A stretch of 64,000 nt of DNA from Niabella yanshanensis. GTDB taxonomy: Bacteria; Bacteroidota; Bacteroidia; Chitinophagales; Chitinophagaceae. Location of the stretch: assembly GCF_034424215.1 (NCBI RefSeq), contig NZ_CP139960.1, positions 5,022,001 through 5,086,000 on the forward strand, written 5' to 3'. The notes beneath the pieces were generated by a model that was given only the letters and a program-made list of their open reading frames with translations, did not search any database and was not told the DNA's origin. Positions within the stretch are counted from its first letter, which is position 1. Every line of letters begins with the position of its first letter. This document shows, piece by piece, positions 1 through 64,000 of the stretch. Made by a program: the position numbers and the translations under genes.

Positions 1-353
1 ATGATATTATAAATAGGTCGCCAGTCTACAAGCGTATTATTTTGCTGGGTACTGATATTAAATATTTCGTTTTCTTCTGCACGGGTACCGAGAGAAGGTG
101 TGATCATATCGGCTCTTATTTCTCCCCAAATGAAAAAAGTTTCCGCAGGTCCCCTGGTGCTTGCGCTGCTTCCACCGTCCATTAAAGATGCATAGCAACC
201 AATTACAGCAGCGTGCACCTGCTCTTTGGTTTGCCAGTAATTTTCCCTGATAATTCCATCAGGAGGAATTAAATCGAACTTTTTGGCACAGGAAGAAAAC
301 CCTGCAATAAAGCATACACTTAAAATAAACAGGTATATCGGATTTTTCATCAT
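1..353 (-). CDS. SusD/RagB-family outer-membrane lipoprotein, N-terminal part (cut by window edge)
   Basis: Only the first 117 residues are inside the window; the frame runs open off the left edge. It begins with two adjacent ATGs (353 and 350). It has a lipoprotein signal peptide with lipobox S-S-C (Cys22) and then the K-K-F-D-L-I-P-P start typical of SusD proteins. SusD lipoproteins sit on the cell surface and form the lid of the SusC channel, binding the incoming glycan or peptide. It starts 25 bp downstream of the SusC stop on the same strand, the standard susC-susD order. The family call rests on N-terminal style plus position after susC; the substrate is unknown. Confidence 0.85.
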   Translation of the reverse strand, partial: MMKNPIYLFILSVCFIAGFSSCAKKFDLIPPDGIIRENYWQTKEQVHAAVIGCYASLMDGGSSASTRGPAETFFIWGEIRADMITPSLGTRAEENEIFNISTQQNNTLVDWRPIYNI

Positions 354-378
354 TTCGTTTTTTCTTAGTGTTTATACA

Positions 379-3300
379 TTAAAATGAAGCGGTTAAACCA
401 AGCGTGAACATTTTTACCGGTGGGGTCATCGAATTATCAGTAGCTACACGAAAGGGGTCTGAACCTCTCATAGAAACCTCGGGATCCTGGCCGGTGTACT
501 TCGTCAACGTCAGCAGGTTTTCACCTGTTACATACGCACTCAGGTTTTTCAATCCCATTTTAGTAAGCAAAGTCTTGTCAAAGTTGTAACGAAGCGTTAC
601 TGTTCTGAACCTTAAAAATGAGCCATCCTCAACGTACCTTGATGATCCAAGCCAGTTATAACCCGCCTGGTATAGTGCCCGGGGAATGTCGGTAACGTCC
701 CCCTCTTTACGCCATCTTCTTTGTACTGCAGTACTTTGGTTGTCATAACCGAACATATTGGTGGTTGCCATTTCTGTTCCGTTAATGATTTCGTAACCCG
801 TACGGAAATTAAAGAAGGTGGATAAACGCAATTTGTTTTTATAACCCAGGTTGATACCAAAGCCACCAAATACTTTGGGGTTACTATTGCCCAGGTAAAC
901 GATATCGCGGTAGTCGATCGTACCATCCTTGTTTACATCTTCGTACATAGCGTCACCCGGCTGAAATACATAATCCACAATAGGGTAGTTGAAACGCATA
1001 TATACCTGTTCTCCATTCGGACGAACGATAACATTGCCGGCAGCATCGCGGGCCAGCGTGGCATCCCTATCCTGATATACACCCAGGTACCTGTACCCAT
1101 AGAACGATCCAAAAGGATTGTTAATTTGCATATAGGTAATATATTGCCCGTTGGCAGCACTGTTCCCTTTTTCCAATGGATAATATTCAGATATTTCTCG
1201 GATCATGTTCTGGGCAGAAGAGATATTAAAGTTGAAGTCTACCTGCCATGTTTTGCTGGTGTAAGGTTTGGTATTGATGTTCAGCTCCCAGCCCTGGTTA
1301 TCCATCGTGCCCACGTTCATATTTACTGCCTTGTATCCGTTGATAGATGATATCTGGAGGTCTTTAAAGAACAGGTCTATTGTGCGGTTACGGTATACTT
1401 CTACGTCGAGGTTGACCCGGTTCTTGAACATTGCGAGGGAAAGCCCCAGGTTAGTGCCCACAACAGTTTCCCATTTCAATTGTGTCAGGCCCATCCGGCT
1501 GGGATAAATACCCGATTCACCCATAAAATCCCAATCGAAATTGTCGTACAGGTTATAAAAAGTATAATCGTCTTTAGGTGCGTTACCACTACGGCCATAA
1601 CTGAACCGTAAACTTAAATCGTCAATCTGCTTTACATTTTCCAGGAACTTTTCTCCCGATACACGCCACCTGGCCGACAGGGTAGGGAAGAGGCCATAAC
1701 GCTCAGATCTGGCCAGCTTGGAAGTAACATCACCACGCAAACCTGCGTTGATAATATAACGGTCCATAAACGCGTATACTCCATTTACCAGAACGTTGGC
1801 ATTCGCTGTTTTATTGGTGCGGGCAGATAAATTAGAAAGCGCCCCGTTAACCCGGGAAGGAACAGAAGGATCCTGTAACTCGGATGATGGCGTGTTGGAG
1901 GTGCGCGCCTGGTAGGAAACACTGGTTCCATCATAGGTCATCATATTCACCAAACCTGTAAAATTATGATTCTTGTTTTCAAACTGCGGGGTCCATACTA
2001 GTGAAGATTTGGTTTGTACGTTGAAGTTGTCATTGTCGCCATCGTAAGCGAGGTTTACATTGGTGTTGGTCCAGGGCAAACCGGTAGCGGTTTGGGGCAG
2101 GAAGCTTTTGCTTTTAGTGCTGTTCATATCAAACTGCACATCCACAGTTGCTACCAACGTACGGGGAATGATGGAATAACGCATGAAGAACTTTGGAATA
2201 ATACGTTCCTGCAAGACCTTGTTGATGGCGGCATTGGCCATGGCCACAGGGTTAACAGTTCCGCTCACTTTATTATTACTAAGCCCGTTGTACTGGCCCT
2301 GTATGTTTGAGAAGGGCGAAAAATAATTAGGTGTCAGATTACCATATTCATCGTATTCGTAAATGCTCATATTCGGCATTTTTCTGTACGCAACATCTCT
2401 CAGGTTTTCAGCATAGTTGCGGTTGTTATCCGTGGTGGCATAAGAAACGTCGGTTCTGATGTTGATCCTGTCCGATACATCATAATCCAGGTTGATACGC
2501 GCTGTAAGTCTTTTCAGGTAAGTCCCAACCGTCACACCATCCTGGTTTAAGTAGCCCACTGAAGTAAAGTATTTGGCTTTAGAGCCTCCACCCGTCATAG
2601 AAAGGTTGTGGTCCATAACATAACCGGTCCTGGTTATTTCATCCACCCAGTTGCTGTTTTTACTGTAGTTATAATAGTAATATGGATCATTGGGGTCAAA
2701 TTTAAATTCGTTTACCGTTTGTGTATTCAGCGGGATGCCGTTACGGTTCATGAATGCTTCCGGGATCAGCGAGGTGTATTGCGATCCGCTTAGCATTGGA
2801 ATCGCTTCAGGCCTTGGAGATATCGTTCCTTTAAAAGTATAGGTAAGTGAAGGCTTGCCACGTACCCCTCTCTTGGTATTAATAACCAATACGCCACTGG
2901 CTGCTTTAGAACCCCAGATAGCAGTAGCCGCCGCATCCTTTAAAATGGTAATATCTTTAATATCGGTGGGCGCAATATTCAGCAGGTTGGCATATCCCTG
3001 GTCATCAGCCGTCCCAAAGTTAAAATCGGTAGGTATGTCGGTTTCGAAAGGCATGCCGTCCACAACAATCAGTGGGGTAGTGGATGAGTTGATAGACGAT
3101 GTACCCCTGATACGTATTTGCATACCAGCTCCCGGGTCGCCCGAATTAGCTGCAATATCAACCCCTGCCATCCGGCCCTGCAGAGCCTGGTCAATAGAAG
3201 TTGCCTGCATTTCCTCAAGGTCTTTAGCATTAATTTTTGAAGTTGCCAACGTGTTGTAGCGTTCAGGTATTGGCAGCATTCCATTGTCGGTTCTGGCAGA

Positions 3301-3663
3301 AGATACAACGATTACCTCTTCCATGTCGTTGCTGGACTGCTCGAGTGTGATATTGAAAATCCTGCGGGTGTTAATAGCCATATCCTCCCGGCTTTTATAA
3401 CCAATTGCAGAGAAGGTGAGGCGGTGTTTTACATCGCTTACTTTAATGGCGAAGTTCCCATCTATATCAGTAGTAGTACCTCTTACGGTACGTTGTTCAT
3501 TATCCGTTTCCGATACCGATACACCCGAAACAGGAGCGCCCTGCTTATCGATAACCTTACCGGTAAGCACAATTGCGTCCTGGGCAAAAGCTTTTTCACC
3601 AACAACCATTAACAACAGCGTAGCGCAAAGCACAAAAATATTTTTCATGTCAAATCTTCTCAT
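379..3663 (-). CDS. SusC/RagA-family TonB-linked outer-membrane transporter
   Basis: This 1094-residue protein has the full SusC architecture: signal peptide ending A-F-A-Q near residue 28, a carboxypeptidase-regulatory-like beta-sandwich (about 30-110, with the motif T-T-D-I-D-G-N-F), a TonB plug (about 125-265, including L-I-V-V-D-G-M-P and the I-T-I-L-K-D-A-A-A-T-A-I-W-G segment) and a C-terminal 22-strand barrel of the usual length. It imports a ligand across the outer membrane using TonB energy, with SusD as the lid. The ATG at 3648, five codons in, gives a tighter signal peptide and is an equally good start. It lies between a fasciclin lipoprotein and susD on the same strand, so it is probably co-transcribed with both. 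Confidence 0.95.
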   Translation of the reverse strand: MRRFDMKNIFVLCATLLLMVVGEKAFAQDAIVLTGKVIDKQGAPVSGVSVSETDNEQRTVRGTTTDIDGNFAIKVSDVKHRLTFSAIGYKSREDMAINTRRIFNITLEQSSNDMEEVIVVSSARTDNGMLPIPERYNTLATSKINAKDLEEMQATSIDQALQGRMAGVDIAANSGDPGAGMQIRIRGTSSINSSTTPLIVVDGMPFETDIPTDFNFGTADDQGYANLLNIAPTDIKDITILKDAAATAIWGSKAASGVLVINTKRGVRGKPSLTYTFKGTISPRPEAIPMLSGSQYTSLIPEAFMNRNGIPLNTQTVNEFKFDPNDPYYYYNYSKNSNWVDEITRTGYVMDHNLSMTGGGSKAKYFTSVGYLNQDGVTVGTYLKRLTARINLDYDVSDRINIRTDVSYATTDNNRNYAENLRDVAYRKMPNMSIYEYDEYGNLTPNYFSPFSNIQGQYNGLSNNKVSGTVNPVAMANAAINKVLQERIIPKFFMRYSIIPRTLVATVDVQFDMNSTKSKSFLPQTATGLPWTNTNVNLAYDGDNDNFNVQTKSSLVWTPQFENKNHNFTGLVNMMTYDGTSVSYQARTSNTPSSELQDPSVPSRVNGALSNLSARTNKTANANVLVNGVYAFMDRYIINAGLRGDVTSKLARSERYGLFPTLSARWRVSGEKFLENVKQIDDLSLRFSYGRSGNAPKDDYTFYNLYDNFDWDFMGESGIYPSRMGLTQLKWETVVGTNLGLSLAMFKNRVNLDVEVYRNRTIDLFFKDLQISSINGYKAVNMNVGTMDNQGWELNINTKPYTSKTWQVDFNFNISSAQNMIREISEYYPLEKGNSAANGQYITYMQINNPFGSFYGYRYLGVYQDRDATLARDAAGNVIVRPNGEQVYMRFNYPIVDYVFQPGDAMYEDVNKDGTIDYRDIVYLGNSNPKVFGGFGINLGYKNKLRLSTFFNFRTGYEIINGTEMATTNMFGYDNQSTAVQRRWRKEGDVTDIPRALYQAGYNWLGSSRYVEDGSFLRFRTVTLRYNFDKTLLTKMGLKNLSAYVTGENLLTLTKYTGQDPEVSMRGSDPFRVATDNSMTPPVKMFTLGLTASF

Positions 3664-3688
3664 GGCAAATCTTGTATCTGGTTCTTTA

Positions 3689-5920
3689 TTAGTCGTTGTA
3701 TTTTAAATAATTGTCGATCAGGTGGATCATACTTCTGTTAGAAAGGTTATTGCTTTGTGCAATAATTACATGAGCAGTTCTTCCAAAAGCGTCCACTATC
3801 GAAAGTGCATTGGCCGAATTGTTAATCTGTAATCTTAATGCAGTTCCCAGATCGTTTTTTAAAGCAGTTTCAAAACTTCCGGGAAATATAACATCATCCG
3901 GAACTGCGGTATGAGAGGCCAGAAAATGGTATTGGAGGAATTTACGTACCTTATCTATATCAGCCGGAGCAGTTGGAGTAAAGTTGGGCCCGCCGGTGGT
4001 GTTGTTTTTAGGCAGCAGTCCATCATCCACGGCCTGTTGTATTGCTGCGTTCGTAGGAACAAAGATGGTGCTAAAACCAGTAAGCCCAATTATTTGCATC
4101 GTAGTAGCGGTGTAAGCCTGTGTGTTGCCGGAAAGCAACTGCCAGAAATAATTGAACGGTGAACCAGAGGCCGTACCCAGTTTATTTAAGTGAAATCCAA
4201 TGCCATTTTCGGAATAACGTAGCAGGCGGTTAATAAAATACACCTTTCCATTGGATGCAGTTTTGACGCTATCCACGTGAGCTACCTGGCTCGAATCCTC
4301 CAGGCCAGCCGTAACTATATTAAAGTTATTATATTTTATATAATCGCCTTCTCCATCTGCATCTCCTGTTTTCACAATACCTGTACCTGATAAATTGTCT
4401 GACATGTTTTTATAAGCTCCAAAAAACACACAGCTGCGGATAATACGTTCTAACCTGTCGGGAACGCCATTGGTGCTGCCGTTAAATAAAAACTGGCTTT
4501 GGTTGACATTATAGGTAAACCCGGCATCCAGGAAGGCCTGGTCGGGGATTAACATAATATTTACCGGTACATTCGATTTGGCTATCAATAACCGCAACCC
4601 GATGGTATTAAACAATCTGGTCATGAAAGTATACCTGGGATTCAGGTAAGCTTCACTGAACACCGTGCTGAATACATCGGCTTCAGACACTTTATTGGTT
4701 CCATAAACAATACCATTACTTAGTATTCTGCGATCAAAAATATCAGTAGCAGGATCAAAACGCGCGGGCTCTGCAAAGCTATTTCTCGATGTAGCAAATT
4801 TGGTAGGCCAAACAACCGTGGGGAACAGGTGTGCATTTAAAAAATCTACTATAATCCCTATGGGCATTTCATCGAAGTTGGGGTAGTATTTACAGAGCGT
4901 GTTTTTTACATAATTATCGACGGCCTGGTTGTTAGGGATAAACATGGTCCAGCAGTCTTTTTGTCCATCATTATCTCCCAGCTTCATAAAGTTCTCGTTG
5001 TTCGGCGCATAGGAAAGCAGGTGGGAGTACACTTTTACATATACCTGGTCGTTTTTGCCGGATATTACCTGGTAGCGGCGCGTCGCATCTGCATTATAAA
5101 TGAACGAAACCATATTATTGGTAAAAAGCCTGTTTAATATAGCACGAAAGCTGCTGAATTCAGGACGGGTGCGTATGTACTCGTCGATACTTGAAAGGGG
5201 AGAAATTACTTTATCCAGTTCATGTATAACGCCATTTTCGGCAGCAATATTAGCTGCAACTACTTTCGCTTCCAGAACATTGAATCCACTGTATTGGCTG
5301 TTAGGGTAGAAGTAGTTGTAGTCTGTAGCCGTCAATGCAGACGAGGTCATGAATGCATCTGTAAAATAAGTAACGTATTTATTATTGTAATCTGTGGAAA
5401 TATAGTTGCCTGTTAAAGAGCCCAAAAGATTATTCCTGTTGGCTGCAATTGCTGTAACAGGTCCGTTGGCCGACGTGTCTTTATAAAACCCCGTGTAGTA
5501 GGCGGTTCTTCTTCTAAACGCGATATTCGGCGTCCATCCGGTATTGTTTTCCGAAGCCTGGTAGTCGTCCAGCCGGTCTTGCTCAAAGGCGTTATATACC
5601 AGCATATATTGCACCATGGCTCTCGCCGTATTTTCATCGATGGCGTCAACACTGTTGATCCCCTTATCAGTGAAATAAGCATAGAAAGCTGCATCGTTGG
5701 GAGCAAAAAAGGTCCAGTAACCAGCGCCTGATTCCAGTGTTTCCTTATAACCGCTTTTATCAATAAGCTTCAGTAAGGTGCTGAAATTGCCCTTTTCCTG
5801 CAAACGCCCGTAAATAGGCGATTCCAGACTGTCTGGTCTCCCATAAAAAGCATCCCATTCTTTTTTCCGGCAACTGGCCAATGTGAGAATAAGCAGCATC
5901 GATAGTGACAATACGCGCAT
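3689..5920 (-). CDS. Multi-repeat fasciclin (FAS1)-domain lipoprotein
   Basis: 743 residues with a lipoprotein signal peptide (lipobox A-S-C, about residue 17). FAS1-type units are visible: the first around residues 40-245 (G-N-F-S-T-L-L-K-L-I, then F-F-A-P-N-D-A-A-F), a second from about 250 (F-S-S-F-R-A-I-L), a third around 450-570 (I-M-L-I-P-D-Q-A-F) and a fourth around 580-740 (T-I-F-V-P-T-N-A-A-I and L-Q-Y-H-F). FAS1 domains are adhesion or ligand-binding folds. It is the first gene of the minus-strand fasciclin-susC-susD row (25-bp gap to susC) and is presumably surface-exposed, helping capture the imported substrate. That role is inferred from context. Confidence 0.85.
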   Translation of the reverse strand: MRVLSLSMLLILTLASCRKKEWDAFYGRPDSLESPIYGRLQEKGNFSTLLKLIDKSGYKETLESGAGYWTFFAPNDAAFYAYFTDKGINSVDAIDENTARAMVQYMLVYNAFEQDRLDDYQASENNTGWTPNIAFRRRTAYYTGFYKDTSANGPVTAIAANRNNLLGSLTGNYISTDYNNKYVTYFTDAFMTSSALTATDYNYFYPNSQYSGFNVLEAKVVAANIAAENGVIHELDKVISPLSSIDEYIRTRPEFSSFRAILNRLFTNNMVSFIYNADATRRYQVISGKNDQVYVKVYSHLLSYAPNNENFMKLGDNDGQKDCWTMFIPNNQAVDNYVKNTLCKYYPNFDEMPIGIIVDFLNAHLFPTVVWPTKFATSRNSFAEPARFDPATDIFDRRILSNGIVYGTNKVSEADVFSTVFSEAYLNPRYTFMTRLFNTIGLRLLIAKSNVPVNIMLIPDQAFLDAGFTYNVNQSQFLFNGSTNGVPDRLERIIRSCVFFGAYKNMSDNLSGTGIVKTGDADGEGDYIKYNNFNIVTAGLEDSSQVAHVDSVKTASNGKVYFINRLLRYSENGIGFHLNKLGTASGSPFNYFWQLLSGNTQAYTATTMQIIGLTGFSTIFVPTNAAIQQAVDDGLLPKNNTTGGPNFTPTAPADIDKVRKFLQYHFLASHTAVPDDVIFPGSFETALKNDLGTALRLQINNSANALSIVDAFGRTAHVIIAQSNNLSNRSMIHLIDNYLKYND

Positions 5921-6314
5921 CGTTCTTATATTATTTTCAGATCAAATAAAAATTTTAAAGCAGTACCTGCCTGTGCGGTTAAGCAAGCGAAAGACCTTGC
6001 AGATCTCTCTGCAAATGCATCCAACTCCGTACTCTTTCCAATTATTTACAAATAAATACTCAATCGTTTACAAAAAGGCAAGCCTCAACTCTCAGTTACA
6101 ATTCTTGCTTGGTGCTGCGAATATATCCCCCGATATTGCTACCACTGTCCTGACCCATCCTGCTTTTACTTATATTTTTATGCAATCGATTGCGAAATTG
6201 TAATTTGTACAATTCTTATTCATTATGAATATTTTATCATGCAGGATGCTACAGGATGCCTGCCTTTGTAATTTGCTTTAATATTGAGCCTGTAACGGTA
6301 CAAATAAATTTGCC
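5921..6314. promoter_or_regulatory. Divergent control region between the SusC locus and the GH105 gene
   Basis: This 394-bp AT-rich gap separates the divergent fasciclin and GH105 genes, so promoters for both must lie here. No convincing short gene is visible. It contains a 12-bp perfect palindrome at 6182-6193 and a CAATCGTTTAC-like element near 6061. I did not find a clean TAnnTTTG -7 element for either side. Confidence 0.5.
6182..6193. promoter_or_regulatory. Palindrome GCAATCGATTGC, possible LacI-type operator
   Basis: A perfect 12-bp palindrome with the central ATCGAT/CG step common in LacI/GalR-family operators. It sits 122 bp upstream of the GH105 start and 262 bp upstream of the fasciclin start. 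Regulator identity is inference; no LacI gene is in the window. Confidence 0.4.
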
Positions 6315-7445
6315 ATGAGATCTAAAATTTTCCTTGCTTATATAGCAATTATGGTGGCGGGTAGTTCCGCTTTTGCGCAGAAACTTCCGTCGAAGAAAAA
6401 CATTCTTCAAACACTGCGACTTACGAACCAGTATTTCATGAATAAGTGGCCCGATCCGGGAAAGAGTATTATCACCAATAAAGAAAGGCCCAGTAATATA
6501 TGGACCAGGGCTGTATATTATGAAGGTTTGCTGGCGTTGAATACTATTGACCCGCAAAAAAAATACTACGATTACGCGGTGGACTGGGGAGAGAAGCACA
6601 AATGGGGATTGAATGGAGGCACTGCTACCAAAAATGCAGACAATCATTGCTGCGGTCAGACCTACATTGATCTTTATTTGATTGATAAAAAGGAAGAGCG
6701 TATCAAGGATATTAAAACCAGTATCGATAATGTTATTGCCAGCGGTAAAAATGATGACTGGAGCTGGATTGATGCCATACAAATGGGAATGCCGGTATTT
6801 ACCAAATTAGGAAACCTGTACAACGATACAAAATACTTTGAGAAGATGTACGAGATGTACTCCTACACCAAAAATAATCATGGTGATAAGGGACTTTACA
6901 ACCGGGAAGATCATTTGTGGTGGAGAGATAAGGATTTTGATCCGCCTTATAAAGAGCCTAACGGCGAAGATTGCTATTGGAGCCGCGGTAATGGATGGGT
7001 AGTAATGGCTTTAGTGCGTGCGATGGAAGAGCTGCCAAAATCTGATCCGCATTATGCAGAGTACCTGCAGGATTTTAAAGATATGTGTACGGCCCTGGTG
7101 AAAATACAGCGACCAGATGGTTTATGGACAGCCAGCCTGCATGATCCGAATCATTATGGCGGAAAAGAAATTACCGGTACTGCCTGCTTTACTTATGGCT
7201 TTGCCTGGGGCGTAAGAAAGGGTATACTGGATAAAAAGATTTATCAGCCATCACTTACCAAAGCCTGGAATGCGATGGTGAAAGATGCGGTACATAAAAA
7301 TGGATTTTTAGGTTATGTGCAAGGCACCGGTAAAGAACCTAAAGATGGTCAGCCGGTAACATACACCAGCACACCTGATTTCGAAGATTATGGTTTGGGT
7401 TGTTTTTTACTGGCAGGAACAGAAGTGTATAAGTTAAGGAAGTAG
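6315..7445 (+). CDS. Secreted GH105-type unsaturated glycuronyl hydrolase
   Basis: 376 residues with a signal peptide (cleavage near A-F-A-Q, residue 22) and an all-alpha toroid of the GH88/GH105 superfamily. The signature W-I-D-A-I-Q-M-G-M-P (residues 151-160) carries the conserved general-acid Asp153, and W-S-R-G-N-G-W occurs further on. GH105 enzymes remove the unsaturated uronic acid left by polysaccharide lyases, most often from rhamnogalacturonan or ulvan-type fragments. The length is normal. It is divergent from the fasciclin-SusC-SusD genes, which suggests a small glycan-utilisation locus; the exact polymer cannot be read from sequence. Confidence 0.88.
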   Translation: MRSKIFLAYIAIMVAGSSAFAQKLPSKKNILQTLRLTNQYFMNKWPDPGKSIITNKERPSNIWTRAVYYEGLLALNTIDPQKKYYDYAVDWGEKHKWGLNGGTATKNADNHCCGQTYIDLYLIDKKEERIKDIKTSIDNVIASGKNDDWSWIDAIQMGMPVFTKLGNLYNDTKYFEKMYEMYSYTKNNHGDKGLYNREDHLWWRDKDFDPPYKEPNGEDCYWSRGNGWVVMALVRAMEELPKSDPHYAEYLQDFKDMCTALVKIQRPDGLWTASLHDPNHYGGKEITGTACFTYGFAWGVRKGILDKKIYQPSLTKAWNAMVKDAVHKNGFLGYVQGTGKEPKDGQPVTYTSTPDFEDYGLGCFLLAGTEVYKLRK

Positions 7446-7452
7446 TTAATAA

Positions 7453-7504
7453 ATTGAACATGTGTTCAATCAAAAAGCCCATGGTTTAAAACCATGGGCT
7501 TTTT
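7453..7504. terminator. Bidirectional terminator between convergent genes
   Basis: A 16-bp-arm hairpin (7472-7487 with 7488-7503) is flanked by an A-run and a T-run, so it can work in both directions between the convergent GH105 and META-domain genes. Just before it lies a second perfect inverted repeat, ATTGAACA/TGTTCAAT (7453-7460 and 7463-7470). Confidence 0.9.
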
Positions 7505-7522
7505 GATTGTTTTCGACACCAG

Positions 7523-8323
7523 CTATTTTCTTTGAAGCCGCATCACCGCGATATCTCCCATGATGAGATTTAAGGTATTCCCGGAAACGCTGAATTTATT
7601 GATACTTTCCAATGTTTTGAAGAACGTACTTTCTCCTGCTCCCGGGCAGGCCATCCGTGTGCTGGCAGGCATACCAAACTTTATATTGCTGCCTTCTATT
7701 TTAACCGAAGAACGGAAGTTGTTGCAACTACTGTTGCCGGTAGCTATACTATCCGGAAGGTTAAATGTAATAGTGGGCTTTTTATCAGGGTACAAACCAT
7801 CAAAAGCAATACGTGGCCCGGAAATATAATCCACTTCCCAGGTGCCGTTCAGCTGGCTGGTGGCATTGCCGTTATCAGTTGCCTGGAACTTTGCCAAAGT
7901 AGCCATCCTGGCTTTATTTAAAGAAAGTACATTGTTATTGATCGTAAAGTTATCAGCTTTACCGAACACTTCCTTTAATTGGTTTTCTATGGCCATATCC
8001 TCGCAGGCCATCATGGTTGACATGCCCTGGCTAAATGTAATCCCTCCTTTATCTGTGAGCGTATAGGTGCCACCCAGGCCGTTACACCCGCCGGAAGCGG
8101 TATATCGCTTATCTGTATCATTGAACTCAATAAATGGTTCCTTGTTATTCACACGATCTGCAACGGGTTGGCCGTTTAATTCTATCAGCTTCCACTTTTT
8201 GCCGGTGAGTGAAGTTGTTGTCATGGTGGACGATGTTTCATTGGACTTTGTTGCTTTTTTTGTATTACCACAGGAACTACATAAAAAAGCTAAACCCAGG
8301 ATCAGATAATAAGAATGTTTCAT
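7523..8323 (-). CDS. Lipoprotein with two META (HslJ-like) domains
   Basis: 266 residues. A lipoprotein signal peptide ends at a C-S-S-C lipobox (about residue 18). Two META/DUF306 units follow: about 43-150 (G-K-K-W-K-L-I-E-L-N-G and G-G-C-N-G-L-G-G) and about 158-262 (N-G-T-W-E-V-D-Y-I-S-G and S-S-C-N-N-F). META domains occur in HslJ and other envelope proteins linked to heat and antibiotic tolerance; the biochemical role is unknown. A TAAGTTTG -7 box lies just upstream. It is monocistronic, facing GH105 across a shared terminator. Confidence 0.85.
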   Translation of the reverse strand: MKHSYYLILGLAFLCSSCGNTKKATKSNETSSTMTTTSLTGKKWKLIELNGQPVADRVNNKEPFIEFNDTDKRYTASGGCNGLGGTYTLTDKGGITFSQGMSTMMACEDMAIENQLKEVFGKADNFTINNNVLSLNKARMATLAKFQATDNGNATSQLNGTWEVDYISGPRIAFDGLYPDKKPTITFNLPDSIATGNSSCNNFRSSVKIEGSNIKFGMPASTRMACPGAGESTFFKTLESINKFSVSGNTLNLIMGDIAVMRLQRK

Positions 8324-8339
8324 GGATAAAAATTTGCCA

Positions 8340-8347
8340 CAAACTTA
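8340..8347 (-). promoter_or_regulatory. -7 promoter element TAAGTTTG for the META lipoprotein
   Basis: Exact match to TAnnTTTG on the minus strand, ending 16 nt before the ATG at 8323. The same octamer precedes purL at 12201-12208. Confidence 0.55.
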
Positions 8348-8408
8348 CGATTGTTTTACAAGACAGCTATTGCTGTAGCCGCAAGCGTTGAATCGGCTAA
8401 ACGCCATC

Positions 8409-8444
8409 AAAAAAACCTCCTTCAGTATTTCTTGAAAGAGGTTT
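8409..8444 (-). terminator. Terminator of purL
   Basis: Hairpin AAACCTC..TTCA / TGAA..GAGGTTT (8413-8444) with a single unpaired base per arm, followed on the minus strand by a T-run (plus-strand A-run at 8409-8415). It lies just after the purL stop. Confidence 0.85.
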
Positions 8445-8462
8445 AAAACAATTGTAAATATT

Positions 8463-11400
8463 TTATTGCTTCTGGTCTTCAATCCATTGACGTGCATTCA
8501 CAAATGCTTCAATCCATGGACTTACCTCATCCTGTCTGCCGGCAGGATAGTGCGCCCAGTTCCATTGGAATATAGAGCGTTCGATATGCGGCATGGTAAC
8601 CAGGTGTCTGCCGGTTGCATCACACATCATGGCCGTATTGTAATCGGAACCGTTTGGATTATGGGGATACTGGTCGTATGCATATTTGGCAACAATATCG
8701 TATTGACCTTCTCCTTCCGGAAGGTTAAATTTACCCTCACCATGAGAGATCCATACGCCCAATGTTGTGCCGGCTAAGGATTTCAACATAACGGATTTGT
8801 TTTCCTGCACTTTTACGGAAACAAAGTTTGATTCGTGCTTGCCCGAATTATTATGCAGCAATTTGCCATGTACCGTGTGATCCGGGTTGATCAGTTCCAG
8901 TTCCATGAATAATTGGCAGCCGTTACAAATACCCACAGATAAAGTATCAGGACGGGCAAAGAATTGATCTAATGCAGTCTTTGCTTTCTCATTATAGAGG
9001 AAGGCGCCCGCCCATCCTTTTGCAGAGCCCAAAACATCCGAGTTGGAAAATCCGCCTACAGCGCCGATGAATTGTATATCTTCCAGGGTTTCGCGCCCGG
9101 TAATGAGATCCGTCATGTGTACGTCTCTGACATCAAATCCGGCCAGGTACATAGCGTTGGCCATTTCGCGCTCCGAGTTAGAACCCTTTTCACGGAGAAT
9201 GGCGGCTTTGGGACGAGGTTTTGAAACGTCAATCACCGGTTTTTTCCCGTTGAACTGAGCAGGAAACCGGTACTGCAGCGGCTGATTTTTATAGTTGTTG
9301 TAGCGTTCCTGTGCGGTTCCGTTTTTAGATTGTTTCTGGTCTAAAAGGAATGAGGTTTTATACCAGGTGTCGCGCGTAGCAGCTACATCAAAACTAAAGC
9401 TGTCAGCATTGTTTTTAACAGTAACGGTTGTGTCTTCAAGGACCGTTCCTATTTTAACAACTTCAATTCCTGCAGCAGCAAATAGTGTCTCCAGGCGCTC
9501 ATCGTTTTGAGCCTGCAGCACTACGGCAATATTTTCGTTAAATAATGCTTTTACTGTGTCAGCCTCGTTCAATCTACTTAAATCATAATTGGCAGCCAGG
9601 TTGATGTCTGCAAAACACATTTCCAGTAAAGTGGTGATCAAACCTCCCGAGCCCACGTCATGCCCGGCAGCTATCAGCCCATTATTAATAGCATCCTGTA
9701 TCGCATTAAAGGCCCGGGCGAAATAGTCTGCATCTTTAACGGAAGCTACTTTATTACCAATTTTATTAATGATCTGCGCAAAAGACGAACCGCCCAACTG
9801 GAATACATCTTTTGTTAAATTGATATAATAAACTGAACCTGCATTCTTTTGAAGTACCGGTTCTACTACTTTATTAATATCTGTACAGTTGCCGGCAGCG
9901 GAAATAATGACAGTACCGGGAGCAATTACACTACCATCCGGGTACTTTTGTTTCATCGATAAAGAATCTTTACCGGTGGGAATGTTAATACCTAATGCAA
10001 TCGCAAAATCGGAGCAGGCTTTAACGGCTTCGTATAGTCTGGCATCTTCACCTTCATTATTACAGGCCCACATCCAGTTAGCTGAAAGAGAAATGCCTTT
10101 CAATCCATTTTTGATAGGCGCAAAAACAATATTAGACAGCGCTTCACCCATAGCATTTCTTGAGCCTGCGGCGGGGTCTACAAGGGCGGTTAATGGTGAA
10201 TGTCCAACTGTGGTAGCAATACCTTCGGTAGATTTGTAATCCAGCGCCATTACACCTACATTGTTTAAAGTAAGCTGTAAAGGTCCGGCACATTGCTGTT
10301 TGGCTACACGGCCACCCACGCAACGGTCAACTTTATTCGTTAACCAGTCTTTACTGGCTACTGCTTCCAGTTGTAATACCTGCTCTAAATAAGCCGGTAC
10401 ATTATTGACATCATAGGACAATTCGTCGTAATTATGACTGATCTTACTGTCTTTCATGATGGTTTTAGGAGAAGAACCAAAGAAGTCTTCCAGGGCATAA
10501 TCCATTGGTTTTTCACCTTTGGACTTAGATTGAAAGGTGAAGCGATGGTCTCCGGTAACATCGCCCACGGTATACATAGGGGCACGCTCGCGGTCGGCTA
10601 CCTTTTGCAGTATGTCGATATCTTTTTCTCCAATTACAAGCCCCATTCTTTCCTGGGATTCGTTACCAATGATTTCCTTTGCAGAAAGTGTAGGATCTCC
10701 AACAGGTAATTTATCCAGATCAATCAATCCGCCCTTTTCTTCTACTAATTCAGAGAGGCAGTTTAAATGCCCTCCTGCACCATGATCGTGAATAGACACG
10801 ATAGGGTTGTGATCTGATTCTACTAATCCACGAATAGCATTAGCCGCACGCTTCTGCATTTCGGGGTTAGAACGTTGAATAGCGTTTAATTCGATGCCGG
10901 AGCCAAAAGCACCGGTGTCTGCCGATGAGACTGCAGCGCCGCCCATACCGATCCGGTAGTTTTCACCACCCAGGATAACGATCTTGTCACCTTCCTTAGG
11001 TGTATATTTTTTAGCCTGTTCCAGTTTGCCATAGCCTACACCTCCAGCCTGCATGATCACTTTATCGTAGCCCAGCTTTCTGGTTGTCCCGCTGAGCTTA
11101 TCGAAGTGTTCATGCTCAAAAGTGAATACCGATCCGGTGATCAGGGGCTGGCCAAATTTATTACCAAAATCAGAAGCGCCATTCGAAGCCTTGATCAGGA
11201 TATCCATGGGCGTTTGGTACAACCATTGACGTTCTTCCATCGCTGTTTCCCAGGGCCGGTCTTCCTGTAAACGGGAGTAAGCCGTCATATAAATAGCCGT
11301 ACCAGCTAACGGTAAAGCACCCTGGCCGCCTGCCAGGCGATCACGTATTTCTCCGCCTGATCCGGTTGCTGCTCCGGCGAAAGGTTCAACGGTTGTAGGG

Positions 11401-12152
11401 AAATTATGGGTTTCAGCCTTTAATGATAAAACCGATTCAAATTCTTTCTCTTCGTAATAGTCGGGTTTGTCAGCTGACTTTGGCGCAAACTGGGTTACTT
11501 TCGGGCCCTTTACAAAAGCCACATTGTCTTTATAAGCAGATACAATATCGTTAGGATGAGTTTCAGAAGTCTTTTTGATCAGCTTAAACAAGGATGTAGG
11601 CATTTCTTCACCATCAATCACAAACGTTCCATTGAATATTTTGTGGCGGCAATGTTCCGAATTGGCCTGCGAGAAAGCAAAAACTTCAGAATCGGTGAGT
11701 TTACGGCCAATTTTAACAGCAAGCCGATTGAGATAATCCACCTCTTCAGCACTGAGCGCCAGGCCTTCCGATTTATTATAAGCATCAATATCATCAATTT
11801 CCTGTATGGGTTCAGGCGCAATTTGTATCGTATACATGTCCTGTGTCAGGGATGCATATTTCTGGGAGATCATCGGGTCAAAAGCATTGAAATCAGCTGG
11901 TACCGGCTGAAATTCTTCAATACGGGTGATACCCTTAATACCCATATTCTGCGTGATTTCCACAGCATTGGTGCTCCAGGGGGTGATCATCGCGGCACGT
12001 GGCCCCACATAATAATGGTTAAGAATAGTTTCTCCTAGTTTTTGGGCATTGCCGAACAGCCAGTTTAGCTTCTGTATGTCTTCCTGGGCTAGCTCATTTT
12101 GTGTTTGAACGCCGTATACAATATGTTTGGGATTCTGAAAGAAATGGATCAT
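8463..12152 (-). CDS. purL: Phosphoribosylformylglycinamidine synthase, single-chain type
   Basis: 1229 residues from the ATG at 12152. The enzyme converts FGAR, glutamine and ATP to FGAM in purine synthesis. It is the long fused form: N-terminal PurS-like region, linker, two AIRS-like ATP-binding halves (K-A-E-T-H-N-F-P-T near residue 245; later D-V-G-S-G-G-L) and a C-terminal class I glutaminase with the G-I-C-N-G-C-Q nucleophile elbow and a late H-x-E pair. The frame is open back to a TTG at 12254, but the -7 box TAAGTTTG at 12201-12208 lies inside that extension, supporting the ATG. It is not clustered with other pur genes here. Confidence 0.97.
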   Translation of the reverse strand: MIHFFQNPKHIVYGVQTQNELAQEDIQKLNWLFGNAQKLGETILNHYYVGPRAAMITPWSTNAVEITQNMGIKGITRIEEFQPVPADFNAFDPMISQKYASLTQDMYTIQIAPEPIQEIDDIDAYNKSEGLALSAEEVDYLNRLAVKIGRKLTDSEVFAFSQANSEHCRHKIFNGTFVIDGEEMPTSLFKLIKKTSETHPNDIVSAYKDNVAFVKGPKVTQFAPKSADKPDYYEEKEFESVLSLKAETHNFPTTVEPFAGAATGSGGEIRDRLAGGQGALPLAGTAIYMTAYSRLQEDRPWETAMEERQWLYQTPMDILIKASNGASDFGNKFGQPLITGSVFTFEHEHFDKLSGTTRKLGYDKVIMQAGGVGYGKLEQAKKYTPKEGDKIVILGGENYRIGMGGAAVSSADTGAFGSGIELNAIQRSNPEMQKRAANAIRGLVESDHNPIVSIHDHGAGGHLNCLSELVEEKGGLIDLDKLPVGDPTLSAKEIIGNESQERMGLVIGEKDIDILQKVADRERAPMYTVGDVTGDHRFTFQSKSKGEKPMDYALEDFFGSSPKTIMKDSKISHNYDELSYDVNNVPAYLEQVLQLEAVASKDWLTNKVDRCVGGRVAKQQCAGPLQLTLNNVGVMALDYKSTEGIATTVGHSPLTALVDPAAGSRNAMGEALSNIVFAPIKNGLKGISLSANWMWACNNEGEDARLYEAVKACSDFAIALGINIPTGKDSLSMKQKYPDGSVIAPGTVIISAAGNCTDINKVVEPVLQKNAGSVYYINLTKDVFQLGGSSFAQIINKIGNKVASVKDADYFARAFNAIQDAINNGLIAAGHDVGSGGLITTLLEMCFADINLAANYDLSRLNEADTVKALFNENIAVVLQAQNDERLETLFAAAGIEVVKIGTVLEDTTVTVKNNADSFSFDVAATRDTWYKTSFLLDQKQSKNGTAQERYNNYKNQPLQYRFPAQFNGKKPVIDVSKPRPKAAILREKGSNSEREMANAMYLAGFDVRDVHMTDLITGRETLEDIQFIGAVGGFSNSDVLGSAKGWAGAFLYNEKAKTALDQFFARPDTLSVGICNGCQLFMELELINPDHTVHGKLLHNNSGKHESNFVSVKVQENKSVMLKSLAGTTLGVWISHGEGKFNLPEGEGQYDIVAKYAYDQYPHNPNGSDYNTAMMCDATGRHLVTMPHIERSIFQWNWAHYPAGRQDEVSPWIEAFVNARQWIEDQKQ

Positions 12153-12200
12153 TATAATAAGTGCATTTGAACTTCGTGGAAATTGAGTGGCAAAATTAAC

Positions 12201-12208
12201 CAAACTTA
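12201..12208 (-). promoter_or_regulatory. -7 promoter element TAAGTTTG for purL
   Basis: Exact TAnnTTTG match on the minus strand, 48 nt before the purL ATG. It decides against the TTG start further upstream. Confidence 0.55.
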
Positions 12209-12449
12209 CACTCATATACAAGTTTGTGGCTGGTGATATTAGCGGGAAGTACAACAGCTGTAGCGTGATGGCAGCTGATTACCTGTTTTGAGCCTGAAAA
12301 TGTAATATTAATTTTTAATTGGGGCTGTTGTTTACTTTTTACAGGTTGGGTTGTTATATTTCAATATATATTATTTTTTTAGTGACCGGAATAAGTATCA
12401 GGCTATTTGAAGCGAAACCGTAACTAGCTTTACGGTAAACTTTTTTAAA

Positions 12450-13793
12450 ATGAGGCAATCAGAAATATCACGTAAAGAGTTTTTAAAAAAATCGGGTTTA
12501 GGTTTTGCCGGAATGGCGGTAGTACCCCGCTTACCCGATAGTAACGGGCCTTCCGGCAGGGAGAAAATGAAAGAGATCCAATTAATGGAAAAGGAGTATA
12601 CATTAAAAAATGTACGGTTGGAGACCGGTTTTGAATATGAAGACAACGAGGTCGTGCATACTGAAACCGGTTTGTTTTCGGTAGCGATTAGCGGTGGTAA
12701 AATAAAAGAAATCTCTCCCAATGCACCCAACCATGTTGGCGCAATTGATGCCAGGGGATTGTTAATGCTTCCGGCATTTAAGGATATGCATATTCACCTG
12801 GATAAAACTTTTTACGATGGTCCGTGGCAGGCTGCCAGGCGACGAACGGATGGTGTAAAAGGGATGATCGCGCTTGAACAGCAGATTTTGCCGGAGATGC
12901 TCAAAACCTCAACACATCGTGCAGAGCAGCTGATCGAACTATTGCAGTCCAAAGGAACTTCTTTTGCCAGGAGTCATGTCAATATTGAGCCAACTTCAAA
13001 ATTGCAGTCTCTGAAGAACCTTGAAAAGGCGCTGACCGATAAAAAAGATGGTTTTCGGGCCGAGTTGGTTGCCTTCCCGCAACATGGCGTTTTTTATACC
13101 AATTCAGCAGGTTTCCTAAAGGATGCGGCTCAAATGGGTGTTGATTTTATAGGAGGCCTGGATCCGTATACCATTGATGGTGCAATAGAAAAAACAATCG
13201 ACTTTACCGTTCAGCTGGCATTAGATCATAATAAAGGAATCGATATTCATTTGCATGAATCAGGTGAATCGGGGCTTAAAACGGTTGAGTATCTCATAAG
13301 GAAAGTAAACGAAAGCCCGGTTTTAAAGGGAAAGACGTTTATCAGCCATTGTTTTGTACTGGGAAAACTGGAAAAGGCAAAGCAGGAAGAAATAGCTGGG
13401 CAACTGGGCGCCGCCGGCATTGGCATTGTGTCCACGATTCCTTTTGGTAGTTTGATAATGCCGATTCCTATTCTGTACAAACATAATGTAAGGGTGCTGA
13501 CGGGTAACGACAGCATTATAGATCATTGGAACACCTTTGGAAGCGGGAGCGTGTTGCAAAAAGCAAACCTGATGGCTCAGCTTTATGGCTATAGTACTGA
13601 ATTTTTATTGTCGAGGAGTTTGAAGCTGGCTACTGCTGATTTACTTCCCCTGGATGATAAAGGAGTACAGCAATGGCCTAAGACCGGCGATGCAGCTGAT
13701 TTTGTATTGATCGATGCAGGCTGCTCGGCGGAAGCAGTATCCAGGGTATCACCGGTACGATCGCTGGTCAGCAATGGGAATATTGTTTATTAG
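12450..13793 (+). CDS. Amidohydrolase-superfamily metal-dependent deaminase/hydrolase with Tat-like N terminus
   Basis: 447 residues. The N terminus S-R-K-E-F-L-K-K-S-G resembles a twin-arginine signal with one Arg replaced by Lys, followed by a short hydrophobic stretch, so export is possible but uncertain. The catalytic barrel has metal ligands H-I-H (His114, His116), a later H-L-H-E-S-G-E, S-H-C, and the late Asp in G-N-D-S-I-I-D. This set is typical of the cytosine-deaminase-like branch (Amidohydro_3). The substrate is unknown. No obvious operon partner; the next gene is 250 bp downstream. Confidence 0.8.
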   Translation: MRQSEISRKEFLKKSGLGFAGMAVVPRLPDSNGPSGREKMKEIQLMEKEYTLKNVRLETGFEYEDNEVVHTETGLFSVAISGGKIKEISPNAPNHVGAIDARGLLMLPAFKDMHIHLDKTFYDGPWQAARRRTDGVKGMIALEQQILPEMLKTSTHRAEQLIELLQSKGTSFARSHVNIEPTSKLQSLKNLEKALTDKKDGFRAELVAFPQHGVFYTNSAGFLKDAAQMGVDFIGGLDPYTIDGAIEKTIDFTVQLALDHNKGIDIHLHESGESGLKTVEYLIRKVNESPVLKGKTFISHCFVLGKLEKAKQEEIAGQLGAAGIGIVSTIPFGSLIMPIPILYKHNVRVLTGNDSIIDHWNTFGSGSVLQKANLMAQLYGYSTEFLLSRSLKLATADLLPLDDKGVQQWPKTGDAADFVLIDAGCSAEAVSRVSPVRSLVSNGNIVY

Positions 13794-14044
13794 AATAGCG
13801 GATGCATCATTTTTTAGAATCGGGGAAGCCTGTTTTATTATTGCTGCCTTAACCCGTAATGTGCCCGAGCGTAAAACCAGTCGTTTCGAATAGTATTTTC
13901 GATTTGTAAGAGGCAAATACTGAATGGAAGCCACTAAAGATAAAAGTTGATTTTAGAAGATGAGCTTCCCGATTTTACAAATCAGTGTGAACTAAAAAAT
14001 ATTTATTATATTATTGCTATTTAGTATATTTATGGAAAAGCTAT

Positions 14045-14449
14045 ATGAAATACATTGTCATTTTTTTAGTAGCATTTCCAATTTATGCTTCAGCCCAGAC
14101 TAAACAGGACTATAATTTTATGACCCGCTTTGTTAATTATTATAATGCCAGATCTTCTGATAAGATATGTTCGCTATTTCCTCCCCCAAAAAACGAGGAA
14201 GAAAATTGCTTTTGGAACTCATTGAAACCCGATGAGGAAAAATCTATTTATGATGAATTTGGTGCAATAAAAAAATATGAATACCTGGGTGTTGATACAA
14301 CCGATCCCGAGAAAGTAATCGTGTTCAAAGTTTTGTTTGCTAATAAGGGAGTAAAAGCACTAAGCTTTAATACGAAAGACCAAAAATTTAAAAATTTCCG
14401 TTTTGATACCTCCTCCGATCTGATAGAAAAAATGTTGAAACAGCGGTGA
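14045..14449 (+). CDS. Small secreted protein of unknown function
   Basis: 134 residues with a clear signal peptide (ends A-S-A-Q, residue 18). The rest has the feel of an NTF2-like/DUF3887-type alpha+beta domain (F-M-T-R-F-V-N-Y-Y-N-A-R near the start), but I do not recognise a family with certainty. Upstream DNA is very AT-rich. It stands alone between the amidohydrolase and the tRNA-linked island, 163 bp outside the island boundary. Confidence 0.6.
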   Translation: MKYIVIFLVAFPIYASAQTKQDYNFMTRFVNYYNARSSDKICSLFPPPKNEEENCFWNSLKPDEEKSIYDEFGAIKKYEYLGVDTTDPEKVIVFKVLFANKGVKALSFNTKDQKFKNFRFDTSSDLIEKMLKQR

Positions 14450-14555
14450 TCGATAAGGGCCTAGTATGGATAACAGCTAATACAAGCGACGTTTATCAGG
14501 TCAATAAGTTTTGCCTTGTCATATTTTATGGGATAGTGGATGTCGTTAATAGCAA

Positions 14556-14596
14556 AAGCCTGCAATTCTTTCGAACTGCAGGCTTCAACTTTTTTA
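14556..14596. terminator. Hairpin terminator, probably the original tRNA-Ser terminator
   Basis: A 9-bp stem AAGCCTGCA/TGCAGGCTT (14556-14564 and 14577-14585), extended by three inner pairs (TTC/GAA) around a TTTC loop. T-runs follow on the plus side (14590-14595) and GGCTTTTG follows on the minus side. It can end the 14045 gene, and read on the minus strand it lies just past the tRNA 3' fragment at 14612, where the tRNA-Ser terminator would have been before the island inserted. Confidence 0.75.
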
Positions 14597-14611
14597 AACG
14601 TCTCCGCTTTT

Positions 14612-14637
14612 CAGCGGAGAGAGAGGGATTCGAACCC
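14612..14637 (-). repeat. Left attachment site: 26-bp copy of tRNA-Ser 3' end
   Basis: Identical for 26 bp to 20044-20069 (acceptor 3' strand plus T-arm of the tRNA). Sequence identity stops at 14638. Nothing resembling the rest of a tRNA follows, so this is a fragment, not a gene. Confidence 0.85.
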
Positions 14638-14754
14638 GTCACTGCAATTAGCTGATTATTAATAGGTTTAGAAACTTAAAATCAAAACTGCCACGAATCT
14701 GCCATAAACAGAATTACACATTGGTTAGCTTGATTTCAGAAGTATTTATATACC

Positions 14755-15030
14755 CTACTGCAATTTATTTGACTCAAAGAACGCTTTGATTTCTACTAAG
14801 TTCAAAATTACCACTTTCTTTTCTTTAATGCAAAAATGAGCTAAATTATATGAATCTATAAAAGCTTCAAATGAACAAAACGCGAAAAATACCCTATCAC
14901 TAATCAAGTAATACGTAGCCTCGACAGCTTTATACTCAGCTTCTGAAACCAGGTTTTGCGAAAGATGAGGATATATTGTTGTTGATGTATGGCATTTATG
15001 ATTTAACGCTTGAGAGGCTTCTATAAACAT
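14755..15030 (-). CDS. Unknown 91-residue protein at the end of the peptide-export operon
   Basis: From the ATG at 15030 (a TTG at 15048 would add six residues). No signal peptide, transmembrane segment or known motif is visible; the sequence is rich in aromatic and acidic residues and has four cysteines. It is 81 bp downstream of the PCAT stop on the same strand. Position makes it a candidate immunity or accessory protein of the peptide system, or simply leftover island DNA. Function is not assigned. Confidence 0.45.
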   Translation of the reverse strand: MFIEASQALNHKCHTSTTIYPHLSQNLVSEAEYKAVEATYYLISDRVFFAFCSFEAFIDSYNLAHFCIKEKKVVILNLVEIKAFFESNKLQ

Positions 15031-15111
15031 ACGAGCCGAAAAGAACAATAGGACCCTGTAATATTATATCCAGCGAACAATTCTCGCTCGTAAACTAAGA
15101 ACATTGACTGC

Positions 15112-17316
15112 TTAATGAAGAATATCTTGCCAATAATTACCATACAGGTTATGGCCTTTTATTAAATCGGAGTGACTGCCGGATGTGGTTATTGTTCCGT
15201 TTTCCAGTAAATAAATTCTGTCACACAGTGACTTTAGGACGTGCAGTCGGTGGGTAATAAAAATAATACCCATTTGTTTCTTTAGTTTCGAAAGTAGAGC
15301 TAAAACAAATTGCTCACTATTTCTATCCATAGCTGCGGTAGCCTCGTCTAAGATCAAAAGCTGTGGCTTTTTATACAGTGCCCTCGCTATCGCGATCATT
15401 TGCTTTTGTCCGCCGGAAAGGTTGATTCCTCCTTCACCAACAATTGTCATTATCGATTGTGGCATGGCGTCAATATAAGGCGAAAAGCCATATTGTTTTA
15501 AAAATTGAATAACCTCACTTGTCTTTTGGGTCGCGTCTTCAAATGCTATGTTTTCAAGAACGGTTGCGTTAAAAATATGGATATCCTGCGGAACAATTTT
15601 CACAAGATTTCTCCATGCAGCAATATCAATATGCTGTAACAACAACGATTTATTAATAAAAATGTCTCCGCTCTCTGCCGTATAGTTTTTCTGCAGTAAT
15701 TCAGCAATTGTACTTTTTCCGCAACCATTCTCACCCATTAAGGCAACGATCTCACCTTTTCTGATTGTGAAAGAAATATCTTTTAATAACGGTTTGCGAC
15801 CGGCAAAACGGAAAAAGAGCCTATTTGCCGATAAGCATTCAAAAGCAGAAATTAATTCGTTACTCTCTGCTTTTTCTGACTTGCTGGAAGCAAAGTCGAA
15901 CATTCGATCAAACGCTATTTTTGCTTCATTAATAGGAATAGATATCATTGCAAGGTTCGCTACTGCGGGTAGCATTGTCCCGCACATGGATAAAATCGCA
16001 ATCAGCTCTCCAATTTGGAGTTGGTTATTTAGCACCTCGTAACAACAATATGAAAGAATACCGATTAAAAATAGAACGCCCAATGTACTAACAATAGCCG
16101 AGAGTTTGATTTGTATGCTGTTGAGGCTATAAACAGCCTCTTGAAACTTTTTATATATATTATGATTAGCTTCTTGAAACAAATTTTGACTATTATTATT
16201 TTTAACAGTCTCGATACCTTGCAACGTCGATATATAATTGGCTTCGACTGCGGCATAGCCCACCATTACATTTTTCTGTCTTTTGACAATTGAGGCATTG
16301 TTTTTATAGATCAATAAGTAAAAAAGGGGCATTACTAGCAAACATATAAAACCAACTGGCAGCGAATAAGCAAAAACAAGTATAAGTGATATTAGAACCG
16401 CTAAAACATCAATCACTACACTGCCTGCGAGTTGACTTATAGCACGCTGAATGCGACTCGTGTCATTTAATCTCGCAGTCATATCCCCAATTTTGTGTGT
16501 GTCAAAAAAAGACTTCGGTAACGAGAGTAGATGATTAAAGAAGAAGCTAATTATGCGGATGTTGAACAACTTAGCTTGCCGTATTAAAAAATGTTGTCTT
16601 AAAATCGACAAACCTTCCTTAATTAGCAATAATAAAAAGACGAGGATAATTCCCCCAAGCAATTTCACCAAGTTCTTATTTGGCAAAATATCATCAATCA
16701 AGCGTTGAGAGAAAATTGCCATTGCCAGGCTTAGACCAGCTACAAAAATACCTAAACATGCACCAATGCTTAATAAATGGGTGTCTTCTCTTATGAGGTC
16801 CTTAATCCATCTTATTTTAGCCTGTCTTTTGTTAGATGTTTTTATGAAGTGCTCATTGGGGGAAAGAGTTAGACAAGTTTTTGTATGCCAAATATCGGCC
16901 AGCTCCTCTTTGCTGTAGTATGATACACCTTTTGCTGGATCTCCTATTAGAAAAGCCTGAGTCGCTTCATTTGCAGTGGTTTTATTTGATACGGGGAAAT
17001 ATCCGAAACACACAACATAATGATATGAATTGCCACTAGCGGTTACATGTAATATACAAGGATTCGGATGCTTTATGAGAGAATCAAGATCAGATTCACA
17101 ACCTTCGGCAGTAAATCCGATGCTATTCGCAGCTTGATACAGCCCAAGCAATGTTGTACCGATCGAGTTGGTACCGCTAAGAATTCTTAAGTTTTCTAAA
17201 GTATTTGAACCATCATAGTACTTTATCAATGATAGCAAGCAAGCTATCCCGCAGTCGGTCTTATCTTGCTGATGTACTAATGAAATTTGAGCGGCCTTTA
17301 ATTGTGTAGATCGCAT
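15112..17316 (-). CDS. Peptidase-containing ABC transporter (PCAT) for double-glycine peptides
   Basis: 734 residues in three parts. Residues about 8-150 are a C39 peptidase: oxyanion Gln16, catalytic Cys22 (T-D-C-G-I-A-C), His99 (Y-H-Y-V-V) and Asp126 (I-G-D-P). A six-helix ABC exporter domain follows (about 180-470). The C-terminal ATPase has Walker A G-E-N-G-C-G-K-S-T, signature L-S-G-G-Q-K-Q and Walker B L-L-I-L-D-E-A-T. Such proteins cut leaders after Gly-Gly and export the mature peptide. All catalytic residues are present, so it should be active. It is 2 bp downstream of the thioredoxin-like gene and in the same operon as the leader peptide at 18795-18992, its probable substrate. Confidence 0.95.
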   Translation of the reverse strand: MRSTQLKAAQISLVHQQDKTDCGIACLLSLIKYYDGSNTLENLRILSGTNSIGTTLLGLYQAANSIGFTAEGCESDLDSLIKHPNPCILHVTASGNSYHYVVCFGYFPVSNKTTANEATQAFLIGDPAKGVSYYSKEELADIWHTKTCLTLSPNEHFIKTSNKRQAKIRWIKDLIREDTHLLSIGACLGIFVAGLSLAMAIFSQRLIDDILPNKNLVKLLGGIILVFLLLLIKEGLSILRQHFLIRQAKLFNIRIISFFFNHLLSLPKSFFDTHKIGDMTARLNDTSRIQRAISQLAGSVVIDVLAVLISLILVFAYSLPVGFICLLVMPLFYLLIYKNNASIVKRQKNVMVGYAAVEANYISTLQGIETVKNNNSQNLFQEANHNIYKKFQEAVYSLNSIQIKLSAIVSTLGVLFLIGILSYCCYEVLNNQLQIGELIAILSMCGTMLPAVANLAMISIPINEAKIAFDRMFDFASSKSEKAESNELISAFECLSANRLFFRFAGRKPLLKDISFTIRKGEIVALMGENGCGKSTIAELLQKNYTAESGDIFINKSLLLQHIDIAAWRNLVKIVPQDIHIFNATVLENIAFEDATQKTSEVIQFLKQYGFSPYIDAMPQSIMTIVGEGGINLSGGQKQMIAIARALYKKPQLLILDEATAAMDRNSEQFVLALLSKLKKQMGIIFITHRLHVLKSLCDRIYLLENGTITTSGSHSDLIKGHNLYGNYWQDILH

Positions 17317-17318
17317 TT

Positions 17319-17834
17319 TTATTTAACGGCGTCTATGAGCGCCTCTATTTTTACTTCCCCATCATATTTTTTTAATAGATGGCCGTTTTTAGCATAAATG
17401 AAAATTGTGGGGACGCTTTTTGCTCCAAAGATTTGATACATGATATTATCGGCATCTCGAAGCAATCTAACAAACGGGAAAGCAGAAAGATTATATTGAC
17501 GGTAAAAGTTTCTAAGTAGATTTTCCGATTCTGAGGAAACCAATAAAAAATTGCTCTTTTGTAATGTTTCTGCGTTTTTAAGAATTTGGTTAGTTTCGTA
17601 TTGGCAATGTTCGCATCCCGTATTGAAATAAATGATTACTGTGCTTTTGTCCTTTATCAGTGAATCACTACCAAAATGAGTATTATTTAAGGTGTAAAAA
17701 TTAAAAGGTGGTAGCGTGCTTATTCGCTCCTTTACAAGACTTTTTTTATTCAGTGTATGCACAATTCTATACACTAAAAAACCACCAATTCCCAGTAGTG
17801 CTAAAATTGTAAAATACTTAGCGAATATTCGCAT
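17319..17834 (-). CDS. Membrane-anchored thioredoxin-like oxidoreductase
   Basis: 171 residues: a single N-terminal membrane helix (about 8-26) then a thioredoxin fold with the redox motif C-E-H-C (Cys74, Cys77) and the cis-Pro segment S-V-P-T near residue 146. The domain should face the periplasm. It probably makes or reshuffles the disulfide of the two-cysteine peptide in the same operon; that role is inferred from context. It is 1 bp from the upstream membrane-protein gene and 2 bp from the PCAT gene. The C-x-H-C-Q-x-E-T pattern matches the chromosomal protein at 29069-29560. Confidence 0.85.
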   Translation of the reverse strand: MRIFAKYFTILALLGIGGFLVYRIVHTLNKKSLVKERISTLPPFNFYTLNNTHFGSDSLIKDKSTVIIYFNTGCEHCQYETNQILKNAETLQKSNFLLVSSESENLLRNFYRQYNLSAFPFVRLLRDADNIMYQIFGAKSVPTIFIYAKNGHLLKKYDGEVKIEALIDAVK

Positions 17835-17835
17835 T

Positions 17836-18480
17836 CTAAGAGAATTGCAATGTTAAAAACACTATGACTAACATCCAAATTAGCAACCCTATAAGATATG
17901 GAATACAAAAACGCTTAAATGCTACAGTTTTAGATACATTAAACTGATTGGCGTACAAGAGCGTACCAATATAACAAAATAAGACTTCCCAAATATTTAT
18001 GGTTTGAAGCGGGTACATTGCCCACACTTCTATATCTTTTGTTCCCCAAAAACCGCTTAGTGCACCGGGAATGGAGCTAAAATCGTTTAAATTATTTACT
18101 TCTATAAAAAAAGAAAATGCGACCATTTTCACTAAAAGCATTACGCAAAAAATGATTTCAGCCTTCAAACATACATTTATATTGCCCCGAATATCGAATC
18201 TTCCATTCAATGAAGAATATACGGTTATCGCAAAAGCATTGTACAATATCTTTATTAGCAAAAATACTGGGAGAAGAATTAGTACAACAAGTTGCTTCTT
18301 TTCTTGATCTTCGTAAATATTAAGAATTCTTTCTATCGATATCTGGTCTGCAAAACTGTTGTACAGTATAGTCTTTGAAAAAAAGACATTGTTGATAGTG
18401 TAAGTTTCCAGAATTAAAAAACCGGAAAGCACAACAAAAAACAACCAAAACCTTATCTGAAGAAGTTCTTTTAACAACAC
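17836..18480 (-). CDS. Polytopic membrane protein of the peptide-export operon
   Basis: 214 residues with about five to six hydrophobic segments (around 11-30, 61-90, 105-130, 160-178 and 190-212). The general shape recalls YIP1-like membrane proteins, but no motif settles it. The start is GTG at 18480, 11 bp after the upstream stop; no in-frame ATG is suitably placed. Tight packing inside the operon suggests a role in immunity or export of the peptide. Not recognised as a named family. Confidence 0.65.
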   Translation of the reverse strand: MLLKELLQIRFWLFFVVLSGFLILETYTINNVFFSKTILYNSFADQISIERILNIYEDQEKKQLVVLILLPVFLLIKILYNAFAITVYSSLNGRFDIRGNINVCLKAEIIFCVMLLVKMVAFSFFIEVNNLNDFSSIPGALSGFWGTKDIEVWAMYPLQTINIWEVLFCYIGTLLYANQFNVSKTVAFKRFCIPYLIGLLIWMLVIVFLTLQFS

Positions 18481-18491
18481 AAAGAAGAAAA

Positions 18492-18734
18492 TTATTTATT
18501 CTTAAAATACATATCTTGAAAGTATCTAATCGAATAAAAGGGTATTAATAGTTTCCAAATTTCTGATCGCTTTATCAAACCCAAATGAACAAGTCTTTCT
18601 CCATCAACAATAGTTCTATAAACGAGACAATACCCCAGTAATGCAATAACAAAATAAAGTGAACCTAAAGAGGAGCTCCAAACTATGAATCCGATAGGAA
18701 GAATAATTAATAGATAATATGTAAGAAGTTTCAT
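18492..18734 (-). CDS. Small membrane protein of the peptide-export operon
   Basis: 80 residues. Two adjacent hydrophobic helices (about 3-40) are followed by a basic, amphipathic tail. It is the first gene after the leader peptide (60 bp downstream of its stop) and is 11 bp upstream of the 214-residue membrane protein. Small two-helix membrane proteins next to a bacteriocin precursor are often immunity proteins, but this is inferred from size and position only. Confidence 0.65.
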   Translation of the reverse strand: MKLLTYYLLIILPIGFIVWSSSLGSLYFVIALLGYCLVYRTIVDGERLVHLGLIKRSEIWKLLIPFYSIRYFQDMYFKNK

Positions 18735-18794
18735 AATAAAAGTGATTTAGGGATGAGGGGAATAACAGGCACTATTCATGCCTGTTTAAATTAC

Positions 18795-18992
18795 TTAATG
18801 AACATTTTTCGCCATGCAATTCGTAGCAATAGCAAGCCCTGTAACTGGAATTGCAATTGTTTGAATATACAACCATACAGAAACCCATCCGTGATTGTCA
18901 TACGCATCGTTAATGCAATCCATTGTGCCTTGGCCATCAATACTTTTACCGCCTTCAATTCGCTCCATTTGAGCCATGTCAATCTTTTTCAT
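18795..18992 (-). CDS. Double-glycine-leader peptide precursor (bacteriocin-like)
   Basis: 65 residues. Residues 1-15 form a GG leader: Gly14-Gly15 at -2/-1 and hydrophobic residues at -4 (Ile12), -7 (Met9) and -12 (Ile4), the pattern recognised by C39 peptidases. Cleavage would release a 50-residue core with two cysteines (Cys26, Cys59) and a hydrophobic stretch (about 36-57) bounded by Trp36/Trp40 and Asn58. A Cys26-Cys59 disulfide would close most of the core into one loop. It is the first gene of the operon with the PCAT and thioredoxin-like proteins. No Ser/Thr-rich lanthipeptide core and no maturase gene is present. Probably an unmodified class-II-like bacteriocin or a signalling peptide. 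Confidence 0.85.
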   Translation of the reverse strand: MKKIDMAQMERIEGGKSIDGQGTMDCINDAYDNHGWVSVWLYIQTIAIPVTGLAIATNCMAKNVH

Positions 18993-19216
18993 TTGTTATG
19001 TTTTTAGTGTTTTGTCCACCCTGTCTTTCGCCTTGGGTAGTTTGTTCAGCGTCCTGGTTTTAAGCACAAAGGAAAATGCTACTTTGCTTTGGTGTGCAAA
19101 TGCTAAACCACGTAATTGAAAGTACAAGCATTAGATAAGGGTAATTCGATGTTTAGGTAGCAATTTGCATTGTTCATTTCGGTTACCAATTTCAAATTTT
19201 ATAAATTCAATATTTT

Positions 19217-19245
19217 CAAATGTATAAAGCGAAAAGGATAACAAA
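19217..19245 (-). promoter_or_regulatory. Promoter of the peptide operon
   Basis: Minus-strand -33 element TTTG (19242-19245), 17-nt spacer and perfect -7 element TACATTTG (19217-19224). Transcription would start near 19210, giving a leader of about 215 nt before the precursor ATG at 18992. Confidence 0.55.
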
Positions 19246-19692
19246 TGAATACGAAAAGCCAAAGTTTTGTTAAATAATTAACCCTTTTTAACTTCTGTTG
19301 ATTGGAAAGATATCTTTTTCTTTATTCTTCTAAAGGCTTAAGCGCAGTATAAGATCTGAGTTAATGCTATAATATTCTTTCCTTCCCCTTAACCTGAAAA
19401 TTACAAACTATATTAAGTCGCGAATGTCAAAATCCCATTATGGGGTGGGATTACAGAAAAAACGCAACTCGAATTTAATAGATGCTCTGATGGGCATTAT
19501 AAATAATTTCCGATCATTTAAAAACTCCCGTTCCCTAAGCAGATATGGGGATACACACGAATTCCTGGTTGTCATTTAATTAATTCCATAGAACAAATTT
19601 CATAAACCCACATGTGGGTTAGGTTGTGCTTTTTGCCGGTCCAACGGATGCAGTTTTGTGTTGCCATTGGCACTTAAACAAAACGACCGGAT
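19246..19692. other. Non-coding island DNA with two palindromes
   Basis: No convincing gene is seen in this AT-rich stretch between the peptide operon promoter and the helix-turn-helix remnant. It holds a hairpin AATCCCA/TGGGATT (19431-19437 and 19446-19452) and a perfect 16-bp palindrome AACCCACATGTGGGTT (19605-19620), possibly an operator or terminator. Confidence 0.5.
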
Positions 19693-19824
19693 ATGGACAT
19701 AGATAAACTGGAATTCATCAATTGGATGCAGCGTGTGATGCAGCGATTCGATATGATCACGGAACTGCTCCGGGAAAAACAATTGCAGAAACCAACAATT
19801 GAAGGAGATGAGCTGCTTGATTAA
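19693..19824 (+). pseudogene. Truncated gene resembling the small helix-turn-helix proteins of Bacteroidota mobile elements
   Basis: 43 residues starting M-D-I-D-K-L-E-F-I-N, with the long amphipathic N-terminal helix and E-G-D-E-L-L-D that in these proteins comes just before the helix-turn-helix. The frame stops at exactly the point where the helix-turn-helix should begin and runs into the opposite-strand integrase remnant. Recognition is from memory of the family and moderately sure; full proteins are about 90-120 residues. Confidence 0.5.
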
Positions 19825-19963
19825 TATTCCCGTACTTGACAATTCTTTTACTTACTAGTCCATTCTTGTAAGGTTCGTACCATTCAACTCTCCAGCGCTG
19901 GGAGAGGTCGTAGTCATAGGTCTTAATTTCTGGTACAAAAAATTTTTTTTCTCTTGTATTCAT
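19820..19963 (-). pseudogene. N-terminal remnant of a tyrosine recombinase (integrase)
   Basis: 48 residues with the start seen in Bacteroidota tyrosine integrases: an arm-binding-type segment with P-E-I-K-T-Y-D, D-L-S-Q-R-W-R-V-E-W-Y and K-Y-G-N-I-N. Resemblance ends after N-I-N, where the helix-turn-helix remnant on the other strand begins, so a deletion seems to have joined the two. The catalytic domain (R..H-x-x-R..Y) is absent. It points away from the tRNA with its start 81 bp from the attachment repeat, the usual arrangement. Confidence 0.6.
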
Positions 19964-19977
19964 TTCTAAAAATTTTA

Positions 19978-20010
19978 AAAATGATACAAGAAGCTCCTAA
20001 AATGATACAA
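19978..20010. repeat. Two 12-bp direct repeats, possible integrase arm sites
   Basis: AAAATGATACAA occurs at 19978-19989 and 19999-20010, exactly 21 bp (two helical turns) apart, between the integrase remnant start and the tRNA attachment repeat. Helical phasing and position fit arm-type binding sites. Confidence 0.5.
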
Positions 20011-20041
20011 TGCAAGCCATTCAAAGTGAATAACTTGCATT
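20009..20041. repeat. Inverted repeat abutting the right attachment site
   Basis: AATGCAAG/CTTGCATT (20009-20016 and 20034-20041) with an inner ATTCA/TGAAT. It ends 3 bp from the attachment repeat. It may serve as a replacement terminator for the tRNA or as a recombinase/accessory-protein site; the following minus-strand T content is weak. Confidence 0.5.
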
Positions 20042-20043
20042 GC

Positions 20044-20069
20044 CAGCGGAGAGAGAGGGATTCGAACCC
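20044..20069 (-). repeat. Right attachment site within tRNA-Ser
   Basis: 26-bp segment covering the tRNA acceptor 3' strand and T-arm plus 3 flanking bases; identical to 14612-14637. Confidence 0.85.
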
Positions 20070-20131
20070 CCGGACCTGTTACAGTCAACGGTTTTCAAGA
20101 CCGCCGCATTCGACCACTCTGCCATCTCTCC
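20047..20131 (-). tRNA. tRNA-Ser (anticodon UGA)
   Basis: 85-nt class II tRNA read on the minus strand. The acceptor GGAGAGA pairs with TCTCTCC; discriminator G is at 20047. The anticodon loop CTTGAAA carries TGA (plus positions 20095-20097), a variable arm follows, and the T-arm has GGTTCGAAT. CCA is not encoded. The island lies directly 3' of it, and its 3' end is duplicated at 14612-14637. Confidence 0.97.
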
Positions 20132-20250
20132 GGGCGCAAAATTAGGGGTGTGGTCTCAAATAGCAAAATACATTTTAAATAATTGCTAACTTTTTTTAAT
20201 AAAAAAGACCTGCTGGCTGAGGGCAGGTCTGATCATCATAAGGACGTCAT

Positions 20251-21693
20251 TTAAAGATCTACTTTCAACCGGATACCCGTTCCAATATATTTCAGGTTTT
20301 CCTGTGTTACATTCCTCATCGGAACTTTCAGGAAGGGCTCCAATGCCACCCCGGTTCTTCCCGATATTTTTTGACGGTATCCCATCGAGATATTGTAGAA
20401 ACCGAGAAAAGGAGTATTTTCTGTTGGTGTTTGCATAGATTGGGTGGTTGTGTTTTGTTCGGTAAAAAGAACAGACTTGTCTTCCTTGAGCGCACCTCTG
20501 TTGGTTTCTACTGATACTTTTACATTGCGGTTGTCAACATAAGTATACTTCTTGTTATCGTTAATAACAACAAGTCCTGATACACCGGCTGAGGCGTATA
20601 GCTTCTTACTGATATTGTAATTGATCTCAACCGGAATATCGATACCCGTTAAAAAGCCATCCACCTGCTGAAGTGAATTGGTTTGTTGCCCCGCTACTAC
20701 ATTATAGGCCGATGTTAGCGCGGCTTTTGAATCCAGCGCACTGCCAGGCTTTGCAGCCTCTGCGACTCCCTGGGCGCCATTTACTACTGTGGGTGCAGAA
20801 GCTATCATATTGCCTAAAGGCCCCGCACTGTAGTTCCGGGAGGCTGACAATTTATTATAGGCCACACCCGAACTGATTTTTATTTTATCATTAATAGCAT
20901 AGCCAACAGATACTCCATATCCCATATCGATACCCAGGTCTCCGAATAATGGCGACACGTAAAGGCTGGGCTGCCATTTCCTGTTCTTTTCTTTATCTGA
21001 TTTGTTTGTTGCCTGAGGTCTGGCCGCTACTATATATTTTTCTTCTTCCTGGTAAACCTTTGGTGTATTTGCTACCTTGGGAACATCGGTTTCCACACGG
21101 GTTTTCCAAAAATCTATCTCTGATTTTTTAGTGTCGGATACGGCTGCTGTATTTATATTTTGCCGGGGAGAAATTAACGAGGACGGAGGTGCTGTAATAT
21201 GGGTTGGCGCTCCAAGCCCCTGGATAATACCCGGTTTGAAGTTTACCTTGGCCGACCTGATACCCGGCTTATAGTTGGTCAATGCCGAGGCTACATTATT
21301 TTGATGAATTGCCGTCAGGTTATTGTTATGGCCATCTGTCAGCTCATTCAAACCCTCTGCTCGTACAGCCGGGCTCTCTGATTGAATTTCAGGCGAGGCC
21401 TGGGCTATATTGTTAACCGGAGAGTCGACAGGTGTCGAAGCCTCTCCAACCATTGGTGACGAAGGATCACTAACCGGAGTGGATGCATCAAAAACACGGG
21501 CCAGCAGAAAAATGGTAGTGACCACTGCCGCAGCAGCCATCACCCGTTTCCAAATAGGGATGACGCCCTTTTTAACAGGCGCAGGGGCAGATACCACCTT
21601 GAAGCGTTCCCAGGCTCCCTCGTCATAAGCCTCCTCGTGATGGCGCATCACGCTTTTGATGTGATTAAAAATATCGTCGTTCGACTCTGTCAT
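20251..21693 (-). CDS. Anti-sigma-like inner-membrane protein with C-terminal outer-membrane beta-barrel-like domain
   Basis: 480 residues in four parts: a short cytosolic N terminus (1-46), one membrane helix (about 47-67, after W-K-R), a long Pro/Ser/Asn-rich linker (about 70-235), and a C-terminal domain (about 239-480) of alternating polar/hydrophobic strands ending in V-D-L, like a small outer-membrane porin. Its start overlaps the stop of the ECF sigma gene (ATGA), so the two are translationally coupled and it is probably the anti-sigma factor. The layout fits the dual membrane-spanning anti-sigma factors described in Bacteroides, in which one chain crosses both membranes. No zinc-binding motif is seen. 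Confidence 0.75.
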   Translation of the reverse strand: MTESNDDIFNHIKSVMRHHEEAYDEGAWERFKVVSAPAPVKKGVIPIWKRVMAAAAVVTTIFLLARVFDASTPVSDPSSPMVGEASTPVDSPVNNIAQASPEIQSESPAVRAEGLNELTDGHNNNLTAIHQNNVASALTNYKPGIRSAKVNFKPGIIQGLGAPTHITAPPSSLISPRQNINTAAVSDTKKSEIDFWKTRVETDVPKVANTPKVYQEEEKYIVAARPQATNKSDKEKNRKWQPSLYVSPLFGDLGIDMGYGVSVGYAINDKIKISSGVAYNKLSASRNYSAGPLGNMIASAPTVVNGAQGVAEAAKPGSALDSKAALTSAYNVVAGQQTNSLQQVDGFLTGIDIPVEINYNISKKLYASAGVSGLVVINDNKKYTYVDNRNVKVSVETNRGALKEDKSVLFTEQNTTTQSMQTPTENTPFLGFYNISMGYRQKISGRTGVALEPFLKVPMRNVTQENLKYIGTGIRLKVDL

Positions 21694-22379
21694 GCTTTAA
21701 AGTTTTCACTGTACAGGGCTTTTAGTTTGTTTTTAGCCCTCGACAGGTAAGAACGGCTTACATTTTCAGGAATGGCCAGTAGCCCGGAGATCTCCTGGTG
21801 TGAAAAGCCTTCTATTTCATATAAGTTGAAAATTGCCTGTTGTGTTTTCGGCAATTCATTCAATAATTTTAATATATCCTTAGCCTCCGTGCTTTGCACC
21901 TGCATTTCTGCAATGGGGGCAATGGGCATGTCAGCAATATCATCTTTACCGAAATCTATTTTCTTTTTTCTTAAAAAGTCAATAGCAGTGCGGGAGGCAA
22001 TTTTGGCAATCCAGGCCTTGAAGGAAATGGTGATATCGCCACTTTGTCCTATTGCATTAAAAGATGAAATATTGTTGAATATCTTTATAAAACTATCATT
22101 TACTAATTCTTCTGCAAAGTGGTAGTCACTGACATAACGGATCACCACGCCTTTCAGGTAGCCATAAAAGCCCTTATAAAGCGCCTCTTTCTGATGCTCT
22201 GTGTTGTTTTGGCACCCTTTTAATAAATCTTCCAGTTCATCCCCGCTTATCGCCAATGTCTGTTTTTTTACCAGCTTACTTGCTTCTAAACCAATATTAC
22301 CCCTTTGGGTTAAGGAGCCTTGAACCGGTGGTTCAACACCTAATAATATATTGTCCAACAATATAATATTTTCGTTCAA
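21690..22379 (-). CDS. ECF-type RNA polymerase sigma factor
   Basis: Sigma region 2 (L-Y-K-G-F-Y-G-Y-L..D-Y-H-F-A-E-E-L-V-N-D-S-F-I-K-I-F) and region 4 (L-P-K-T-Q-Q-A-I-F-N-L-Y-E-I-E-G-F-S-H-Q-E-I) are both clear. There is no in-frame ATG before region 2; the listed start is a TTG at 22379, and another TTG about 43 codons in (L-A-I-S-G-D-E-L) would give a more typical length. The partner gene downstream is the membrane anti-sigma-like protein, overlapping by 4 bp. Confidence 0.9.
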   Translation of the reverse strand: MNENIILLDNILLGVEPPVQGSLTQRGNIGLEASKLVKKQTLAISGDELEDLLKGCQNNTEHQKEALYKGFYGYLKGVVIRYVSDYHFAEELVNDSFIKIFNNISSFNAIGQSGDITISFKAWIAKIASRTAIDFLRKKKIDFGKDDIADMPIAPIAEMQVQSTEAKDILKLLNELPKTQQAIFNLYEIEGFSHQEISGLLAIPENVSRSYLSRAKNKLKALYSENFKA

Positions 22380-22474
22380 TTTGTTTATCCTAAAAAATCA
22401 GCCTGTCCTGGTTGTAGCAGGATTGGGCTGATTTATTTTTTAAAGGTACGGATCAATTAATAAGTTGCTATACA

Positions 22475-23200
22475 CTAATGAGCAAACCAGTCTACTGCAA
22501 TCCGGGTTCCTGCTGCCTGGCTTCCGCTGATATATCCGCCACTCCATATTGTATAAAAATTTGAATTTACTTTCGACAATGTGATTGGCTCTGAAGTAGC
22601 AAGCAGTGTATTTTGTCCGGTAGCTCTTAACTCAAATTGGATATTAGAGGCAATTTTATGACTAAAAAATTGCCCTGCATTCTTGTATCTTATGTTGGTA
22701 GCAATTGGTACCGGATTATCTTTTACATACAAATCTAAAGCCGGTGCGTCGGGGGTCATGTTCGCAAAGCGTATGCGAACTGAATCCTGATCGGCAGCTC
22801 TGGTGCTGTCACGGATTAACACAGCATCCATTTTAGAAGCGGTATCCGTAATAAATACAGTGTAAGATTTAGGCGCTTCAAAAACCAGGTTTTTCGAAAA
22901 AATAGGAGTTGCAGTCGATGTCCAGGCGCCATAGACCCGGAAGTTACGGTTACCCGGCTTCACAGGAAGGTAATCCACGCGGTCCGTGTAATTAAAAGTT
23001 GTTACGCCTAATCTGCTGTTATCGAATGCAATATCCAGGGCGGGTACACCTGCAGAGGCGTGAACCACACCAACGCTGGCCGGAACAATACCGTCATAAT
23101 TGGCATCTGAGTTTGATTTCTTGCAGGAAACCAACGCCAGTGCAGCAAAAGCAACTGCTGCTAAGCTTCGGGGGCTAAAGTGTAAAAAATTATAATTCAT
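22475..23200 (-). CDS. DUF4397-domain lipoprotein
   Basis: 241 residues from the ATG at 23200 (a TTG two codons upstream is less likely). A lipoprotein signal ends at V-S-C. The body matches DUF4397: V-V-H-A-S-A-G-V-P-A-L-D-I early, then F-A-N-M-T-P-D-A-P-A-L-D-L-Y, the repeated beta-sandwich halves of that family. It is probably a periplasmic or surface lipoprotein; function unknown. It is transcribed divergently from dnaK and lies 95 bp upstream of the sigma gene on the same strand. Confidence 0.85.
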   Translation of the reverse strand: MNYNFLHFSPRSLAAVAFAALALVSCKKSNSDANYDGIVPASVGVVHASAGVPALDIAFDNSRLGVTTFNYTDRVDYLPVKPGNRNFRVYGAWTSTATPIFSKNLVFEAPKSYTVFITDTASKMDAVLIRDSTRAADQDSVRIRFANMTPDAPALDLYVKDNPVPIATNIRYKNAGQFFSHKIASNIQFELRATGQNTLLATSEPITLSKVNSNFYTIWSGGYISGSQAAGTRIAVDWFAH

Positions 23201-23368
23201 CTTCAAAAGTTCTTGTTTTAAAATAGGGGGATTAAAAATCGGTAACCAGCTGATTTAATGAGATAACGTTGACGAGGCCCCAAACGCAACAGCAGCGCTA
23301 AAAAAAATATTTTTTAAAAAGCCGACATCACGGCGAAGTAATCTGTCATTTTTGCATGTTTTTGGCTT

Positions 23369-23384
23369 CGGCACAATCATTGAA
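23369..23384 (+). promoter_or_regulatory. Possible sigma-54-like promoter of dnaK
   Basis: CGGCAC-N5-TTGAA, 60 bp before the dnaK ATG, resembles the -24/-12 consensus TGGCAC-N5-TTGCA with two mismatches, including one in the usually strict -12 GC. No TAnnTTTG element or CIRCE repeat is visible in the dnaK upstream region. Confidence 0.3.
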
Positions 23385-23444
23385 AATGAGAAGTAGCCGC
23401 AGAAAACGGCAGAAATTCTAAAAAACAAGAAAAACATAAATATT

Positions 23445-25361
23445 ATGGGTAAAATTATTGGAATCGATTTGGGAACCACCAATAGTTGCGTTGCGGTAAT
23501 GGAAGGTAACGAGCCGGTGGTAATTGCAAATGATGAGGGGCGTCGTACCACACCATCGGTAGTAGCTTTCCTGAAAAACGGGGAACGTAAAGTGGGAGAT
23601 CCTGCAAAACGTCAGGCTATTACGAATCCGCAAAATACCATTATGTCAGTGAAGCGTTTTATGGGGCGCAGGTATGATGAAGTGGGCGAAGAGATCAGCC
23701 ATTGGAGCTATAAAGTAGCTAAAGGAGATAATAACACAGTAAGAATTGATATTGACGGCCGTTTATATACACCGCAGGAAATTTCTGCAATGACTTTGCA
23801 GAAAATGAAAAAAACTGCTGAAGATTACCTGGGACAGGAAGTAACTGAAGCGGTGATCACCGTTCCGGCTTATTTTAACGATGCACAGCGCCAGGCAACC
23901 AAAGAAGCCGGTGAAATCGCAGGTTTGAATGTTCGTCGTATTGTAAATGAACCTACAGCGGCGGCCTTGGCTTACGGGTTGGATAAAGGTGGTAAAGATC
24001 ATAAAATTGCTGTATTTGATTTAGGTGGTGGTACTTTTGATATCTCTGTACTGGAACTGGGTGACGGCGTTTTCGAAGTAAAATCAACCAACGGTGATAC
24101 CCACTTAGGTGGTGATGATTTTGATAAAGTGATTATGGACTGGCTCGCAGATGAGTTTAAAGCAGAGGAGGCGATAGACCTGCGCAAAGATCCTATGGCC
24201 TTACAGCGCTTAAAAGAAGCGGCTGAAAAAGCTAAAATAGAGCTTTCCAGTTCTTCTGAAACTGAAATAAACCTGCCTTATATTACTGCAGTAGACGGTG
24301 TACCTAAGCACCTGGTGAAGAAACTGAGCCGTGCTAAATTTGAGCAGTTGGCTGATGATTTATTCGCCCGTTGTTTGAAACCATGTGAAGCAGCTTTGAA
24401 AGACGCAGGTATGAGTGCCAGCGAAATTGAAGAGGTGATCCTGGTGGGTGGTAGTACCCGTATTCCTAAAGTACAGGAAATTGTAGAAAAATTCTTTGGT
24501 AAAAAACCAAACAGGGGTGTAAACCCTGACGAGGTGGTTGCTATTGGTGCAGCTATCCAGGGAGCAGTTTTAACCGGTGAGGTAAAAGATGTTTTATTAT
24601 TAGATGTTACACCGCTTTCGGTAGGTATTGAAACCCTGGGTGGCGTAATGACTACATTAATTCCTGCCAATACTACTATTCCTACTAAGAAGTCTGAAGT
24701 ATTCTCCACTGCGTCAGATAACCAGCCGGGTGTACAAATTCATGTAGTTCAGGGTGAGCGTTCAATGGCAAAGGATAACAAGAGCCTGGGTATGTTTAAC
24801 CTCGATGGTATTCCGCCGGCTCCTCGTGGTGTTCCCCAGATTGAAGTGATGTTTGATATAGATGCTAATGGTATCATGCACGTTACTGCAAAAGATAAAG
24901 GAACCGGTAAAGAACAAAAAATACATATCGAAGCAGGTAGTGGTTTAAGCAAGGAAGAAGTAGAAAAAATGAAGGCTGAAGCAAAAGCCAATGAAGCTAC
25001 TGATAAAGCCGAAAGAGAAAAGATCGATAAACTGAACCAGGCCGATAGTCTGATCTTCCAGACTGAAAAGCAACTGAAAGAGTATGGGGATAAAGTTCCC
25101 GCCGACAAAAAAACAGTTATAGAAAGCGCTGCAGAAAAATTAAAAGAAGCGCACAAGCAGCAGGATATTGCCGGAATTGATGCTGCGATGACGGAACTGA
25201 ACAATGCATGGACTGCGGCAAGCGAAGATCTTTATAAATCTGGTCAGGCAGGTCCTGAAGCTGGTGCTCAGGCGCAGGCTGATCCGGGGCAGCAGGGTGG
25301 CCAGGCTGGAAATGGGGCTACCGATGATGTGACCGATGTGCCTTACGAAGAGGTTAAGTAA
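23445..25361 (+). CDS. dnaK: Chaperone DnaK (Hsp70)
   Basis: 638 residues, the normal length. The ATPase domain begins [10 protein letters not shown] and contains [11 protein letters not shown] and V-G-G-S-T-R-I-P; the linker is [11 protein letters not shown]; the C terminus is a Gly/Gln-rich tail ending V-P-Y-E-E-V-K. It refolds and protects proteins with DnaJ and GrpE, neither of which is adjacent. A strong terminator follows, so it is transcribed alone. Confidence 0.99.
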
Positions 25362-25386
25362 ACTATAAATAGCATTTTTAAATAGG

Positions 25387-25419
25387 AAGCTGTCTCAATC
25401 AATTGAGGCAGCTTTTTTT
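25387..25419 (+). terminator. Terminator of dnaK
   Basis: Hairpin AAGCTGTCTCAAT/ATTGAGGCAGCTT (one G-U pair) at 25387-25414 followed by a T-run. Confidence 0.9.
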
Positions 25420-25483
25420 ATTGCCCGCCGGCACGGGTTTTCATCCGGTAACTTTATTTTTTTAGAACTTTAATTTTCATTCA

Positions 25484-25491
25484 TATCTTTG
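25484..25491 (+). promoter_or_regulatory. -7 promoter element TATCTTTG upstream of the MATE gene
   Basis: Exact TAnnTTTG match. Transcription would start near 25498, about 138 nt before the MATE start, leaving a leader that contains a mini-frame at 25511-25552. Confidence 0.5.
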
Positions 25492-25510
25492 CGGCACAAA
25501 AATTCGAATT

Positions 25511-25552
25511 ATGAAAGTGATCATTGCCGGAATCCTCGTACGCACCCGTTAG
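25511..25552 (+). other. 13-codon mini reading frame in the MATE leader
   Basis: ATG-AAA-GTG to TAG (M-K-V-I-I-A-G-I-L-V-R-T-R), roughly 13 nt downstream of the predicted transcript start. Its first 11 nt can pair with 25610-25620 (one G-U pair), just upstream of the MATE start. It could be a regulatory leader peptide or chance. Confidence 0.3.
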
Positions 25553-25635
25553 TACATCCGGTCCTATTTTATTTATTTAAACTGTATTGAAGAACTATTT
25601 CATTACGGTATTACTTTCATTCATAATTTTTTCAA

Positions 25636-27060
25636 ATGACGACTATAGATAAGAGTGCTGGTAAAGCAACTCTGTTGCTGCGGCTTCTGAAAGAGGCTTT
25701 GCAGGGAAAAGAAATTGACTATACAACGGTAAGCATCCGCAAGGCTGTAATGATGCTGGCTATTCCGATGATGCTCGAAATGATGATGGAATCTGTTTTT
25801 GCGCTGGTGGACCTGTATTTTGTAGGCCATTTAAAGGAAAGCAGTATCGCCATTCAAACGGTGGGGTTAACCGAGTCTGTATTAACCGTTATCTATTCGG
25901 TTGCCATTGGCATGAGCATGGCAGCCACGGCTATTGTAGCCCGGCGGATAGGCGAAAAAAACTCGGAAGGAGCGGCGCATAGCGCTGCCCAGGTTTTAAT
26001 TGTTGCTTTTTTGGTCAATATTGTCTTGAGCGTGGCCGGAATCGTATATGCTAAAGATATTTTGATGGCTATGGGCGCAACGGAGCAAGCCGCTGAACAC
26101 GGGAAGATGTTCACTAAAATAATGATGGGCAGCAGTATTGCTATCATGCTTTTATTCCTGATCAATGGTATTTTCAGGGGCGCGGGCAATGCAGCTATTG
26201 CGATGAAGAGTTTATGGGTTGCCAATATTTGCAATGTGATCTTATGCCCGGTTTTAATTAATGGACTAGGCCCCATACCTGCCATGGGTTTGACCGGCGC
26301 AGCAGTAGCTACTGCAACAGGTAGAAGTATAGGCGTGCTATATCAATGCTATCACCTGTTTTGGGGCAAAGGGCTGATGCGTTTAGCGGCCAGGCATTTT
26401 AAAATCGATATGGAAATTATCCGGTCATTAGTTAAGATCGCAACACCGGGCATTTTTCAGTTTGTCATAGCGTCCTGTAGTTGGATTGTTTTAGCAAGAT
26501 TGGTAGCTGTAACAGGAGGCGAAGACGGAAGTGCCGGTTACCAGACAGCGCTGCGTTTAATGATGTTCTTTATGCTGCCTGCCTGGGGGTTGAGTGGAGC
26601 TGCATCTACCCTGGTGGGACAAAACCTTGGCGCAGGTGCACCGGATAGAGCTGAACAAAGCGTAATGCGAACGGTAAAGTATAATGTCATTTTTATGCTA
26701 ACGGTATCATTGATCTTCTTTTTACTGGGAGACTGGCTGGTGGGTTTTTTCAGTGAGGTGGAAAATGTACGCCGGGTAGCAAAGAATGCCATGTATATTA
26801 TGGCCAGCGGATTTATTTTCTATGGAGTGGGTATGGTGATGATCAATGCATTTAATGGATCTGGGGACACATGGACTCCTACAAAAGTTAATTTTTTTGG
26901 CTTCTGGCTGTTCCAGATCCCGGTAGCCTATTTGCTGGCCAGGCATTTTGAGTTAGGAGCTACAGGCGTGTTTATTGCCATTCCCGTTGCTGAAACGGCC
27001 ATTACTATTGTTTCTTTTATTTTATTTAAGAGAGGTAGATGGAAATTGAAGCAGGTGTAA
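25636..27060 (+). CDS. MATE-family multidrug/solute exporter
   Basis: 474 residues with about twelve membrane helices in two related halves, the normal MATE size. It starts with a soluble 30-residue N terminus, then I-R-K-A-V-M-M-L-A-I-P-M-M-L-E-M, the usual MATE helix-1 entry with P and E. Helix 7 onwards repeats the pattern (A-T-P-G-I-F-Q-F). MATE proteins expel cationic drugs or metabolites using Na+ or H+ gradients. No regulator gene is adjacent; the leader upstream may control it. Confidence 0.93.
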   Translation: MTTIDKSAGKATLLLRLLKEALQGKEIDYTTVSIRKAVMMLAIPMMLEMMMESVFALVDLYFVGHLKESSIAIQTVGLTESVLTVIYSVAIGMSMAATAIVARRIGEKNSEGAAHSAAQVLIVAFLVNIVLSVAGIVYAKDILMAMGATEQAAEHGKMFTKIMMGSSIAIMLLFLINGIFRGAGNAAIAMKSLWVANICNVILCPVLINGLGPIPAMGLTGAAVATATGRSIGVLYQCYHLFWGKGLMRLAARHFKIDMEIIRSLVKIATPGIFQFVIASCSWIVLARLVAVTGGEDGSAGYQTALRLMMFFMLPAWGLSGAASTLVGQNLGAGAPDRAEQSVMRTVKYNVIFMLTVSLIFFLLGDWLVGFFSEVENVRRVAKNAMYIMASGFIFYGVGMVMINAFNGSGDTWTPTKVNFFGFWLFQIPVAYLLARHFELGATGVFIAIPVAETAITIVSFILFKRGRWKLKQV

Positions 27061-27077
27061 AAGACTGTAACAACTTA

Positions 27078-27107
27078 GACCTGGCCGGCTTAAAAAACGG
27101 CCGGGTC
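27078..27107 (+). terminator. Hairpin after the MATE gene
   Basis: 10-bp stem GACCTGGCCG/CGGCCGGGTC (one G-U pair) 18 bp after the MATE stop. The following T-tract is poor, so termination may be incomplete. Confidence 0.5.
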
Positions 27108-27241
27108 TCTATTAAAATAGTAAAAATACTTTAGAGGGGGTGTAACCTGCAGTCGAATAATGCAGCAGAGGAAGCTGTATAGCGGTAACATTATAAACAC
27201 CCCGTAAAAATCAGTACTTTTAACCTTTTTTAGAGAAGGCT

Positions 27242-27982
27242 ATGACTTATTGCTTGGGAATTAAATTAAAAGATGGATTGGTAGGCATTTCCGATACACG
27301 CATATCTGCGGGCACCAATGTTACTACCCGGAAAAAAGTATCGGTTCATGAAGACGGTAGTAGTTCCCTTTTTATCATGACCAGCGGGTTAAGATCGGTA
27401 AGGGATAAAGCCATTACGTATTTCCAGGAGCTGGTGGCTGATGGTATTCCATATCATAAATTATTCGAGGCTGTGAATGCTTTTGGTGAACAGATCAAAA
27501 GAGTGGCGAGGGAAGACGAGGCCGAGTTAGCTGCTTCAGGTTATAAATTTAACCTGAATGCTATTGTTGGCGGGCAGTTAAAGGATGATAAAGAGCACAA
27601 GCTTTTTCTACTCTATAGTGAAGGGAACTGGATAGAAATGGCGATGGGCTCGCAATATGCTATTATTGGTAACAGCGGCCAGGGTAAAGCTATTTTAAAC
27701 CGGGTGCTGGATGAGCAAACTACCATTAAGCAGGCGCTGAAAGCTGGTTTTTTATCTTTTGATTCTACGAGGGTTAGTTCTAATGATGTCGATTTTCCAA
27801 TAGATGTGGTCATCTACGAAAAAGATCAATTCAATATTATAGAGAACCGGTACGAATATGATGAGCTGAAGCCTGTAGCCGATGCATGGGCTCAAAAATT
27901 ACACGAAGCGCTTGATGAAGTACCGGATGCCTGGATGGACAAGGCTTTCGAACAACAAAAAACAGGAGACGGCCGGGTATGA
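27242..27982 (+). CDS. Anbu-type (proteasome-related) peptidase
   Basis: 246 residues beginning M-T-Y-C-L-G, so removal of Met would expose the N-terminal Thr nucleophile typical of Anbu, the bacterial proteasome homologue. G-I-S-D-T-R-I-S-A-G (Asp/Arg near 18-20) and K-K-V-S-V-H (Lys33 region) supply the other Ntn-hydrolase elements, and S-G-Q-G-K-A follows later. Anbu forms self-compartmentalised rings or spirals in the cytoplasm; its natural substrate is unknown. It lies 147 bp upstream of a transglutaminase gene, a partner often found with Anbu, but the usual alpha-E and ATP-grasp neighbours are absent here. Confidence 0.88.
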   Translation: MTYCLGIKLKDGLVGISDTRISAGTNVTTRKKVSVHEDGSSSLFIMTSGLRSVRDKAITYFQELVADGIPYHKLFEAVNAFGEQIKRVAREDEAELAASGYKFNLNAIVGGQLKDDKEHKLFLLYSEGNWIEMAMGSQYAIIGNSGQGKAILNRVLDEQTTIKQALKAGFLSFDSTRVSSNDVDFPIDVVIYEKDQFNIIENRYEYDELKPVADAWAQKLHEALDEVPDAWMDKAFEQQKTGDGRV

Positions 27983-28129
27983 TAGGAAAGGACATCATTT
28001 TGCGAATGAACGAGCCTTCTGTATTGCTAACTCATTGAACCTGGAACTGCACGAATAGTGAGATGCAGGGGGCCTAATGCTCTAAACAAAATATAAACGC
28101 CCCGGCGGGGCCCAATAATAATATACTGT

Positions 28130-28969
28130 ATGAAGTTTAAGATTTCAAGCGGGTTGTCGTATCGGGTAAAAGCAGATACGACTTTTTTCTTCAATATCCA
28201 GGCCGCTCAAACGGAGTCTCAGACAGTTACAGAGGAGCAGATCATTACTACTCCTGCCAAACTAAAGCTGGAGTCTTTTGACCTGGGTATCAGGAAGGCG
28301 AGGTTTTTACGTGTGCAGGTACCCAAAACAGATTTTTTTGAAATCACTTATACAGCAACGGCGGAGCTGAAACTGAAGCCGGTGCGTTTAAAAGAAGGAA
28401 ACCTGCATTTGAGCAAAATTTCACCGGATGCTATATCTTACCTGTTTCCGAGCCGCTATTGCCAGACAGATAGGTTGTACAAATTTGCGGAAATGGAATT
28501 TGGCAGCATCAAAACAACATATGGAAAAGTGCAGGCCATCAGCAACTGGATATACAAGCATGTACACTATGTAGGCGGGAGCACCAATGCAAGTACTTCG
28601 TCTATTGAAACGATTACGCAACGGGAAGGTGTATGCCGTGATTTTGCGCACCTGGGTATTGCTTTGTGCAGGGCCATCTCAATACCGGCCCGGTATTTTG
28701 CCTGCTATGCCTATCAATTAAATCCACCGGATTTTCATGCCTGCTTTGAGGCTTATATCGATGGCCGGTGGATATTGTTCGATGCTACCCGCATGGTGCC
28801 GCAACATGGTTTAATTAAGATAGCCCATGGTTACGACGCAGCCGATACTTCATTTGCCAATATTTATGGCGAGGCCGATGCCCTGAATGTGGTTGTTAGC
28901 TGCGAAGCGCTGGATAAGCGTAGATTTGATAAACAGGCTGATAAGTTGAAAGTAGTGAATTATGCGTGA
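28130..28969 (+). CDS. Transglutaminase-like cysteine protease family protein
   Basis: 279 residues: an N-terminal beta-sandwich (about 1-90) typical of bacterial transglutaminase-N proteins and a transglutaminase core with Cys169 (E-G-V-C-R-D-F-A-H), His203 (D-F-H-A-C-F-E-A) and Asp218 (L-F-D-A-T). No signal peptide, so cytoplasmic. It follows the Anbu peptidase on the same strand and probably belongs to the same system; in other bacteria this pair goes with ATP-grasp/alpha-E peptide-forming enzymes. Reaction (peptidase, amidase or cross-linking) not known. Confidence 0.88.
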   Translation: MKFKISSGLSYRVKADTTFFFNIQAAQTESQTVTEEQIITTPAKLKLESFDLGIRKARFLRVQVPKTDFFEITYTATAELKLKPVRLKEGNLHLSKISPDAISYLFPSRYCQTDRLYKFAEMEFGSIKTTYGKVQAISNWIYKHVHYVGGSTNASTSSIETITQREGVCRDFAHLGIALCRAISIPARYFACYAYQLNPPDFHACFEAYIDGRWILFDATRMVPQHGLIKIAHGYDAADTSFANIYGEADALNVVVSCEALDKRRFDKQADKLKVVNYA

Positions 28970-29013
28970 GAGAGAAGGCGAATAGTGAGTAAGTAAATAG
29001 TGAATAGGTAACA

Positions 29014-29045
29014 TAAAAAAAGCGGGTAATGCACTATTTACCCGC
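29014..29045 (-). terminator. Terminator of the 29069-29560 gene
   Basis: Stem AGCGGGTAA/TTACCCGCT (29021-29029 and 29037-29045) with a minus-strand T-run (plus A-run 29014-29020). Confidence 0.85.
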
Positions 29046-29068
29046 TGTAGTTTGAATAAGATCTATTT

Positions 29069-29560
29069 TTATCTGCCGAAAGCTTTTAAAATGCCCGGTA
29101 TGCCCAGTCCACCTTCAAATGTGGAGATCAGCTTCTTGTTTTTATCGTAAAAAGCCAGGTAGGGCAGGTTTTTCATTTCATAATAAGGAGGCATTACATA
29201 AGCAATATCGCGGCCTACCGTAATACCGTAATTCGCCAGTTTATACTTGTTGGCAAAATTTTTCATATCATTAAAAGGCTGGGTAGTAGCCATTACTATC
29301 TGTATGCCTTTAAACTTTTGTATGTTCTTTATAATCTGTTCTGTTTCATGTTGGCAATGGTCGCAGTCGGGGCTGAAGAAAATGAGTAGCAAGGGTTTGT
29401 CCTTTTGCAATTTTGCTTTCAGGTTCCATTTGGTAACACTGTCTGTTAACAGTAACACTGAGGGAGGTGGAGTTCTCTGTTTCAGGTATAGAGGGGTTTC
29501 CTGTGCGGAAACTGAACAAAATGTTGCTATTGAAAGCATTAACACAACCAGGTATTTCAT
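29069..29560 (-). CDS. Secreted thioredoxin-like protein
   Basis: 163 residues from the ATG at 29560; the frame is open further upstream, but the signal peptide (M-K-Y-L-V-V-L-M, cleaved near V-S-A-Q) fixes this start. A thioredoxin fold carries the redox motif C-D-H-C (F-F-S-P-D-C-D-H-C-Q-H-E) and the cis-Pro turn N-L-P-Y. It probably acts in the periplasm as a thiol oxidoreductase. It is transcribed alone, divergent from the BlaI gene. It resembles the island protein at 17319-17834 in the C-x-H-C-Q-x-E-T motif. Confidence 0.85.
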   Translation of the reverse strand: MKYLVVLMLSIATFCSVSAQETPLYLKQRTPPPSVLLLTDSVTKWNLKAKLQKDKPLLLIFFSPDCDHCQHETEQIIKNIQKFKGIQIVMATTQPFNDMKNFANKYKLANYGITVGRDIAYVMPPYYEMKNLPYLAFYDKNKKLISTFEGGLGIPGILKAFGR

Positions 29561-29648
29561 AATAGAAAAGATTTTTAAGCTGATAAAGGTACTACATTGA
29601 TGCAAACCGGAGGTATTTGGATGCATCGGGGATATTTTTTTGGAAAAT

Positions 29649-29665
29649 CTACGAAACTATCGTAG
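29649..29665. promoter_or_regulatory. Inverted repeat CTACGA-N5-TCGTAG, probable BlaI operator
   Basis: Perfect 6-bp arms, 22 bp upstream of the BlaI start. BlaI/MecI repressors bind TAC-rich dyads of this kind and usually repress their own operon. Confidence 0.65.
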
Positions 29666-29687
29666 TTTAGTATTTAAATCGTATAAA

Positions 29688-30047
29688 ATGATAAAGCTTA
29701 CACCCCAGGAAGAACAGTTGATGATTGCTATTTGGAAAGTAGGCGAGGGACATGTAAAAGGTTATATGGAACATATGTCGAATCCCGGTCCCTACACAAC
29801 AGTAGCATCAACTATTAAAAATCTGGAAAAAAAAGAGTATATATCCGGACGCCTTTTTGGTAATACCTATGTATATAAGCCCCTGGTTTCGGAGGAAGAG
29901 TACAAGAAAAAGTTTATGGGTAGTGTGGTAAAAGACTACTTCAGCAACTCTTATAAGGAGCTGGTTAATTTTTTCGTAGACCAGAAAAAGCTTTCTGCCC
30001 AGGAGTTGAAGGAAATTGTGAAGATGATTGAAGGTGGGAAAAAGTAG
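29688..30047 (+). CDS. BlaI/MecI-family transcriptional repressor
   Basis: 119 residues from the ATG at 29688, chosen because the family starts with L-T-P-Q-E-E-Q-L-M. Winged-helix N-terminal domain (T-T-V-A-S-T-I-K-N-L-E-K-K as recognition helix) and a C-terminal dimerisation helix. It is 41 bp upstream of an M56 membrane peptidase gene, forming a BlaR1/BlaI-like pair in which the peptidase would relieve repression. A dyad operator at 29649-29665 suggests autoregulation. Targets are unknown; no beta-lactamase gene is near. Confidence 0.93.
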   Translation: MIKLTPQEEQLMIAIWKVGEGHVKGYMEHMSNPGPYTTVASTIKNLEKKEYISGRLFGNTYVYKPLVSEEEYKKKFMGSVVKDYFSNSYKELVNFFVDQKKLSAQELKEIVKMIEGGKK

Positions 30048-30088
30048 ATGTACAGGTTTCTCTTTTGAAAGTTAATAAATAACTAGCT

Positions 30089-32185
30089 ATGCCATTATTG
30101 ATAGCTTACATACTCAAATTAAATATTTGCCTTGCTGTGGTGTACCTGTTTTACCAGTTATTCCTGCGCGGGCTTACCTTTTATAACTGGAATCGCTGGT
30201 ACCTGTTGGGTTATACAGCTTTGAGTTTCGTAATTCCTTTGATAGATATTATGCCTTCACTGGAAAAACGGGCTTTACAGCAAAACCTGATGGTGCAGTG
30301 GATACCGGCAATCAACTTTGCCACGCCCGGCGAACGTAATTTTTTTGAAACACTTACTTATTGGGATTGGGCAGTTGCAATACTGATATTGGGCTCGCTG
30401 GTATTGCTGGTGAGATTCCTGATCCGGTTTTATTCATTCAAAAAAATGAAAGCCAAAGCACAATTGATATCGGGTCAGGATACCATGATCTACCAGCTTG
30501 ATGAACCGATCAGACCTTTTTCTTTCGGGAATGCCATATTTATTAATACTGAAATGCATTCGGGCGAAGACCTGGAGGAAATCATACGCCACGAATTTGT
30601 GCATGTAAAACAAAGACATACCATCGATATTATGTGGTGTGAAATGCTATGTATGTTGAACTGGTTTAATCCTTTCGTATGGCTGCTGCGTCATAACGTG
30701 AAACAGAACCTGGAATTTATAGCAGATAATAAAGTTTTACAAAGCGGGCTCGACCGGAAGGAATACCAGTACCTGTTATTAAAGGTGATGGGCAACCGGC
30801 AATTTGCATTCACCAATCACTTTAATTTTTCATCACTCAAAAAGCGCATTGCTATGATGAATACTATTAAGAGTGCTAAAGTACAGCTGATTAAATTCAT
30901 GTTTTTGTTGCCGGTAATTGCCGTGTTATTGCTAAGCTTTAGAAAGGAGATTAAAGCATACCGGGAACAAGTAACGATTGACGCTGCTCAAAACAGCCAG
31001 GCAGATCTGAAAAGTATGGCCTTTGCCGATAGTAATGAGGCAGATGTTGTGTTTATGAAGGACACGCTACCAACTAAGGTAACAGATAAACCTCCAGCTA
31101 TAAAACTCAGAAATCATATCAGTTTAGCGAATCCCGGAAAGAAGCCATTGATTATAGTGAATGGAGATCGTAAAAACGAGGATTATGATCTTAATGTAAT
31201 AAGTCCTAATGATATTGAAAGTATTGATGTGTTAAAAGATGCGTCGGCAATGGCCCAGTTTGGAGAAGGCGCTGAGAACGGCGTGATAAGGATCACTACT
31301 AAAGGAAGTGCAGTGAAATCGCCCGTAATTAAAATAAGAGGAGTACAGTCTGATGTCAGCCCTTTGTATGTGGTAGACGGACGCCCGCTGGTTGCTAAAA
31401 CACTGGAAAGTGTTGACCCCAACGATATAGAAAGCGTTACGATTTTAAAGGATGCCTCTGCAAAAGCCATTTACGGAGCGGGTGCTGAACATGGGGTAGT
31501 GCTGGTAACCACAAAAAAAAATAAGACAGATGACCTCGTGCTCACTTCTGAATCGGGAAAAGTAAAGGTGAGTAACGGCAAGTCTGAGATCCTTTCTGAT
31601 AAAATAACACTGAAAGAGGGTGGCACACAGTTTTATGCTGATGAGATCCAGATGAGGAAGATCAATGACGATAAAGTAAAAGGAGTGGATGACGTAGTAG
31701 TTGTTGGTTATGGTGCTAAAACGGCTACCAGCAAATCGTTGAAAGGAAAAGTGACAGGTGTGCAGGTACGGCCGGCGGGGAGAACCGGTGACCTGGAAGC
31801 AGTTACTGTGGTAGGGTACGGCGCCAAAGCAGTTACCGGTTCATCGTTGAAAGGTGAAGCAGGGGGTGTAAAAGATCAGCCTGCAAAACGTTCGTCAAAC
31901 CTGGAAGCTGTTACAGTGACCGGTTACCCTACTACCCGTCGTTTTAAAGCGCAAGCTGTGGTAGAATATAATAAGCCTAATCAGGCAAGTGATCATTCCG
32001 CTATCCTGGCAAACCCTCCGGCAAGTGCTCACTATGTATTAAATGGGCAATCCGTTTCTGCAAAGAAAATCAGGAACCTGGATGGAGCGAATGTGAAATC
32101 GATTGATGTGCTAAAAGGCGAGGACGCAAAAAAATACTACGGCTCCAGGGCCAGCGAGGGAGCTATCATTATAACCACAAAATAG
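30089..32185 (+). CDS. M56 (BlaR1-type) membrane peptidase fused to TonB-plug-like repeats
   Basis: 698 residues. The N-terminal half is a BlaR1-like M56 peptidase with about three helices, zinc motif H-E-F-V-H (168-172), the downstream Glu in N-L-E-F-I-A-D and a last membrane helix near 270-284. The C-terminal periplasmic half has three SusC-plug-like units (about 353-405, 424-476 and 648-698), each with D-V-L-K or I-L-K-D-A-S and ending I-T-T-K or V-T-T-K, and three V-V-G-Y-G-type motifs (about 535-542, 572-578, 607-613). The plug-like part may sense or contact outer-membrane transporters. It is paired with BlaI upstream. Confidence 0.9.
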   Translation: MPLLIAYILKLNICLAVVYLFYQLFLRGLTFYNWNRWYLLGYTALSFVIPLIDIMPSLEKRALQQNLMVQWIPAINFATPGERNFFETLTYWDWAVAILILGSLVLLVRFLIRFYSFKKMKAKAQLISGQDTMIYQLDEPIRPFSFGNAIFINTEMHSGEDLEEIIRHEFVHVKQRHTIDIMWCEMLCMLNWFNPFVWLLRHNVKQNLEFIADNKVLQSGLDRKEYQYLLLKVMGNRQFAFTNHFNFSSLKKRIAMMNTIKSAKVQLIKFMFLLPVIAVLLLSFRKEIKAYREQVTIDAAQNSQADLKSMAFADSNEADVVFMKDTLPTKVTDKPPAIKLRNHISLANPGKKPLIIVNGDRKNEDYDLNVISPNDIESIDVLKDASAMAQFGEGAENGVIRITTKGSAVKSPVIKIRGVQSDVSPLYVVDGRPLVAKTLESVDPNDIESVTILKDASAKAIYGAGAEHGVVLVTTKKNKTDDLVLTSESGKVKVSNGKSEILSDKITLKEGGTQFYADEIQMRKINDDKVKGVDDVVVVGYGAKTATSKSLKGKVTGVQVRPAGRTGDLEAVTVVGYGAKAVTGSSLKGEAGGVKDQPAKRSSNLEAVTVTGYPTTRRFKAQAVVEYNKPNQASDHSAILANPPASAHYVLNGQSVSAKKIRNLDGANVKSIDVLKGEDAKKYYGSRASEGAIIITTK

Positions 32186-32205
32186 CGTCCAATACTAACA
32201 GATAT

Positions 32206-32238
32206 AAATGCGCAGCTTCGGCCGCGCATTTTTGTTTT
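32206..32238 (+). terminator. Terminator of the BlaI/M56 operon
   Basis: Hairpin AAATGCGC/GCGCATTT (32206-32213 and 32224-32231) around a GCTTCGGC cap, then a T-rich tail. It overlaps the end of the convergent 32237 gene. Confidence 0.85.
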
Positions 32239-32680
32239 AGAGAATCGTTTCGGTGTCGCTAACTGCTATTGCTTTCTTTTCAGTGAGCGCAAAAAATAAG
32301 CTGATAATGCCGAATCCGATCCAGTATAAATAAACACCTACGTGAAAGCGTTCTCCCAACCAGCGATGTGCTAAATCTGTTCTGAAATCTCTGAATGTAA
32401 AGTATAAACCAATCAGGAAGAAAAGGAAACAGGCAATCAATACTATTTTTCTGTTACGCCCGCTTATAGAACGGTCTATAAAATATAATATAGTACCAAC
32501 TACTAACATTAAACCAAGACAAACCAATGAGGACTGCCACCAGCTTTGAAAAAAAGAAAATTGTTTATAGAAAAAACTGATGCCGATTTTTCCTACCAGC
32601 GATACGCCGGCAGTTAAATTGCCTGATAATAATGATAGACAAACTAAAATAAAAAACAGTAACAGGTAATTGCGCTTCAT
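32237..32680 (-). CDS. Small polytopic membrane protein of unknown function
   Basis: 147 residues with four hydrophobic segments (about 5-28, 50-68, 80-96 and 115-133) and short charged loops. I do not recognise a family. It is the last gene before the convergent M56 gene; hpt lies 53 bp upstream on the same strand, so it may be co-transcribed with hpt. Confidence 0.65.
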   Translation of the reverse strand: MKRNYLLLFFILVCLSLLSGNLTAGVSLVGKIGISFFYKQFSFFQSWWQSSLVCLGLMLVVGTILYFIDRSISGRNRKIVLIACFLFFLIGLYFTFRDFRTDLAHRWLGERFHVGVYLYWIGFGIISLFFALTEKKAIAVSDTETIL

Positions 32681-32732
32681 GTTGCAATTTACAATTATGA
32701 TCCTGAATATCTTTCACAAAGCTTAAGATCGA

Positions 32733-33269
32733 TCAATCAGCCAGCTGGTAGATCTCTTTATAATTTCGGCCCAGCCCGTCATAGTCGAGGCCATAACCTA
32801 CCACAAATTTATTGGGGATCACAAATCCTGTATAATCTATAGGCACTTCGTATTGCGTCATCTCTGCTTTATGCAGAAGGGTTACAATTTTTAAGGATGC
32901 AGGCTGTTGATGCTGTAGCTGGGGGAGAAAGTGATGCAGGGTTTTGCCTGTGTCAATAATATCCTCCAATATAACCACATGCCTGTTGTGCAGGTCAGTG
33001 TCAAGTCCAATGGCGGTAGTGACACTGCCGGTGGAGTTCAGCCCTTTATAGGAGGCTAATTTAATAAAGCTCACTTCGCTATCTACTGTCAGGTGCTTGA
33101 ATATATCGGCAGCAAACATAAACGAACCATTCAGTATGGCGATAAAAACAACCTTCTTTCCCTCAAAGTCTTTATTGATATAATCAGCCAGCTCTTTGAT
33201 GCGGCTTTGCAGCTGCTCTTCGCTTAAGTAGGTCGTAAATGTTTTATCGTGAACCTTTATGGTATGCAT
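32733..33269 (-). CDS. hpt: Hypoxanthine phosphoribosyltransferase
   Basis: 178 residues from the ATG at 33269; a longer TTG-started frame would overlap the neighbouring gene and adds nothing conserved. The PRPP-binding loop V-V-I-L-E-D-I-I-D-T-G-K-T-L and the flexible-loop region with S-F-I-K-L-A-S-Y are typical of HPRT. It salvages hypoxanthine (and guanine) to IMP/GMP. It starts 10 bp after the stop of the glucosaminidase gene, so both are probably in one transcript. Confidence 0.95.
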   Translation of the reverse strand: MHTIKVHDKTFTTYLSEEQLQSRIKELADYINKDFEGKKVVFIAILNGSFMFAADIFKHLTVDSEVSFIKLASYKGLNSTGSVTTAIGLDTDLHNRHVVILEDIIDTGKTLHHFLPQLQHQQPASLKIVTLLHKAEMTQYEVPIDYTGFVIPNKFVVGYGLDYDGLGRNYKEIYQLAD

Positions 33270-33279
33270 ATCAAAGCCA

Positions 33280-34275
33280 TTAATTTTTAGCAACAGAGGC
33301 AGAGTCGTCGCGCAGTTTTAGGCGGGTACCGGCAGCAGGAGCATCATACTTACCCAGGTTATTCAATTTCAGGAGCGATTCAAGACGTATACCCTCTGCC
33401 TGCGCAATATCATATATGTTTTCGCCAGCCACCACTTCATGATAGGCTTTCTCGCAAACCGTTCTTTTCAGTTGCAGGAACACCAATGTGGCTTTTTGTA
33501 CTTTTTCTGCTATAACGCCGAAGTCGTTCATGGCATGCAGTCGGTTTACCGGTATATTATATTTATCCGCAACTTCAGTAAGTGACGCGCCCGCATTTAA
33601 AACCACAACTTTGGTGTTATTGATCAGGAATTCACCTTCAGGATAAATACTTTTTACAGGTTGAGCAGGAGCAACGGTTACAGTCACAGCATGAGTAGGT
33701 ACGGCTTCTCCATTGATTTTTGCAATATAGGTTTTCACATCCTCATTCCATTCAGCTTTTCCTAAACCCATTAGTGTGTATTCAGCCAGGTTATATCTTT
33801 CAATGATACCAATTAATAGCTGGGGATATTTAGGATTGGTGGCGTAACCTGCTTTTTTCAAGCCATGAGCCCAACCGGCATAATCAGTAGGATCCAGTTC
33901 AAATAATCCGGCATAGCGGGAACGGCCTTTTAAAAAGTCAGAATGATCTTTGTAAGACTGGCCAGCGTCTTCATATTTCATAAAACGCTCCTGCGGTCTG
34001 TCGTCATCATGTAAAACATAAGGTCCATCGTATCCTTGCTTGCATTTGATGCCAAAGTGATTATTGGACTTCATTACCAGGGGGCTTTGGCCAGACATGG
34101 TTTCTAATACACCCTGTGCCAGCTTTATAGCGGCCGGTACGCCTGTACGCTGCATTTCAGTAACAGCAATACCACAGTAGGTTTTAATATATTGAAGCGT
34201 TGTTTCGTTTGTTTGTGCTTTGGTAAAAAGGATGGAGCACAGGAATAGAACTGTGCCGCAAATTTTTCTAATCAT
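33280..34275 (-). CDS. Secreted glucosaminidase (GH73) with LysM repeats
   Basis: 331 residues. Signal peptide (cleaved near T-K-A-Q, residue 21), then a GH73 domain (about 28-165: A-A-I-K-L-A-Q-G-V-L-E-T-M-S-G with the catalytic Glu, N-N-H-F-G-I-K-C, Y-A-G-W-A-H-G-L-K-K-A-G-Y-A) and two LysM modules (about 217-265 and 277-322, the second with V-V-A-G-E-N-I-Y-D-I-A). It cuts peptidoglycan glycan strands in the periplasm, probably in growth or daughter-cell separation. 7 bp separates it from the methyltransferase gene upstream. Confidence 0.93.
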   Translation of the reverse strand: MIRKICGTVLFLCSILFTKAQTNETTLQYIKTYCGIAVTEMQRTGVPAAIKLAQGVLETMSGQSPLVMKSNNHFGIKCKQGYDGPYVLHDDDRPQERFMKYEDAGQSYKDHSDFLKGRSRYAGLFELDPTDYAGWAHGLKKAGYATNPKYPQLLIGIIERYNLAEYTLMGLGKAEWNEDVKTYIAKINGEAVPTHAVTVTVAPAQPVKSIYPEGEFLINNTKVVVLNAGASLTEVADKYNIPVNRLHAMNDFGVIAEKVQKATLVFLQLKRTVCEKAYHEVVAGENIYDIAQAEGIRLESLLKLNNLGKYDAPAAGTRLKLRDDSASVAKN

Positions 34276-34282
34276 TACTAAA

Positions 34283-34915
34283 CTAAGTTTTTCGTATTAA
34301 ATAAAGCCCGTCCCTGATGGTCAGCACCACCTTTTCTATGTCCGTTCTTTGGTTAATAAACTGATTGAACTCCTTAATAGCTTTGGCGCTTTTGCCTTTG
34401 GCATTTTCTTTCAATGCCTCGCCATGGAAAAAAATATTATCTGCTAAGATAAAACCATTTTTTTTAACACGCGGAAAAACCAGCTCAAAATAATTGATAT
34501 AGCCGGGTTTATCTGCGTCAATAAAGACCAGGTCCCAGTTTTCTTCTAATTGGGGTATGATTTCCAATGCGTTACCCGTATGTAGCTTTATATTGTCCCT
34601 GTAAACTGATTTTTCAAAAAAATCTTTGGCGATAGCTGCAGTAGGCGCCCTGAATTCAATGGTGTGTAGTATACCATCTGGCTGTAAGCCGGCTGCCAGG
34701 CAAAGCGCGCTATAGCCGGTAAAAGTTCCTATTTCTAAAATCCGCCCTGGTCGGATCATCCGGCTGATCATTTTCAGTAGCTGACCTTGCAGATGCCCGC
34801 TCAGCATATGAGGTTCGGTATGATTTTTTCGCGTAAAATCATTGATTTCTGCCAGCAATGCATCTTCAGCAGTACTGTACGCATCTGCAAACTGGTTTAG
34901 CTGTTCAAAGTCCAT
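34283..34915 (-). CDS. O-methyltransferase (class I, catechol-OMT-like)
   Basis: 210 residues, the usual length. SAM motif I is L-E-I-G-T-F-T-G-Y-S-A, followed by D-L-V-F-I-D-A-D-K-P-G-Y and L-A-D-N, the metal-binding Asp/Asn pattern of the bacterial cation-dependent O-methyltransferases. The substrate is not predictable. It forms a tight row with the glucosaminidase and hpt genes. Confidence 0.9.
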   Translation of the reverse strand: MDFEQLNQFADAYSTAEDALLAEINDFTRKNHTEPHMLSGHLQGQLLKMISRMIRPGRILEIGTFTGYSALCLAAGLQPDGILHTIEFRAPTAAIAKDFFEKSVYRDNIKLHTGNALEIIPQLEENWDLVFIDADKPGYINYFELVFPRVKKNGFILADNIFFHGEALKENAKGKSAKAIKEFNQFINQRTDIEKVVLTIRDGLYLIRKT

Positions 34916-34976
34916 GGTCTGTTATTTTCGGATAATGTAATGCAATATCCCTCTGTTGTCGGTCATTTGCCAGCTA

Positions 34977-36452
34977 TTAATGCACACTATCCTGCTCCAG
35001 TTCAGCTATGCTTACTTTTTTAGAAATAATAAATAAGCCGAGGAAGGTGAATAATGCATTTAGTATGATCAGCTCCAGGCCTATTTTGAAATTGCCGAAA
35101 ATGGCTTCCTGGTTTTCATCGATGAGGAAACACAGGATAGGGGCGATAAAACATACAAAAGGCACCAGTTTGTCGTTGGGTCTGCGTTTTACAAAAATAC
35201 CAAATGCAAATAAGCCCAGTAAGGGACCATAGGTGTAGCCCGCCAGGCGCAGGATAATATCGATCATACTTTTACTGTCGATCCATTTAAAGATCAATAC
35301 CAACAGTAAAAAAGCAGCAGCTACGATGAGGTGAACGGTTTGTCTGAACCTTTTCTTGGCTTTGTCATCCATATCGGAGCGCCTGTTAAGGCCGGCAATG
35401 TCAATGCAGAAGGAAGAGGTAAGCGCGGTCATAGCGCCATCTGCACTGGGGAAAAGGGCCGATATCAACGCTACAATGAAAATAACGGAAATGGCCGGTG
35501 GCATATGCTGCACCGCTACGGTTGGGAACAGCGCATCTCCTGAAGCTGCAATATTTTCCTGTGCAGCAAATAAATGCAGCAAACCGCCTAAATACAGGAA
35601 CAGTCCGATTACTACCACCATGATAAACGCCAGGGATACCATATTTTTTTGAGAGTCTTTAAGCTTGTTTACCGAGATGCTTTTTTGCATCATTTCCTGG
35701 TCAATGCCCGTCATGCTGAGCGTAATAAAGGCGCCAGCCAGTATTTGTTTGATAAAATAAGACTTGGAGTTGACATCAGAATTGAAAATTTTGGAAAGGC
35801 TGGCACTACGCATAGCATCCAGGCTTTCGGTAATGTTCAGGTTCATATGCTGCAACAGGTAAATGGTACAAATGATCAATCCGGCTAACATACCCGTTGT
35901 TTGCAGGGTGTCTGTCCATACAATCGTTTTTACACCTCCTTCAAAAGTATATAAAATGATCATAAAAAGGATGATAAGGGTGGATACCCAAAACGGGATA
36001 CCAAAACTATCCAGAATGGTCGCCTGCAGGATATTTACAACGAGATACAATCTGGCGGTGGCCCCTACCAGGCGGCTGATGATAAAGAACCAGGCGCCGG
36101 TTTTGTAAGAAAGCATCCCCATACGGGTTTTAAGATAACCATAAATAGAAGTGAGTTTCAGGCGATAGTAAAGCGGCAATAAGATAAAAGCTATAGATAA
36201 ATAACCGATCATATAGCCAATAACAATTTGCATATAACCGAACTGGCTGGCGCCCACTGCCCCCGGCACGCTTACAAAGGTTACGCCGCTTAATGAAGTG
36301 CCGATCATTCCAAATGCCACCAGCATCCAGTTGCTGCTTCTGTTACCAATAAAAAAGGATTCATTATTACTGTTTTTACTGGTTTTCCAGGCAACCGCCA
36401 ACAGTAACAGGAAATAAGCAATTACGATGGAAAATAAAAAACCTGCAGACAT
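34977..36452 (-). CDS. Sodium:solute symporter (SSS family)
   Basis: 491 residues with about 13 membrane helices. Family features include an early S-N-N-E-S-F-F-I-G-N-R-S-S-N-W segment, F-G-M-I-G-T-S-L-S-G-V-T-F-V-S-V-P-G and the late S-A-L-F-P-S-A-D-G-A-M-T-A-L. The substrate is unknown. It lies 61 bp upstream of the methyltransferase on the same strand and is divergent from the LOG gene. Confidence 0.92.
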   Translation of the reverse strand: MSAGFLFSIVIAYFLLLLAVAWKTSKNSNNESFFIGNRSSNWMLVAFGMIGTSLSGVTFVSVPGAVGASQFGYMQIVIGYMIGYLSIAFILLPLYYRLKLTSIYGYLKTRMGMLSYKTGAWFFIISRLVGATARLYLVVNILQATILDSFGIPFWVSTLIILFMIILYTFEGGVKTIVWTDTLQTTGMLAGLIICTIYLLQHMNLNITESLDAMRSASLSKIFNSDVNSKSYFIKQILAGAFITLSMTGIDQEMMQKSISVNKLKDSQKNMVSLAFIMVVVIGLFLYLGGLLHLFAAQENIAASGDALFPTVAVQHMPPAISVIFIVALISALFPSADGAMTALTSSFCIDIAGLNRRSDMDDKAKKRFRQTVHLIVAAAFLLLVLIFKWIDSKSMIDIILRLAGYTYGPLLGLFAFGIFVKRRPNDKLVPFVCFIAPILCFLIDENQEAIFGNFKIGLELIILNALFTFLGLFIISKKVSIAELEQDSVH

Positions 36453-36589
36453 ATTATTTTTTTATGAATGATTTTGCTTTGGCAATTTAATTTTTGAAGA
36501 TATGGAAATTTATTTTGTGATTTGTATTATCGTTGCTGCATAGGCGGCTTTAAATAAATTAGTATCCCTTTAAAAGAAAACTTAATGAT

Positions 36590-37135
36590 ATGTTGATCAG
36601 ATCGCTGGCCGTTTTTTGCGGCTCCAAAGATGGAAACGATGAATTTTTTACGACAGAAGCTCAAAGCCTGGGGACCTGGATGGCCTCCAGGAGTATCAGG
36701 CTGGTGTATGGCGGCGGTAACGTAGGCCTGATGGGTGCTGTAGCCAATGCGGTAATGAAAAATGGCGGCTCGGTGGTAGGTGTGATCCCCGAAATACTGG
36801 ATGCCAGAGAGCGCTCGCATAAAACCATTACCGAATTGCTGGTAGTGGGAGATATGCATGTTCGTAAAAGAAAAATGTATGAACTGTGTGATGCCGCTAT
36901 CATTTTGCCTGGCGGTTACGGAACCTTAGATGAGTTGTTTGAAATGATAACCTGGAACAACCTTTCTATTCACGATAAAAATATTTACATAATCAACCTC
37001 AACGGATTTTATGATCATTTGCTGACTCATATAGAAACCATGCTGCATAAGGGTTTTTTATATGAAAATCCGATGCACCGGATAACTGTTGTGGCTAATG
37101 TGGCAGAATTGGTGCTGCAGCCTGAGTTTAGCTAA
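36590..37135 (+). CDS. LOG-family nucleotide 5'-monophosphate phosphoribohydrolase
   Basis: 181 residues with the two hallmark motifs: R-K-x-x-M (about 93-97) and P-G-G-Y-G-T-L-D-E (107-115), in the Rossmann-like LOG fold (G-G-G-N-V-G-L-M-G at 41-49). These enzymes release a base from a nucleoside 5'-monophosphate (cytokinin-type or AMP); the physiological substrate in Bacteroidota is unclear. It is 52 bp upstream of the PIG-L gene on the same strand. Confidence 0.93.
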   Translation: MLIRSLAVFCGSKDGNDEFFTTEAQSLGTWMASRSIRLVYGGGNVGLMGAVANAVMKNGGSVVGVIPEILDARERSHKTITELLVVGDMHVRKRKMYELCDAAIILPGGYGTLDELFEMITWNNLSIHDKNIYIINLNGFYDHLLTHIETMLHKGFLYENPMHRITVVANVAELVLQPEFS

Positions 37136-37187
37136 TCGTATATAATACAGGCTTTTCCCGTTCGGCCTTTTCCGCTATTTTCGTAGG

Positions 37188-39659
37188 ATGAAGAATCGGA
37201 TTGTCAGTTGTATTCTCTTGTTTTTAGGCATGGGTGCGATGGCCCAGCATAGTACAGCCTCACAGATTGTACAGCGTATTCAGAAATTAAAGGTATTGGG
37301 CTCTGTTTTATATGTGGCAGCGCATCCTGATGATGAAAACACACGCCTGATCACCTACCTGGCCAATGACCGCTTATATAGAACAGGCTATCTTTCCCTG
37401 ACACGCGGTGATGGGGGGCAAAACCTGATCGGGGACGAACAGGGCATCGAACTGGGGTTGATCCGCACACAGGAATTGCTGGCTGCCCGACGAATTGACG
37501 GGGGAGAGCAATTTTTTTCAAGAGCCTATGATTTTGGTTTTTCCAAGAATCCGGAAGAAACCTTTCAGAAATGGAATCGTGAAAAAGTGTTGAGTGATGT
37601 GGTTTGGATGATACGTAAGTTTCAGCCGGATGTGATCATTACGCGGTTCCCGGTAACAGGAGAGGGAGGACATGGTCATCATACGGCCAGTGCGATACTG
37701 GCTAACGAAGCTTTTACTGCTGCTGCCGATCCCAACCAGTTTAAAGAGCAGCTACAACATGTAAAACCCTGGCAGGCTAAAAGAATCTTGTGGAATACCT
37801 TCAATTTTGGTGGTAACAATACCACCGATCCCTCCCAGTTTAATATTAACGTAGGCGGCTATAATAGCTTACTTGGTAAAAGTTATGGTGAGATAGCTGC
37901 TGAAAGCCGCAGCCAGCACAAATCGCAGGGGTTTGGCTCCGCGTCTACAAGAGGCGATAGCTACGAGTATTTTAAAACTACCGGAGGAGAAGCTCCTAAA
38001 AACGATCTTTTTGACGGTGTGGATATCAGCTGGAACCGGACTGGTAAAAACGGGCAGGCTATTGAAAAAATGATTGCCGCTATACAATCTGAATTGGATA
38101 TCACAGCGCCTGAAAAATCAGTTGCCAACCTGGTGACTTTATATAAATTGCTCGCACAGTCGGGCAACGGTTACTGGATTGAAAAGAAGAAGGCTGAGGT
38201 GCAGCAACTGATTGCGATGTGCAGCGGTTTGTTTATAGATGCGTATAGCAACCAGGCATTTGCAGTTCAAACTGAATCGGTTACCATTAATACTGTTTTA
38301 AACAACCGGCTTGGCGCCAACGCTACCGTTAAAAGCATTACAGTTGCAGGCGCTACGAACAATATTAATAAAACACTGGAAAAGAATAAGAATGTAGGCT
38401 TCGATACTAAAGTAAATGTGCCCCTGCAAAAGGAAATAACGCAACCCTACTGGCTGAATGATAAAAAAGAAGAAGGGCTTTTTTATGTTGCAGACCAGCA
38501 AATGATCGGAGTGCCCGACGTAGCGCCGGCATACACAGCTAAATTTATGATAAATATAAGTGGGCAGGATTTTGTATTTGAGCAGCCCGTGCGCTATAAA
38601 TATACAGATCCTGTAAAAGGAGAAGTATACCAGCCATTGATTGTAATTCCCCCCGCTACCATTACTGCATCACCTAATCTTGTAGTATTCAGGTCCGACC
38701 ATAAACAACAACGGGTGCAAACACAGTTACATGCATTTGCCAATATCAGTGGTAATGTTACAGCCGGGTTGACTGGAATTGATTATTCGGGCGTTCAGAA
38801 TGGCGTCCAGTCTTTAGGCAAAGGAAAGACCGCCTTTTATAATTTTGATGTAACAGAGAAACATGAGCCTGAGGAAATCTATACGCTAACGCCCTATGCT
38901 AATAAGAAAACGGGTAAAGATACTGTTGGTTATCATCTGGCGTTGAGAAGTATCGATTACGATCATATTCCTGCAGTACGGTATTTTTACCCCGACTTTA
39001 TAACCGCCCTAAATATCGATTTAAAAACCGTAGGGAAAAAAATAGGGTATATACCGGGTGCAGGCGATAAAGTTGCAGTGATACTGGAGCGTATGGGGTA
39101 TGATGTAACTATATTAGATAAAACAACGCTGCCTGTAAGCAACCTTAGCAGCTTTGATGCTATCTTAACAGGAGTTAGGGCTTATAATACTAACGAGTGG
39201 ATGAACGAGTACTATGACGAGTTGATGAATTATGTAAAAGAAGGCGGTAACCTGATTGTGCAGTACAATACCAGCAATAACCTGGGTACGGTAAAATCAA
39301 AAATAGGGCCCTATGATTTTAATATTACGCGTAACCGGATCACTAACGAGCAGGCAAAAGTAAGTATGATCGATCCGTCTCATAAATTGTTTAATTATCC
39401 TAATAAAATAACGGCTAAGGATTTTGAAGATTGGGTGCAGGAACGTAGTATTTATCATGCCGGTGGTTGGGATAATCATTTTAAGCCGTTGTTATCGATG
39501 GCGGATCCGGGTGAGCGTCCCGATGATGGGAGCCTGATCACCGCTACTTATGGCAAAGGCTATTTTACCTATACTGGATTGGTTTTCTTCAGAGAACTGC
39601 CGGCTGCTGTACCAGGCGCAATGCGATTGCTGGCTAATTTGATTGCGTTGGGGAAGTAG
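37188..39659 (+). CDS. Large secreted PIG-L/LmbE-family deacetylase
   Basis: 823 residues. Signal peptide cleaved near A-M-A-Q (residue 20). The PIG-L domain (about 35-290) has the zinc/catalytic motif A-H-P-D-D-E (45-50) and G-G-H-G-H-H-T (160-166). The rest (about 300-823) is beta-rich with a C-terminal flavodoxin/GATase-like segment (G-A-G-D-K-V-A-V-I-L-E-R-M-G-Y near 620, then I-L-T-G-V-R-A-Y-N). PIG-L enzymes remove acetyl groups from N-acetylglucosamine-type substrates. Its neighbours, two tiny membrane proteins and an SSS symporter downstream, suggest use of an imported amino-sugar compound; that is inference. Confidence 0.9.
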   Translation: MKNRIVSCILLFLGMGAMAQHSTASQIVQRIQKLKVLGSVLYVAAHPDDENTRLITYLANDRLYRTGYLSLTRGDGGQNLIGDEQGIELGLIRTQELLAARRIDGGEQFFSRAYDFGFSKNPEETFQKWNREKVLSDVVWMIRKFQPDVIITRFPVTGEGGHGHHTASAILANEAFTAAADPNQFKEQLQHVKPWQAKRILWNTFNFGGNNTTDPSQFNINVGGYNSLLGKSYGEIAAESRSQHKSQGFGSASTRGDSYEYFKTTGGEAPKNDLFDGVDISWNRTGKNGQAIEKMIAAIQSELDITAPEKSVANLVTLYKLLAQSGNGYWIEKKKAEVQQLIAMCSGLFIDAYSNQAFAVQTESVTINTVLNNRLGANATVKSITVAGATNNINKTLEKNKNVGFDTKVNVPLQKEITQPYWLNDKKEEGLFYVADQQMIGVPDVAPAYTAKFMINISGQDFVFEQPVRYKYTDPVKGEVYQPLIVIPPATITASPNLVVFRSDHKQQRVQTQLHAFANISGNVTAGLTGIDYSGVQNGVQSLGKGKTAFYNFDVTEKHEPEEIYTLTPYANKKTGKDTVGYHLALRSIDYDHIPAVRYFYPDFITALNIDLKTVGKKIGYIPGAGDKVAVILERMGYDVTILDKTTLPVSNLSSFDAILTGVRAYNTNEWMNEYYDELMNYVKEGGNLIVQYNTSNNLGTVKSKIGPYDFNITRNRITNEQAKVSMIDPSHKLFNYPNKITAKDFEDWVQERSIYHAGGWDNHFKPLLSMADPGERPDDGSLITATYGKGYFTYTGLVFFRELPAAVPGAMRLLANLIALGK

Positions 39660-39804
39660 GATGTAGTTGATTGTTGATAAGTTGATAGGTGGCAACCGCG
39701 AAGCGGTGGAATGATATAGAGTATTGTGTCAGCATTGTACAATAACCGAGCAGCGGTGACATTACCCAGGGTATGATAATGTTGCGGCGGTAAAAAGAAA
39801 AGAA

Positions 39805-39981
39805 ATGGAAAAGAAAAAACCTTTTATAGATATCAGGCGTGGCGAAATGGCTTTTATCATTGCCATAGTGATTGGCCTGGTGATTGGAACACTGATCAAA
39901 AAGGTAAGGTTGGGGTTGATGTTGGGCCTGGTAATCGGTCTGGGGATTGTTTTTATGAACTCATTGCGAACGAAACGATAA
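39805..39981 (+). CDS. 58-residue membrane protein between the PIG-L and symporter genes
   Basis: ATG at 39805 to TAA at 39979-39981. A basic, soluble start (M-E-K-K-K-P-F-I-D-I-R-R-G-E) is followed by two hydrophobic helices (about 15-31 and 35-51). It ends 6 bp before the next small gene, which overlaps the symporter start, so the three are one translation unit. Not recognised; possibly a small accessory subunit. Confidence 0.6.
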   Translation: MEKKKPFIDIRRGEMAFIIAIVIGLVIGTLIKKVRLGLMLGLVIGLGIVFMNSLRTKR

Positions 39982-39987
39982 AGAACT

Positions 39988-40110
39988 ATGGAGGAACTTG
40001 ATAAAAAACCACCTTTGTTTAAGTTCTGGTCCACCTGGTATATTTTAGTTGTTGTGATACTCTTTTTGTTGATTATATTTTTCTACTATTTAACAAAAAA
40101 GTATTCATGA
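39988..40110 (+). CDS. 40-residue single-helix membrane protein coupled to the symporter
   Basis: ATG at 39988 to TGA at 40108-40110; the last four bases ATGA are shared with the symporter start, giving translational coupling. Sequence: charged start (M-E-E-L-D-K-K-P-P), one long helix (about 17-36) and a basic end (T-K-K-Y-S). Some sodium symporters have a small partner subunit encoded just upstream; this could be an analogue, but there is no recognised family match. Confidence 0.6.
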   Translation: MEELDKKPPLFKFWSTWYILVVVILFLLIIFFYYLTKKYS

Positions 40111-41807
40111 CAACACTGGACTGGATAGTACTTGCCTGTACACTGTTGCTGATTATCCTGTATGGCGTATTCAGAAGCCGTGGTAGTAAGGATCTGGAAG
40201 GCTATTTCCTTTCAAACCGCAGCATGCCCTGGTATGTTATTCTCTTAAGTATTATGGGCACGCAGGCCAGTGCCGTTACTTTTTTGGCGGCCCCCGGCCA
40301 GGCCTATACCGATGGGATGCGTTTTGTACAATACTATTTTGGATTGCCGCTTGCCGCTATAGTTATCTGTATCTCCTTTGCACCGGTTTTTAGCCGGCTG
40401 AAAGTATATACAGCCTATGAGTACCTGGAGAACCGGTTTGATGCCAAAACAAGAACCTTTACTTCCCTGCTTTTTTTGTTACAAAGAGGATTGTCAACAG
40501 GTATCAGCATCTTTGCTCCCTCCCTTATTTTATCGGTGATCTTTGGCTGGAATATTTATTTGACCAACCTGGTAATGGGTGGGTTGTTGATTATTTATAC
40601 AGTTACCGGGGGCGCAAAGGCTGTAGCCTATACCCAACAATTGCAGTTTTTGATTATTATGTTAGCTCTGTTTCTTGCAGGCTATTACATAGTTCATAAG
40701 CTTCCGGCGGGGATGGGCTTTACCGATGCTATTACCATAGGAGGAAAATTGGGTAAGTTGAATATTATCACCACGGGTTTTGAAAAGGGCAGTTTTGATT
40801 GGGGCGACCGGTACAATATTTTTAGTGGTATTATTGGGGGGTTCTTTTTAGCGCTGTCCTATTTTGGCACTGATCAGTCTCAGGTAGGACGTTACCTCAC
40901 TGCTAAAAATTTAAAGGAAAGCAGGACCGGATTACTGATGAATGGCATTGTTAAAGTGCCCATGCAGTTTGGTATTTTATTATTGGGTGTTCTGGTATTT
41001 GCTTTTTACCAGTTTCATAAAGCGCCGGCTTTTTTTAATGATTATGAGCTGAATCGACTGGAAAATTCAGTCCACAAAGACCGGCTTGCCCGGTTACAGG
41101 AAACCCTTCATCATATCGATGAAAAGAAAGCAGTATTGTTAGGTCAGTACCGGCAAAATAGTGGTAATGATGCATACTTTGATGAAATGTCTCACCTGCA
41201 GGATAGTATGATGGTGGTGAGAAATGATATTAAACAGTTGGTAAAAGAGAATGGTGGGAGCGACAACGATACCAATTATATCTTTTTAAAATTTGTGATC
41301 GATTACCTGCCACAGGGATTAGTAGGGCTGATCATCGCCGTTATTTTCCTGGCCAGCTGGGGCAGTATTGCCGCCGCCGTCAATTCTCTGGCCTCCAGCA
41401 CTGTTATAGATATCCACAAGAAATATTTTACCAAAGCCCGGTTGGGCGATTATACTTATTCGCAGATATATACCATTGTATGGAGCTTGTTCTGTATAGG
41501 AGTAGCCATGTTTGTTTCTAACTGGACAAGCAGCCTGATAGAAGTAGTAAATATCCTGGGTTCTCTTTTTTATGGAACTATTTTGGGTGTTTTCCTGGTG
41601 GCCTTTTATGCTAGGCACGTAAAAGGTAATGCCGTTTTCGTTGCAGCAGTCATTACAGAAATAGTGATCATACTGCTTTTTATATTGAACGAATATGGAA
41701 AAATAAGCCTGGGCTTTTTATGGCTGAATATGATCGGGGCGTTATTAGTATATCTGCTTGCGCTTGTATTGCAGGCCACTATATACCGCAGGCATCCTGG
41801 CAGTTAA
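40107..41807 (+). CDS. Sodium:solute symporter (SSS family)
   Basis: 566 residues, about 13-14 helices, with a longer hydrophilic loop (about 305-395, charged and coiled-coil-like) than the other symporter at 34977-36452. The N terminus D-L-E-G-Y-F-L-S-N-R-S-M-P-W, L-S-I-M-G-T-Q-A-S-A-V-T-F-L-A-A-P-G and the late W-G-S-I-A-A-A-V-N-S-L-A-S-S-T are family features. It overlaps a 40-residue membrane protein gene by 4 bp and sits downstream of PIG-L. The substrate is unknown, perhaps a sugar or an amino-sugar derivative. Confidence 0.92.
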   Translation: MTTLDWIVLACTLLLIILYGVFRSRGSKDLEGYFLSNRSMPWYVILLSIMGTQASAVTFLAAPGQAYTDGMRFVQYYFGLPLAAIVICISFAPVFSRLKVYTAYEYLENRFDAKTRTFTSLLFLLQRGLSTGISIFAPSLILSVIFGWNIYLTNLVMGGLLIIYTVTGGAKAVAYTQQLQFLIIMLALFLAGYYIVHKLPAGMGFTDAITIGGKLGKLNIITTGFEKGSFDWGDRYNIFSGIIGGFFLALSYFGTDQSQVGRYLTAKNLKESRTGLLMNGIVKVPMQFGILLLGVLVFAFYQFHKAPAFFNDYELNRLENSVHKDRLARLQETLHHIDEKKAVLLGQYRQNSGNDAYFDEMSHLQDSMMVVRNDIKQLVKENGGSDNDTNYIFLKFVIDYLPQGLVGLIIAVIFLASWGSIAAAVNSLASSTVIDIHKKYFTKARLGDYTYSQIYTIVWSLFCIGVAMFVSNWTSSLIEVVNILGSLFYGTILGVFLVAFYARHVKGNAVFVAAVITEIVIILLFILNEYGKISLGFLWLNMIGALLVYLLALVLQATIYRRHPGS

Positions 41808-41951
41808 CGGGGCTACTTTTCTGCACAAAACTCAGCCAAAACTTTGCTCTATGTTCGCAAATAAGTTCTGTTGATGAACCTTGCTTGATATTTTGAAATA
41901 TTCTGGAAGCCTGGGCATGTAGCTACCGGTGAAAAAACAGGTTGGCTCTGT

Positions 41952-42659
41952 CTACTGCCTTCTTAATTTTTTAAAGCTAATATCTAAAACAGGAAATCGA
42001 ATAGGACTTTGATATGTATAATGCCACCATTCGGTAGATAGCGCTGCAAATCCATATTTCAACATGATGTTTTTGAGCTTTTCACGGTTTTGAAGTACAG
42101 ATTCGGGCAGTTGCTTAAAACTGTGATGGGCCGTGTCAGAAAAATGATCAAAACCAGTGCCCATATCCAGTTCTTCGCCGATCTTTATATCAATGATCGT
42201 AAGGTCGATAGCAGTACCACGGTTATGGTTACTTCCCTTTGCAGGGTTAGCTACATATCGTTCATCTTTTACCAGCTCCCAAAAATGTTGGGTGACCGAA
42301 TAGGGACGATAGGCATCAAAGATTTTAATACCCAGGCCCTGACTCTTCAATTCTTGCTGAACTTTTAGTAAGGAATCTGCCGCAGGTCGGCGAAGGTATG
42401 TTGAATTGGTTCCTGCAGGATACATGAGCCGTTGCATGAAGTTGTTCGGGCTTGCATACCTCAGATCGTAGATAATGGAAGGGATCAAGCTTTTTAATTC
42501 AATCATTTCCAGGTAAGGAAATCGCCGCAGCTCTTTTTTGTGTTTACTTAGAGAGCGTTCAACCGGCAAAATATTCGGTTGTGCCTTTGTTGCAGGAATA
42601 CCCGAAGCGCCTATAAAGAAAAGGACACTGAAAGCATATTGCAGCGCAAATCTTACCAT
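41952..42659 (-). CDS. ddpX: Secreted D-alanyl-D-alanine dipeptidase (VanX/DdpX type, M15D)
   Basis: 235 residues with an N-terminal signal segment (about 1-26). VanX-type catalytic residues are all visible: Arg118 (D-A-Y-R-P), zinc ligands His145 and Asp152 (S-N-H-N-R-G-T-A-I-D-L), base Glu210 and ligand His213 (S-T-E-W-W-H). It cleaves D-Ala-D-Ala; without vanH/vanA nearby it more likely recycles wall-derived dipeptide than confers glycopeptide resistance. It starts 5 bp after the cupin gene and is co-transcribed with it. Confidence 0.92.
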   Translation of the reverse strand: MVRFALQYAFSVLFFIGASGIPATKAQPNILPVERSLSKHKKELRRFPYLEMIELKSLIPSIIYDLRYASPNNFMQRLMYPAGTNSTYLRRPAADSLLKVQQELKSQGLGIKIFDAYRPYSVTQHFWELVKDERYVANPAKGSNHNRGTAIDLTIIDIKIGEELDMGTGFDHFSDTAHHSFKQLPESVLQNREKLKNIMLKYGFAALSTEWWHYTYQSPIRFPVLDISFKKLRRQ

Positions 42660-42664
42660 ATTGC

Positions 42665-43060
42665 CTATTCTGTAGTTTGCCCGTCAAAATCCTCCTCGTT
42701 CTGTTCTGCTTCTTTTTTAGTGACCCGCACAATGCCGTCTTTATGGTGAGGAGGGGCATAGATAGTGTACATTTTTAAAGCATTGCTTCCCGTGTTAATG
42801 ACGTTGTGTTTTGCACCTGACGGAATGATAATAACATCTCCATCTGCTACCAGGTATTTATTGCCATCGATAAAACATTCGCCGTTGCCTTGTTCAAAGC
42901 GAAAGAACTGGTCGTTCTCTTCATGAATTTCTTCACCAATTTCTTCTCCCGGTAACAAGCTCATCAGCACTAACTGCATGTGTGTGGATGTATATAGTAC
43001 TTTCCTGAAATTTTCATTTTCTAAAGTGAGCTGCTCAATATTCGCGTTGAATCCTTTCAT
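42665..43060 (-). CDS. Single-domain cupin protein
   Basis: 131 residues. The cupin core carries both metal-site motifs: G-E-E-I-G-E-E-I-H-E-E-N-D-Q-F-F-R-F-E-Q-G and I-I-P-S-G-A-K-H-N-V-I-N. The acidic tail (Q-N-E-E-D-F-D) is unusual but short. Catalytic or sensor role unknown. It is 5 bp upstream of the VanX-type dipeptidase, and a 55-bp gap separates it from the GroES-like gene, so all three may share a transcript. Confidence 0.85.
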   Translation of the reverse strand: MKGFNANIEQLTLENENFRKVLYTSTHMQLVLMSLLPGEEIGEEIHEENDQFFRFEQGNGECFIDGNKYLVADGDVIIIPSGAKHNVINTGSNALKMYTIYAPPHHKDGIVRVTKKEAEQNEEDFDGQTTE

Positions 43061-43115
43061 ATCGATGGTTTGTAATGCTTTTGTGGTTATTTAGAGTAAT
43101 GTGGAGGGGGCGTAA

Positions 43116-43487
43116 TCACAAATCTTCTTCCCGTTCCAGCATAAGTATGGCACTTTGTGGTACGATAAAATATTTTTCATTTTCGTACATGATCTCTGTT
43201 GCGCCACTTAATAAAAAAATAGCCAGATCACCTTCTTTTGCCTGCAGGGGAACATATTTTACCTGGTCTTCTTCGGTTTTCCAGGGCTCATCATCAACAG
43301 CTACAGGTATTGCATAACCGGGTCCGGTTTTAATAACATATCCCTGTTGTACTTTTTCCTTTTCCTGTACACCGGGCGGTAAATACAAGCCACTGGCAGT
43401 ACGCTCATCCGGCTTCTGAGGTTTAATCAGTATACGATCGCCAATAACAATTAATTTCTTGAATCTGTTTTCTGCCGTAATACGCAT
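43116..43487 (-). CDS. GroES-like (Cpn10) protein without a GroEL partner nearby
   Basis: 123 residues, longer than the usual 90-100. V-I-G-D-R-I-L-I-K-P-Q and A-S-G-L-Y-L-P-P-G-V-Q-E-K-E-K-V-Q-Q-G match the Cpn10 beginning including the mobile loop, and Y-F-I-V-P-Q-S-A-I-L matches the end, but an acidic insertion (about 63-85, D-D-E-P-W-K-T-E-E-D-Q) replaces the standard middle. It may be a specialised co-chaperonin or a Cpn10-fold protein with another role. No groL is in the window. Confidence 0.82.
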   Translation of the reverse strand: MRITAENRFKKLIVIGDRILIKPQKPDERTASGLYLPPGVQEKEKVQQGYVIKTGPGYAIPVAVDDEPWKTEEDQVKYVPLQAKEGDLAIFLLSGATEIMYENEKYFIVPQSAILMLEREEDL

Positions 43488-43607
43488 AGTTTTCCTTTCT
43501 CTTTGGCAAAAATAAAAATTTAAGCTATGAGAACAGAAATAAATGTTGCGGGACCGATACTAATCGATAAGGCTTTTTAAAACCAAACCCCAAAAGGTTG
43601 TTGTGTA

Positions 43608-45293
43608 CTATAGCTCAACCACTTTTTTGCTTCTTACACTATCAATTTTTTGTATGACCACTTTGTATTGTTGAATCAGGTCAGAAACAGCTGTGATTTC
43701 TTTTTTCGGAGATGTGAAATCCTGTTCCAGCTGTTGTTTATAATCAGATAATGACTGGGTTACATTTTTATATTCTTTATAAATGCTGTCAACCGCCATG
43801 TCGGCAACAGCTGACGTTAGCTTTCTGACAGCGTTGTCCCAGTTGATGTCCTTGTAGCGCAGGCGTAAAATATCCGCCTGTTTTTCCCAATTGGCAGTTT
43901 GTAGTTTTTGTCTATAGGCTTCTTTGAGGACTTGCTTTTCCTGCTGCGTCACCGTTTCTGCGAGTGAATTATCGATGGCATTCCAGCTCAATTCAACCAC
44001 AATTTTTTGAGTGGCTTTCAATGCTTCCTGTATCTCTTTTTCCTCCTGCGCTGCCAAAACCGGCATTACCGTTTCAACGTAACTTACAAAAGTAGCCGGA
44101 GCACTTTCAATATCAACGCATGCTTCTGTTTTTACCAGTTGTTTTTCGCAATCAGGCTTGTTTTTGCTTTTATTGCAGGTGGCGGGAGCGTCCTGGATTT
44201 CTTCAGTCACCGGCCCGGGAATAGTAACTATATTCACTACCTCCTTTGTCGAAGGCAAGGGGTCAGTATAGGATGCAAACTGTGGCTTTACTGCAGGTGG
44301 CATCGTCCAGGCAATTAGGGGATCAATTTTATGATTCGACGCCGGACTATGCAGCAGGGAGCACACCAGCATGGTTGCCATTAAAGTACATAGAAAAGAA
44401 AGACTTTTTACCGAAGGATATCTTCTCTTGCGCGAACCTAAAAGGAACTCTACTCTTTCCAGCAATAGCGATCGTTTGCCTGAAATTGGAACCGCTAATT
44501 TGTTAGTCGCTACTGTATTTTGTCGGGCTAGCAGCAAGAGGGTTTTGGCATACATACAACTATCATATTCAAATTGTATAACCCAGTTGTCGGCCGATTT
44601 TTCGCGCTCCAGGTTTTGCGTCTTCGCCAATAACCGGATAAACGGATTAAAGTAAAGAATAGTCAGGATGATTTGTGTGACCAGGTTTTGCAGGTAATCA
44701 TTTCTCCTGATATGAGCCAGCTCATGTAAAATGATAGCCTGAGTTTGCTCAATACTCAACTGGTTCATCATTGCTACCGGCAATAAGATAACGGGCCTGA
44801 GAAAACCCACTGTTAAGGGAGAAGAGATAATAGAGGATGTAAATATCTTTACCTTTCTTTTAATATTTAAATATTGAGAAGCATCCAGCAGGAATATTTT
44901 TAAATGTCCCGGCACCTTTCCCAATCCCTGGCTGCGCAATCTGTAAATACTTTGCGTCCCAATTACCAGCTTGATGATGGGTAATACTAAAAGGACTACA
45001 TAGGCAATGGCCGCATACATTATAAGGGGTTGGGAGGACCGGATACTGCCGATCCACTTTACGACTCCTGATACCGGATGAGTATTGGATAAAGAAATAA
45101 AGAAAGTTGCAATAAAAGCGGTAAAACCTGTCAGAAGCCCTGCAAAGCTAATATTGCTTAGTTGCCCTGCTGATAAGTGTTTGTAAAAACGGGTATAGCC
45201 CAAAACAAGCAGCCATATCAGGCCTGTTTGCCAGATGCTGTTGATAACAGCATTACCTAAAGCAGTTAGTACCGATTGCAAGCTTTCGTTCAT
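43608..45293 (-). CDS. M56 (BlaR1-type) membrane peptidase
   Basis: 561 residues. About four membrane helices in the first 320 residues surround the zinc site H-E-L-A-H (190-194) with the later Glu in N-L-E-R-E-K-S-A-D. After the last helix (about 298-316) the periplasmic part is helical and charged, with no penicillin-binding domain and no plug-like repeats, unlike the protein at 30089-32185. It is 2 bp downstream of its BlaI partner and should cleave or signal to it. The stimulus is unknown. Confidence 0.93.
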   Translation of the reverse strand: MNESLQSVLTALGNAVINSIWQTGLIWLLVLGYTRFYKHLSAGQLSNISFAGLLTGFTAFIATFFISLSNTHPVSGVVKWIGSIRSSQPLIMYAAIAYVVLLVLPIIKLVIGTQSIYRLRSQGLGKVPGHLKIFLLDASQYLNIKRKVKIFTSSIISSPLTVGFLRPVILLPVAMMNQLSIEQTQAIILHELAHIRRNDYLQNLVTQIILTILYFNPFIRLLAKTQNLEREKSADNWVIQFEYDSCMYAKTLLLLARQNTVATNKLAVPISGKRSLLLERVEFLLGSRKRRYPSVKSLSFLCTLMATMLVCSLLHSPASNHKIDPLIAWTMPPAVKPQFASYTDPLPSTKEVVNIVTIPGPVTEEIQDAPATCNKSKNKPDCEKQLVKTEACVDIESAPATFVSYVETVMPVLAAQEEKEIQEALKATQKIVVELSWNAIDNSLAETVTQQEKQVLKEAYRQKLQTANWEKQADILRLRYKDINWDNAVRKLTSAVADMAVDSIYKEYKNVTQSLSDYKQQLEQDFTSPKKEITAVSDLIQQYKVVIQKIDSVRSKKVVEL

Positions 45294-45295
45294 GG

Positions 45296-45679
45296 TTATT
45301 TTTTCTTTAAGTTGTCAATCAAAGATTGGATTTGATCTAATTCTTCTTCAGTAACCTGTTGGCTGCCAAGAGCCTGCATGACGAGTTGTGTCGATGACCC
45401 CCCAAAGAGATTGCCGATAAACTTATTCAGCAAAAATTTTTGGGTATTTTCCTTATCCGTCGCTGCTCTATAAATATGAGTTCTGGCTGAATCATCTCTG
45501 TTCACCAGCCCCTTGTCGTTCATAATTTGCATGAGCTTCAGGGTAGTGGTGTAACCCGTATCTTTTCCGGTAACCAGTTCTTCATGCACTTCCCTAACGG
45601 TTGCCTTTCCTTTTTGCCAAAGTACCTGCAAAATTTCCAGTTCACTTTCCGTCGGTTTCAATGTTTTAACGTCTGCCAT
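45296..45679 (-). CDS. BlaI/MecI-family transcriptional repressor
   Basis: 127 residues with the BlaI winged helix (P-T-E-S-E-L-E-I-L-Q-V-L-W, D-T-G-Y-T-T-T-L-K-L-M-Q-I-M-N-D-K-G) and the C-terminal dimerisation region where M56 peptidases cut. It is the first gene of a two-gene operon with the M56 peptidase (2-bp gap). A dyad at 45701-45716, 21 bp upstream of the start, is a likely operator. Confidence 0.95.
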   Translation of the reverse strand: MADVKTLKPTESELEILQVLWQKGKATVREVHEELVTGKDTGYTTTLKLMQIMNDKGLVNRDDSARTHIYRAATDKENTQKFLLNKFIGNLFGGSSTQLVMQALGSQQVTEEELDQIQSLIDNLKKK

Positions 45680-45700
45680 ACACCAAAATTTTAAGCAATT

Positions 45701-45716
45701 TACGATTTCTTTCGTA
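45701..45716. promoter_or_regulatory. Inverted repeat TACGA-N6-TCGTA, probable BlaI operator
   Basis: Arms identical to those of the 29649-29665 dyad (TACGA/TCGTA) but with a 6-nt rather than 5-nt spacer; located directly upstream of the second BlaI gene. Confidence 0.55.
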
Positions 45717-45786
45717 TAATTAACAACCCTTTAAAATTTTCTGATTTTTTTTAACAACTCCCTGAAGAGGTGGGACGGTGTGACGT

Positions 45787-46653
45787 TTAGTCGCGCAGGA
45801 TGGTGATCAGTTCTTCAATTTCTCTTAGCATATAGTATTTGTCATCCGTTTCATAGCATTTGCCCAGGTCTTCGAGTAATTTTGCTATTACCTGTTTATT
45901 GCTTTGAGGTCTGAAATAATCGGGTATCACGGCTGCGGAAAGCTTGTTAAAGTAGTTGTACAGATCATTATGGGTAAATACCTGCCCCAAAGTAGGATCA
46001 ATAAAAAACTCAATATTCAGATGGAGCTTTTCAGCATCCTTTTCGGTTTTCGATTTGAAATAAGCCAGTACAAACTGGTTGGGGATAGGCAGTAAACGGA
46101 TAGGGACATCCAATAATTCGGTAAGCAGGAGGTACAAAACGCCGTTACCGGTTTGGTTTCCTTTTTTGGATTCGATAATGCTGGAGATGAGGAACTCGTT
46201 GGGCAGGCGCGCTTCTCCAAGCGATCCTTTCAACCCGAAATAGTTATATAAAATGCTGGTAATAACATTTACCTGTTCGAGAGGAGTGAGGTAGTTGTTT
46301 AATTCGATCCAGATATTACGCCGCAGCCGTTCGATATCCTGGATCACTTTTCCGGTATGCAGATCGGGGTAAAGTAGCTTTGCTACCAGTAAAGCGCCAG
46401 GTATTAAATCGTGATGAGGCGCATGACTCCATGCTATAAAATCGTTCTTAAGATCGATAAAATGAAGGCGGTGTATGAGCAGTTCAATACGCTCCTGCAC
46501 ATGGTTGTCGATGGTGTTCTCCCAAAGGTTTTCGAGGTTGGCAATGATAGGGGTGCCGTAAGAGATAATACGATTACTTACCGCTTCAAATACTTCGGCA
46601 TCAGGGTCTTCAATCAGGGTCAATAATGCTTCAACTTCTTTATCATTATCCAT
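45787..46653 (-). CDS. SirB1/transglutaminase-core-2 family protein
   Basis: 288 residues, no signal peptide. A helical N-terminal part (about 1-90) is followed by the SirB1-like core (about 95-260) with L-E-Q-V-N-V-I-T-S-I-L-Y-N-Y-F-G-L-K-G and a region where the family has its degenerate transglutaminase site; no clear catalytic Cys is visible at the family position (I-I-E-S-K-K-G-N), so it is probably non-enzymatic. Function unknown. A perfect -7 box ends only 5 nt before the ATG. Confidence 0.75.
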   Translation of the reverse strand: MDNDKEVEALLTLIEDPDAEVFEAVSNRIISYGTPIIANLENLWENTIDNHVQERIELLIHRLHFIDLKNDFIAWSHAPHHDLIPGALLVAKLLYPDLHTGKVIQDIERLRRNIWIELNNYLTPLEQVNVITSILYNYFGLKGSLGEARLPNEFLISSIIESKKGNQTGNGVLYLLLTELLDVPIRLLPIPNQFVLAYFKSKTEKDAEKLHLNIEFFIDPTLGQVFTHNDLYNYFNKLSAAVIPDYFRPQSNKQVIAKLLEDLGKCYETDDKYYMLREIEELITILRD

Positions 46654-46658
46654 TGAAA

Positions 46659-46666
46659 CAAATATA
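46659..46666 (-). promoter_or_regulatory. -7 promoter element TATATTTG right before the SirB1-like gene
   Basis: Exact TAnnTTTG match on the minus strand ending 5 nt before the ATG at 46653, implying a leaderless or nearly leaderless transcript. Confidence 0.5.
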
Positions 46667-46673
46667 GCAAATT

Positions 46674-46713
46674 AGTCGATAGACCATAGCCGATGGCCCA
46701 TAGTCTATCGACT
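46674..46713. repeat. Long inverted repeat between the YebC and SirB1-like genes
   Basis: Perfect 11-bp arms AGTCGATAGAC/GTCTATCGACT (46674-46684 and 46703-46713) with an 18-nt centre that itself contains GCC/GGC. There is no T-run, so it is not an ordinary terminator; it overlaps the -35 region of the promoter at 46659-46666. Confidence 0.7.
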
Positions 46714-46723
46714 GTCAGCTTCT

Positions 46724-47446
46724 TTATCCCATATTATGGAAAACTTTCTGAACGTCTTCATCCTGTTCCAAACGCTCGATCAGCTTACTGATGTCTTCAG
46801 CTTGTTCGTCTGTAACGGGTACCGTAGTGCTGGGGATCCATTCCAGTTCAGCACTGATAGGAGTTATATTTTTTTCTTCCAGCGCTTTTTGCATATTACC
46901 AAAATCGGTGAAAGCTACCCGTAAAACAATGATCTCTTTGCCGTCATCGGTAGTACTTTCTCCTAATTCTTCCAGGCCAAAATCGATGAGCTCCAATTCC
47001 AGGTCGTCGGTATTCAAACCTTCGGGATTCAATTTAAAAACGCCCATTTTGTTAAACTGGAAAGCCACACTGCCGCTATTGCCCATGGCGCCGCCACCTT
47101 TATTAAAATGAGATTTTACATTGGCTACTGTACGTACATGGTTGTCTGTTGCGGTTTCTACCAGCAGCGCCACGCCATGTGGTGCATAACCTTCATACAA
47201 AATTTCGTCGTAATTCACCAGTTCTTTGCCCTGTGCACGTTTAATCGCCGCTTCCACACGATCTTTCGGCATACCTACGCTTCTGGCATTCTGAAAACAA
47301 CGGCGTAATGCTGCGTTTTGTGAGGGATCCGGTCCACCTGCTTTTACAGCAATAATAATTTCTTTACCTATACGGGTAAAGTTCTTAGCCATTTTATCAT
47401 ACCTGGCAAACATCGAGGCCTTACGAACTTCAAATATCCTTCCCAT
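46724..47446 (-). CDS. YebC/PmpR-family regulator or translation factor
   Basis: 240 residues from the ATG at 47446 (M-G-R-I-F-E-V-R-K), the normal YebC start; the open frame extends upstream without support. Motifs include [23 protein letters not shown] and [19 protein letters not shown], all diagnostic. Members act as transcription regulators, and some relieve ribosome stalling at proline stretches. A -7 box TAGATTTG lies 21 nt upstream. Confidence 0.96.
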
Positions 47447-47467
47447 AAAAAATATAAATTGAGGCTG

Positions 47468-47475
47468 CAAATCTA
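47468..47475 (-). promoter_or_regulatory. -7 promoter element TAGATTTG for the YebC gene
   Basis: Exact TAnnTTTG match on the minus strand, 21 nt before the ATG at 47446; it supports that start. Confidence 0.5.
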
Positions 47476-47487
47476 AGCAAGCCTTAA

Positions 47488-47517
47488 TAAAAAACCGCCT
47501 CTTTTTTAAGGAGGCGG
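47488..47517 (-). terminator. Terminator of the APC permease gene
   Basis: Stem CCGCCTC/GAGGCGG (47495-47501 and 47511-47517), followed on the minus strand by a T-run. Confidence 0.85.
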
Positions 47518-47543
47518 CTGTTATAGAAAATCCAACTGTTCAA

Positions 47544-49061
47544 TTAGTGCAGTCCGTCGCCGGGAGGATCTTCAGGAATGACTACCTGCCCCTTAGCCAG
47601 TTTACTATTTTTAACGCTGTAGCCAAAATAGATAATAAAACCAACGGCCAGCCACCCGCCCAGGCGGGCCCAGTTTTCCCATCCAAGACCCAGGATCATG
47701 GCCAGGCAGGAAATAATGCCCAGGATCGGGAACAGGGGAACAAAAGGCGTTTTAAACTGGCGTTTGAGATTGGGCTCTTTCTTCCTGAGAATAATCACTG
47801 CAGCACAAACCAGTATGAACGCAAATAAAGTTCCGATGCTGGTCATGTGCCCTACCACATCGCCCGGTACAAACGCAGCAAACAGCCCCACTAATAAAAG
47901 AATAATGAGGTTGCCTTTATAAGGCGTTTGAAATTTCGGGTGTAATTTGCTGAATGAGGCAGGTAAAAGCCCGTCTTTACTCATTGAATAAAATACCCGG
48001 CTTTGACCTAACAGCATCACTAATATAACCGAAGTAAAGCCCGCAAGGATAGCAATGGTAACCGCATCGGCCAACCATTTATAGCCTGGCATAAAATTCT
48101 GTATCGCTGCTACTACCGAGGCTTCTCCACCCTGGCTGGGGTCTCTAAAGAAAGAAACCGGCGCCAGTCCGGTTAATACATGCCCAAATAGTAAATATAA
48201 AGCAGTGCAAATAACCAGAGAGCCTAAGATACCGATGGGTAAAGCTGTTTTGGGATTTTTGGTTTCCTGGGCTGCCGTGCTCACTGCATCAAAGCCAATA
48301 AATGCGAAGAACACCGTTCCTGCCGCACCCAAAATACCCATGATTCCGCCAAAATTGTGGCTTACTCCCTGGTGATCCACATATTCTTCGGCCGGAGGTA
48401 TATAGGGTGTGTGGTTCGAAGGATTGATAAACTTCCATCCCAATACAATTATTAATACAACAATGGTCACTTTTACAATAACGATCAGGGCATTCACAAA
48501 AGAAGATTCTGAAGTGCCTTTAATAAGTAACATACTCATCAGGGTTACTATAAATAAGGCAGGAATATTCATGATACCCCGTACACCTTCGGGCGATACC
48601 TGGAAGGGGGAATGACACCATTCATAGGCTATCGGTTTCCAATGCAGGATATTGACCAGGAGATTATTCAAATACTCACTCCAGGCAATTCCTACGGTAG
48701 CAGCACCCACAGCATATTCCAGTACCAGGTCCCAGCCGATTACCCAGGCCAGCATTTCGCCCATGGTAGCATAGGTAAAAGTATAGGCACTACCCGATAT
48801 AGGGATTGAAGACGATAGTTCGGCATAACAAAGACCGGCAAAAGCGCAACCAATTGCTGCCAGGATAAAACCAAATGTTACGGATGGTCCCGCATTTTGC
48901 GCAGCAGCAGCAGCAGTACGTACAAAAAGGCCGGCACCTATAATGGCACCAATACCTAATGCAACCAGCCCTCCGGCAGTGAGTGTACGCTTCAGGCCTT
49001 TCTCAGAGTCGGATGCTTCCGCCAGTAAAATACTAAGAGGTTTCTTTGTAAATAATCCCAT
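47544..49061 (-). CDS. APC-family amino acid permease (cationic amino acid transporter type)
   Basis: 505 residues with 12 or more helices. The segment A-L-G-I-G-A-I-I-G-A-G-L-F-V (about 35-48) is the substrate-binding unwound helix 1 of APC proteins; F-I-G-F-D-A-V-S-T-A-A-Q-E-T-K-N-P matches helix 6. The length and C-terminal helices fit the CAT branch (cationic amino acids), but specificity cannot be fixed. Monocistronic, with its own terminator. Confidence 0.93.
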   Translation of the reverse strand: MGLFTKKPLSILLAEASDSEKGLKRTLTAGGLVALGIGAIIGAGLFVRTAAAAAQNAGPSVTFGFILAAIGCAFAGLCYAELSSSIPISGSAYTFTYATMGEMLAWVIGWDLVLEYAVGAATVGIAWSEYLNNLLVNILHWKPIAYEWCHSPFQVSPEGVRGIMNIPALFIVTLMSMLLIKGTSESSFVNALIVIVKVTIVVLIIVLGWKFINPSNHTPYIPPAEEYVDHQGVSHNFGGIMGILGAAGTVFFAFIGFDAVSTAAQETKNPKTALPIGILGSLVICTALYLLFGHVLTGLAPVSFFRDPSQGGEASVVAAIQNFMPGYKWLADAVTIAILAGFTSVILVMLLGQSRVFYSMSKDGLLPASFSKLHPKFQTPYKGNLIILLLVGLFAAFVPGDVVGHMTSIGTLFAFILVCAAVIILRKKEPNLKRQFKTPFVPLFPILGIISCLAMILGLGWENWARLGGWLAVGFIIYFGYSVKNSKLAKGQVVIPEDPPGDGLH

Positions 49062-49230
49062 ACGTGTCTACTTTGAGTGGTATATTATTTTTTGATCAAT
49101 TGTTTTTAACAGAGGAAAAATAAGGAATAATCGTATATGCCTTAACAAAACTTTTGGAAGTTACATATATTATTCTCTATTTTACCATGTTTTAGGTATC
49201 ATAAATTTAGTTTTAAGTCTGCCTTACTAT

Positions 49231-50661
49231 ATGATGAAAACAAAGAAAGCCGGATTAATTGCGTTGATAGCTTTTACGCTTGTCGCTATAATACATTTGT
49301 TTAGCTTCGAAGTCAGTCCTTTACCTACTCAGCTGCTTTTTGCTTCGAGGTGGATATTGATTATGGTGCTTATCCTTTTTGCTGTTGTAAAAAAATCACT
49401 TACAACCTGGATCCTGGTCAGCATTTTGTTTGGTGCCACACTGGGAAGCGACTTCCCCGGCGTGGCGCTGTCATTTCAGCCATTAAGCCAGGGCTTTATT
49501 AAATTAATTAAAACTATTGTTGGTCCTATTCTTTTTGCAACACTGGTATATGGCATTGCCGGGCATTCGGATCTGAAGCAGGTAGGACGCATGGCCTGGA
49601 AGTCCCTGTTGTATTTCTACAGCGCTACTACCATTGCTTTATTTATTGGCCTTGCTGCAATCAACATTACAAAAGCGGGGGTGGGGGTAGATGCATCAAA
49701 AATTCCGCATCATGATCTGCCTAAAACATCGGTGGTAAAAGAGGCAGATGCCGCTGCTTTAAAAAATATTCCGGAAGGAGATCAGTGGATCTATAAAACA
49801 ACCTCCTTTTTCCGGGATATCTTTCCTGAAAACATCGTAAAATCTATTTACGAAAACCAGGTGCTGCAGATCGTGATATTCTCTGTGATATTTGGAATTG
49901 GCCTGGCGAAGCTTCCCGAAGGAAAGAAAAAGCCGATAGTAGACTTTATGGAAAGCCTGTCAGAAACCATGTTCAAATATACGCACCTGATTATGTATTT
50001 TGCGCCGATTGGAGTAGGCGCTGCCATGGCCTATACTGTGGGACATATGGGCATAGATATTTTAAAATACCTGTTCATGCTGCTGATCACGCTTTACGCA
50101 GCCCTGATCGCGTTTATATTATTGGTATTGTTACCCGTTGCGTTGTACCTGAAAATTCCGATTAAGAAGTTCATCCAGGCTATCCGCGAACCGGTATCGA
50201 TTGCTTTTGCCACTACCAGTTCCGATGCGGCTCTACCCGCCGTAATGAGAAATATGGAACAATTCGGCGTGCCAAGGAAGATCGTGTCCTTTGTAGTTCC
50301 AACCGGGTATAGCTTTAATCTGGACGGTACCACGTTATACTTATCGCTGGCTTCCATTTTTGTGGCTCAGGCTGCAGGTATGGACCTGTCTTTTGGCCAG
50401 CAATTGCTTATTGCTCTCACTTTAATGATCACCAGTAAAGGTGTAGCAGCTATCCCCAGGGCGTCTTTGATCATATTGATTGCCACTGCTGAGCAATTTG
50501 GCTTACCTATTGTAATTATTGCTGCTATTTTGGGGATTGATGAACTGATGGACATGGGGCGAACCTCTGTAAACGTTATTGGTAACTGCCTGGCCTCGGT
50601 GGTGGTAGCTAAATGGGAAAAAGAGTTCGACGAGTCGAAAGCACTGGCTTTTAAAGATTAG
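49231..50661 (+). CDS. Dicarboxylate/amino acid:cation symporter (DAACS, GltP/DctA-like)
   Basis: 476 residues, about eight helices with two re-entrant loops. The Ser-rich hairpin A-F-A-T-T-S-S-D-A-A-L-P (about 325-337) and the later N-L-D-G-T-T-L-Y and D-x-x-x-D-M-G-R-T-S-V-N-V-I-G-N signatures are diagnostic. It takes up glutamate, aspartate or C4-dicarboxylates with Na+/H+. It has a somewhat long soluble insertion after helix 4 (about 160-195). It starts 169 bp from the divergent APC permease. Confidence 0.94.
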   Translation: MMKTKKAGLIALIAFTLVAIIHLFSFEVSPLPTQLLFASRWILIMVLILFAVVKKSLTTWILVSILFGATLGSDFPGVALSFQPLSQGFIKLIKTIVGPILFATLVYGIAGHSDLKQVGRMAWKSLLYFYSATTIALFIGLAAINITKAGVGVDASKIPHHDLPKTSVVKEADAAALKNIPEGDQWIYKTTSFFRDIFPENIVKSIYENQVLQIVIFSVIFGIGLAKLPEGKKKPIVDFMESLSETMFKYTHLIMYFAPIGVGAAMAYTVGHMGIDILKYLFMLLITLYAALIAFILLVLLPVALYLKIPIKKFIQAIREPVSIAFATTSSDAALPAVMRNMEQFGVPRKIVSFVVPTGYSFNLDGTTLYLSLASIFVAQAAGMDLSFGQQLLIALTLMITSKGVAAIPRASLIILIATAEQFGLPIVIIAAILGIDELMDMGRTSVNVIGNCLASVVVAKWEKEFDESKALAFKD

Positions 50662-50729
50662 CAAATATTTATTTACAGGGTGAACTTTTTTTTAGCACTT
50701 TTGTTGAATCGCTAGCAAATGCCAGGCCT

Positions 50730-50737
50730 TATCTTTG
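50730..50737 (+). promoter_or_regulatory. -7 promoter element TATCTTTG for the DedA gene
   Basis: Exact TAnnTTTG match, 65 nt before the ATG at 50803; no convincing -33 TTTG at the right distance. Confidence 0.4.
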
Positions 50738-50802
50738 ACGGGTTTAGCATAACTGCCTAAATATTAAAGCACATAAACGAAAACGAACGATAAAATTAAA
50801 TC

Positions 50803-51594
50803 ATGATCGAGTTATTGAGCACGGCATTTCAGTGGACGGATTTATTGCAGCCAACCTGGTATATAGAAAATGGAGGGTTGTGGTTAATATTGTTTGTTGT
50901 TTTTGCGGAAACAGGTTTATTTGCAGGTTTTTTTCTGCCCGGTGATACCTTATTATTTATAGCTGGCATTTTTGCCCACAAGATGGAAAAAGCAGGTGAG
51001 CTGGTACCCGGTTTGGCCAACCAGTTTATGCAGGTAATTGGTTTGGGACATATACATAATGAGTGGGTAGATTTGTTTGTATTGTTTGGCCTGATTGCTT
51101 TAGCAGGCATATTGGGTAATATGGTAGGCTACTGGACAGGTAGGAAAGTAGGGCCATCCATGTATAGCTGGAAGGAAAACTTTTTCTTCAAAAGAAGATA
51201 CCTGGAGCAGGCGCACGACTTTTACGAAAAGAATGGTGGATTCGCCATTGTGGTTGCACGTTTTCTACCTTTTATCAGAACTTTTGCCCCGATTATCGCA
51301 GGTATTGTGAAAATGGAAAGAGCTAAATTTACTTTCTACAACGTTTTGGGCTGTTGCTTGTGGGTATTCAGTTTGATTTTTGCCGGCCACTTCCTGCAAA
51401 AATGGTTGATGAGTCATTATAATTTCGATCTTACCGCCCACTTGGAAATCATCATTATTGGCATTGTTGTGATTACCACTTTCCCTGTTATTATGAAGCT
51501 GGTAAAAGGGGGAAAGAAAAGTAAAGAAAAACTGATCGAAGAAGCGCAGGAAGAGCGTATGGATAATACGGTTGAAGAGCAGCAAAAAAACTAA
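50803..51594 (+). CDS. DedA/VTT-domain membrane protein
   Basis: 263 residues. The VTT domain has F-A-E-T-G-L-F-A-G-F-F-L-P-G-D-T-L-L (about 38-55), G-Y-W-T-G-R-K-V-G and V-V-A-R-F-L-P-F-I-R-T-F-A-P (about 151-164), the acidic and arginine motifs of DedA proteins, which help recycle undecaprenyl-phosphate or other lipids across the inner membrane. The C terminus is a charged tail (E-E-A-Q-E-E-R). Its last 4 bp overlap the end of the convergent epimerase gene. Confidence 0.94.
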   Translation: MIELLSTAFQWTDLLQPTWYIENGGLWLILFVVFAETGLFAGFFLPGDTLLFIAGIFAHKMEKAGELVPGLANQFMQVIGLGHIHNEWVDLFVLFGLIALAGILGNMVGYWTGRKVGPSMYSWKENFFFKRRYLEQAHDFYEKNGGFAIVVARFLPFIRTFAPIIAGIVKMERAKFTFYNVLGCCLWVFSLIFAGHFLQKWLMSHYNFDLTAHLEIIIIGIVVITTFPVIMKLVKGGKKSKEKLIEEAQEERMDNTVEEQQKN

Positions 51595-52244
51595 CTTTTA
51601 GCTGCTGCTTTTATATCGCTGATTTCAAGAATATTTTTGTGAAAGCCATGTGTACTTACCTGTATCATGGCTTTTGCTAATTCAGAGAGATGGATCAGTT
51701 TTCGGGGTACTATCCATTTCAGTATTTGTATAACCGGTTTATATAGTGCCGGTACATTCAATGCGCCCTTAAAAGACTCCATGCCACCCGGCCGAAAATT
51801 ATATACCGCCTTTAACGGAAGTTTCAGCAAGTCATTTTCTGTTTTACCTTTTACACGTGCCCATCTTATCCTGCCTTTTTCTGTACTATCGGTGCCAGTA
51901 CCCGACACATAGCAGAAGGTCATGCCCGGGTTTTGCCCGCAAAGTACTGCTGCTACATACAGCGTAAGAGTATAGGTCATACGGTAATAATCTTCAGCGC
52001 TTACCCCTACAGAAGATACGCCAAGACAAAAGAAACAGGCATCGTATCCCTGCAAACGGTGCTCAACAGGTGTGAGGTCTTCAAAATTGCTGTGTAAGAT
52101 CTCTGTGAGTTTTGGATGGGTTATATGCGCAGACTTCCGGCTTATTGATAAAACGCTCTCTATCCTGTCGTCACTGAGACAATGCTGCAAAACGCCTTCT
52201 CCAACCATTCCGGTAGCTCCTGTTATAATTACTTTTAGTTTCAT
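51591..52244 (-). CDS. NAD(P)-binding epimerase-like oxidoreductase
   Basis: 217 residues with a Rossmann start I-T-G-A-T-G-M-V-G-E-G-V and the downstream C-Y-V-S-G-T-G-T-D. It lacks a clear Y-x-x-x-K dyad and is shorter than classical SDRs, resembling the HTATIP2/YwnB-like NAD(P)-binding group. Substrate unknown. It is convergent with DedA, overlapping by 4 bp, and lies 46 bp upstream of the rluD stop. Confidence 0.8.
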   Translation of the reverse strand: MKLKVIITGATGMVGEGVLQHCLSDDRIESVLSISRKSAHITHPKLTEILHSNFEDLTPVEHRLQGYDACFFCLGVSSVGVSAEDYYRMTYTLTLYVAAVLCGQNPGMTFCYVSGTGTDSTEKGRIRWARVKGKTENDLLKLPLKAVYNFRPGGMESFKGALNVPALYKPVIQILKWIVPRKLIHLSELAKAMIQVSTHGFHKNILEISDIKAAAKS

Positions 52245-52289
52245 AATACCTTAATACCTGTTTAGCAGGCAAACGTTTCTTAGCGGATT

Positions 52290-53345
52290 TTACTCTGTGG
52301 GGCGGTAGGCAGTGGTGTATCTTCTCCATTTTTCAATCACTTCTTCAATATCTTTTGCAAGATCTGATTCAAAGAAAATAGGTTCACCTGTTGCTGGATG
52401 CGTAAAACCCAGTGTTTTAGCGTGCAATGCCTGCCGGGGACAGATAGCAAAGCAATTATCAACAAACTGCTTATATTTCGCGTAAACGGTACCTTTTACA
52501 ATTCTGTCGCCTCCGTAAAAATCATCGTTAAACAGCGGGTGTCCGATATGTTTCATGTGTACCCTAATCTGGTGGGTACGTCCGGTTTCCAATATACATT
52601 GCACCAGCGTTACATATCCGAATCTTTCCAATACTTTATAGTGCGTAATAGCCTCTTTCCCATGATCGCCTTCGGGATAGGCTTCAAACAGCTTTCTGAA
52701 TCTTAGGTTGCGGCCTACATGCGCCACAATAGTTCCTTCATCCTCCGCTACATCACCCCAAACCAGTGCCATATATTTCCGGTCAACAGTATGATCAAAA
52801 AACTGCTTGGCCAGGTTACGCATAGCCTGCTCGGTTTTGGCTAACACTAAAAGCCCGCTGGTATTCTTATCTATCCGGTGTACCATGCCAAAGCGGGGGA
52901 GCGTTTCGGCGTTGATGGCTGCATTTTGCTGCTGAAGATGCCAGGCCATTGCGTTTAACAATGTGACGTTAGGGTTGCCGCTACCGGGATGTACTACCAT
53001 GCCCGCTGCTTTATTCACAATAACAATATGCTCATCTTCGTAGAAAATATTAAGCGGTATATTTTCAGGAACAATTTCATTTTCATCAGGCGCTGTATCG
53101 GTAAAAACAACAATTTCCTGGTTACCTTTCACCTTAAAGTTAGGTTTTACTTCGCTACCGTTTACCAGTACCATTTTGTTATGAATAGCCTGCTGTATTT
53201 TATTACGGGTAGCTCCTTCTATACGGTTCATCAAAAACTTATCGATACGATAAGCTTCCTGCCCCGGGTCGGTTTTGAATACGAATTTTTGATAGAGTTC
53301 GTCGCTCGCATCCTGTTGCTCGGTATATATTTCTTCCTCGTTCAT
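52290..53345 (-). CDS. rluD: 23S rRNA pseudouridine synthase, RluD type
   Basis: 351 residues from the ATG at 53345 (a TTG three codons upstream is unlikely). S4 domain near the start (I-D-K-F-L-M-N-R-I), then a catalytic domain with the motif R-I-D-K-N-T-S-G-L-L containing the active-site Asp, and T-G-R-T-H-Q-I-R-V-H. It modifies uridines of helix 69 of 23S rRNA in the E. coli prototype. A -7 box ends 6 nt before the ATG. Confidence 0.92.
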   Translation of the reverse strand: MNEEEIYTEQQDASDELYQKFVFKTDPGQEAYRIDKFLMNRIEGATRNKIQQAIHNKMVLVNGSEVKPNFKVKGNQEIVVFTDTAPDENEIVPENIPLNIFYEDEHIVIVNKAAGMVVHPGSGNPNVTLLNAMAWHLQQQNAAINAETLPRFGMVHRIDKNTSGLLVLAKTEQAMRNLAKQFFDHTVDRKYMALVWGDVAEDEGTIVAHVGRNLRFRKLFEAYPEGDHGKEAITHYKVLERFGYVTLVQCILETGRTHQIRVHMKHIGHPLFNDDFYGGDRIVKGTVYAKYKQFVDNCFAICPRQALHAKTLGFTHPATGEPIFFESDLAKDIEEVIEKWRRYTTAYRPTE

Positions 53346-53351
53346 TGCGTG

Positions 53352-53359
53352 CAAAGGTA
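53352..53359 (-). promoter_or_regulatory. -7 promoter element TACCTTTG directly before rluD
   Basis: Exact TAnnTTTG match on the minus strand, 6 nt before the ATG at 53345, suggesting a leaderless transcript. Confidence 0.5.
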
Positions 53360-53387
53360 AACGAATGTGTTTTGAACCGATTGTGTT

Positions 53388-53395
53388 TATTTTTG
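53388..53395 (+). promoter_or_regulatory. -7 promoter element TATTTTTG for lipB
   Basis: Exact TAnnTTTG match, 68 nt before the GTG of lipB, divergent from the rluD promoter. Confidence 0.4.
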
Positions 53396-53463
53396 TTGCT
53401 TATAGGTTACATTAGTTAGTTAATGATTACTCTTTTTTCATATTTCAAACTATCGAACGCAAG

Positions 53464-54210
53464 GTGAAACAACAAGTACAGTTCAGGGATTTAGGCAATA
53501 TGCGTTATAAAGATGCCTGGGACTTCCAGGAAAATATATTGCAGGAAAATGTGTCTGTTAAAACACGTTTGCGCGAATTGCAGGATAGTGGCGAGATCGA
53601 CCAGCTGGCAGAAAGGCCTCAAACCGGTCATGAACTGCTTTTTGTGGAGCACCCGCCCGTATTTACATTAGGGAAAAGTGGCGATATGGGCAATGTTTTG
53701 ATGAGTGAGGAGCACCTGGCTAAACTGGGCATAGATTTCTTCAAAATCAACAGGGGAGGAGATATTACCTTTCACGGTCCGGGACAATTAGTGGGGTATC
53801 CCATTTTTGATCTCGAAAAGTTTTATACCGATATTGGTAAATACCTGCGCAATATCGAAGAGGTAATTATTTTAACCCTGGCTGAGTATGGTTTACAGGG
53901 AGCGCGTTCAGAGGGGGAAACCGGTGTATGGCTCGATCCGGAGAAAAAAGGGCACGAGCGTAAAATTTGTGCCATTGGCGTGCGAACCAGTCGGTGGATC
54001 ACGATGCACGGGTTTGCTTTAAACGTAAATACCGACCTGAACTATTTTAATATGATTGTACCGTGTGGTATACAGGGAAAGCAGGTTACCTCCCTGCAAA
54101 AAGAATTAGGCCGTGAAGTAGATCTGGATGAAGTAAAAGAGAAAGTAAAGCGGAATTTTGAAAAAGTTTTTGAAGTGGAGATGGTAAACAGTGCGTTGGG
54201 CGGTCGTTAG
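53464..54210 (+). CDS. lipB: Octanoyl-[acyl-carrier-protein]:protein N-octanoyltransferase
   Basis: 248 residues. GTG start at 53464, kept because the next ATG (codon 13) would remove the conserved F-R-D-L-G-x-x-x-Y segment. Motifs: F-V-E-H-P-P-V-F-T-L-G, R-G-G-D-I-T-F-H-G-P-G-Q-L-V-G-Y-P (catalytic region), K-I-C-A-I-G-V-R-T-S-R-W-I-T-M-H-G and the acyl-acceptor Cys in V-P-C-G-I. It transfers octanoyl groups to lipoyl domains. lipA is not adjacent. Confidence 0.97.
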   Translation: MKQQVQFRDLGNMRYKDAWDFQENILQENVSVKTRLRELQDSGEIDQLAERPQTGHELLFVEHPPVFTLGKSGDMGNVLMSEEHLAKLGIDFFKINRGGDITFHGPGQLVGYPIFDLEKFYTDIGKYLRNIEEVIILTLAEYGLQGARSEGETGVWLDPEKKGHERKICAIGVRTSRWITMHGFALNVNTDLNYFNMIVPCGIQGKQVTSLQKELGREVDLDEVKEKVKRNFEKVFEVEMVNSALGGR

Positions 54211-54262
54211 TTGACCTTGTTAACTAATCAGCTAGTCAACTGGTCAGCCCGTCAACCAATCC

Positions 54263-54937
54263 TTAGAAATCCTTAGGCAGAAAAACTTTATGCTTTTCTA
54301 ATAACCTGCCGTCCGCGTATAGTTCGAAATTAATATATCCTGCGGTTGAAAAATAAGAACGGTCGAGCTTGAATCTCTTTTCTTTGATATCATTCAGCTC
54401 AAATAGTGGCTGGCCGTTTTCTGCGTAAAATTTTATATCATATTTCCTTTTATCCAGTGGTAATTCTACACGAACGTACCTGTCTGTTGAAGCGAAAATA
54501 TAAGCAGACTGTACAAAACCTGAGGGGATAAAGTTGGGGTTTAAATTAACTTCCGTATTTGATTTATTGCCGCTATTATAAGCATCGGCTAAGCCAGAGG
54601 AGTCCACTACAGGCCGTTTAGATTTAGTTGAAATATATTTTCCTCCTTCGAACATCACAAAAATGCGGTAAAACATATTGTCGCTGGGAGCGGTAGCGTC
54701 AGGAAACCCGTTTTGCTGCAGGCTGGGATCGGGCATGGTTCCCACGGTTTTGAAGTAGTTGAGCGAGTCGGTAGACCTTTGAATGCTTATTTGTTTAACG
54801 CCCTGGTAGTTATGTGTCCAGGCCACCACAACTCTGTTGTTTCCTACCTTATAAACTGAAAAGTCGGGGAGTTGCTCCTGTGCATTGATGCCTGCAATAA
54901 TAGATCCGGACAGTAAAAACAATAAAATCTTCTTCAT
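54263..54937 (-). CDS. Secreted beta-sandwich protein of unknown function
   Basis: 224 residues with a signal peptide (cleaved near G-I-N-A-Q, residue 20). The first domain (about 22-110) looks fibronectin-III-like (V-V-V-A-W-T-H..I-S-I-Q-R-S-T-D-S..F-Y-R-I-F-V); the second (about 140-224) is another beta-rich unit ending K-V-F-L-P-K-D-F. No lipobox or sorting signal. Role unknown. It is separated from lipB by a 52-bp repeat-rich gap. Confidence 0.7.
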   Translation of the reverse strand: MKKILLFLLSGSIIAGINAQEQLPDFSVYKVGNNRVVVAWTHNYQGVKQISIQRSTDSLNYFKTVGTMPDPSLQQNGFPDATAPSDNMFYRIFVMFEGGKYISTKSKRPVVDSSGLADAYNSGNKSNTEVNLNPNFIPSGFVQSAYIFASTDRYVRVELPLDKRKYDIKFYAENGQPLFELNDIKEKRFKLDRSYFSTAGYINFELYADGRLLEKHKVFLPKDF

Positions 54938-54990
54938 GATAGTGCCATTAACTACTTAACTAACAAAGATAAGTGAGCAGGGATAACAGA

Positions 54991-55869
54991 TCAGAAAATT
55001 AACGTTCCTTTTCGTAAAGAAAGATTGCCCTGTAGTCCTCCTGAATGCACGACCAACAGCCTGGAGCCCGCCGGAAAATGGTTTTGCTGTACCAGGTCAT
55101 ATACTCCGTAAAATAATTTGCCCGTATATACAAAATCAGTGGGGATACCGGTTGCCGAAAACAACTCATTCATAAATTGTATCAATGAAGGTTTTTGTTT
55201 GGCATAGCCACCAAAATGATAGGCATGATTAATGAGAACAGGTTGATCTTTATTCGCAAGGAGTGCCCGCACTTCGCTTTCCAGCAAGGAATGATTTTTA
55301 AGCGCGCTCAGGCCCAGCACACTGGCGTGAGCTGCTTTGCTATTGATCAGGCCCGCCATCATGGTGCCGGTTCCTACGGCGCAAAGGATATGATCAAAGG
55401 CTGATTTATTATAAGGAATGGTAGCTGCTCCGCTGGCCCCGGTTTCACTATAACCGCCTTCCGGGATAATGTAGTAATCATAGCCCTCAAAAGCAGGAGG
55501 AAGCGTTTTGTGTTGATAACCGGTTCGGGATATGAAATGCAACTGCATACCATATTTCCGGGCATTTATAAGCGTATGAGAGTAGGAACCGGGTTCTTCG
55601 CCACGGATAATACCTATACAGGGGATGTCATTTGCTGCGCAGGCTGCGGCAGTTGCTGCAATATGGTTGGAAAAAGCCCCGCCATAGGTGATCACGGCTT
55701 TGTATTTGCCTTCAATTGCTTGTTGCAGGTGAAATTTAAGCTTAAACCATTTATTGCCGCTGATCACAGGGTGTATAGTATCCAGTCTTAATACCTGTAC
55801 ATTTACCCCGTTTTGAGATAAAAAGGGTACGGGATCTGTTGTAATTAAATCTTCGTCAATAATATCCAT
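54991..55869 (-). CDS. PLP-dependent ACC deaminase/D-cysteine desulfhydrase family enzyme
   Basis: 292 residues, slightly short for the family. The Schiff-base Lys lies in S-G-N-K-W-F-K-L-K (about 38-46), followed by T-Y-G-G-A-F-S-N-H-I-A-A-T-A-A and the Gly-rich phosphate loop A-V-G-T-G-T-M-M-A-G-L. Such enzymes break down 1-aminocyclopropane-1-carboxylate or D-cysteine; residues separating the two are not decisive here. Single gene with its own promoter. Confidence 0.9.
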   Translation of the reverse strand: MDIIDEDLITTDPVPFLSQNGVNVQVLRLDTIHPVISGNKWFKLKFHLQQAIEGKYKAVITYGGAFSNHIAATAAACAANDIPCIGIIRGEEPGSYSHTLINARKYGMQLHFISRTGYQHKTLPPAFEGYDYYIIPEGGYSETGASGAATIPYNKSAFDHILCAVGTGTMMAGLINSKAAHASVLGLSALKNHSLLESEVRALLANKDQPVLINHAYHFGGYAKQKPSLIQFMNELFSATGIPTDFVYTGKLFYGVYDLVQQNHFPAGSRLLVVHSGGLQGNLSLRKGTLIF

Positions 55870-55923
55870 TGCAATGATACCTGTTGGTTAAATTACCTTA
55901 TTTTTGAGACCAATCATTTTTAG

Positions 55924-55931
55924 CAAAAGTA
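55924..55931 (-). promoter_or_regulatory. -7 promoter element TACTTTTG for the PLP enzyme gene
   Basis: Exact TAnnTTTG match on the minus strand, 54 nt before the ATG at 55869; a TTTG sits about 21 nt further upstream. Confidence 0.5.
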
Positions 55932-56019
55932 TAGCCGGATCCAATTCGGTTGCAAAATAAAACCGGCAGGCATTGTCTGCTACCACTAAACGATAAAAGA
56001 AAATAAAAAAAACTTACGA

Positions 56020-56919
56020 ATGAAACCTACATTAGTGATTTTGGCCGCAGGAATGGCCTCTCGTTACGGAAGTATGAAACAGGTGGAGGCTTTTGGTCCG
56101 AGTGGCGAAACCATAATGGATTATTCTATAGCGGATGCAGTAAAAGCAGGATTTGGAAAAATCGTTTTCCTGATCCGTGAGCAGTTTGAAGACAATTTCC
56201 GTAAGCTGTTTGCTTCAAAACTCGATGGTAAAGTGGAATACGAATTCGCTTTCCAGGAGCTCGATATGTACCTGGATGGGGCTGAAATTCCGGCTGAACG
56301 TACAAAGCCCTGGGGTACCGGCCATGCCGTATTATGTACTAAAAAAGTAGTAAGTACGCCATTCGCTGTTATTAACGCCGATGATTTTTATGGTTTTGAC
56401 GCCTTTAAAAAAGCTGCCGAATTTTTAACTACCGATTGCAATGAAAAAACATATGCTGTGATCAGCTATCCTTTAATGAATACCTTGTCGGAGCATGGCA
56501 CAGTGAACCGTGGTGTTTGCGGCTTAGATGAAAAAGGAAACCTGGCGAGTGTAGTAGAACGTATCGGTATTGGTTTGCAGGGCGATAAAGTAAAGGTAGA
56601 TGACGGCCTGCAGCCTGATGAGTTATCAAAGGATACCGTGGTATCCATGAACTTCTGGTGCTTCCATCCTTCGGTTTATGATCTGTATGAGAAAGATTTT
56701 AAAGCTTTCATTAAAGAAAGTATTGCGGTTCCAAAATCTGAGTTCCTGATCCCTGCAGTGGTAGACAATTTTATAAAAGAGGGTGGAGAAGTGAAAGTAG
56801 TAACTACATCGGCGCAATGGTTTGGCGTTACTTATAAGGAAGACGCCCCCGCGGTTCAAAAGCAGTTGAACGACCTGATTGAGCAAGGTGCTTATAGCAC
56901 TAACCTCTGGGGTGCGTAA
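56020..56919 (+). CDS. Sugar-phosphate nucleotidyltransferase-like protein
   Basis: 299 residues. N-terminal L-A-A-G-M-A-S-R-Y-G-S-M-K-Q is a variant of the nucleotidyltransferase pyrophosphorylase loop (G-x-G-T-R/S-x-x..K), and V-I-N-A-D-D-F-Y-G supplies the metal-binding Asp pair. Domain order fits the NTP_transferase family. The actual sugar and nucleotide are unknown; the gene is common in Bacteroidota as a stand-alone unit. A strong terminator follows. Confidence 0.88.
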   Translation: MKPTLVILAAGMASRYGSMKQVEAFGPSGETIMDYSIADAVKAGFGKIVFLIREQFEDNFRKLFASKLDGKVEYEFAFQELDMYLDGAEIPAERTKPWGTGHAVLCTKKVVSTPFAVINADDFYGFDAFKKAAEFLTTDCNEKTYAVISYPLMNTLSEHGTVNRGVCGLDEKGNLASVVERIGIGLQGDKVKVDDGLQPDELSKDTVVSMNFWCFHPSVYDLYEKDFKAFIKESIAVPKSEFLIPAVVDNFIKEGGEVKVVTTSAQWFGVTYKEDAPAVQKQLNDLIEQGAYSTNLWGA

Positions 56920-56945
56920 CGAAAAAAATGTTGATAATACAATAC

Positions 56946-56974
56946 AGCGCGTGGTTTAAACCACGCGCTTTTTT
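56946..56974 (+). terminator. Terminator of the nucleotidyltransferase gene
   Basis: Perfect 12-bp-arm palindrome AGCGCGTGGTTT/AAACCACGCGCT followed by a T-run. Confidence 0.92.
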
Positions 56975-57000
56975 ATGCATTTCGCTTTTCCGGAAGTACA

Positions 57001-57026
57001 AAAAAAGCGCTACAAACTTGTAGCGC
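57001..57026 (-). terminator. Terminator of the protease gene
   Basis: Stem GCGCTACAA/TTGTAGCGC (57007-57015 and 57018-57026) with a minus-strand T-run (plus A-run 57001-57006). Confidence 0.88.
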
Positions 57027-57055
57027 CTATCCGGTTTTGGCTTTGCTTAATCGCC

Positions 57056-58189
57056 TCAATTCACTTTCACCATATATATGTATTCTTCTATTTTCTTTAC
57101 CTGTTGCGGGCTCTTCATACCGCTCAGTGAGCTTTTAGTACTCAGCTTTATGTTTTTGATAGTAGAATCTATATTATCCTTCTTCCGGGCATCAGTCAAT
57201 GCGTTAAAGATATTGCGTGTTTGAATAGCAAATGCTACCCCTTCGGCATCTTTTTGCTTGGCATTTAAAATGCCGATAACTTCTCCATTGCTGTTTAATA
57301 CAGGGCTTCCGCTGTTACCTCTTTCTGCTTTTACATCAATCTGGCAGCTGAGTGTATCGCCGTTATAACCTGTTTTAGAGCTCAGGTATCCCTGCCCGTA
57401 AACTAACTCTTCATCTTTAGGATAACCTAAGGTGAATATCGGTTCTGCGAGGTCAGTGGCTTTTTTAGTGAAGCTGTAAGGAGTGCCCGGCAATGTTTTA
57501 AAATTCGGATCGTTTATCTTTAAAATGGCAATGTCGGTAGCCGGGTTGGCATATACCACTTTTGCCAGGAATTCTTTGCCGGCGGTGTTTTGCACCGCTA
57601 CATTCTGAGCTTCTTTTATTACGTGATAATTGGTTACGAGGTAGCCTTTCCCATCGATGATAAAGCCGGTACCGCTGTTGGTATAAGGTATTTCGGGAGT
57701 AATGGCCGCCGTGTTCCCTTGTTTAAGGGTGTTGATTTCTTTATCCTGCAGCTGCGATTTTTTCGCAAGGGTACTGATATTCTTTCTAAGTATTTCCAGC
57801 TGATCTTTGGGCGCCTTAGGGGTAACAGAACCAACAATTCCGTTTACCATCAGGGCGGTAATGCCAGCAATTGAGGCAGCAATAGCAGCCGTTTTCTTAT
57901 ATTTATTGAACAGGTATAATACTTTACCGCCTTTAGGCAGGGTAGCATCTATTTTACCCAGGGCTGATAAATCATTGTGTACTTCGTTCAGCGATAGCTG
58001 GAATTTCTGCCACTGGTTGAAGCGGTTCATTTTCTGTAAAAACAAAGTATGTTCTACTACCATCTGATCAACTTCACTATCTGCTTTCCGCAGGTTTTCA
58101 AAATGAAGACGCTCATCAGGGTTCATATCACCCATTATATACCGTTCAACGGCATCTAAAAGGGTCATATTGTTATTCTGGTCATTCAT
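57056..58189 (-). CDS. Membrane-anchored trypsin-like serine protease with anti-sigma-like N terminus
   Basis: 377 residues from the ATG at 58189. Parts in order: a cytosolic helical N terminus (about 1-95; L-L-D-A-V-E-R-Y-I-M-G-D-M and later W-Q-K-F, like Bacteroidota anti-sigma factors), one membrane helix (about 100-122), a coiled coil (about 128-155) and a trypsin-fold protease (about 165-335) with His189 (N-Y-H-V-I), Asp219 (T-D-I-A-I-L) and Ser293 (G-N-S-G-S-P). No PDZ domain. It follows the ECF sigma gene by 7 bp. The protease should lie in the periplasm, the sigma-binding part inside. Confidence 0.88.
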   Translation of the reverse strand: MNDQNNNMTLLDAVERYIMGDMNPDERLHFENLRKADSEVDQMVVEHTLFLQKMNRFNQWQKFQLSLNEVHNDLSALGKIDATLPKGGKVLYLFNKYKKTAAIAASIAGITALMVNGIVGSVTPKAPKDQLEILRKNISTLAKKSQLQDKEINTLKQGNTAAITPEIPYTNSGTGFIIDGKGYLVTNYHVIKEAQNVAVQNTAGKEFLAKVVYANPATDIAILKINDPNFKTLPGTPYSFTKKATDLAEPIFTLGYPKDEELVYGQGYLSSKTGYNGDTLSCQIDVKAERGNSGSPVLNSNGEVIGILNAKQKDAEGVAFAIQTRNIFNALTDARKKDNIDSTIKNIKLSTKSSLSGMKSPQQVKKIEEYIYMVKVN

Positions 58190-58196
58190 CACTTAA

Positions 58197-58769
58197 TCAG
58201 GTTTTTTTATATTGAGAAAAGAATATTTTTTTTAAACGCATCAGGCATTTGTATTTCTGGGTTTTGGCATTTTCTGCATTGGTATACCCAAAAACTTCTG
58301 CTATTTCCTGCATGCTGTTGTTTTTAAAGTAAAACGCCTCCAGCAGGCTTTTGCAGGGTTCTCCTAATGTGCTGATAGCTGTATGCATCATTTCAAACTC
58401 TGCATCCTTTTTTTCATGCTCCACTACGTCGCCATCCACAGCTATCTGGGTTTCGTTAGTATCATCAAAATCGGCCGTATGCCTGTTACTCTGGTTCAGT
58501 TTTTTCAGCCAAAGCCTCCTGGCAACTGAATATAAGTAAGTTCGTATCTGGCAATTCAGTTCAAAACTGCCCGACCTTGCTTTATCATACAAAACCATCA
58601 TTGCCTCCTGAAAAATGTCTTTGGCATCATCTATGGTCCCGTTGTTATTGACTACCAGGGCCTGAACCAGATTATAGTTCTGGCCATAGATCATTTCGAC
58701 CGATTTTTTGTCGTTACGAGCTAATCCTTTCAGTAAACTTATTTCCTGTTCTAATGTAGAATCTTTCAA
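58197..58769 (-). CDS. ECF-type RNA polymerase sigma factor
   Basis: 190 residues. Region 2 (I-D-D-A-K-D-I-F-Q-E-A-M-M-V-L-Y-D-K-A) and region 4 (L-G-E-P-C-K-S-L-L-E-A-F-Y-F-K-N-N-S-M-Q-E-I-A) are clear. The start is TTG at 58769 (no upstream ATG; the next Met is inside region 2). It is the first gene of a two-gene operon with the anti-sigma-like protease, so the protease probably controls it. Confidence 0.92.
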   Translation of the reverse strand: MKDSTLEQEISLLKGLARNDKKSVEMIYGQNYNLVQALVVNNNGTIDDAKDIFQEAMMVLYDKARSGSFELNCQIRTYLYSVARRLWLKKLNQSNRHTADFDDTNETQIAVDGDVVEHEKKDAEFEMMHTAISTLGEPCKSLLEAFYFKNNSMQEIAEVFGYTNAENAKTQKYKCLMRLKKIFFSQYKKT

Positions 58770-58895
58770 CCTGTGATAATTTAATACGAATTTTTAAAAA
58801 TAGTAACCCTTTTGCAGTCAGAAAAAATTTTTTATTTAAGGGTTACCTTTTTCCCCTTTGCGTATTAACTATTTTAACCGCAAACCTTAAATTTT

Positions 58896-59093
58896 ATGAA
58901 AAAGTTATTTATTTTATTCGCAATCAGTTCTTTAGGATTTGTAGCCTGTAATAACGCCAGTGAGGGCGAGGGTAATTCCGATACTACAGTAGTAGACCCG
59001 ACTTTGGGTAATCCTCCGGTTAATCCAACAGATACAATGGTTAATCTGGATACAACTTCTGCCGCTACCGATACGTCTGCAATTAAACTGTAA
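58896..59093 (+). CDS. Small Thr/Asp-rich lipoprotein
   Basis: 65 residues. Lipoprotein signal with lipobox V-A-C (Cys18), then a low-complexity Asn/Thr/Asp/Pro tail (repeated D-T-T and P-x-N-P) with no fold. Such short lipoproteins are common in Bacteroidota; function unknown. Divergent from the sigma/protease operon and followed by a good terminator, which supports it being a real gene. Confidence 0.75.
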   Translation: MKKLFILFAISSLGFVACNNASEGEGNSDTTVVDPTLGNPPVNPTDTMVNLDTTSAATDTSAIKL

Positions 59094-59121
59094 TTTTTAT
59101 TCGGCAAGCAATATAGAGGAG

Positions 59122-59150
59122 CCATTCCGTTACGGCGGAGTGGTTTTTTT
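59122..59150 (+). terminator. Terminator of the small lipoprotein gene
   Basis: Stem CCATTCCG/CGGAGTGG (one G-U pair) at 59122-59129 and 59136-59143, then a T-run to 59150. Confidence 0.85.
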
Positions 59151-59315
59151 ATGTACATACCCGAATGGGTTACGGTATCGGTAGCTCTGGGAAGCCTAAA
59201 GCCGTTCTACAAAAACAGGCCTGAAATTTGAATCATCTCATTATTGGTTATGCTGTAAATACAGCTGGAATAGCCGTTTGAATTGCGACTCATGCCAGCG
59301 ATATATTTTCAGAAA

Positions 59316-59345
59316 TTGCCAAATGATTTGTTTTTGTTACCTTTG
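59316..59345 (+). promoter_or_regulatory. Promoter of the DEAD-box helicase gene
   Basis: -33 TTG (59316-59318), 19-nt spacer, perfect -7 TACCTTTG (59338-59345). The ATG is only 10 nt after the box, so the 5' leader should be a few nucleotides at most. It rules out the upstream TTG start at 59278. Confidence 0.65.
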
Positions 59346-59355
59346 CACTCTTTTT

Positions 59356-61017
59356 ATGACAACATTTGAATCATTAGGGATTGAGGCTGGGCTGCTTCAA
59401 TCTCTGGAAACTATCGGTTTCGTAACACCCACACCCATTCAGGAACAAGCCATTCCCGTTTTATTACAAGGTACCAAAGATTTTGTAGGTTTAGCACAAA
59501 CCGGAACCGGTAAAACCGCTGCGTTTGGATTGCCCTTATTGCAACTTATTAATAAGGAACAGCGTACGCCGCAGGCCCTTGTTATTTGCCCAACACGGGA
59601 GTTGTGCCTGCAGATTGCTAAAGACCTGGCTAATTTCAAAGCAAAAAAAGGTTCTATTGGAGTAACCGCAGTGTATGGTGGCGCCTCTATATCCGATCAG
59701 ATCAGGGAAATTAAAAGGGGAACCAATATCATTGTAGCTACGCCTGGCCGTTTGATTGATTTAATTGAACGCAAAGCCATCAATTTAGAAGGTATTCACT
59801 ATGTAGTATTAGATGAAGCCGACGAAATGCTCAATATGGGCTTTAAGGATGATATTGAATTTATTCTTAAAGAAACGATAAACCGGGAAAGTATCTGGCT
59901 GTTTAGTGCAACAATGCCTCCTGCGATCAGGCAGGTGAGCAAGCGATATATGGATAATCCCCATGAAATTACCGTAGGTAAGGTCAATTCAGGAAATGCC
60001 AATATTGATCACCAGTACTATGCTACCCAGCATGTGAACCGCTATGAGACTTTAAAGCGTATCATAGATTTTAACCCCGGTCTTTACGGTATTATTTTTA
60101 CCAGAACCAAGGCCGACGCACAAAATGTAACCGAAAGCCTCATTCGTGAAGGCTATGATATTGAAGCGTTACATGGTGATTTAACACAGGCCCAGCGCGA
60201 TAAAGTGATGGGGCGTTTTCGTGAGAAGTCAATCCAGCTGTTAATTGCTACAGATGTGGCAGCAAGAGGAATAGATGTAAAAGAAATTACGCACGTTATC
60301 AATTATGAATTACCGGATGATACGGAAGTTTACACGCACCGAAGCGGAAGAACAGGTCGCGCCGGAAAAAGCGGGGTTTCCGTTTCATTAGTGACTCCAA
60401 GAGAAATATACCGTTTACGCCAGATCGAAAAACTGGTGAATACGAAGTTTCATAAAATGGATATTCCGAGTGGTAAAGATGTTTGCCGCAAACAGTTTTT
60501 TCATTTTATCGATAAGATGTTACAAGCTGACATCAGCAATGGTGAGTATGCCACGTATCTCCCCATCCTGCAGGAAAAATTTGCAGACGTAGATAAAGAA
60601 GAGATCATGCAACGGGTAGCCGCATTAGAGTTTGATCGCTTCTTAAAATACTACGAGAACGCTGCGGATTTAAATATCCGTGATTCGGGTAAAGGTAGCA
60701 GGGAAAGCCGCTCTGCCGAAAGGGGAGGAAGAGAGAGTCGCAGCTCCAGGAGCAGCAATGGCAATTACCAGCGTCTATTTGTAAACCTGGGTACCAAAGA
60801 TGGTTTCTATAAAGCAAGCTTCCTACAGTTTATTTTAGATATGAGTGGTTTGAGTAAAGATGTACTGGGGAAAATAGATATGAAGGACATGAACAGCTGG
60901 GTTGAAATAGAACCATCTGCCGGTAATAAAATGATCAAAGCACTGGACGGTAAAAACTATCGTGGCAGGAAAATTCGTATGAACGACGCTGAAAACGGCG
61001 GCGGACGCAGAAGATAA
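59356..61017 (+). CDS. DEAD-box RNA helicase
   Basis: 553 residues from the ATG at 59356. All helicase motifs are present: Q motif (T-P-T-P-I-Q), motif I A-Q-T-G-T-G-K-T, P-T-R-E-L, T-P-G-R, V-L-D-E-A-D, S-A-T, and motif VI H-R-S-G-R-T-G-R-A-G. The C terminus (about 455-553) has a Ser/Arg/Gly-rich stretch and a DbpA-like RNA-binding domain (R-L-F-V-N-L-G-T-K-D-G-F). Probably acts in ribosome assembly or cold-linked RNA remodelling. Confidence 0.95.
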   Translation: MTTFESLGIEAGLLQSLETIGFVTPTPIQEQAIPVLLQGTKDFVGLAQTGTGKTAAFGLPLLQLINKEQRTPQALVICPTRELCLQIAKDLANFKAKKGSIGVTAVYGGASISDQIREIKRGTNIIVATPGRLIDLIERKAINLEGIHYVVLDEADEMLNMGFKDDIEFILKETINRESIWLFSATMPPAIRQVSKRYMDNPHEITVGKVNSGNANIDHQYYATQHVNRYETLKRIIDFNPGLYGIIFTRTKADAQNVTESLIREGYDIEALHGDLTQAQRDKVMGRFREKSIQLLIATDVAARGIDVKEITHVINYELPDDTEVYTHRSGRTGRAGKSGVSVSLVTPREIYRLRQIEKLVNTKFHKMDIPSGKDVCRKQFFHFIDKMLQADISNGEYATYLPILQEKFADVDKEEIMQRVAALEFDRFLKYYENAADLNIRDSGKGSRESRSAERGGRESRSSRSSNGNYQRLFVNLGTKDGFYKASFLQFILDMSGLSKDVLGKIDMKDMNSWVEIEPSAGNKMIKALDGKNYRGRKIRMNDAENGGGRRR

Positions 61018-61045
61018 CCGGTACTTTAAATCAATTTCATCATAG

Positions 61046-61073
61046 AATCGCTCCTCGGGGGCGATTTTTTTTT
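61046..61073 (+). terminator. Terminator of the DEAD-box helicase gene
   Basis: Stem AATCGCTCC/GGGGCGATT (61046-61054 and 61058-61066, one G-U pair) followed by a long T-run. Confidence 0.9.
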
Positions 61074-61153
61074 CTACATACCGCCTCATCTCAGCTGTCG
61101 AACCAACCGAATTGCTTCCTGTCAACTTTTTACTACAGTTAGGTAGCTATTTC

Positions 61154-61174
61154 TATAAATGAATTACATTTATA
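61154..61174. promoter_or_regulatory. Inverted repeat TATAAATG-N5-CATTTATA upstream of the acyl-CoA dehydrogenase
   Basis: Perfect 8-bp arms, 13 bp before the ATG. Size and spacing suit a dimeric repressor (for example TetR-type fatty-acid regulators), but none is encoded nearby. Confidence 0.5.
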
Positions 61175-61187
61175 AAAACGTAGCTAT

Positions 61188-62342
61188 ATGAACTTTGAAC
61201 TGACCGAAGAACAATTAATGATACAAAAAGCTGCCCGTGACTTTGCTCAGCATGAGTGTTTACCCGGCGTGATAGAACGCGATGAGCAACAAAAATTTCC
61301 GGCTGAGCAAATATCCAAATTAGCCGACCTCGGTTTTTTAGGGATGATGGTAGATGAGCAGTATGGCGGAGCCGGCATGGATACCATTAGTTATGTATTG
61401 GCCATGGAAGAGATATCAAAAGTAGACGCCAGCGTAAGCGTATGTATGAGTGTTAATAACAGCCTCGTTTGTTACGGGCTGCAGGCTTTTGGGTCGGAGG
61501 AACAAAAACAACAATACCTGGCCCCGTTAGCCAGGGGAAAGAAAGACGGCAAATTATATATCGGAGCATTTATGTTGAGCGAACCGGAGGCGGGCAGTGA
61601 TGCTACCTCACAGCGAACCACTGCGGATGATAAAGGCGATTATTATTTACTGAATGGTACTAAAAACTGGATTACCAACGGGGGCACTGCTTCTGTATAC
61701 CTGGTAATGGCGCAAACAGATGTGGCAAAAGGACCCAAAGGGATTAATACCTTTATCGTTGAAAAGAACTGGCCGGGTGTTACCGTAGCAGCTAAAGAAA
61801 ATAAACTGGGCATCAGGGGCAGCGATACGCATACTGTCATGTTCACCGACGTGAAAGTGCCCAAAGAAAACCGGATTGGTGCAGATGGCTTTGGTTTTTC
61901 ATTTGCGATGAAGACGTTGGCTGGTGGACGAATAGGTATTGCGTCCCAGGCATTAGGCATTGCTGCAGGAGCTTATGAATTAGCTAAAGAATATGCTAAG
62001 ACCAGGAAAGCTTTCGGTACCGAAATTATGAACCACCAGGCAATAGCCTTTAAGCTGGCGGATATGCATATGAAAATTGAAGCCGCCAGGTTATTGTGCC
62101 TGAAAGCAGCCTGGGAAAAAGATCAGCATAAAGATTATACGATCAGCTCTTCGATGGCCAAGCTTTATGCTTCAGAAACGGCCATGTGGACTGCCATCGA
62201 AGCCGTACAGGTACATGGAGGATACGGGTACGTTAAAGAATACCATGTAGAGCGCCTGATGCGGGATGCTAAGATCACCCAGATTTATGAAGGCACCAGC
62301 GAGGTGCAAAGAATTGTAATCAGCAGGGGAATATTAAAATAA
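61188..62342 (+). CDS. Acyl-CoA dehydrogenase
   Basis: 384 residues, the standard length. Motifs: F-M-L-S-E-P-E-A-G-S-D (FAD/substrate loop), the G-I-R-G-S-D-T-H segment, R-I-G-I-A-S-Q-A-L-G-I-A and the C-terminal Q-I-Y-E-G-T-S-E-V-Q-R with the catalytic Glu (E in Y-E-G-T). The pattern fits short/branched-chain (butyryl-type) dehydrogenases that start beta-oxidation. Convergent with the thioesterase gene. Confidence 0.96.
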   Translation: MNFELTEEQLMIQKAARDFAQHECLPGVIERDEQQKFPAEQISKLADLGFLGMMVDEQYGGAGMDTISYVLAMEEISKVDASVSVCMSVNNSLVCYGLQAFGSEEQKQQYLAPLARGKKDGKLYIGAFMLSEPEAGSDATSQRTTADDKGDYYLLNGTKNWITNGGTASVYLVMAQTDVAKGPKGINTFIVEKNWPGVTVAAKENKLGIRGSDTHTVMFTDVKVPKENRIGADGFGFSFAMKTLAGGRIGIASQALGIAAGAYELAKEYAKTRKAFGTEIMNHQAIAFKLADMHMKIEAARLLCLKAAWEKDQHKDYTISSSMAKLYASETAMWTAIEAVQVHGGYGYVKEYHVERLMRDAKITQIYEGTSEVQRIVISRGILK

Positions 62343-62361
62343 AGGACCACCTGTAAAAAGA

Positions 62362-62793
62362 TCATTTAAACTTTCTTCTTTCAATTACAGCCACGGTCAG
62401 CCTGCTGATACAGATCAGCTGCTGACTGTCGTTGTACAGTTTGATATCCCAGACATGGCTGCTTTTGCCCAGGTGTAGCGGACTGCAAACTGCACGAACA
62501 TTTCCAGACAAGACAGGTCGTAAATGGTTGGCATTTATTTCCATACCTACTACCATAAATTGTTCCCGGTCCACCACCAGGCTACTGGCATAGGACCCCA
62601 CTGTTTCGGCAAGTGCCACTGAGGCTCCGCCATGTAAAATGCCATAAGGTTGCCGTGTTTTGTCGCTTACCGGCATAGTGGCTTCCAGTGAATTTCCGGT
62701 GATAGCTGTGAATCTTATACCCAGGTGGGTATTCATATTGTCATTGGTTATTTCGTTCAACCTGGTCAGGTCATATTCTTTACTCCAGATCAT
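62362..62793 (-). CDS. PaaI-family hotdog thioesterase
   Basis: 143 residues with the hotdog fold and the PaaI/4HBT motif G-I-L-H-G-G-A-S-V-A-L-A-E-T (about 50-63) carrying the catalytic acidic residue, followed by N-A-N-H-L-R-P-V. Hydrolyses acyl- or aryl-CoA thioesters, in related enzymes including 1,4-dihydroxy-2-naphthoyl-CoA; specificity unclear. Alone, convergent with the acyl-CoA dehydrogenase. Confidence 0.93.
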   Translation of the reverse strand: MIWSKEYDLTRLNEITNDNMNTHLGIRFTAITGNSLEATMPVSDKTRQPYGILHGGASVALAETVGSYASSLVVDREQFMVVGMEINANHLRPVLSGNVRAVCSPLHLGKSSHVWDIKLYNDSQQLICISRLTVAVIERRKFK

Positions 62794-62959
62794 ACTCGTA
62801 TTTTAATGGGATAAATGTAAGATGATACGCGTAAATGCTAATAATAACCTGGAAAAAGACCGCATCCAATAAGTAAGATGATGGCTCAGGTAAAAAAGGC
62901 GCAGTAAGGATAGGCATGCCATAATAAGTTGTAATATTGGCACGCTAAAAAGCTTTAAT

Positions 62960-63733
62960 ATGAGTGTGATAGAGACAACTGGTCTTAAAAAACAATATGC
63001 AGGGAACTATGTGTTAAAAGGTATTGATCTGCAGGTAGAGCCCGGCATGATACTCGGGTATATTGGTCCCAATGGCGCAGGAAAAAGTACCACTATTAAA
63101 ATCATTACCGGCATTATCGACGAATTTGAAGGAGATGTGAAGGTGCTGGGACTGGATGTGCGCACTGAAGCATTGGAGGTAAAAAGACGCATCGGCTACA
63201 TTCCTGAGCTGGCAGCGCTTTACGACACGCTGACTCCGGTGGAGTATCTGAAGTTCACGGGTAAATTGTATCATTTAAGCGATGAGGTGATCGCAGCCAA
63301 AGGGTGGGAGCTGTTAAAGCTTTTTGACCTGGCAGACAAAGCCGATGCGCGCATGAATACTTATAGTAAAGGGATGAAGCAAAAGGTGTTGCTGATCAGC
63401 GGCCTGATGCATAACCCCGAAATTATTTTCCTGGATGAGCCGTTAAGCGGTTTGGATGCCAATGCAGTGATATTGGTGAAAGAGATGCTACAGCAACTCA
63501 AGCAATCTGGTAAAACCATTTTCTACTCATCGCATATTATGGATGTTGTGGAAAAGATAAGCGACCGCATTATTTTGATTGATAAAGGCCAGGTTATTGC
63601 TGACGGCACCATTGACACACTCAGGCAGCAGGCGCAGCAGGGGTCGCTCGAAAGCATATTTAAATCGTTAACTGCTACTGATTCTGCTACAACCCATACC
63701 GCCAAGGAAATCATTGACGTATTAAACAGCTGA
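62960..63733 (+). CDS. ABC transporter ATP-binding protein
   Basis: 257 residues. Walker A G-P-N-G-A-G-K-S-T, signature Y-S-K-G-M-K-Q-K, Walker B I-I-F-L-D-E-P-L-S-G-L-D and the H-loop S-S-H-I-M are intact. The M-K-Q-K signature and length match CcmA/NatA-type exporters. It is 7 bp upstream of a partial membrane protein gene, its likely permease. Confidence 0.94.
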   Translation: MSVIETTGLKKQYAGNYVLKGIDLQVEPGMILGYIGPNGAGKSTTIKIITGIIDEFEGDVKVLGLDVRTEALEVKRRIGYIPELAALYDTLTPVEYLKFTGKLYHLSDEVIAAKGWELLKLFDLADKADARMNTYSKGMKQKVLLISGLMHNPEIIFLDEPLSGLDANAVILVKEMLQQLKQSGKTIFYSSHIMDVVEKISDRIILIDKGQVIADGTIDTLRQQAQQGSLESIFKSLTATDSATTHTAKEIIDVLNS

Positions 63734-63740
63734 GTTTTAC

Positions 63741-64000
63741 ATGGATACTTTTTTTCTTCGTTTATTTTTCGGGATTTTAAAGCTGTTGCCGTTATCGGGT
63801 GTAAACCTCGAACAGGTGCACATGATTGCATCAACCAAACTCACCATGGACAGGAGGCGCAAGCCCGCTACCTGGAAGCGAAGCCAGCAGAAAGAACCAT
63901 CTAATGCCATGCTATATGCTATGTTTTTGTATGCATTAATGGGTTTATTTATGGGGTTTATGATTTTTGCTGTGCCAGATTTTATGTTGGCCATGATCAT
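63741..64000 (+). CDS. Membrane protein, probably the ABC permease partner (cut by window edge)
   Basis: ATG at 63741, 7 bp after the ATP-binding protein gene; the first 86 residues are in the window and the frame runs open off the right edge. A short amphipathic N terminus (M-D-T-F-F-L-R-L-F-F) and a basic segment (D-R-R-R-K-P-A-T-W-K-R) lead into the first membrane helix (about 58-80, M-L-Y-A-M-F-L-Y-A-L-M-G). Assigned as permease from position and helix start only. Confidence 0.7.
   Translation, partial: MDTFFLRLFFGILKLLPLSGVNLEQVHMIASTKLTMDRRRKPATWKRSQQKEPSNAMLYAMFLYALMGLFMGFMIFAVPDFMLAMI

Follow-up and report, generated by a model that had tools for sequence, protein, structure and literature searches.

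A bacteroidetocin-type gene cassette on a genomic island of Niabella yanshanensis and a small membrane protein that accompanies its peptide core

Bacteria of the phylum Bacteroidota export small peptides from double-glycine (GG) precursors, and an operon of Niabella yanshanensis raises the question of what such a peptide is for and, should it be a toxin, how its producer would be protected. The operon lies in a stretch of 64,000 nucleotides (NZ_CP139960.1, positions 5,022,001 to 5,086,000), here called the window, to which all coordinates below refer. An initial annotation had proposed an island-borne and possibly undescribed bacteriocin or peptide signal. We found its five genes in the order claimed, all on the minus strand (15112-18992). 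The precursor gene (18795-18992, 65 aa) comes first and is followed by a gene for an 80-aa protein with two transmembrane (TM) helices (18492-18734), termed p80, which is the candidate immunity protein of the core, and by a gene with a GTG start for a distantly Yip1-like multi-TM protein of 214 aa (17836-18480). Next come a membrane-anchored thioredoxin-like protein with the motif CEHC at residue 74 (17319-17834) and a PCAT of 734 aa consisting of C39 peptidase, ABC permease and ATPase (15112-17316; PF03412, PF00664, PF00005). About 60 nt lie downstream of the peptide gene, and 1-11 nt separate the remaining genes. The PCAT residues Cys22, His99 and Asp126 are intact in the translation, as had been stated, and are accompanied by a Walker A motif and LSGGQ; the thioredoxin-like protein matches Pfam Thioredoxin and AhpC-TSA, both above the curated cut-off. 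A further ORF of 97 aa with a TTG start (14755-15048), which the annotated region had included, has no domain match and is probably not a gene. Comparison of five window ORFs with PHROGs gave weak matches only (best E 0.014).

The leader of the precursor, MKKIDMAQMERIEGG (18948-18992), comprises 15 residues of the GG type with Ile, Met and Ile at positions -4, -7 and -12, which bears out the consensus reported initially. Precursor residues 16-65 form the core of 50 aa (18798-18947), which has exactly two cysteines, Cys26 and Cys59 of the precursor, corresponding to core Cys11 and Cys44. Among the ATG-initiated ORFs of 40-110 aa in the window, 158 in all, the peptide gene alone has a GG-leader-like start, and since the core has relatives at 12 further loci, this ORF is not a chance product. 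Domains of lanthionine, radical-SAM or azole enzymes were found in none of the island ORFs scanned with Pfam and NCBIfam, and the island holds no further ORF as large as a RiPP modification enzyme, in agreement with the earlier statement that no such gene is present. Structure prediction, which had been suggested as a check of the Cys11-Cys44 bond, was too weak to lend it support (pLDDT 64). A two-Cys architecture is common to most GG peptides beside this type of exporter (see below). The product is probably a PCAT-matured peptide with one long disulfide loop.

The suggestion that the system is undescribed did not hold, as its gene set is that of the published bacteroidetocin regions. According to the original report, these regions encode a GG peptide containing two Cys or more, a 5-TM protein, a thiol oxidoreductase and a PCAT; killing is attenuated by deletion of the peptide, 5-TM or thiol-oxidoreductase gene, and the four gene types suffice in E. 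coli (PMC6671954). Bacteroidetocin-type peptides are described as having a GG leader of 15-16 aa and a mature part of 42-53 aa that contains two or more Cys (PMC8546649; PMC6671954). With its 15-aa GG leader, its 50-aa two-Cys peptide and the adjoining thioredoxin-like protein and C39 PCAT, the window cassette shows these class IIf features. It resembles bacteroidetocins A-D (class IIf; Coyne et al. 2019, PMC6671954) in leader, 50-residue Cys-containing core, gene types and location on low-GC mobile DNA, a likeness of gene types and descriptions rather than of compared sequences; likewise, the 214-aa protein is the counterpart of the 5-TM protein by position and type, not by sequence comparison. 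In contrast to bacteroidetocins A and B, for which the same source gives four Cys, the window core has two. Moreover, the window cassette places the peptide gene first and adds a core-tied 80-aa membrane protein, and members of its core family are also found on longer precursors of the Sec type. The Gram-positive class IIa (pediocin-like) bacteriocins share the GG leader, the PCAT, the disulfide and a small immunity protein encoded beside the peptide gene (PMC6671954), whereas the window core lacks the YGNGVXC motif, stems from a Gram-negative producer and comes with a membrane-bound immunity candidate and with thioredoxin-like and multi-TM partners.

We consider it likely that the cassette encodes a bacteriocin with the bacteroidetocin (class IIf) gene set and carries its own candidate immunity gene; judged by its sequence, the peptide is most likely a bacteroidetocin-type toxin directed at bacteria. 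Its leader, the presence of a PCAT and the precedent in the literature suggest that the PCAT peptidase would cut the 65-aa precursor after Gly15 and export the 50-residue core. The CEHC protein, presumed to be the disulfide-forming enzyme for the peptide, would close the Cys11-Cys44 loop, a step that the paired-cysteine pattern supports, and the 214-aa protein may be needed for full production, by analogy with the 5-TM protein of bacteroidetocin B. Once released, the peptide would kill or inhibit related Bacteroidota, and p80, as a two-helix protein of the inner membrane, would protect the producer, to which its constant pairing with the core in both export settings described below points. The target reported for bacteroidetocins is the outer-membrane protein BamA (PMC8546649). 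If p80 is indeed an inner-membrane immunity protein, the target of the present peptide probably lies in the inner membrane rather than being BamA.

To see which parts of the cassette belong together, we surveyed the 214-aa protein and the core separately. The 214-aa protein itself has no Pfam or NCBIfam match, and Yip1 appears below cut-off in three of eight tested relatives. Its family is found in 11 of 195 genomes of the taxonomic family (three weak matches with E about 0.006-0.007 and a broken copy in the congener G022 were dropped) and in 22 of 296 genomes of the phylum, our own genome being counted both times; for the survey of loci the own genome, G022 (two rows), G637 and G441 were left out of the phylum search. 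A full C39 PCAT adjoins the relative in 18 of the 27 non-window loci, a co-occurrence that the initial annotation had proposed to look for. At the other nine loci a full PCAT is missing, with a remnant left at one of them, and the 214-aa TM protein is therefore not exclusive to the system. Near the PCAT there is a separate CxxC protein at 16 of the 18 loci and a GG-leader peptide at 17. Together with the window these PCAT loci yield 26 GG peptides (28 same-strand matches minus two that are no such peptides), of which 20 have two Cys, five have four and one has a single Cys; the first and last Cys are 25-49 residues apart in 24 of 25. The cores beside this exporter type vary widely from locus to locus.

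Relatives of the core itself occur at 13 distinct loci, window included, with matches from E 7.9e-4 upward left out of the core search (44 of 49 genomes) and weak matches left out of a further search (all but the own genome and G100). Only three of these loci, the window, G216 and G464, have a GG leader, and G216 has the full operon in the gene order of the window. No GG leader precedes the core at the other ten, where nine cores form the end of a longer precursor and one is interrupted; six of the ten begin like a lipoprotein or a Sec substrate, the Sec case having been assessed by eye. At nine of the ten no significant PCAT similarity was found in the surrounding sequence, which in four of these nine ends within 2 kb on one side. 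One longer-precursor genome, G580 (Algoriphagus), contains a PCAT cassette apart from the core locus, on a different contig, and in seven whole genomes of this kind the 214-aa family had no match in five, one partial match of 93 aa in the sixth and two matches elsewhere in the seventh. In the tree a starred branch unites the GG-type G216 with the longer-precursor G236, so that the export route must have changed at least twice. The initial annotation had named homologues without the GG, or away from a PCAT, as evidence against its proposal. Ten of the twelve homologues are of this kind, all without a GG leader; the bacteriocin reading is not removed by them. The longer-precursor loci resemble in layout, compared by description, that of BcpT from Phocaeicola, a lipoprotein precursor with a small downstream immunity gene, which differs in its length of 499 aa, its cleavage by C11 proteases and its immunity protein, a 57-aa lipoprotein (PMC9308784).

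At all 13 loci one side has as many extra Cys outside the inner pair as the other (none at six, one each at six, two each at one). Taken as presence or absence (7 and 6), such matching has a chance of 1/C(13,6) = 0.0006 with kinship ignored. Among the relatives, six of the longer precursors, a GG precursor, two p80s and a TM protein gave nothing over cut-off with Pfam and NCBIfam models. No fulvocin-type model matched them at E up to 1, and a supposed similarity to fulvocin was dropped. A core match in G510 (E 8.6e-4 and 9.9e-5) was rejected, as it overlaps an opposite-strand ORF and no p80 was found with it.

At 12 of the 13 loci the gene immediately downstream of the core encodes a p80 homologue, whatever the export route (the exception is G999), and p80 therefore belongs to the core and not to the exporter. 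When each of the 12 p80s is scored against a profile built from the remaining 11, it reaches 26.6-94.0 bits, compared to at most 14.6 bits for the best of its 500 shuffles. The p80 model consists of two long and two short helices (pLDDT 86); it has no PDB match in Foldseek at E 0.001, and the protein has no known domain in Pfam or NCBIfam. Because p80 follows the core even on a quite different secretion signal, it is a candidate antidote, and it looks like the best candidate for the immunity protein. One could instead assume that p80 serves in maturation or release of the peptide and that the producer escapes in another way, as for bacteroidetocins A and B, whose producers succumb to the toxin they make and for which no immunity gene was reported in the region (PMC6671954). 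The pairwise distances of core and p80 are indeed uncorrelated (Mantel r -0.15, p 0.76; -0.08, p 0.65 without the short L048 row; 0.11, p 0.28 without L045 too), so that there is no sign of co-divergence. A maturation factor would, however, have to serve two unrelated export routes, and the genome G436 contains two orphan p80-like genes although the core profile finds nothing there at E up to 1. Such a role of p80 thus appears unlikely.

The homologues without a GG leader suggest that core and p80 move together as a unit and that the exporter can be exchanged. Whether this extends to a single bacteriocin domain with a dedicated inner-membrane immunity protein that leaves the cell by two unrelated routes, as a PCAT-cut GG peptide or as a C-terminal part that can be released from a Sec or lipoprotein precursor, with the route switched more than once, we regard as evenly balanced. 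What is new here, at the level of sequence, is the core family at 13 loci and the p80 tied to it across export settings; a literature search of partial coverage found no description of this core or of a bacteroidetocin immunity protein. If the reading is correct, bacteroidetocin-type cassettes would have their first known immunity gene in that of p80, and toxin-immunity pairs would move independently of exporters. How producers survive bacteroidetocins for which the literature covered gives no immunity gene becomes a testable question with a core-linked membrane protein at hand. The same core on two secretion signals also represents a natural experiment that sets the needs of the exporter (leader, paired Cys) apart from those of the toxin (core motif, p80), and candidate peptides for expression are available from the 13 core loci and from those of the export module.

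The peptide might also be a signal that steers the behaviour of kin cells, with p80 as part of the sensing. PCAT-exported GG peptides also act as signals in other bacteria (PMC7018657), and the core is acidic (net charge -2), unlike many pore-forming bacteriocins. Yet no kinase or regulator domain was found among the scanned island ORFs, p80 is only 80 aa long, mostly two helices and devoid of known domains, and the wide variation of cores beside the same exporter type is as expected of toxins, all of which renders a signal rather improbable.

As initially claimed, the cassette is island-borne. The island measures 5.4 kb, has a GC content of 0.32-0.39 and lies at tRNA-Ser(tga) (20046-20131, minus strand), whose 3' end carries an att-like direct repeat of 26 bp (20044-20069, proximal) that is copied at the distal island end (14612-14637); in the closest congener examined the site is joined and empty. 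A segment with possible remnants of mobile genes (19693-19963) contains a 68-aa minus-strand ORF with a weak AP2 match and a short plus-strand ORF, which may resemble the starts of integrase and HTH genes. That the island is a decaying relic without present function is very unlikely: no intact recombination gene was recognised on it, only short ORFs that may be fragments, and in G022 part of the cassette exists as a broken copy at another place in the genome, but all five window ORFs are intact and the catalytic PCAT residues and the CEHC motif are kept. Neither the core nor the 214-aa protein had a tblastn match among the 72,556 records of a plasmid collection, and in IMG/VR the peptide gave ten pattern stretches, none of them confirmed, and a 12-row core alignment none. 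A second PCAT of the same genome (C1:4216184-4216576) is likewise a C39 exporter with GG-type small ORFs nearby, but differs from that of the window in that it has no matched thioredoxin-like neighbour and two candidate peptides with at most one Cys; it is flanked by two long ORFs that presumably represent HlyD- and TolC-type genes.

The minus strand carries an operon of five ORFs (15112-18992). Sequence and domain scans show that it encodes a 65-aa peptide precursor, two membrane proteins, one of 80 aa with two TM segments (p80) and one of 214 aa with several, a thioredoxin-like protein that is anchored in the membrane and has a CEHC motif, and a 734-aa PCAT with Cys22, His99 and Asp126. The initial annotation had described this single operon, its CEHC and PCAT residues and the -4/-7/-12 leader pattern of the precursor, all of which we find. 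The window contains 158 ORFs of 40-110 aa that begin with ATG, and of these the precursor alone has a GG-leader-like start, from which the 50-residue core would be cleaved for export; the 97-aa ORF found at 14755 is unlikely to be a real gene. Pfam and NCBIfam searches left the peptide, p80 and the 214-aa protein all without a name.

The cassette observation is sound, and the cassette belongs to a known class. According to the published account, bacteroidetocin regions comprise a GG peptide that has two or more cysteines, a 5-TM protein, a thiol oxidoreductase and a PCAT (PMC6671954). The window cassette has the same gene set, a likeness in gene types, so that the system cannot be called undescribed, as had been suggested. 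That account states that killing is attenuated when the gene for the peptide, the TM protein or the oxidoreductase is deleted and that four genes are enough in E. coli (PMC6671954). The advance made here lies in the unit of core plus p80, its two export settings and a candidate immunity protein. The analysis establishes the genes, the island, the distribution and linkage of the loci and the cysteine pattern; killing by the peptide and its target, immunity, precursor cleavage, export and the disulfide are inferred.

The operon is located on an island of 5.43 kb, measured repeat to repeat, at a tRNA-Ser gene whose 3' end is duplicated as a 26-bp repeat (14612-14637 and 20044-20069), with a GC content of 0.32-0.39 between the copies. 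In locus L143 of the closest congener examined (G778), the end of an amidohydrolase gene at 11497 is followed by tRNA-Ser (11620-11703) and an anti-sigma-type gene. Window positions 14546-14637 align with L143 positions 11550-11642, the latter running into the tRNA, and L143 is the empty site of the island. In three further congeners (L144-L146) tRNA-Ser likewise adjoins the anti-sigma-type gene, and the operon genes were unmatched within the stretch examined; in two others (L147, L148) the tRNA was not found at the corresponding place. The tRNA end of the island (19693-19963) holds a 68-aa minus-strand ORF with a weak AP2 match and a short plus-strand ORF. We take these short ORFs to resemble integrase and HTH genes, perhaps as remnants. 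In the genome of another member of the genus, part of the cassette is present elsewhere as a broken copy (L035, G022:C1:938550-939136), in which a 214-aa homologue with several in-frame stops is followed by the C-terminal part of a PCAT only, and neither the peptide nor p80 was matched.

A scan of genome contigs reduced 52 pattern stretches to five core relatives, while core matches were obtained in four of 394 family genomes (E < 1e-11; one already in the query), in four of 395 phylum genomes and in three of 395 class genomes (one new), the own genome not counted. A match in G510 was rejected in both the phylum and the class search. Counting G100 with L049 and G580 with L047 as one locus each, the core family comprises 13 distinct loci including the window. 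Cys11, Tyr16, Gly20, Trp21, Ser23, Val24 and Cys44 are invariant in a 12-row alignment; the thirteenth core (G999) is without the Trp.

These cores occur in two export settings. A GG leader precedes the core in the window, G216 and G464. G216 shows the gene order of the window, with peptide and p80 followed by a 217-aa TM protein, a thioredoxin-like protein and a PCAT, and in G464 about 7 kb, with other GG peptides around, separates peptide and p80 from the TM, thioredoxin-like and PCAT genes. The ten other loci have no GG leader, and at nine of them the core forms the C-terminus of a 161-235 aa reading frame; at the tenth, L045, a signal-like start lies just upstream in a different frame. Five of the nine longer precursors (L048, L052, L080, L082, L152) start with a lipobox-like signal and L046 with a Sec-like one, while L047 and L049 show no clear in-frame signal, L049 having two glycines immediately before the core yet no leader; in L054 an upstream lipobox-like stretch lies behind an in-frame stop. 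The N-terminal domains are mutually related in six of the nine (jackknife, 200 shuffles each). Significant PCAT similarity was absent from the examined flanks of nine of the ten non-GG loci (best E 0.79), these flanks extending 5.8 kb or more in each direction at L046, L047, L070, L080 and L082 and the sequence ending within 2 kb on one side at L045, L048, L049 and L072; L152, with 3.1 kb of sequence, is the locus outside this search. Whole-genome searches of seven longer-precursor genomes gave no 214-aa-family match in five, a 93-aa partial match in G292 and two copies elsewhere in G580, one in a separate PCAT cassette. On a core-plus-p80 tree the GG label requires three changes, two of them forced by the sole starred branch (G216 with G236), and a tree constrained to hold the GG rows as one group is not rejected (p-AU 0.095). 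A change of export route more than once is likely rather than proven.

A p80 homologue directly follows the core at 12 of the 13 loci, in both settings. With window p80 as tblastn query, nine of the eleven others were matched at E ~1e-8 or better and L045 at 0.02, L048 (63 aa only) being unmatched; in a jackknife all 12 scored at least 26.6 bits, above every one of 500 shuffles each, with L048 lowest. At L152 the membrane-type ORF after the core has no evident p80 similarity. Apart from the own genome, the matches of the p80 profile across 99 phylum genomes were two core loci, two solitary genes in G436 and a weak one in G456. The G436 genes (L156, L158) have no core alongside, the core profile found no match in that genome at E up to 1, and they are possible orphan immunity genes. 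The predicted p80 structure has two long and two short helices (pLDDT 86). Because p80 is independent of the exporter, we regard it as the candidate immunity protein of this core, which would itself kill a target cell. Core and p80 distances, short and near saturation, show no correlation, which counts against tight pairing. Where this exporter type accompanies a different core, what follows is another small membrane protein, an ABC transporter or an unrelated ORF, which fits, without demonstrating it, a separate antidote for every core. At L112, L113, L116 and L122 an ABC transporter ATPase or multi-TM gene replaces the small membrane protein after the GG peptide, perhaps as export-type immunity. 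For bacteroidetocins, the published account reports that neither the TM protein nor the oxidoreductase confers immunity and that the toxin kills its own producers (PMC6671954).

Cysteines outside the inner pair are equal in number on the two sides at all 13 loci: none at six including the window, one per side at six and two at L046. The concordance of their presence and absence, 0.0006 if loci were independent and weaker in effect since a tree of 12 requires at least two changes, suggests an inner and an outer disulfide bond in the family; the window peptide would form the inner bond only.

Relatives of the 214-aa protein were matched in 11 of 195 family genomes and, by profile, in 22 of 296 phylum genomes, the own genome counted in both. 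Of 27 non-window loci examined (six from the family search, G216 and 20 from the phylum profile search), 18 have an adjoining full C39 PCAT, 16 of these with a separate CxxC protein and 17 with GG-leader peptides identified by leader pattern alone. From 28 same-strand GG matches at the PCAT loci and the window, a fragment with a 9-residue core and a presumably TatA-like ORF were dropped. The remaining 26 peptides have two cysteines in 20 cases, four in five and one in one, and the first-to-last spacing is 25-49 residues in 24 of the 25 with at least two. The cysteine loop that the initial annotation had singled out is therefore a usual property of this exporter's cargo. At L108, L040, L116 and L122 one exporter module is common to several GG peptides with different cores. 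Nine of the 27 loci are without a full PCAT, one (L114) retaining a remnant; at the five viewed in more detail (L117, L118, L119, L121 and L123) the 214-aa relatives lie among other chromosomal genes with no PCAT within the stretch examined. Pfam Yip1 matches three of eight tested relatives, each below the curated cut-off; of these five loci, three were scanned, and two (L117 and L119) match Yip1 below that cut-off. The second PCAT of the own genome (L044, C1:4209000-4222000), with no matched thioredoxin-like neighbour, is a different export system, accompanied by two GG-type small ORFs with at most one cysteine each.
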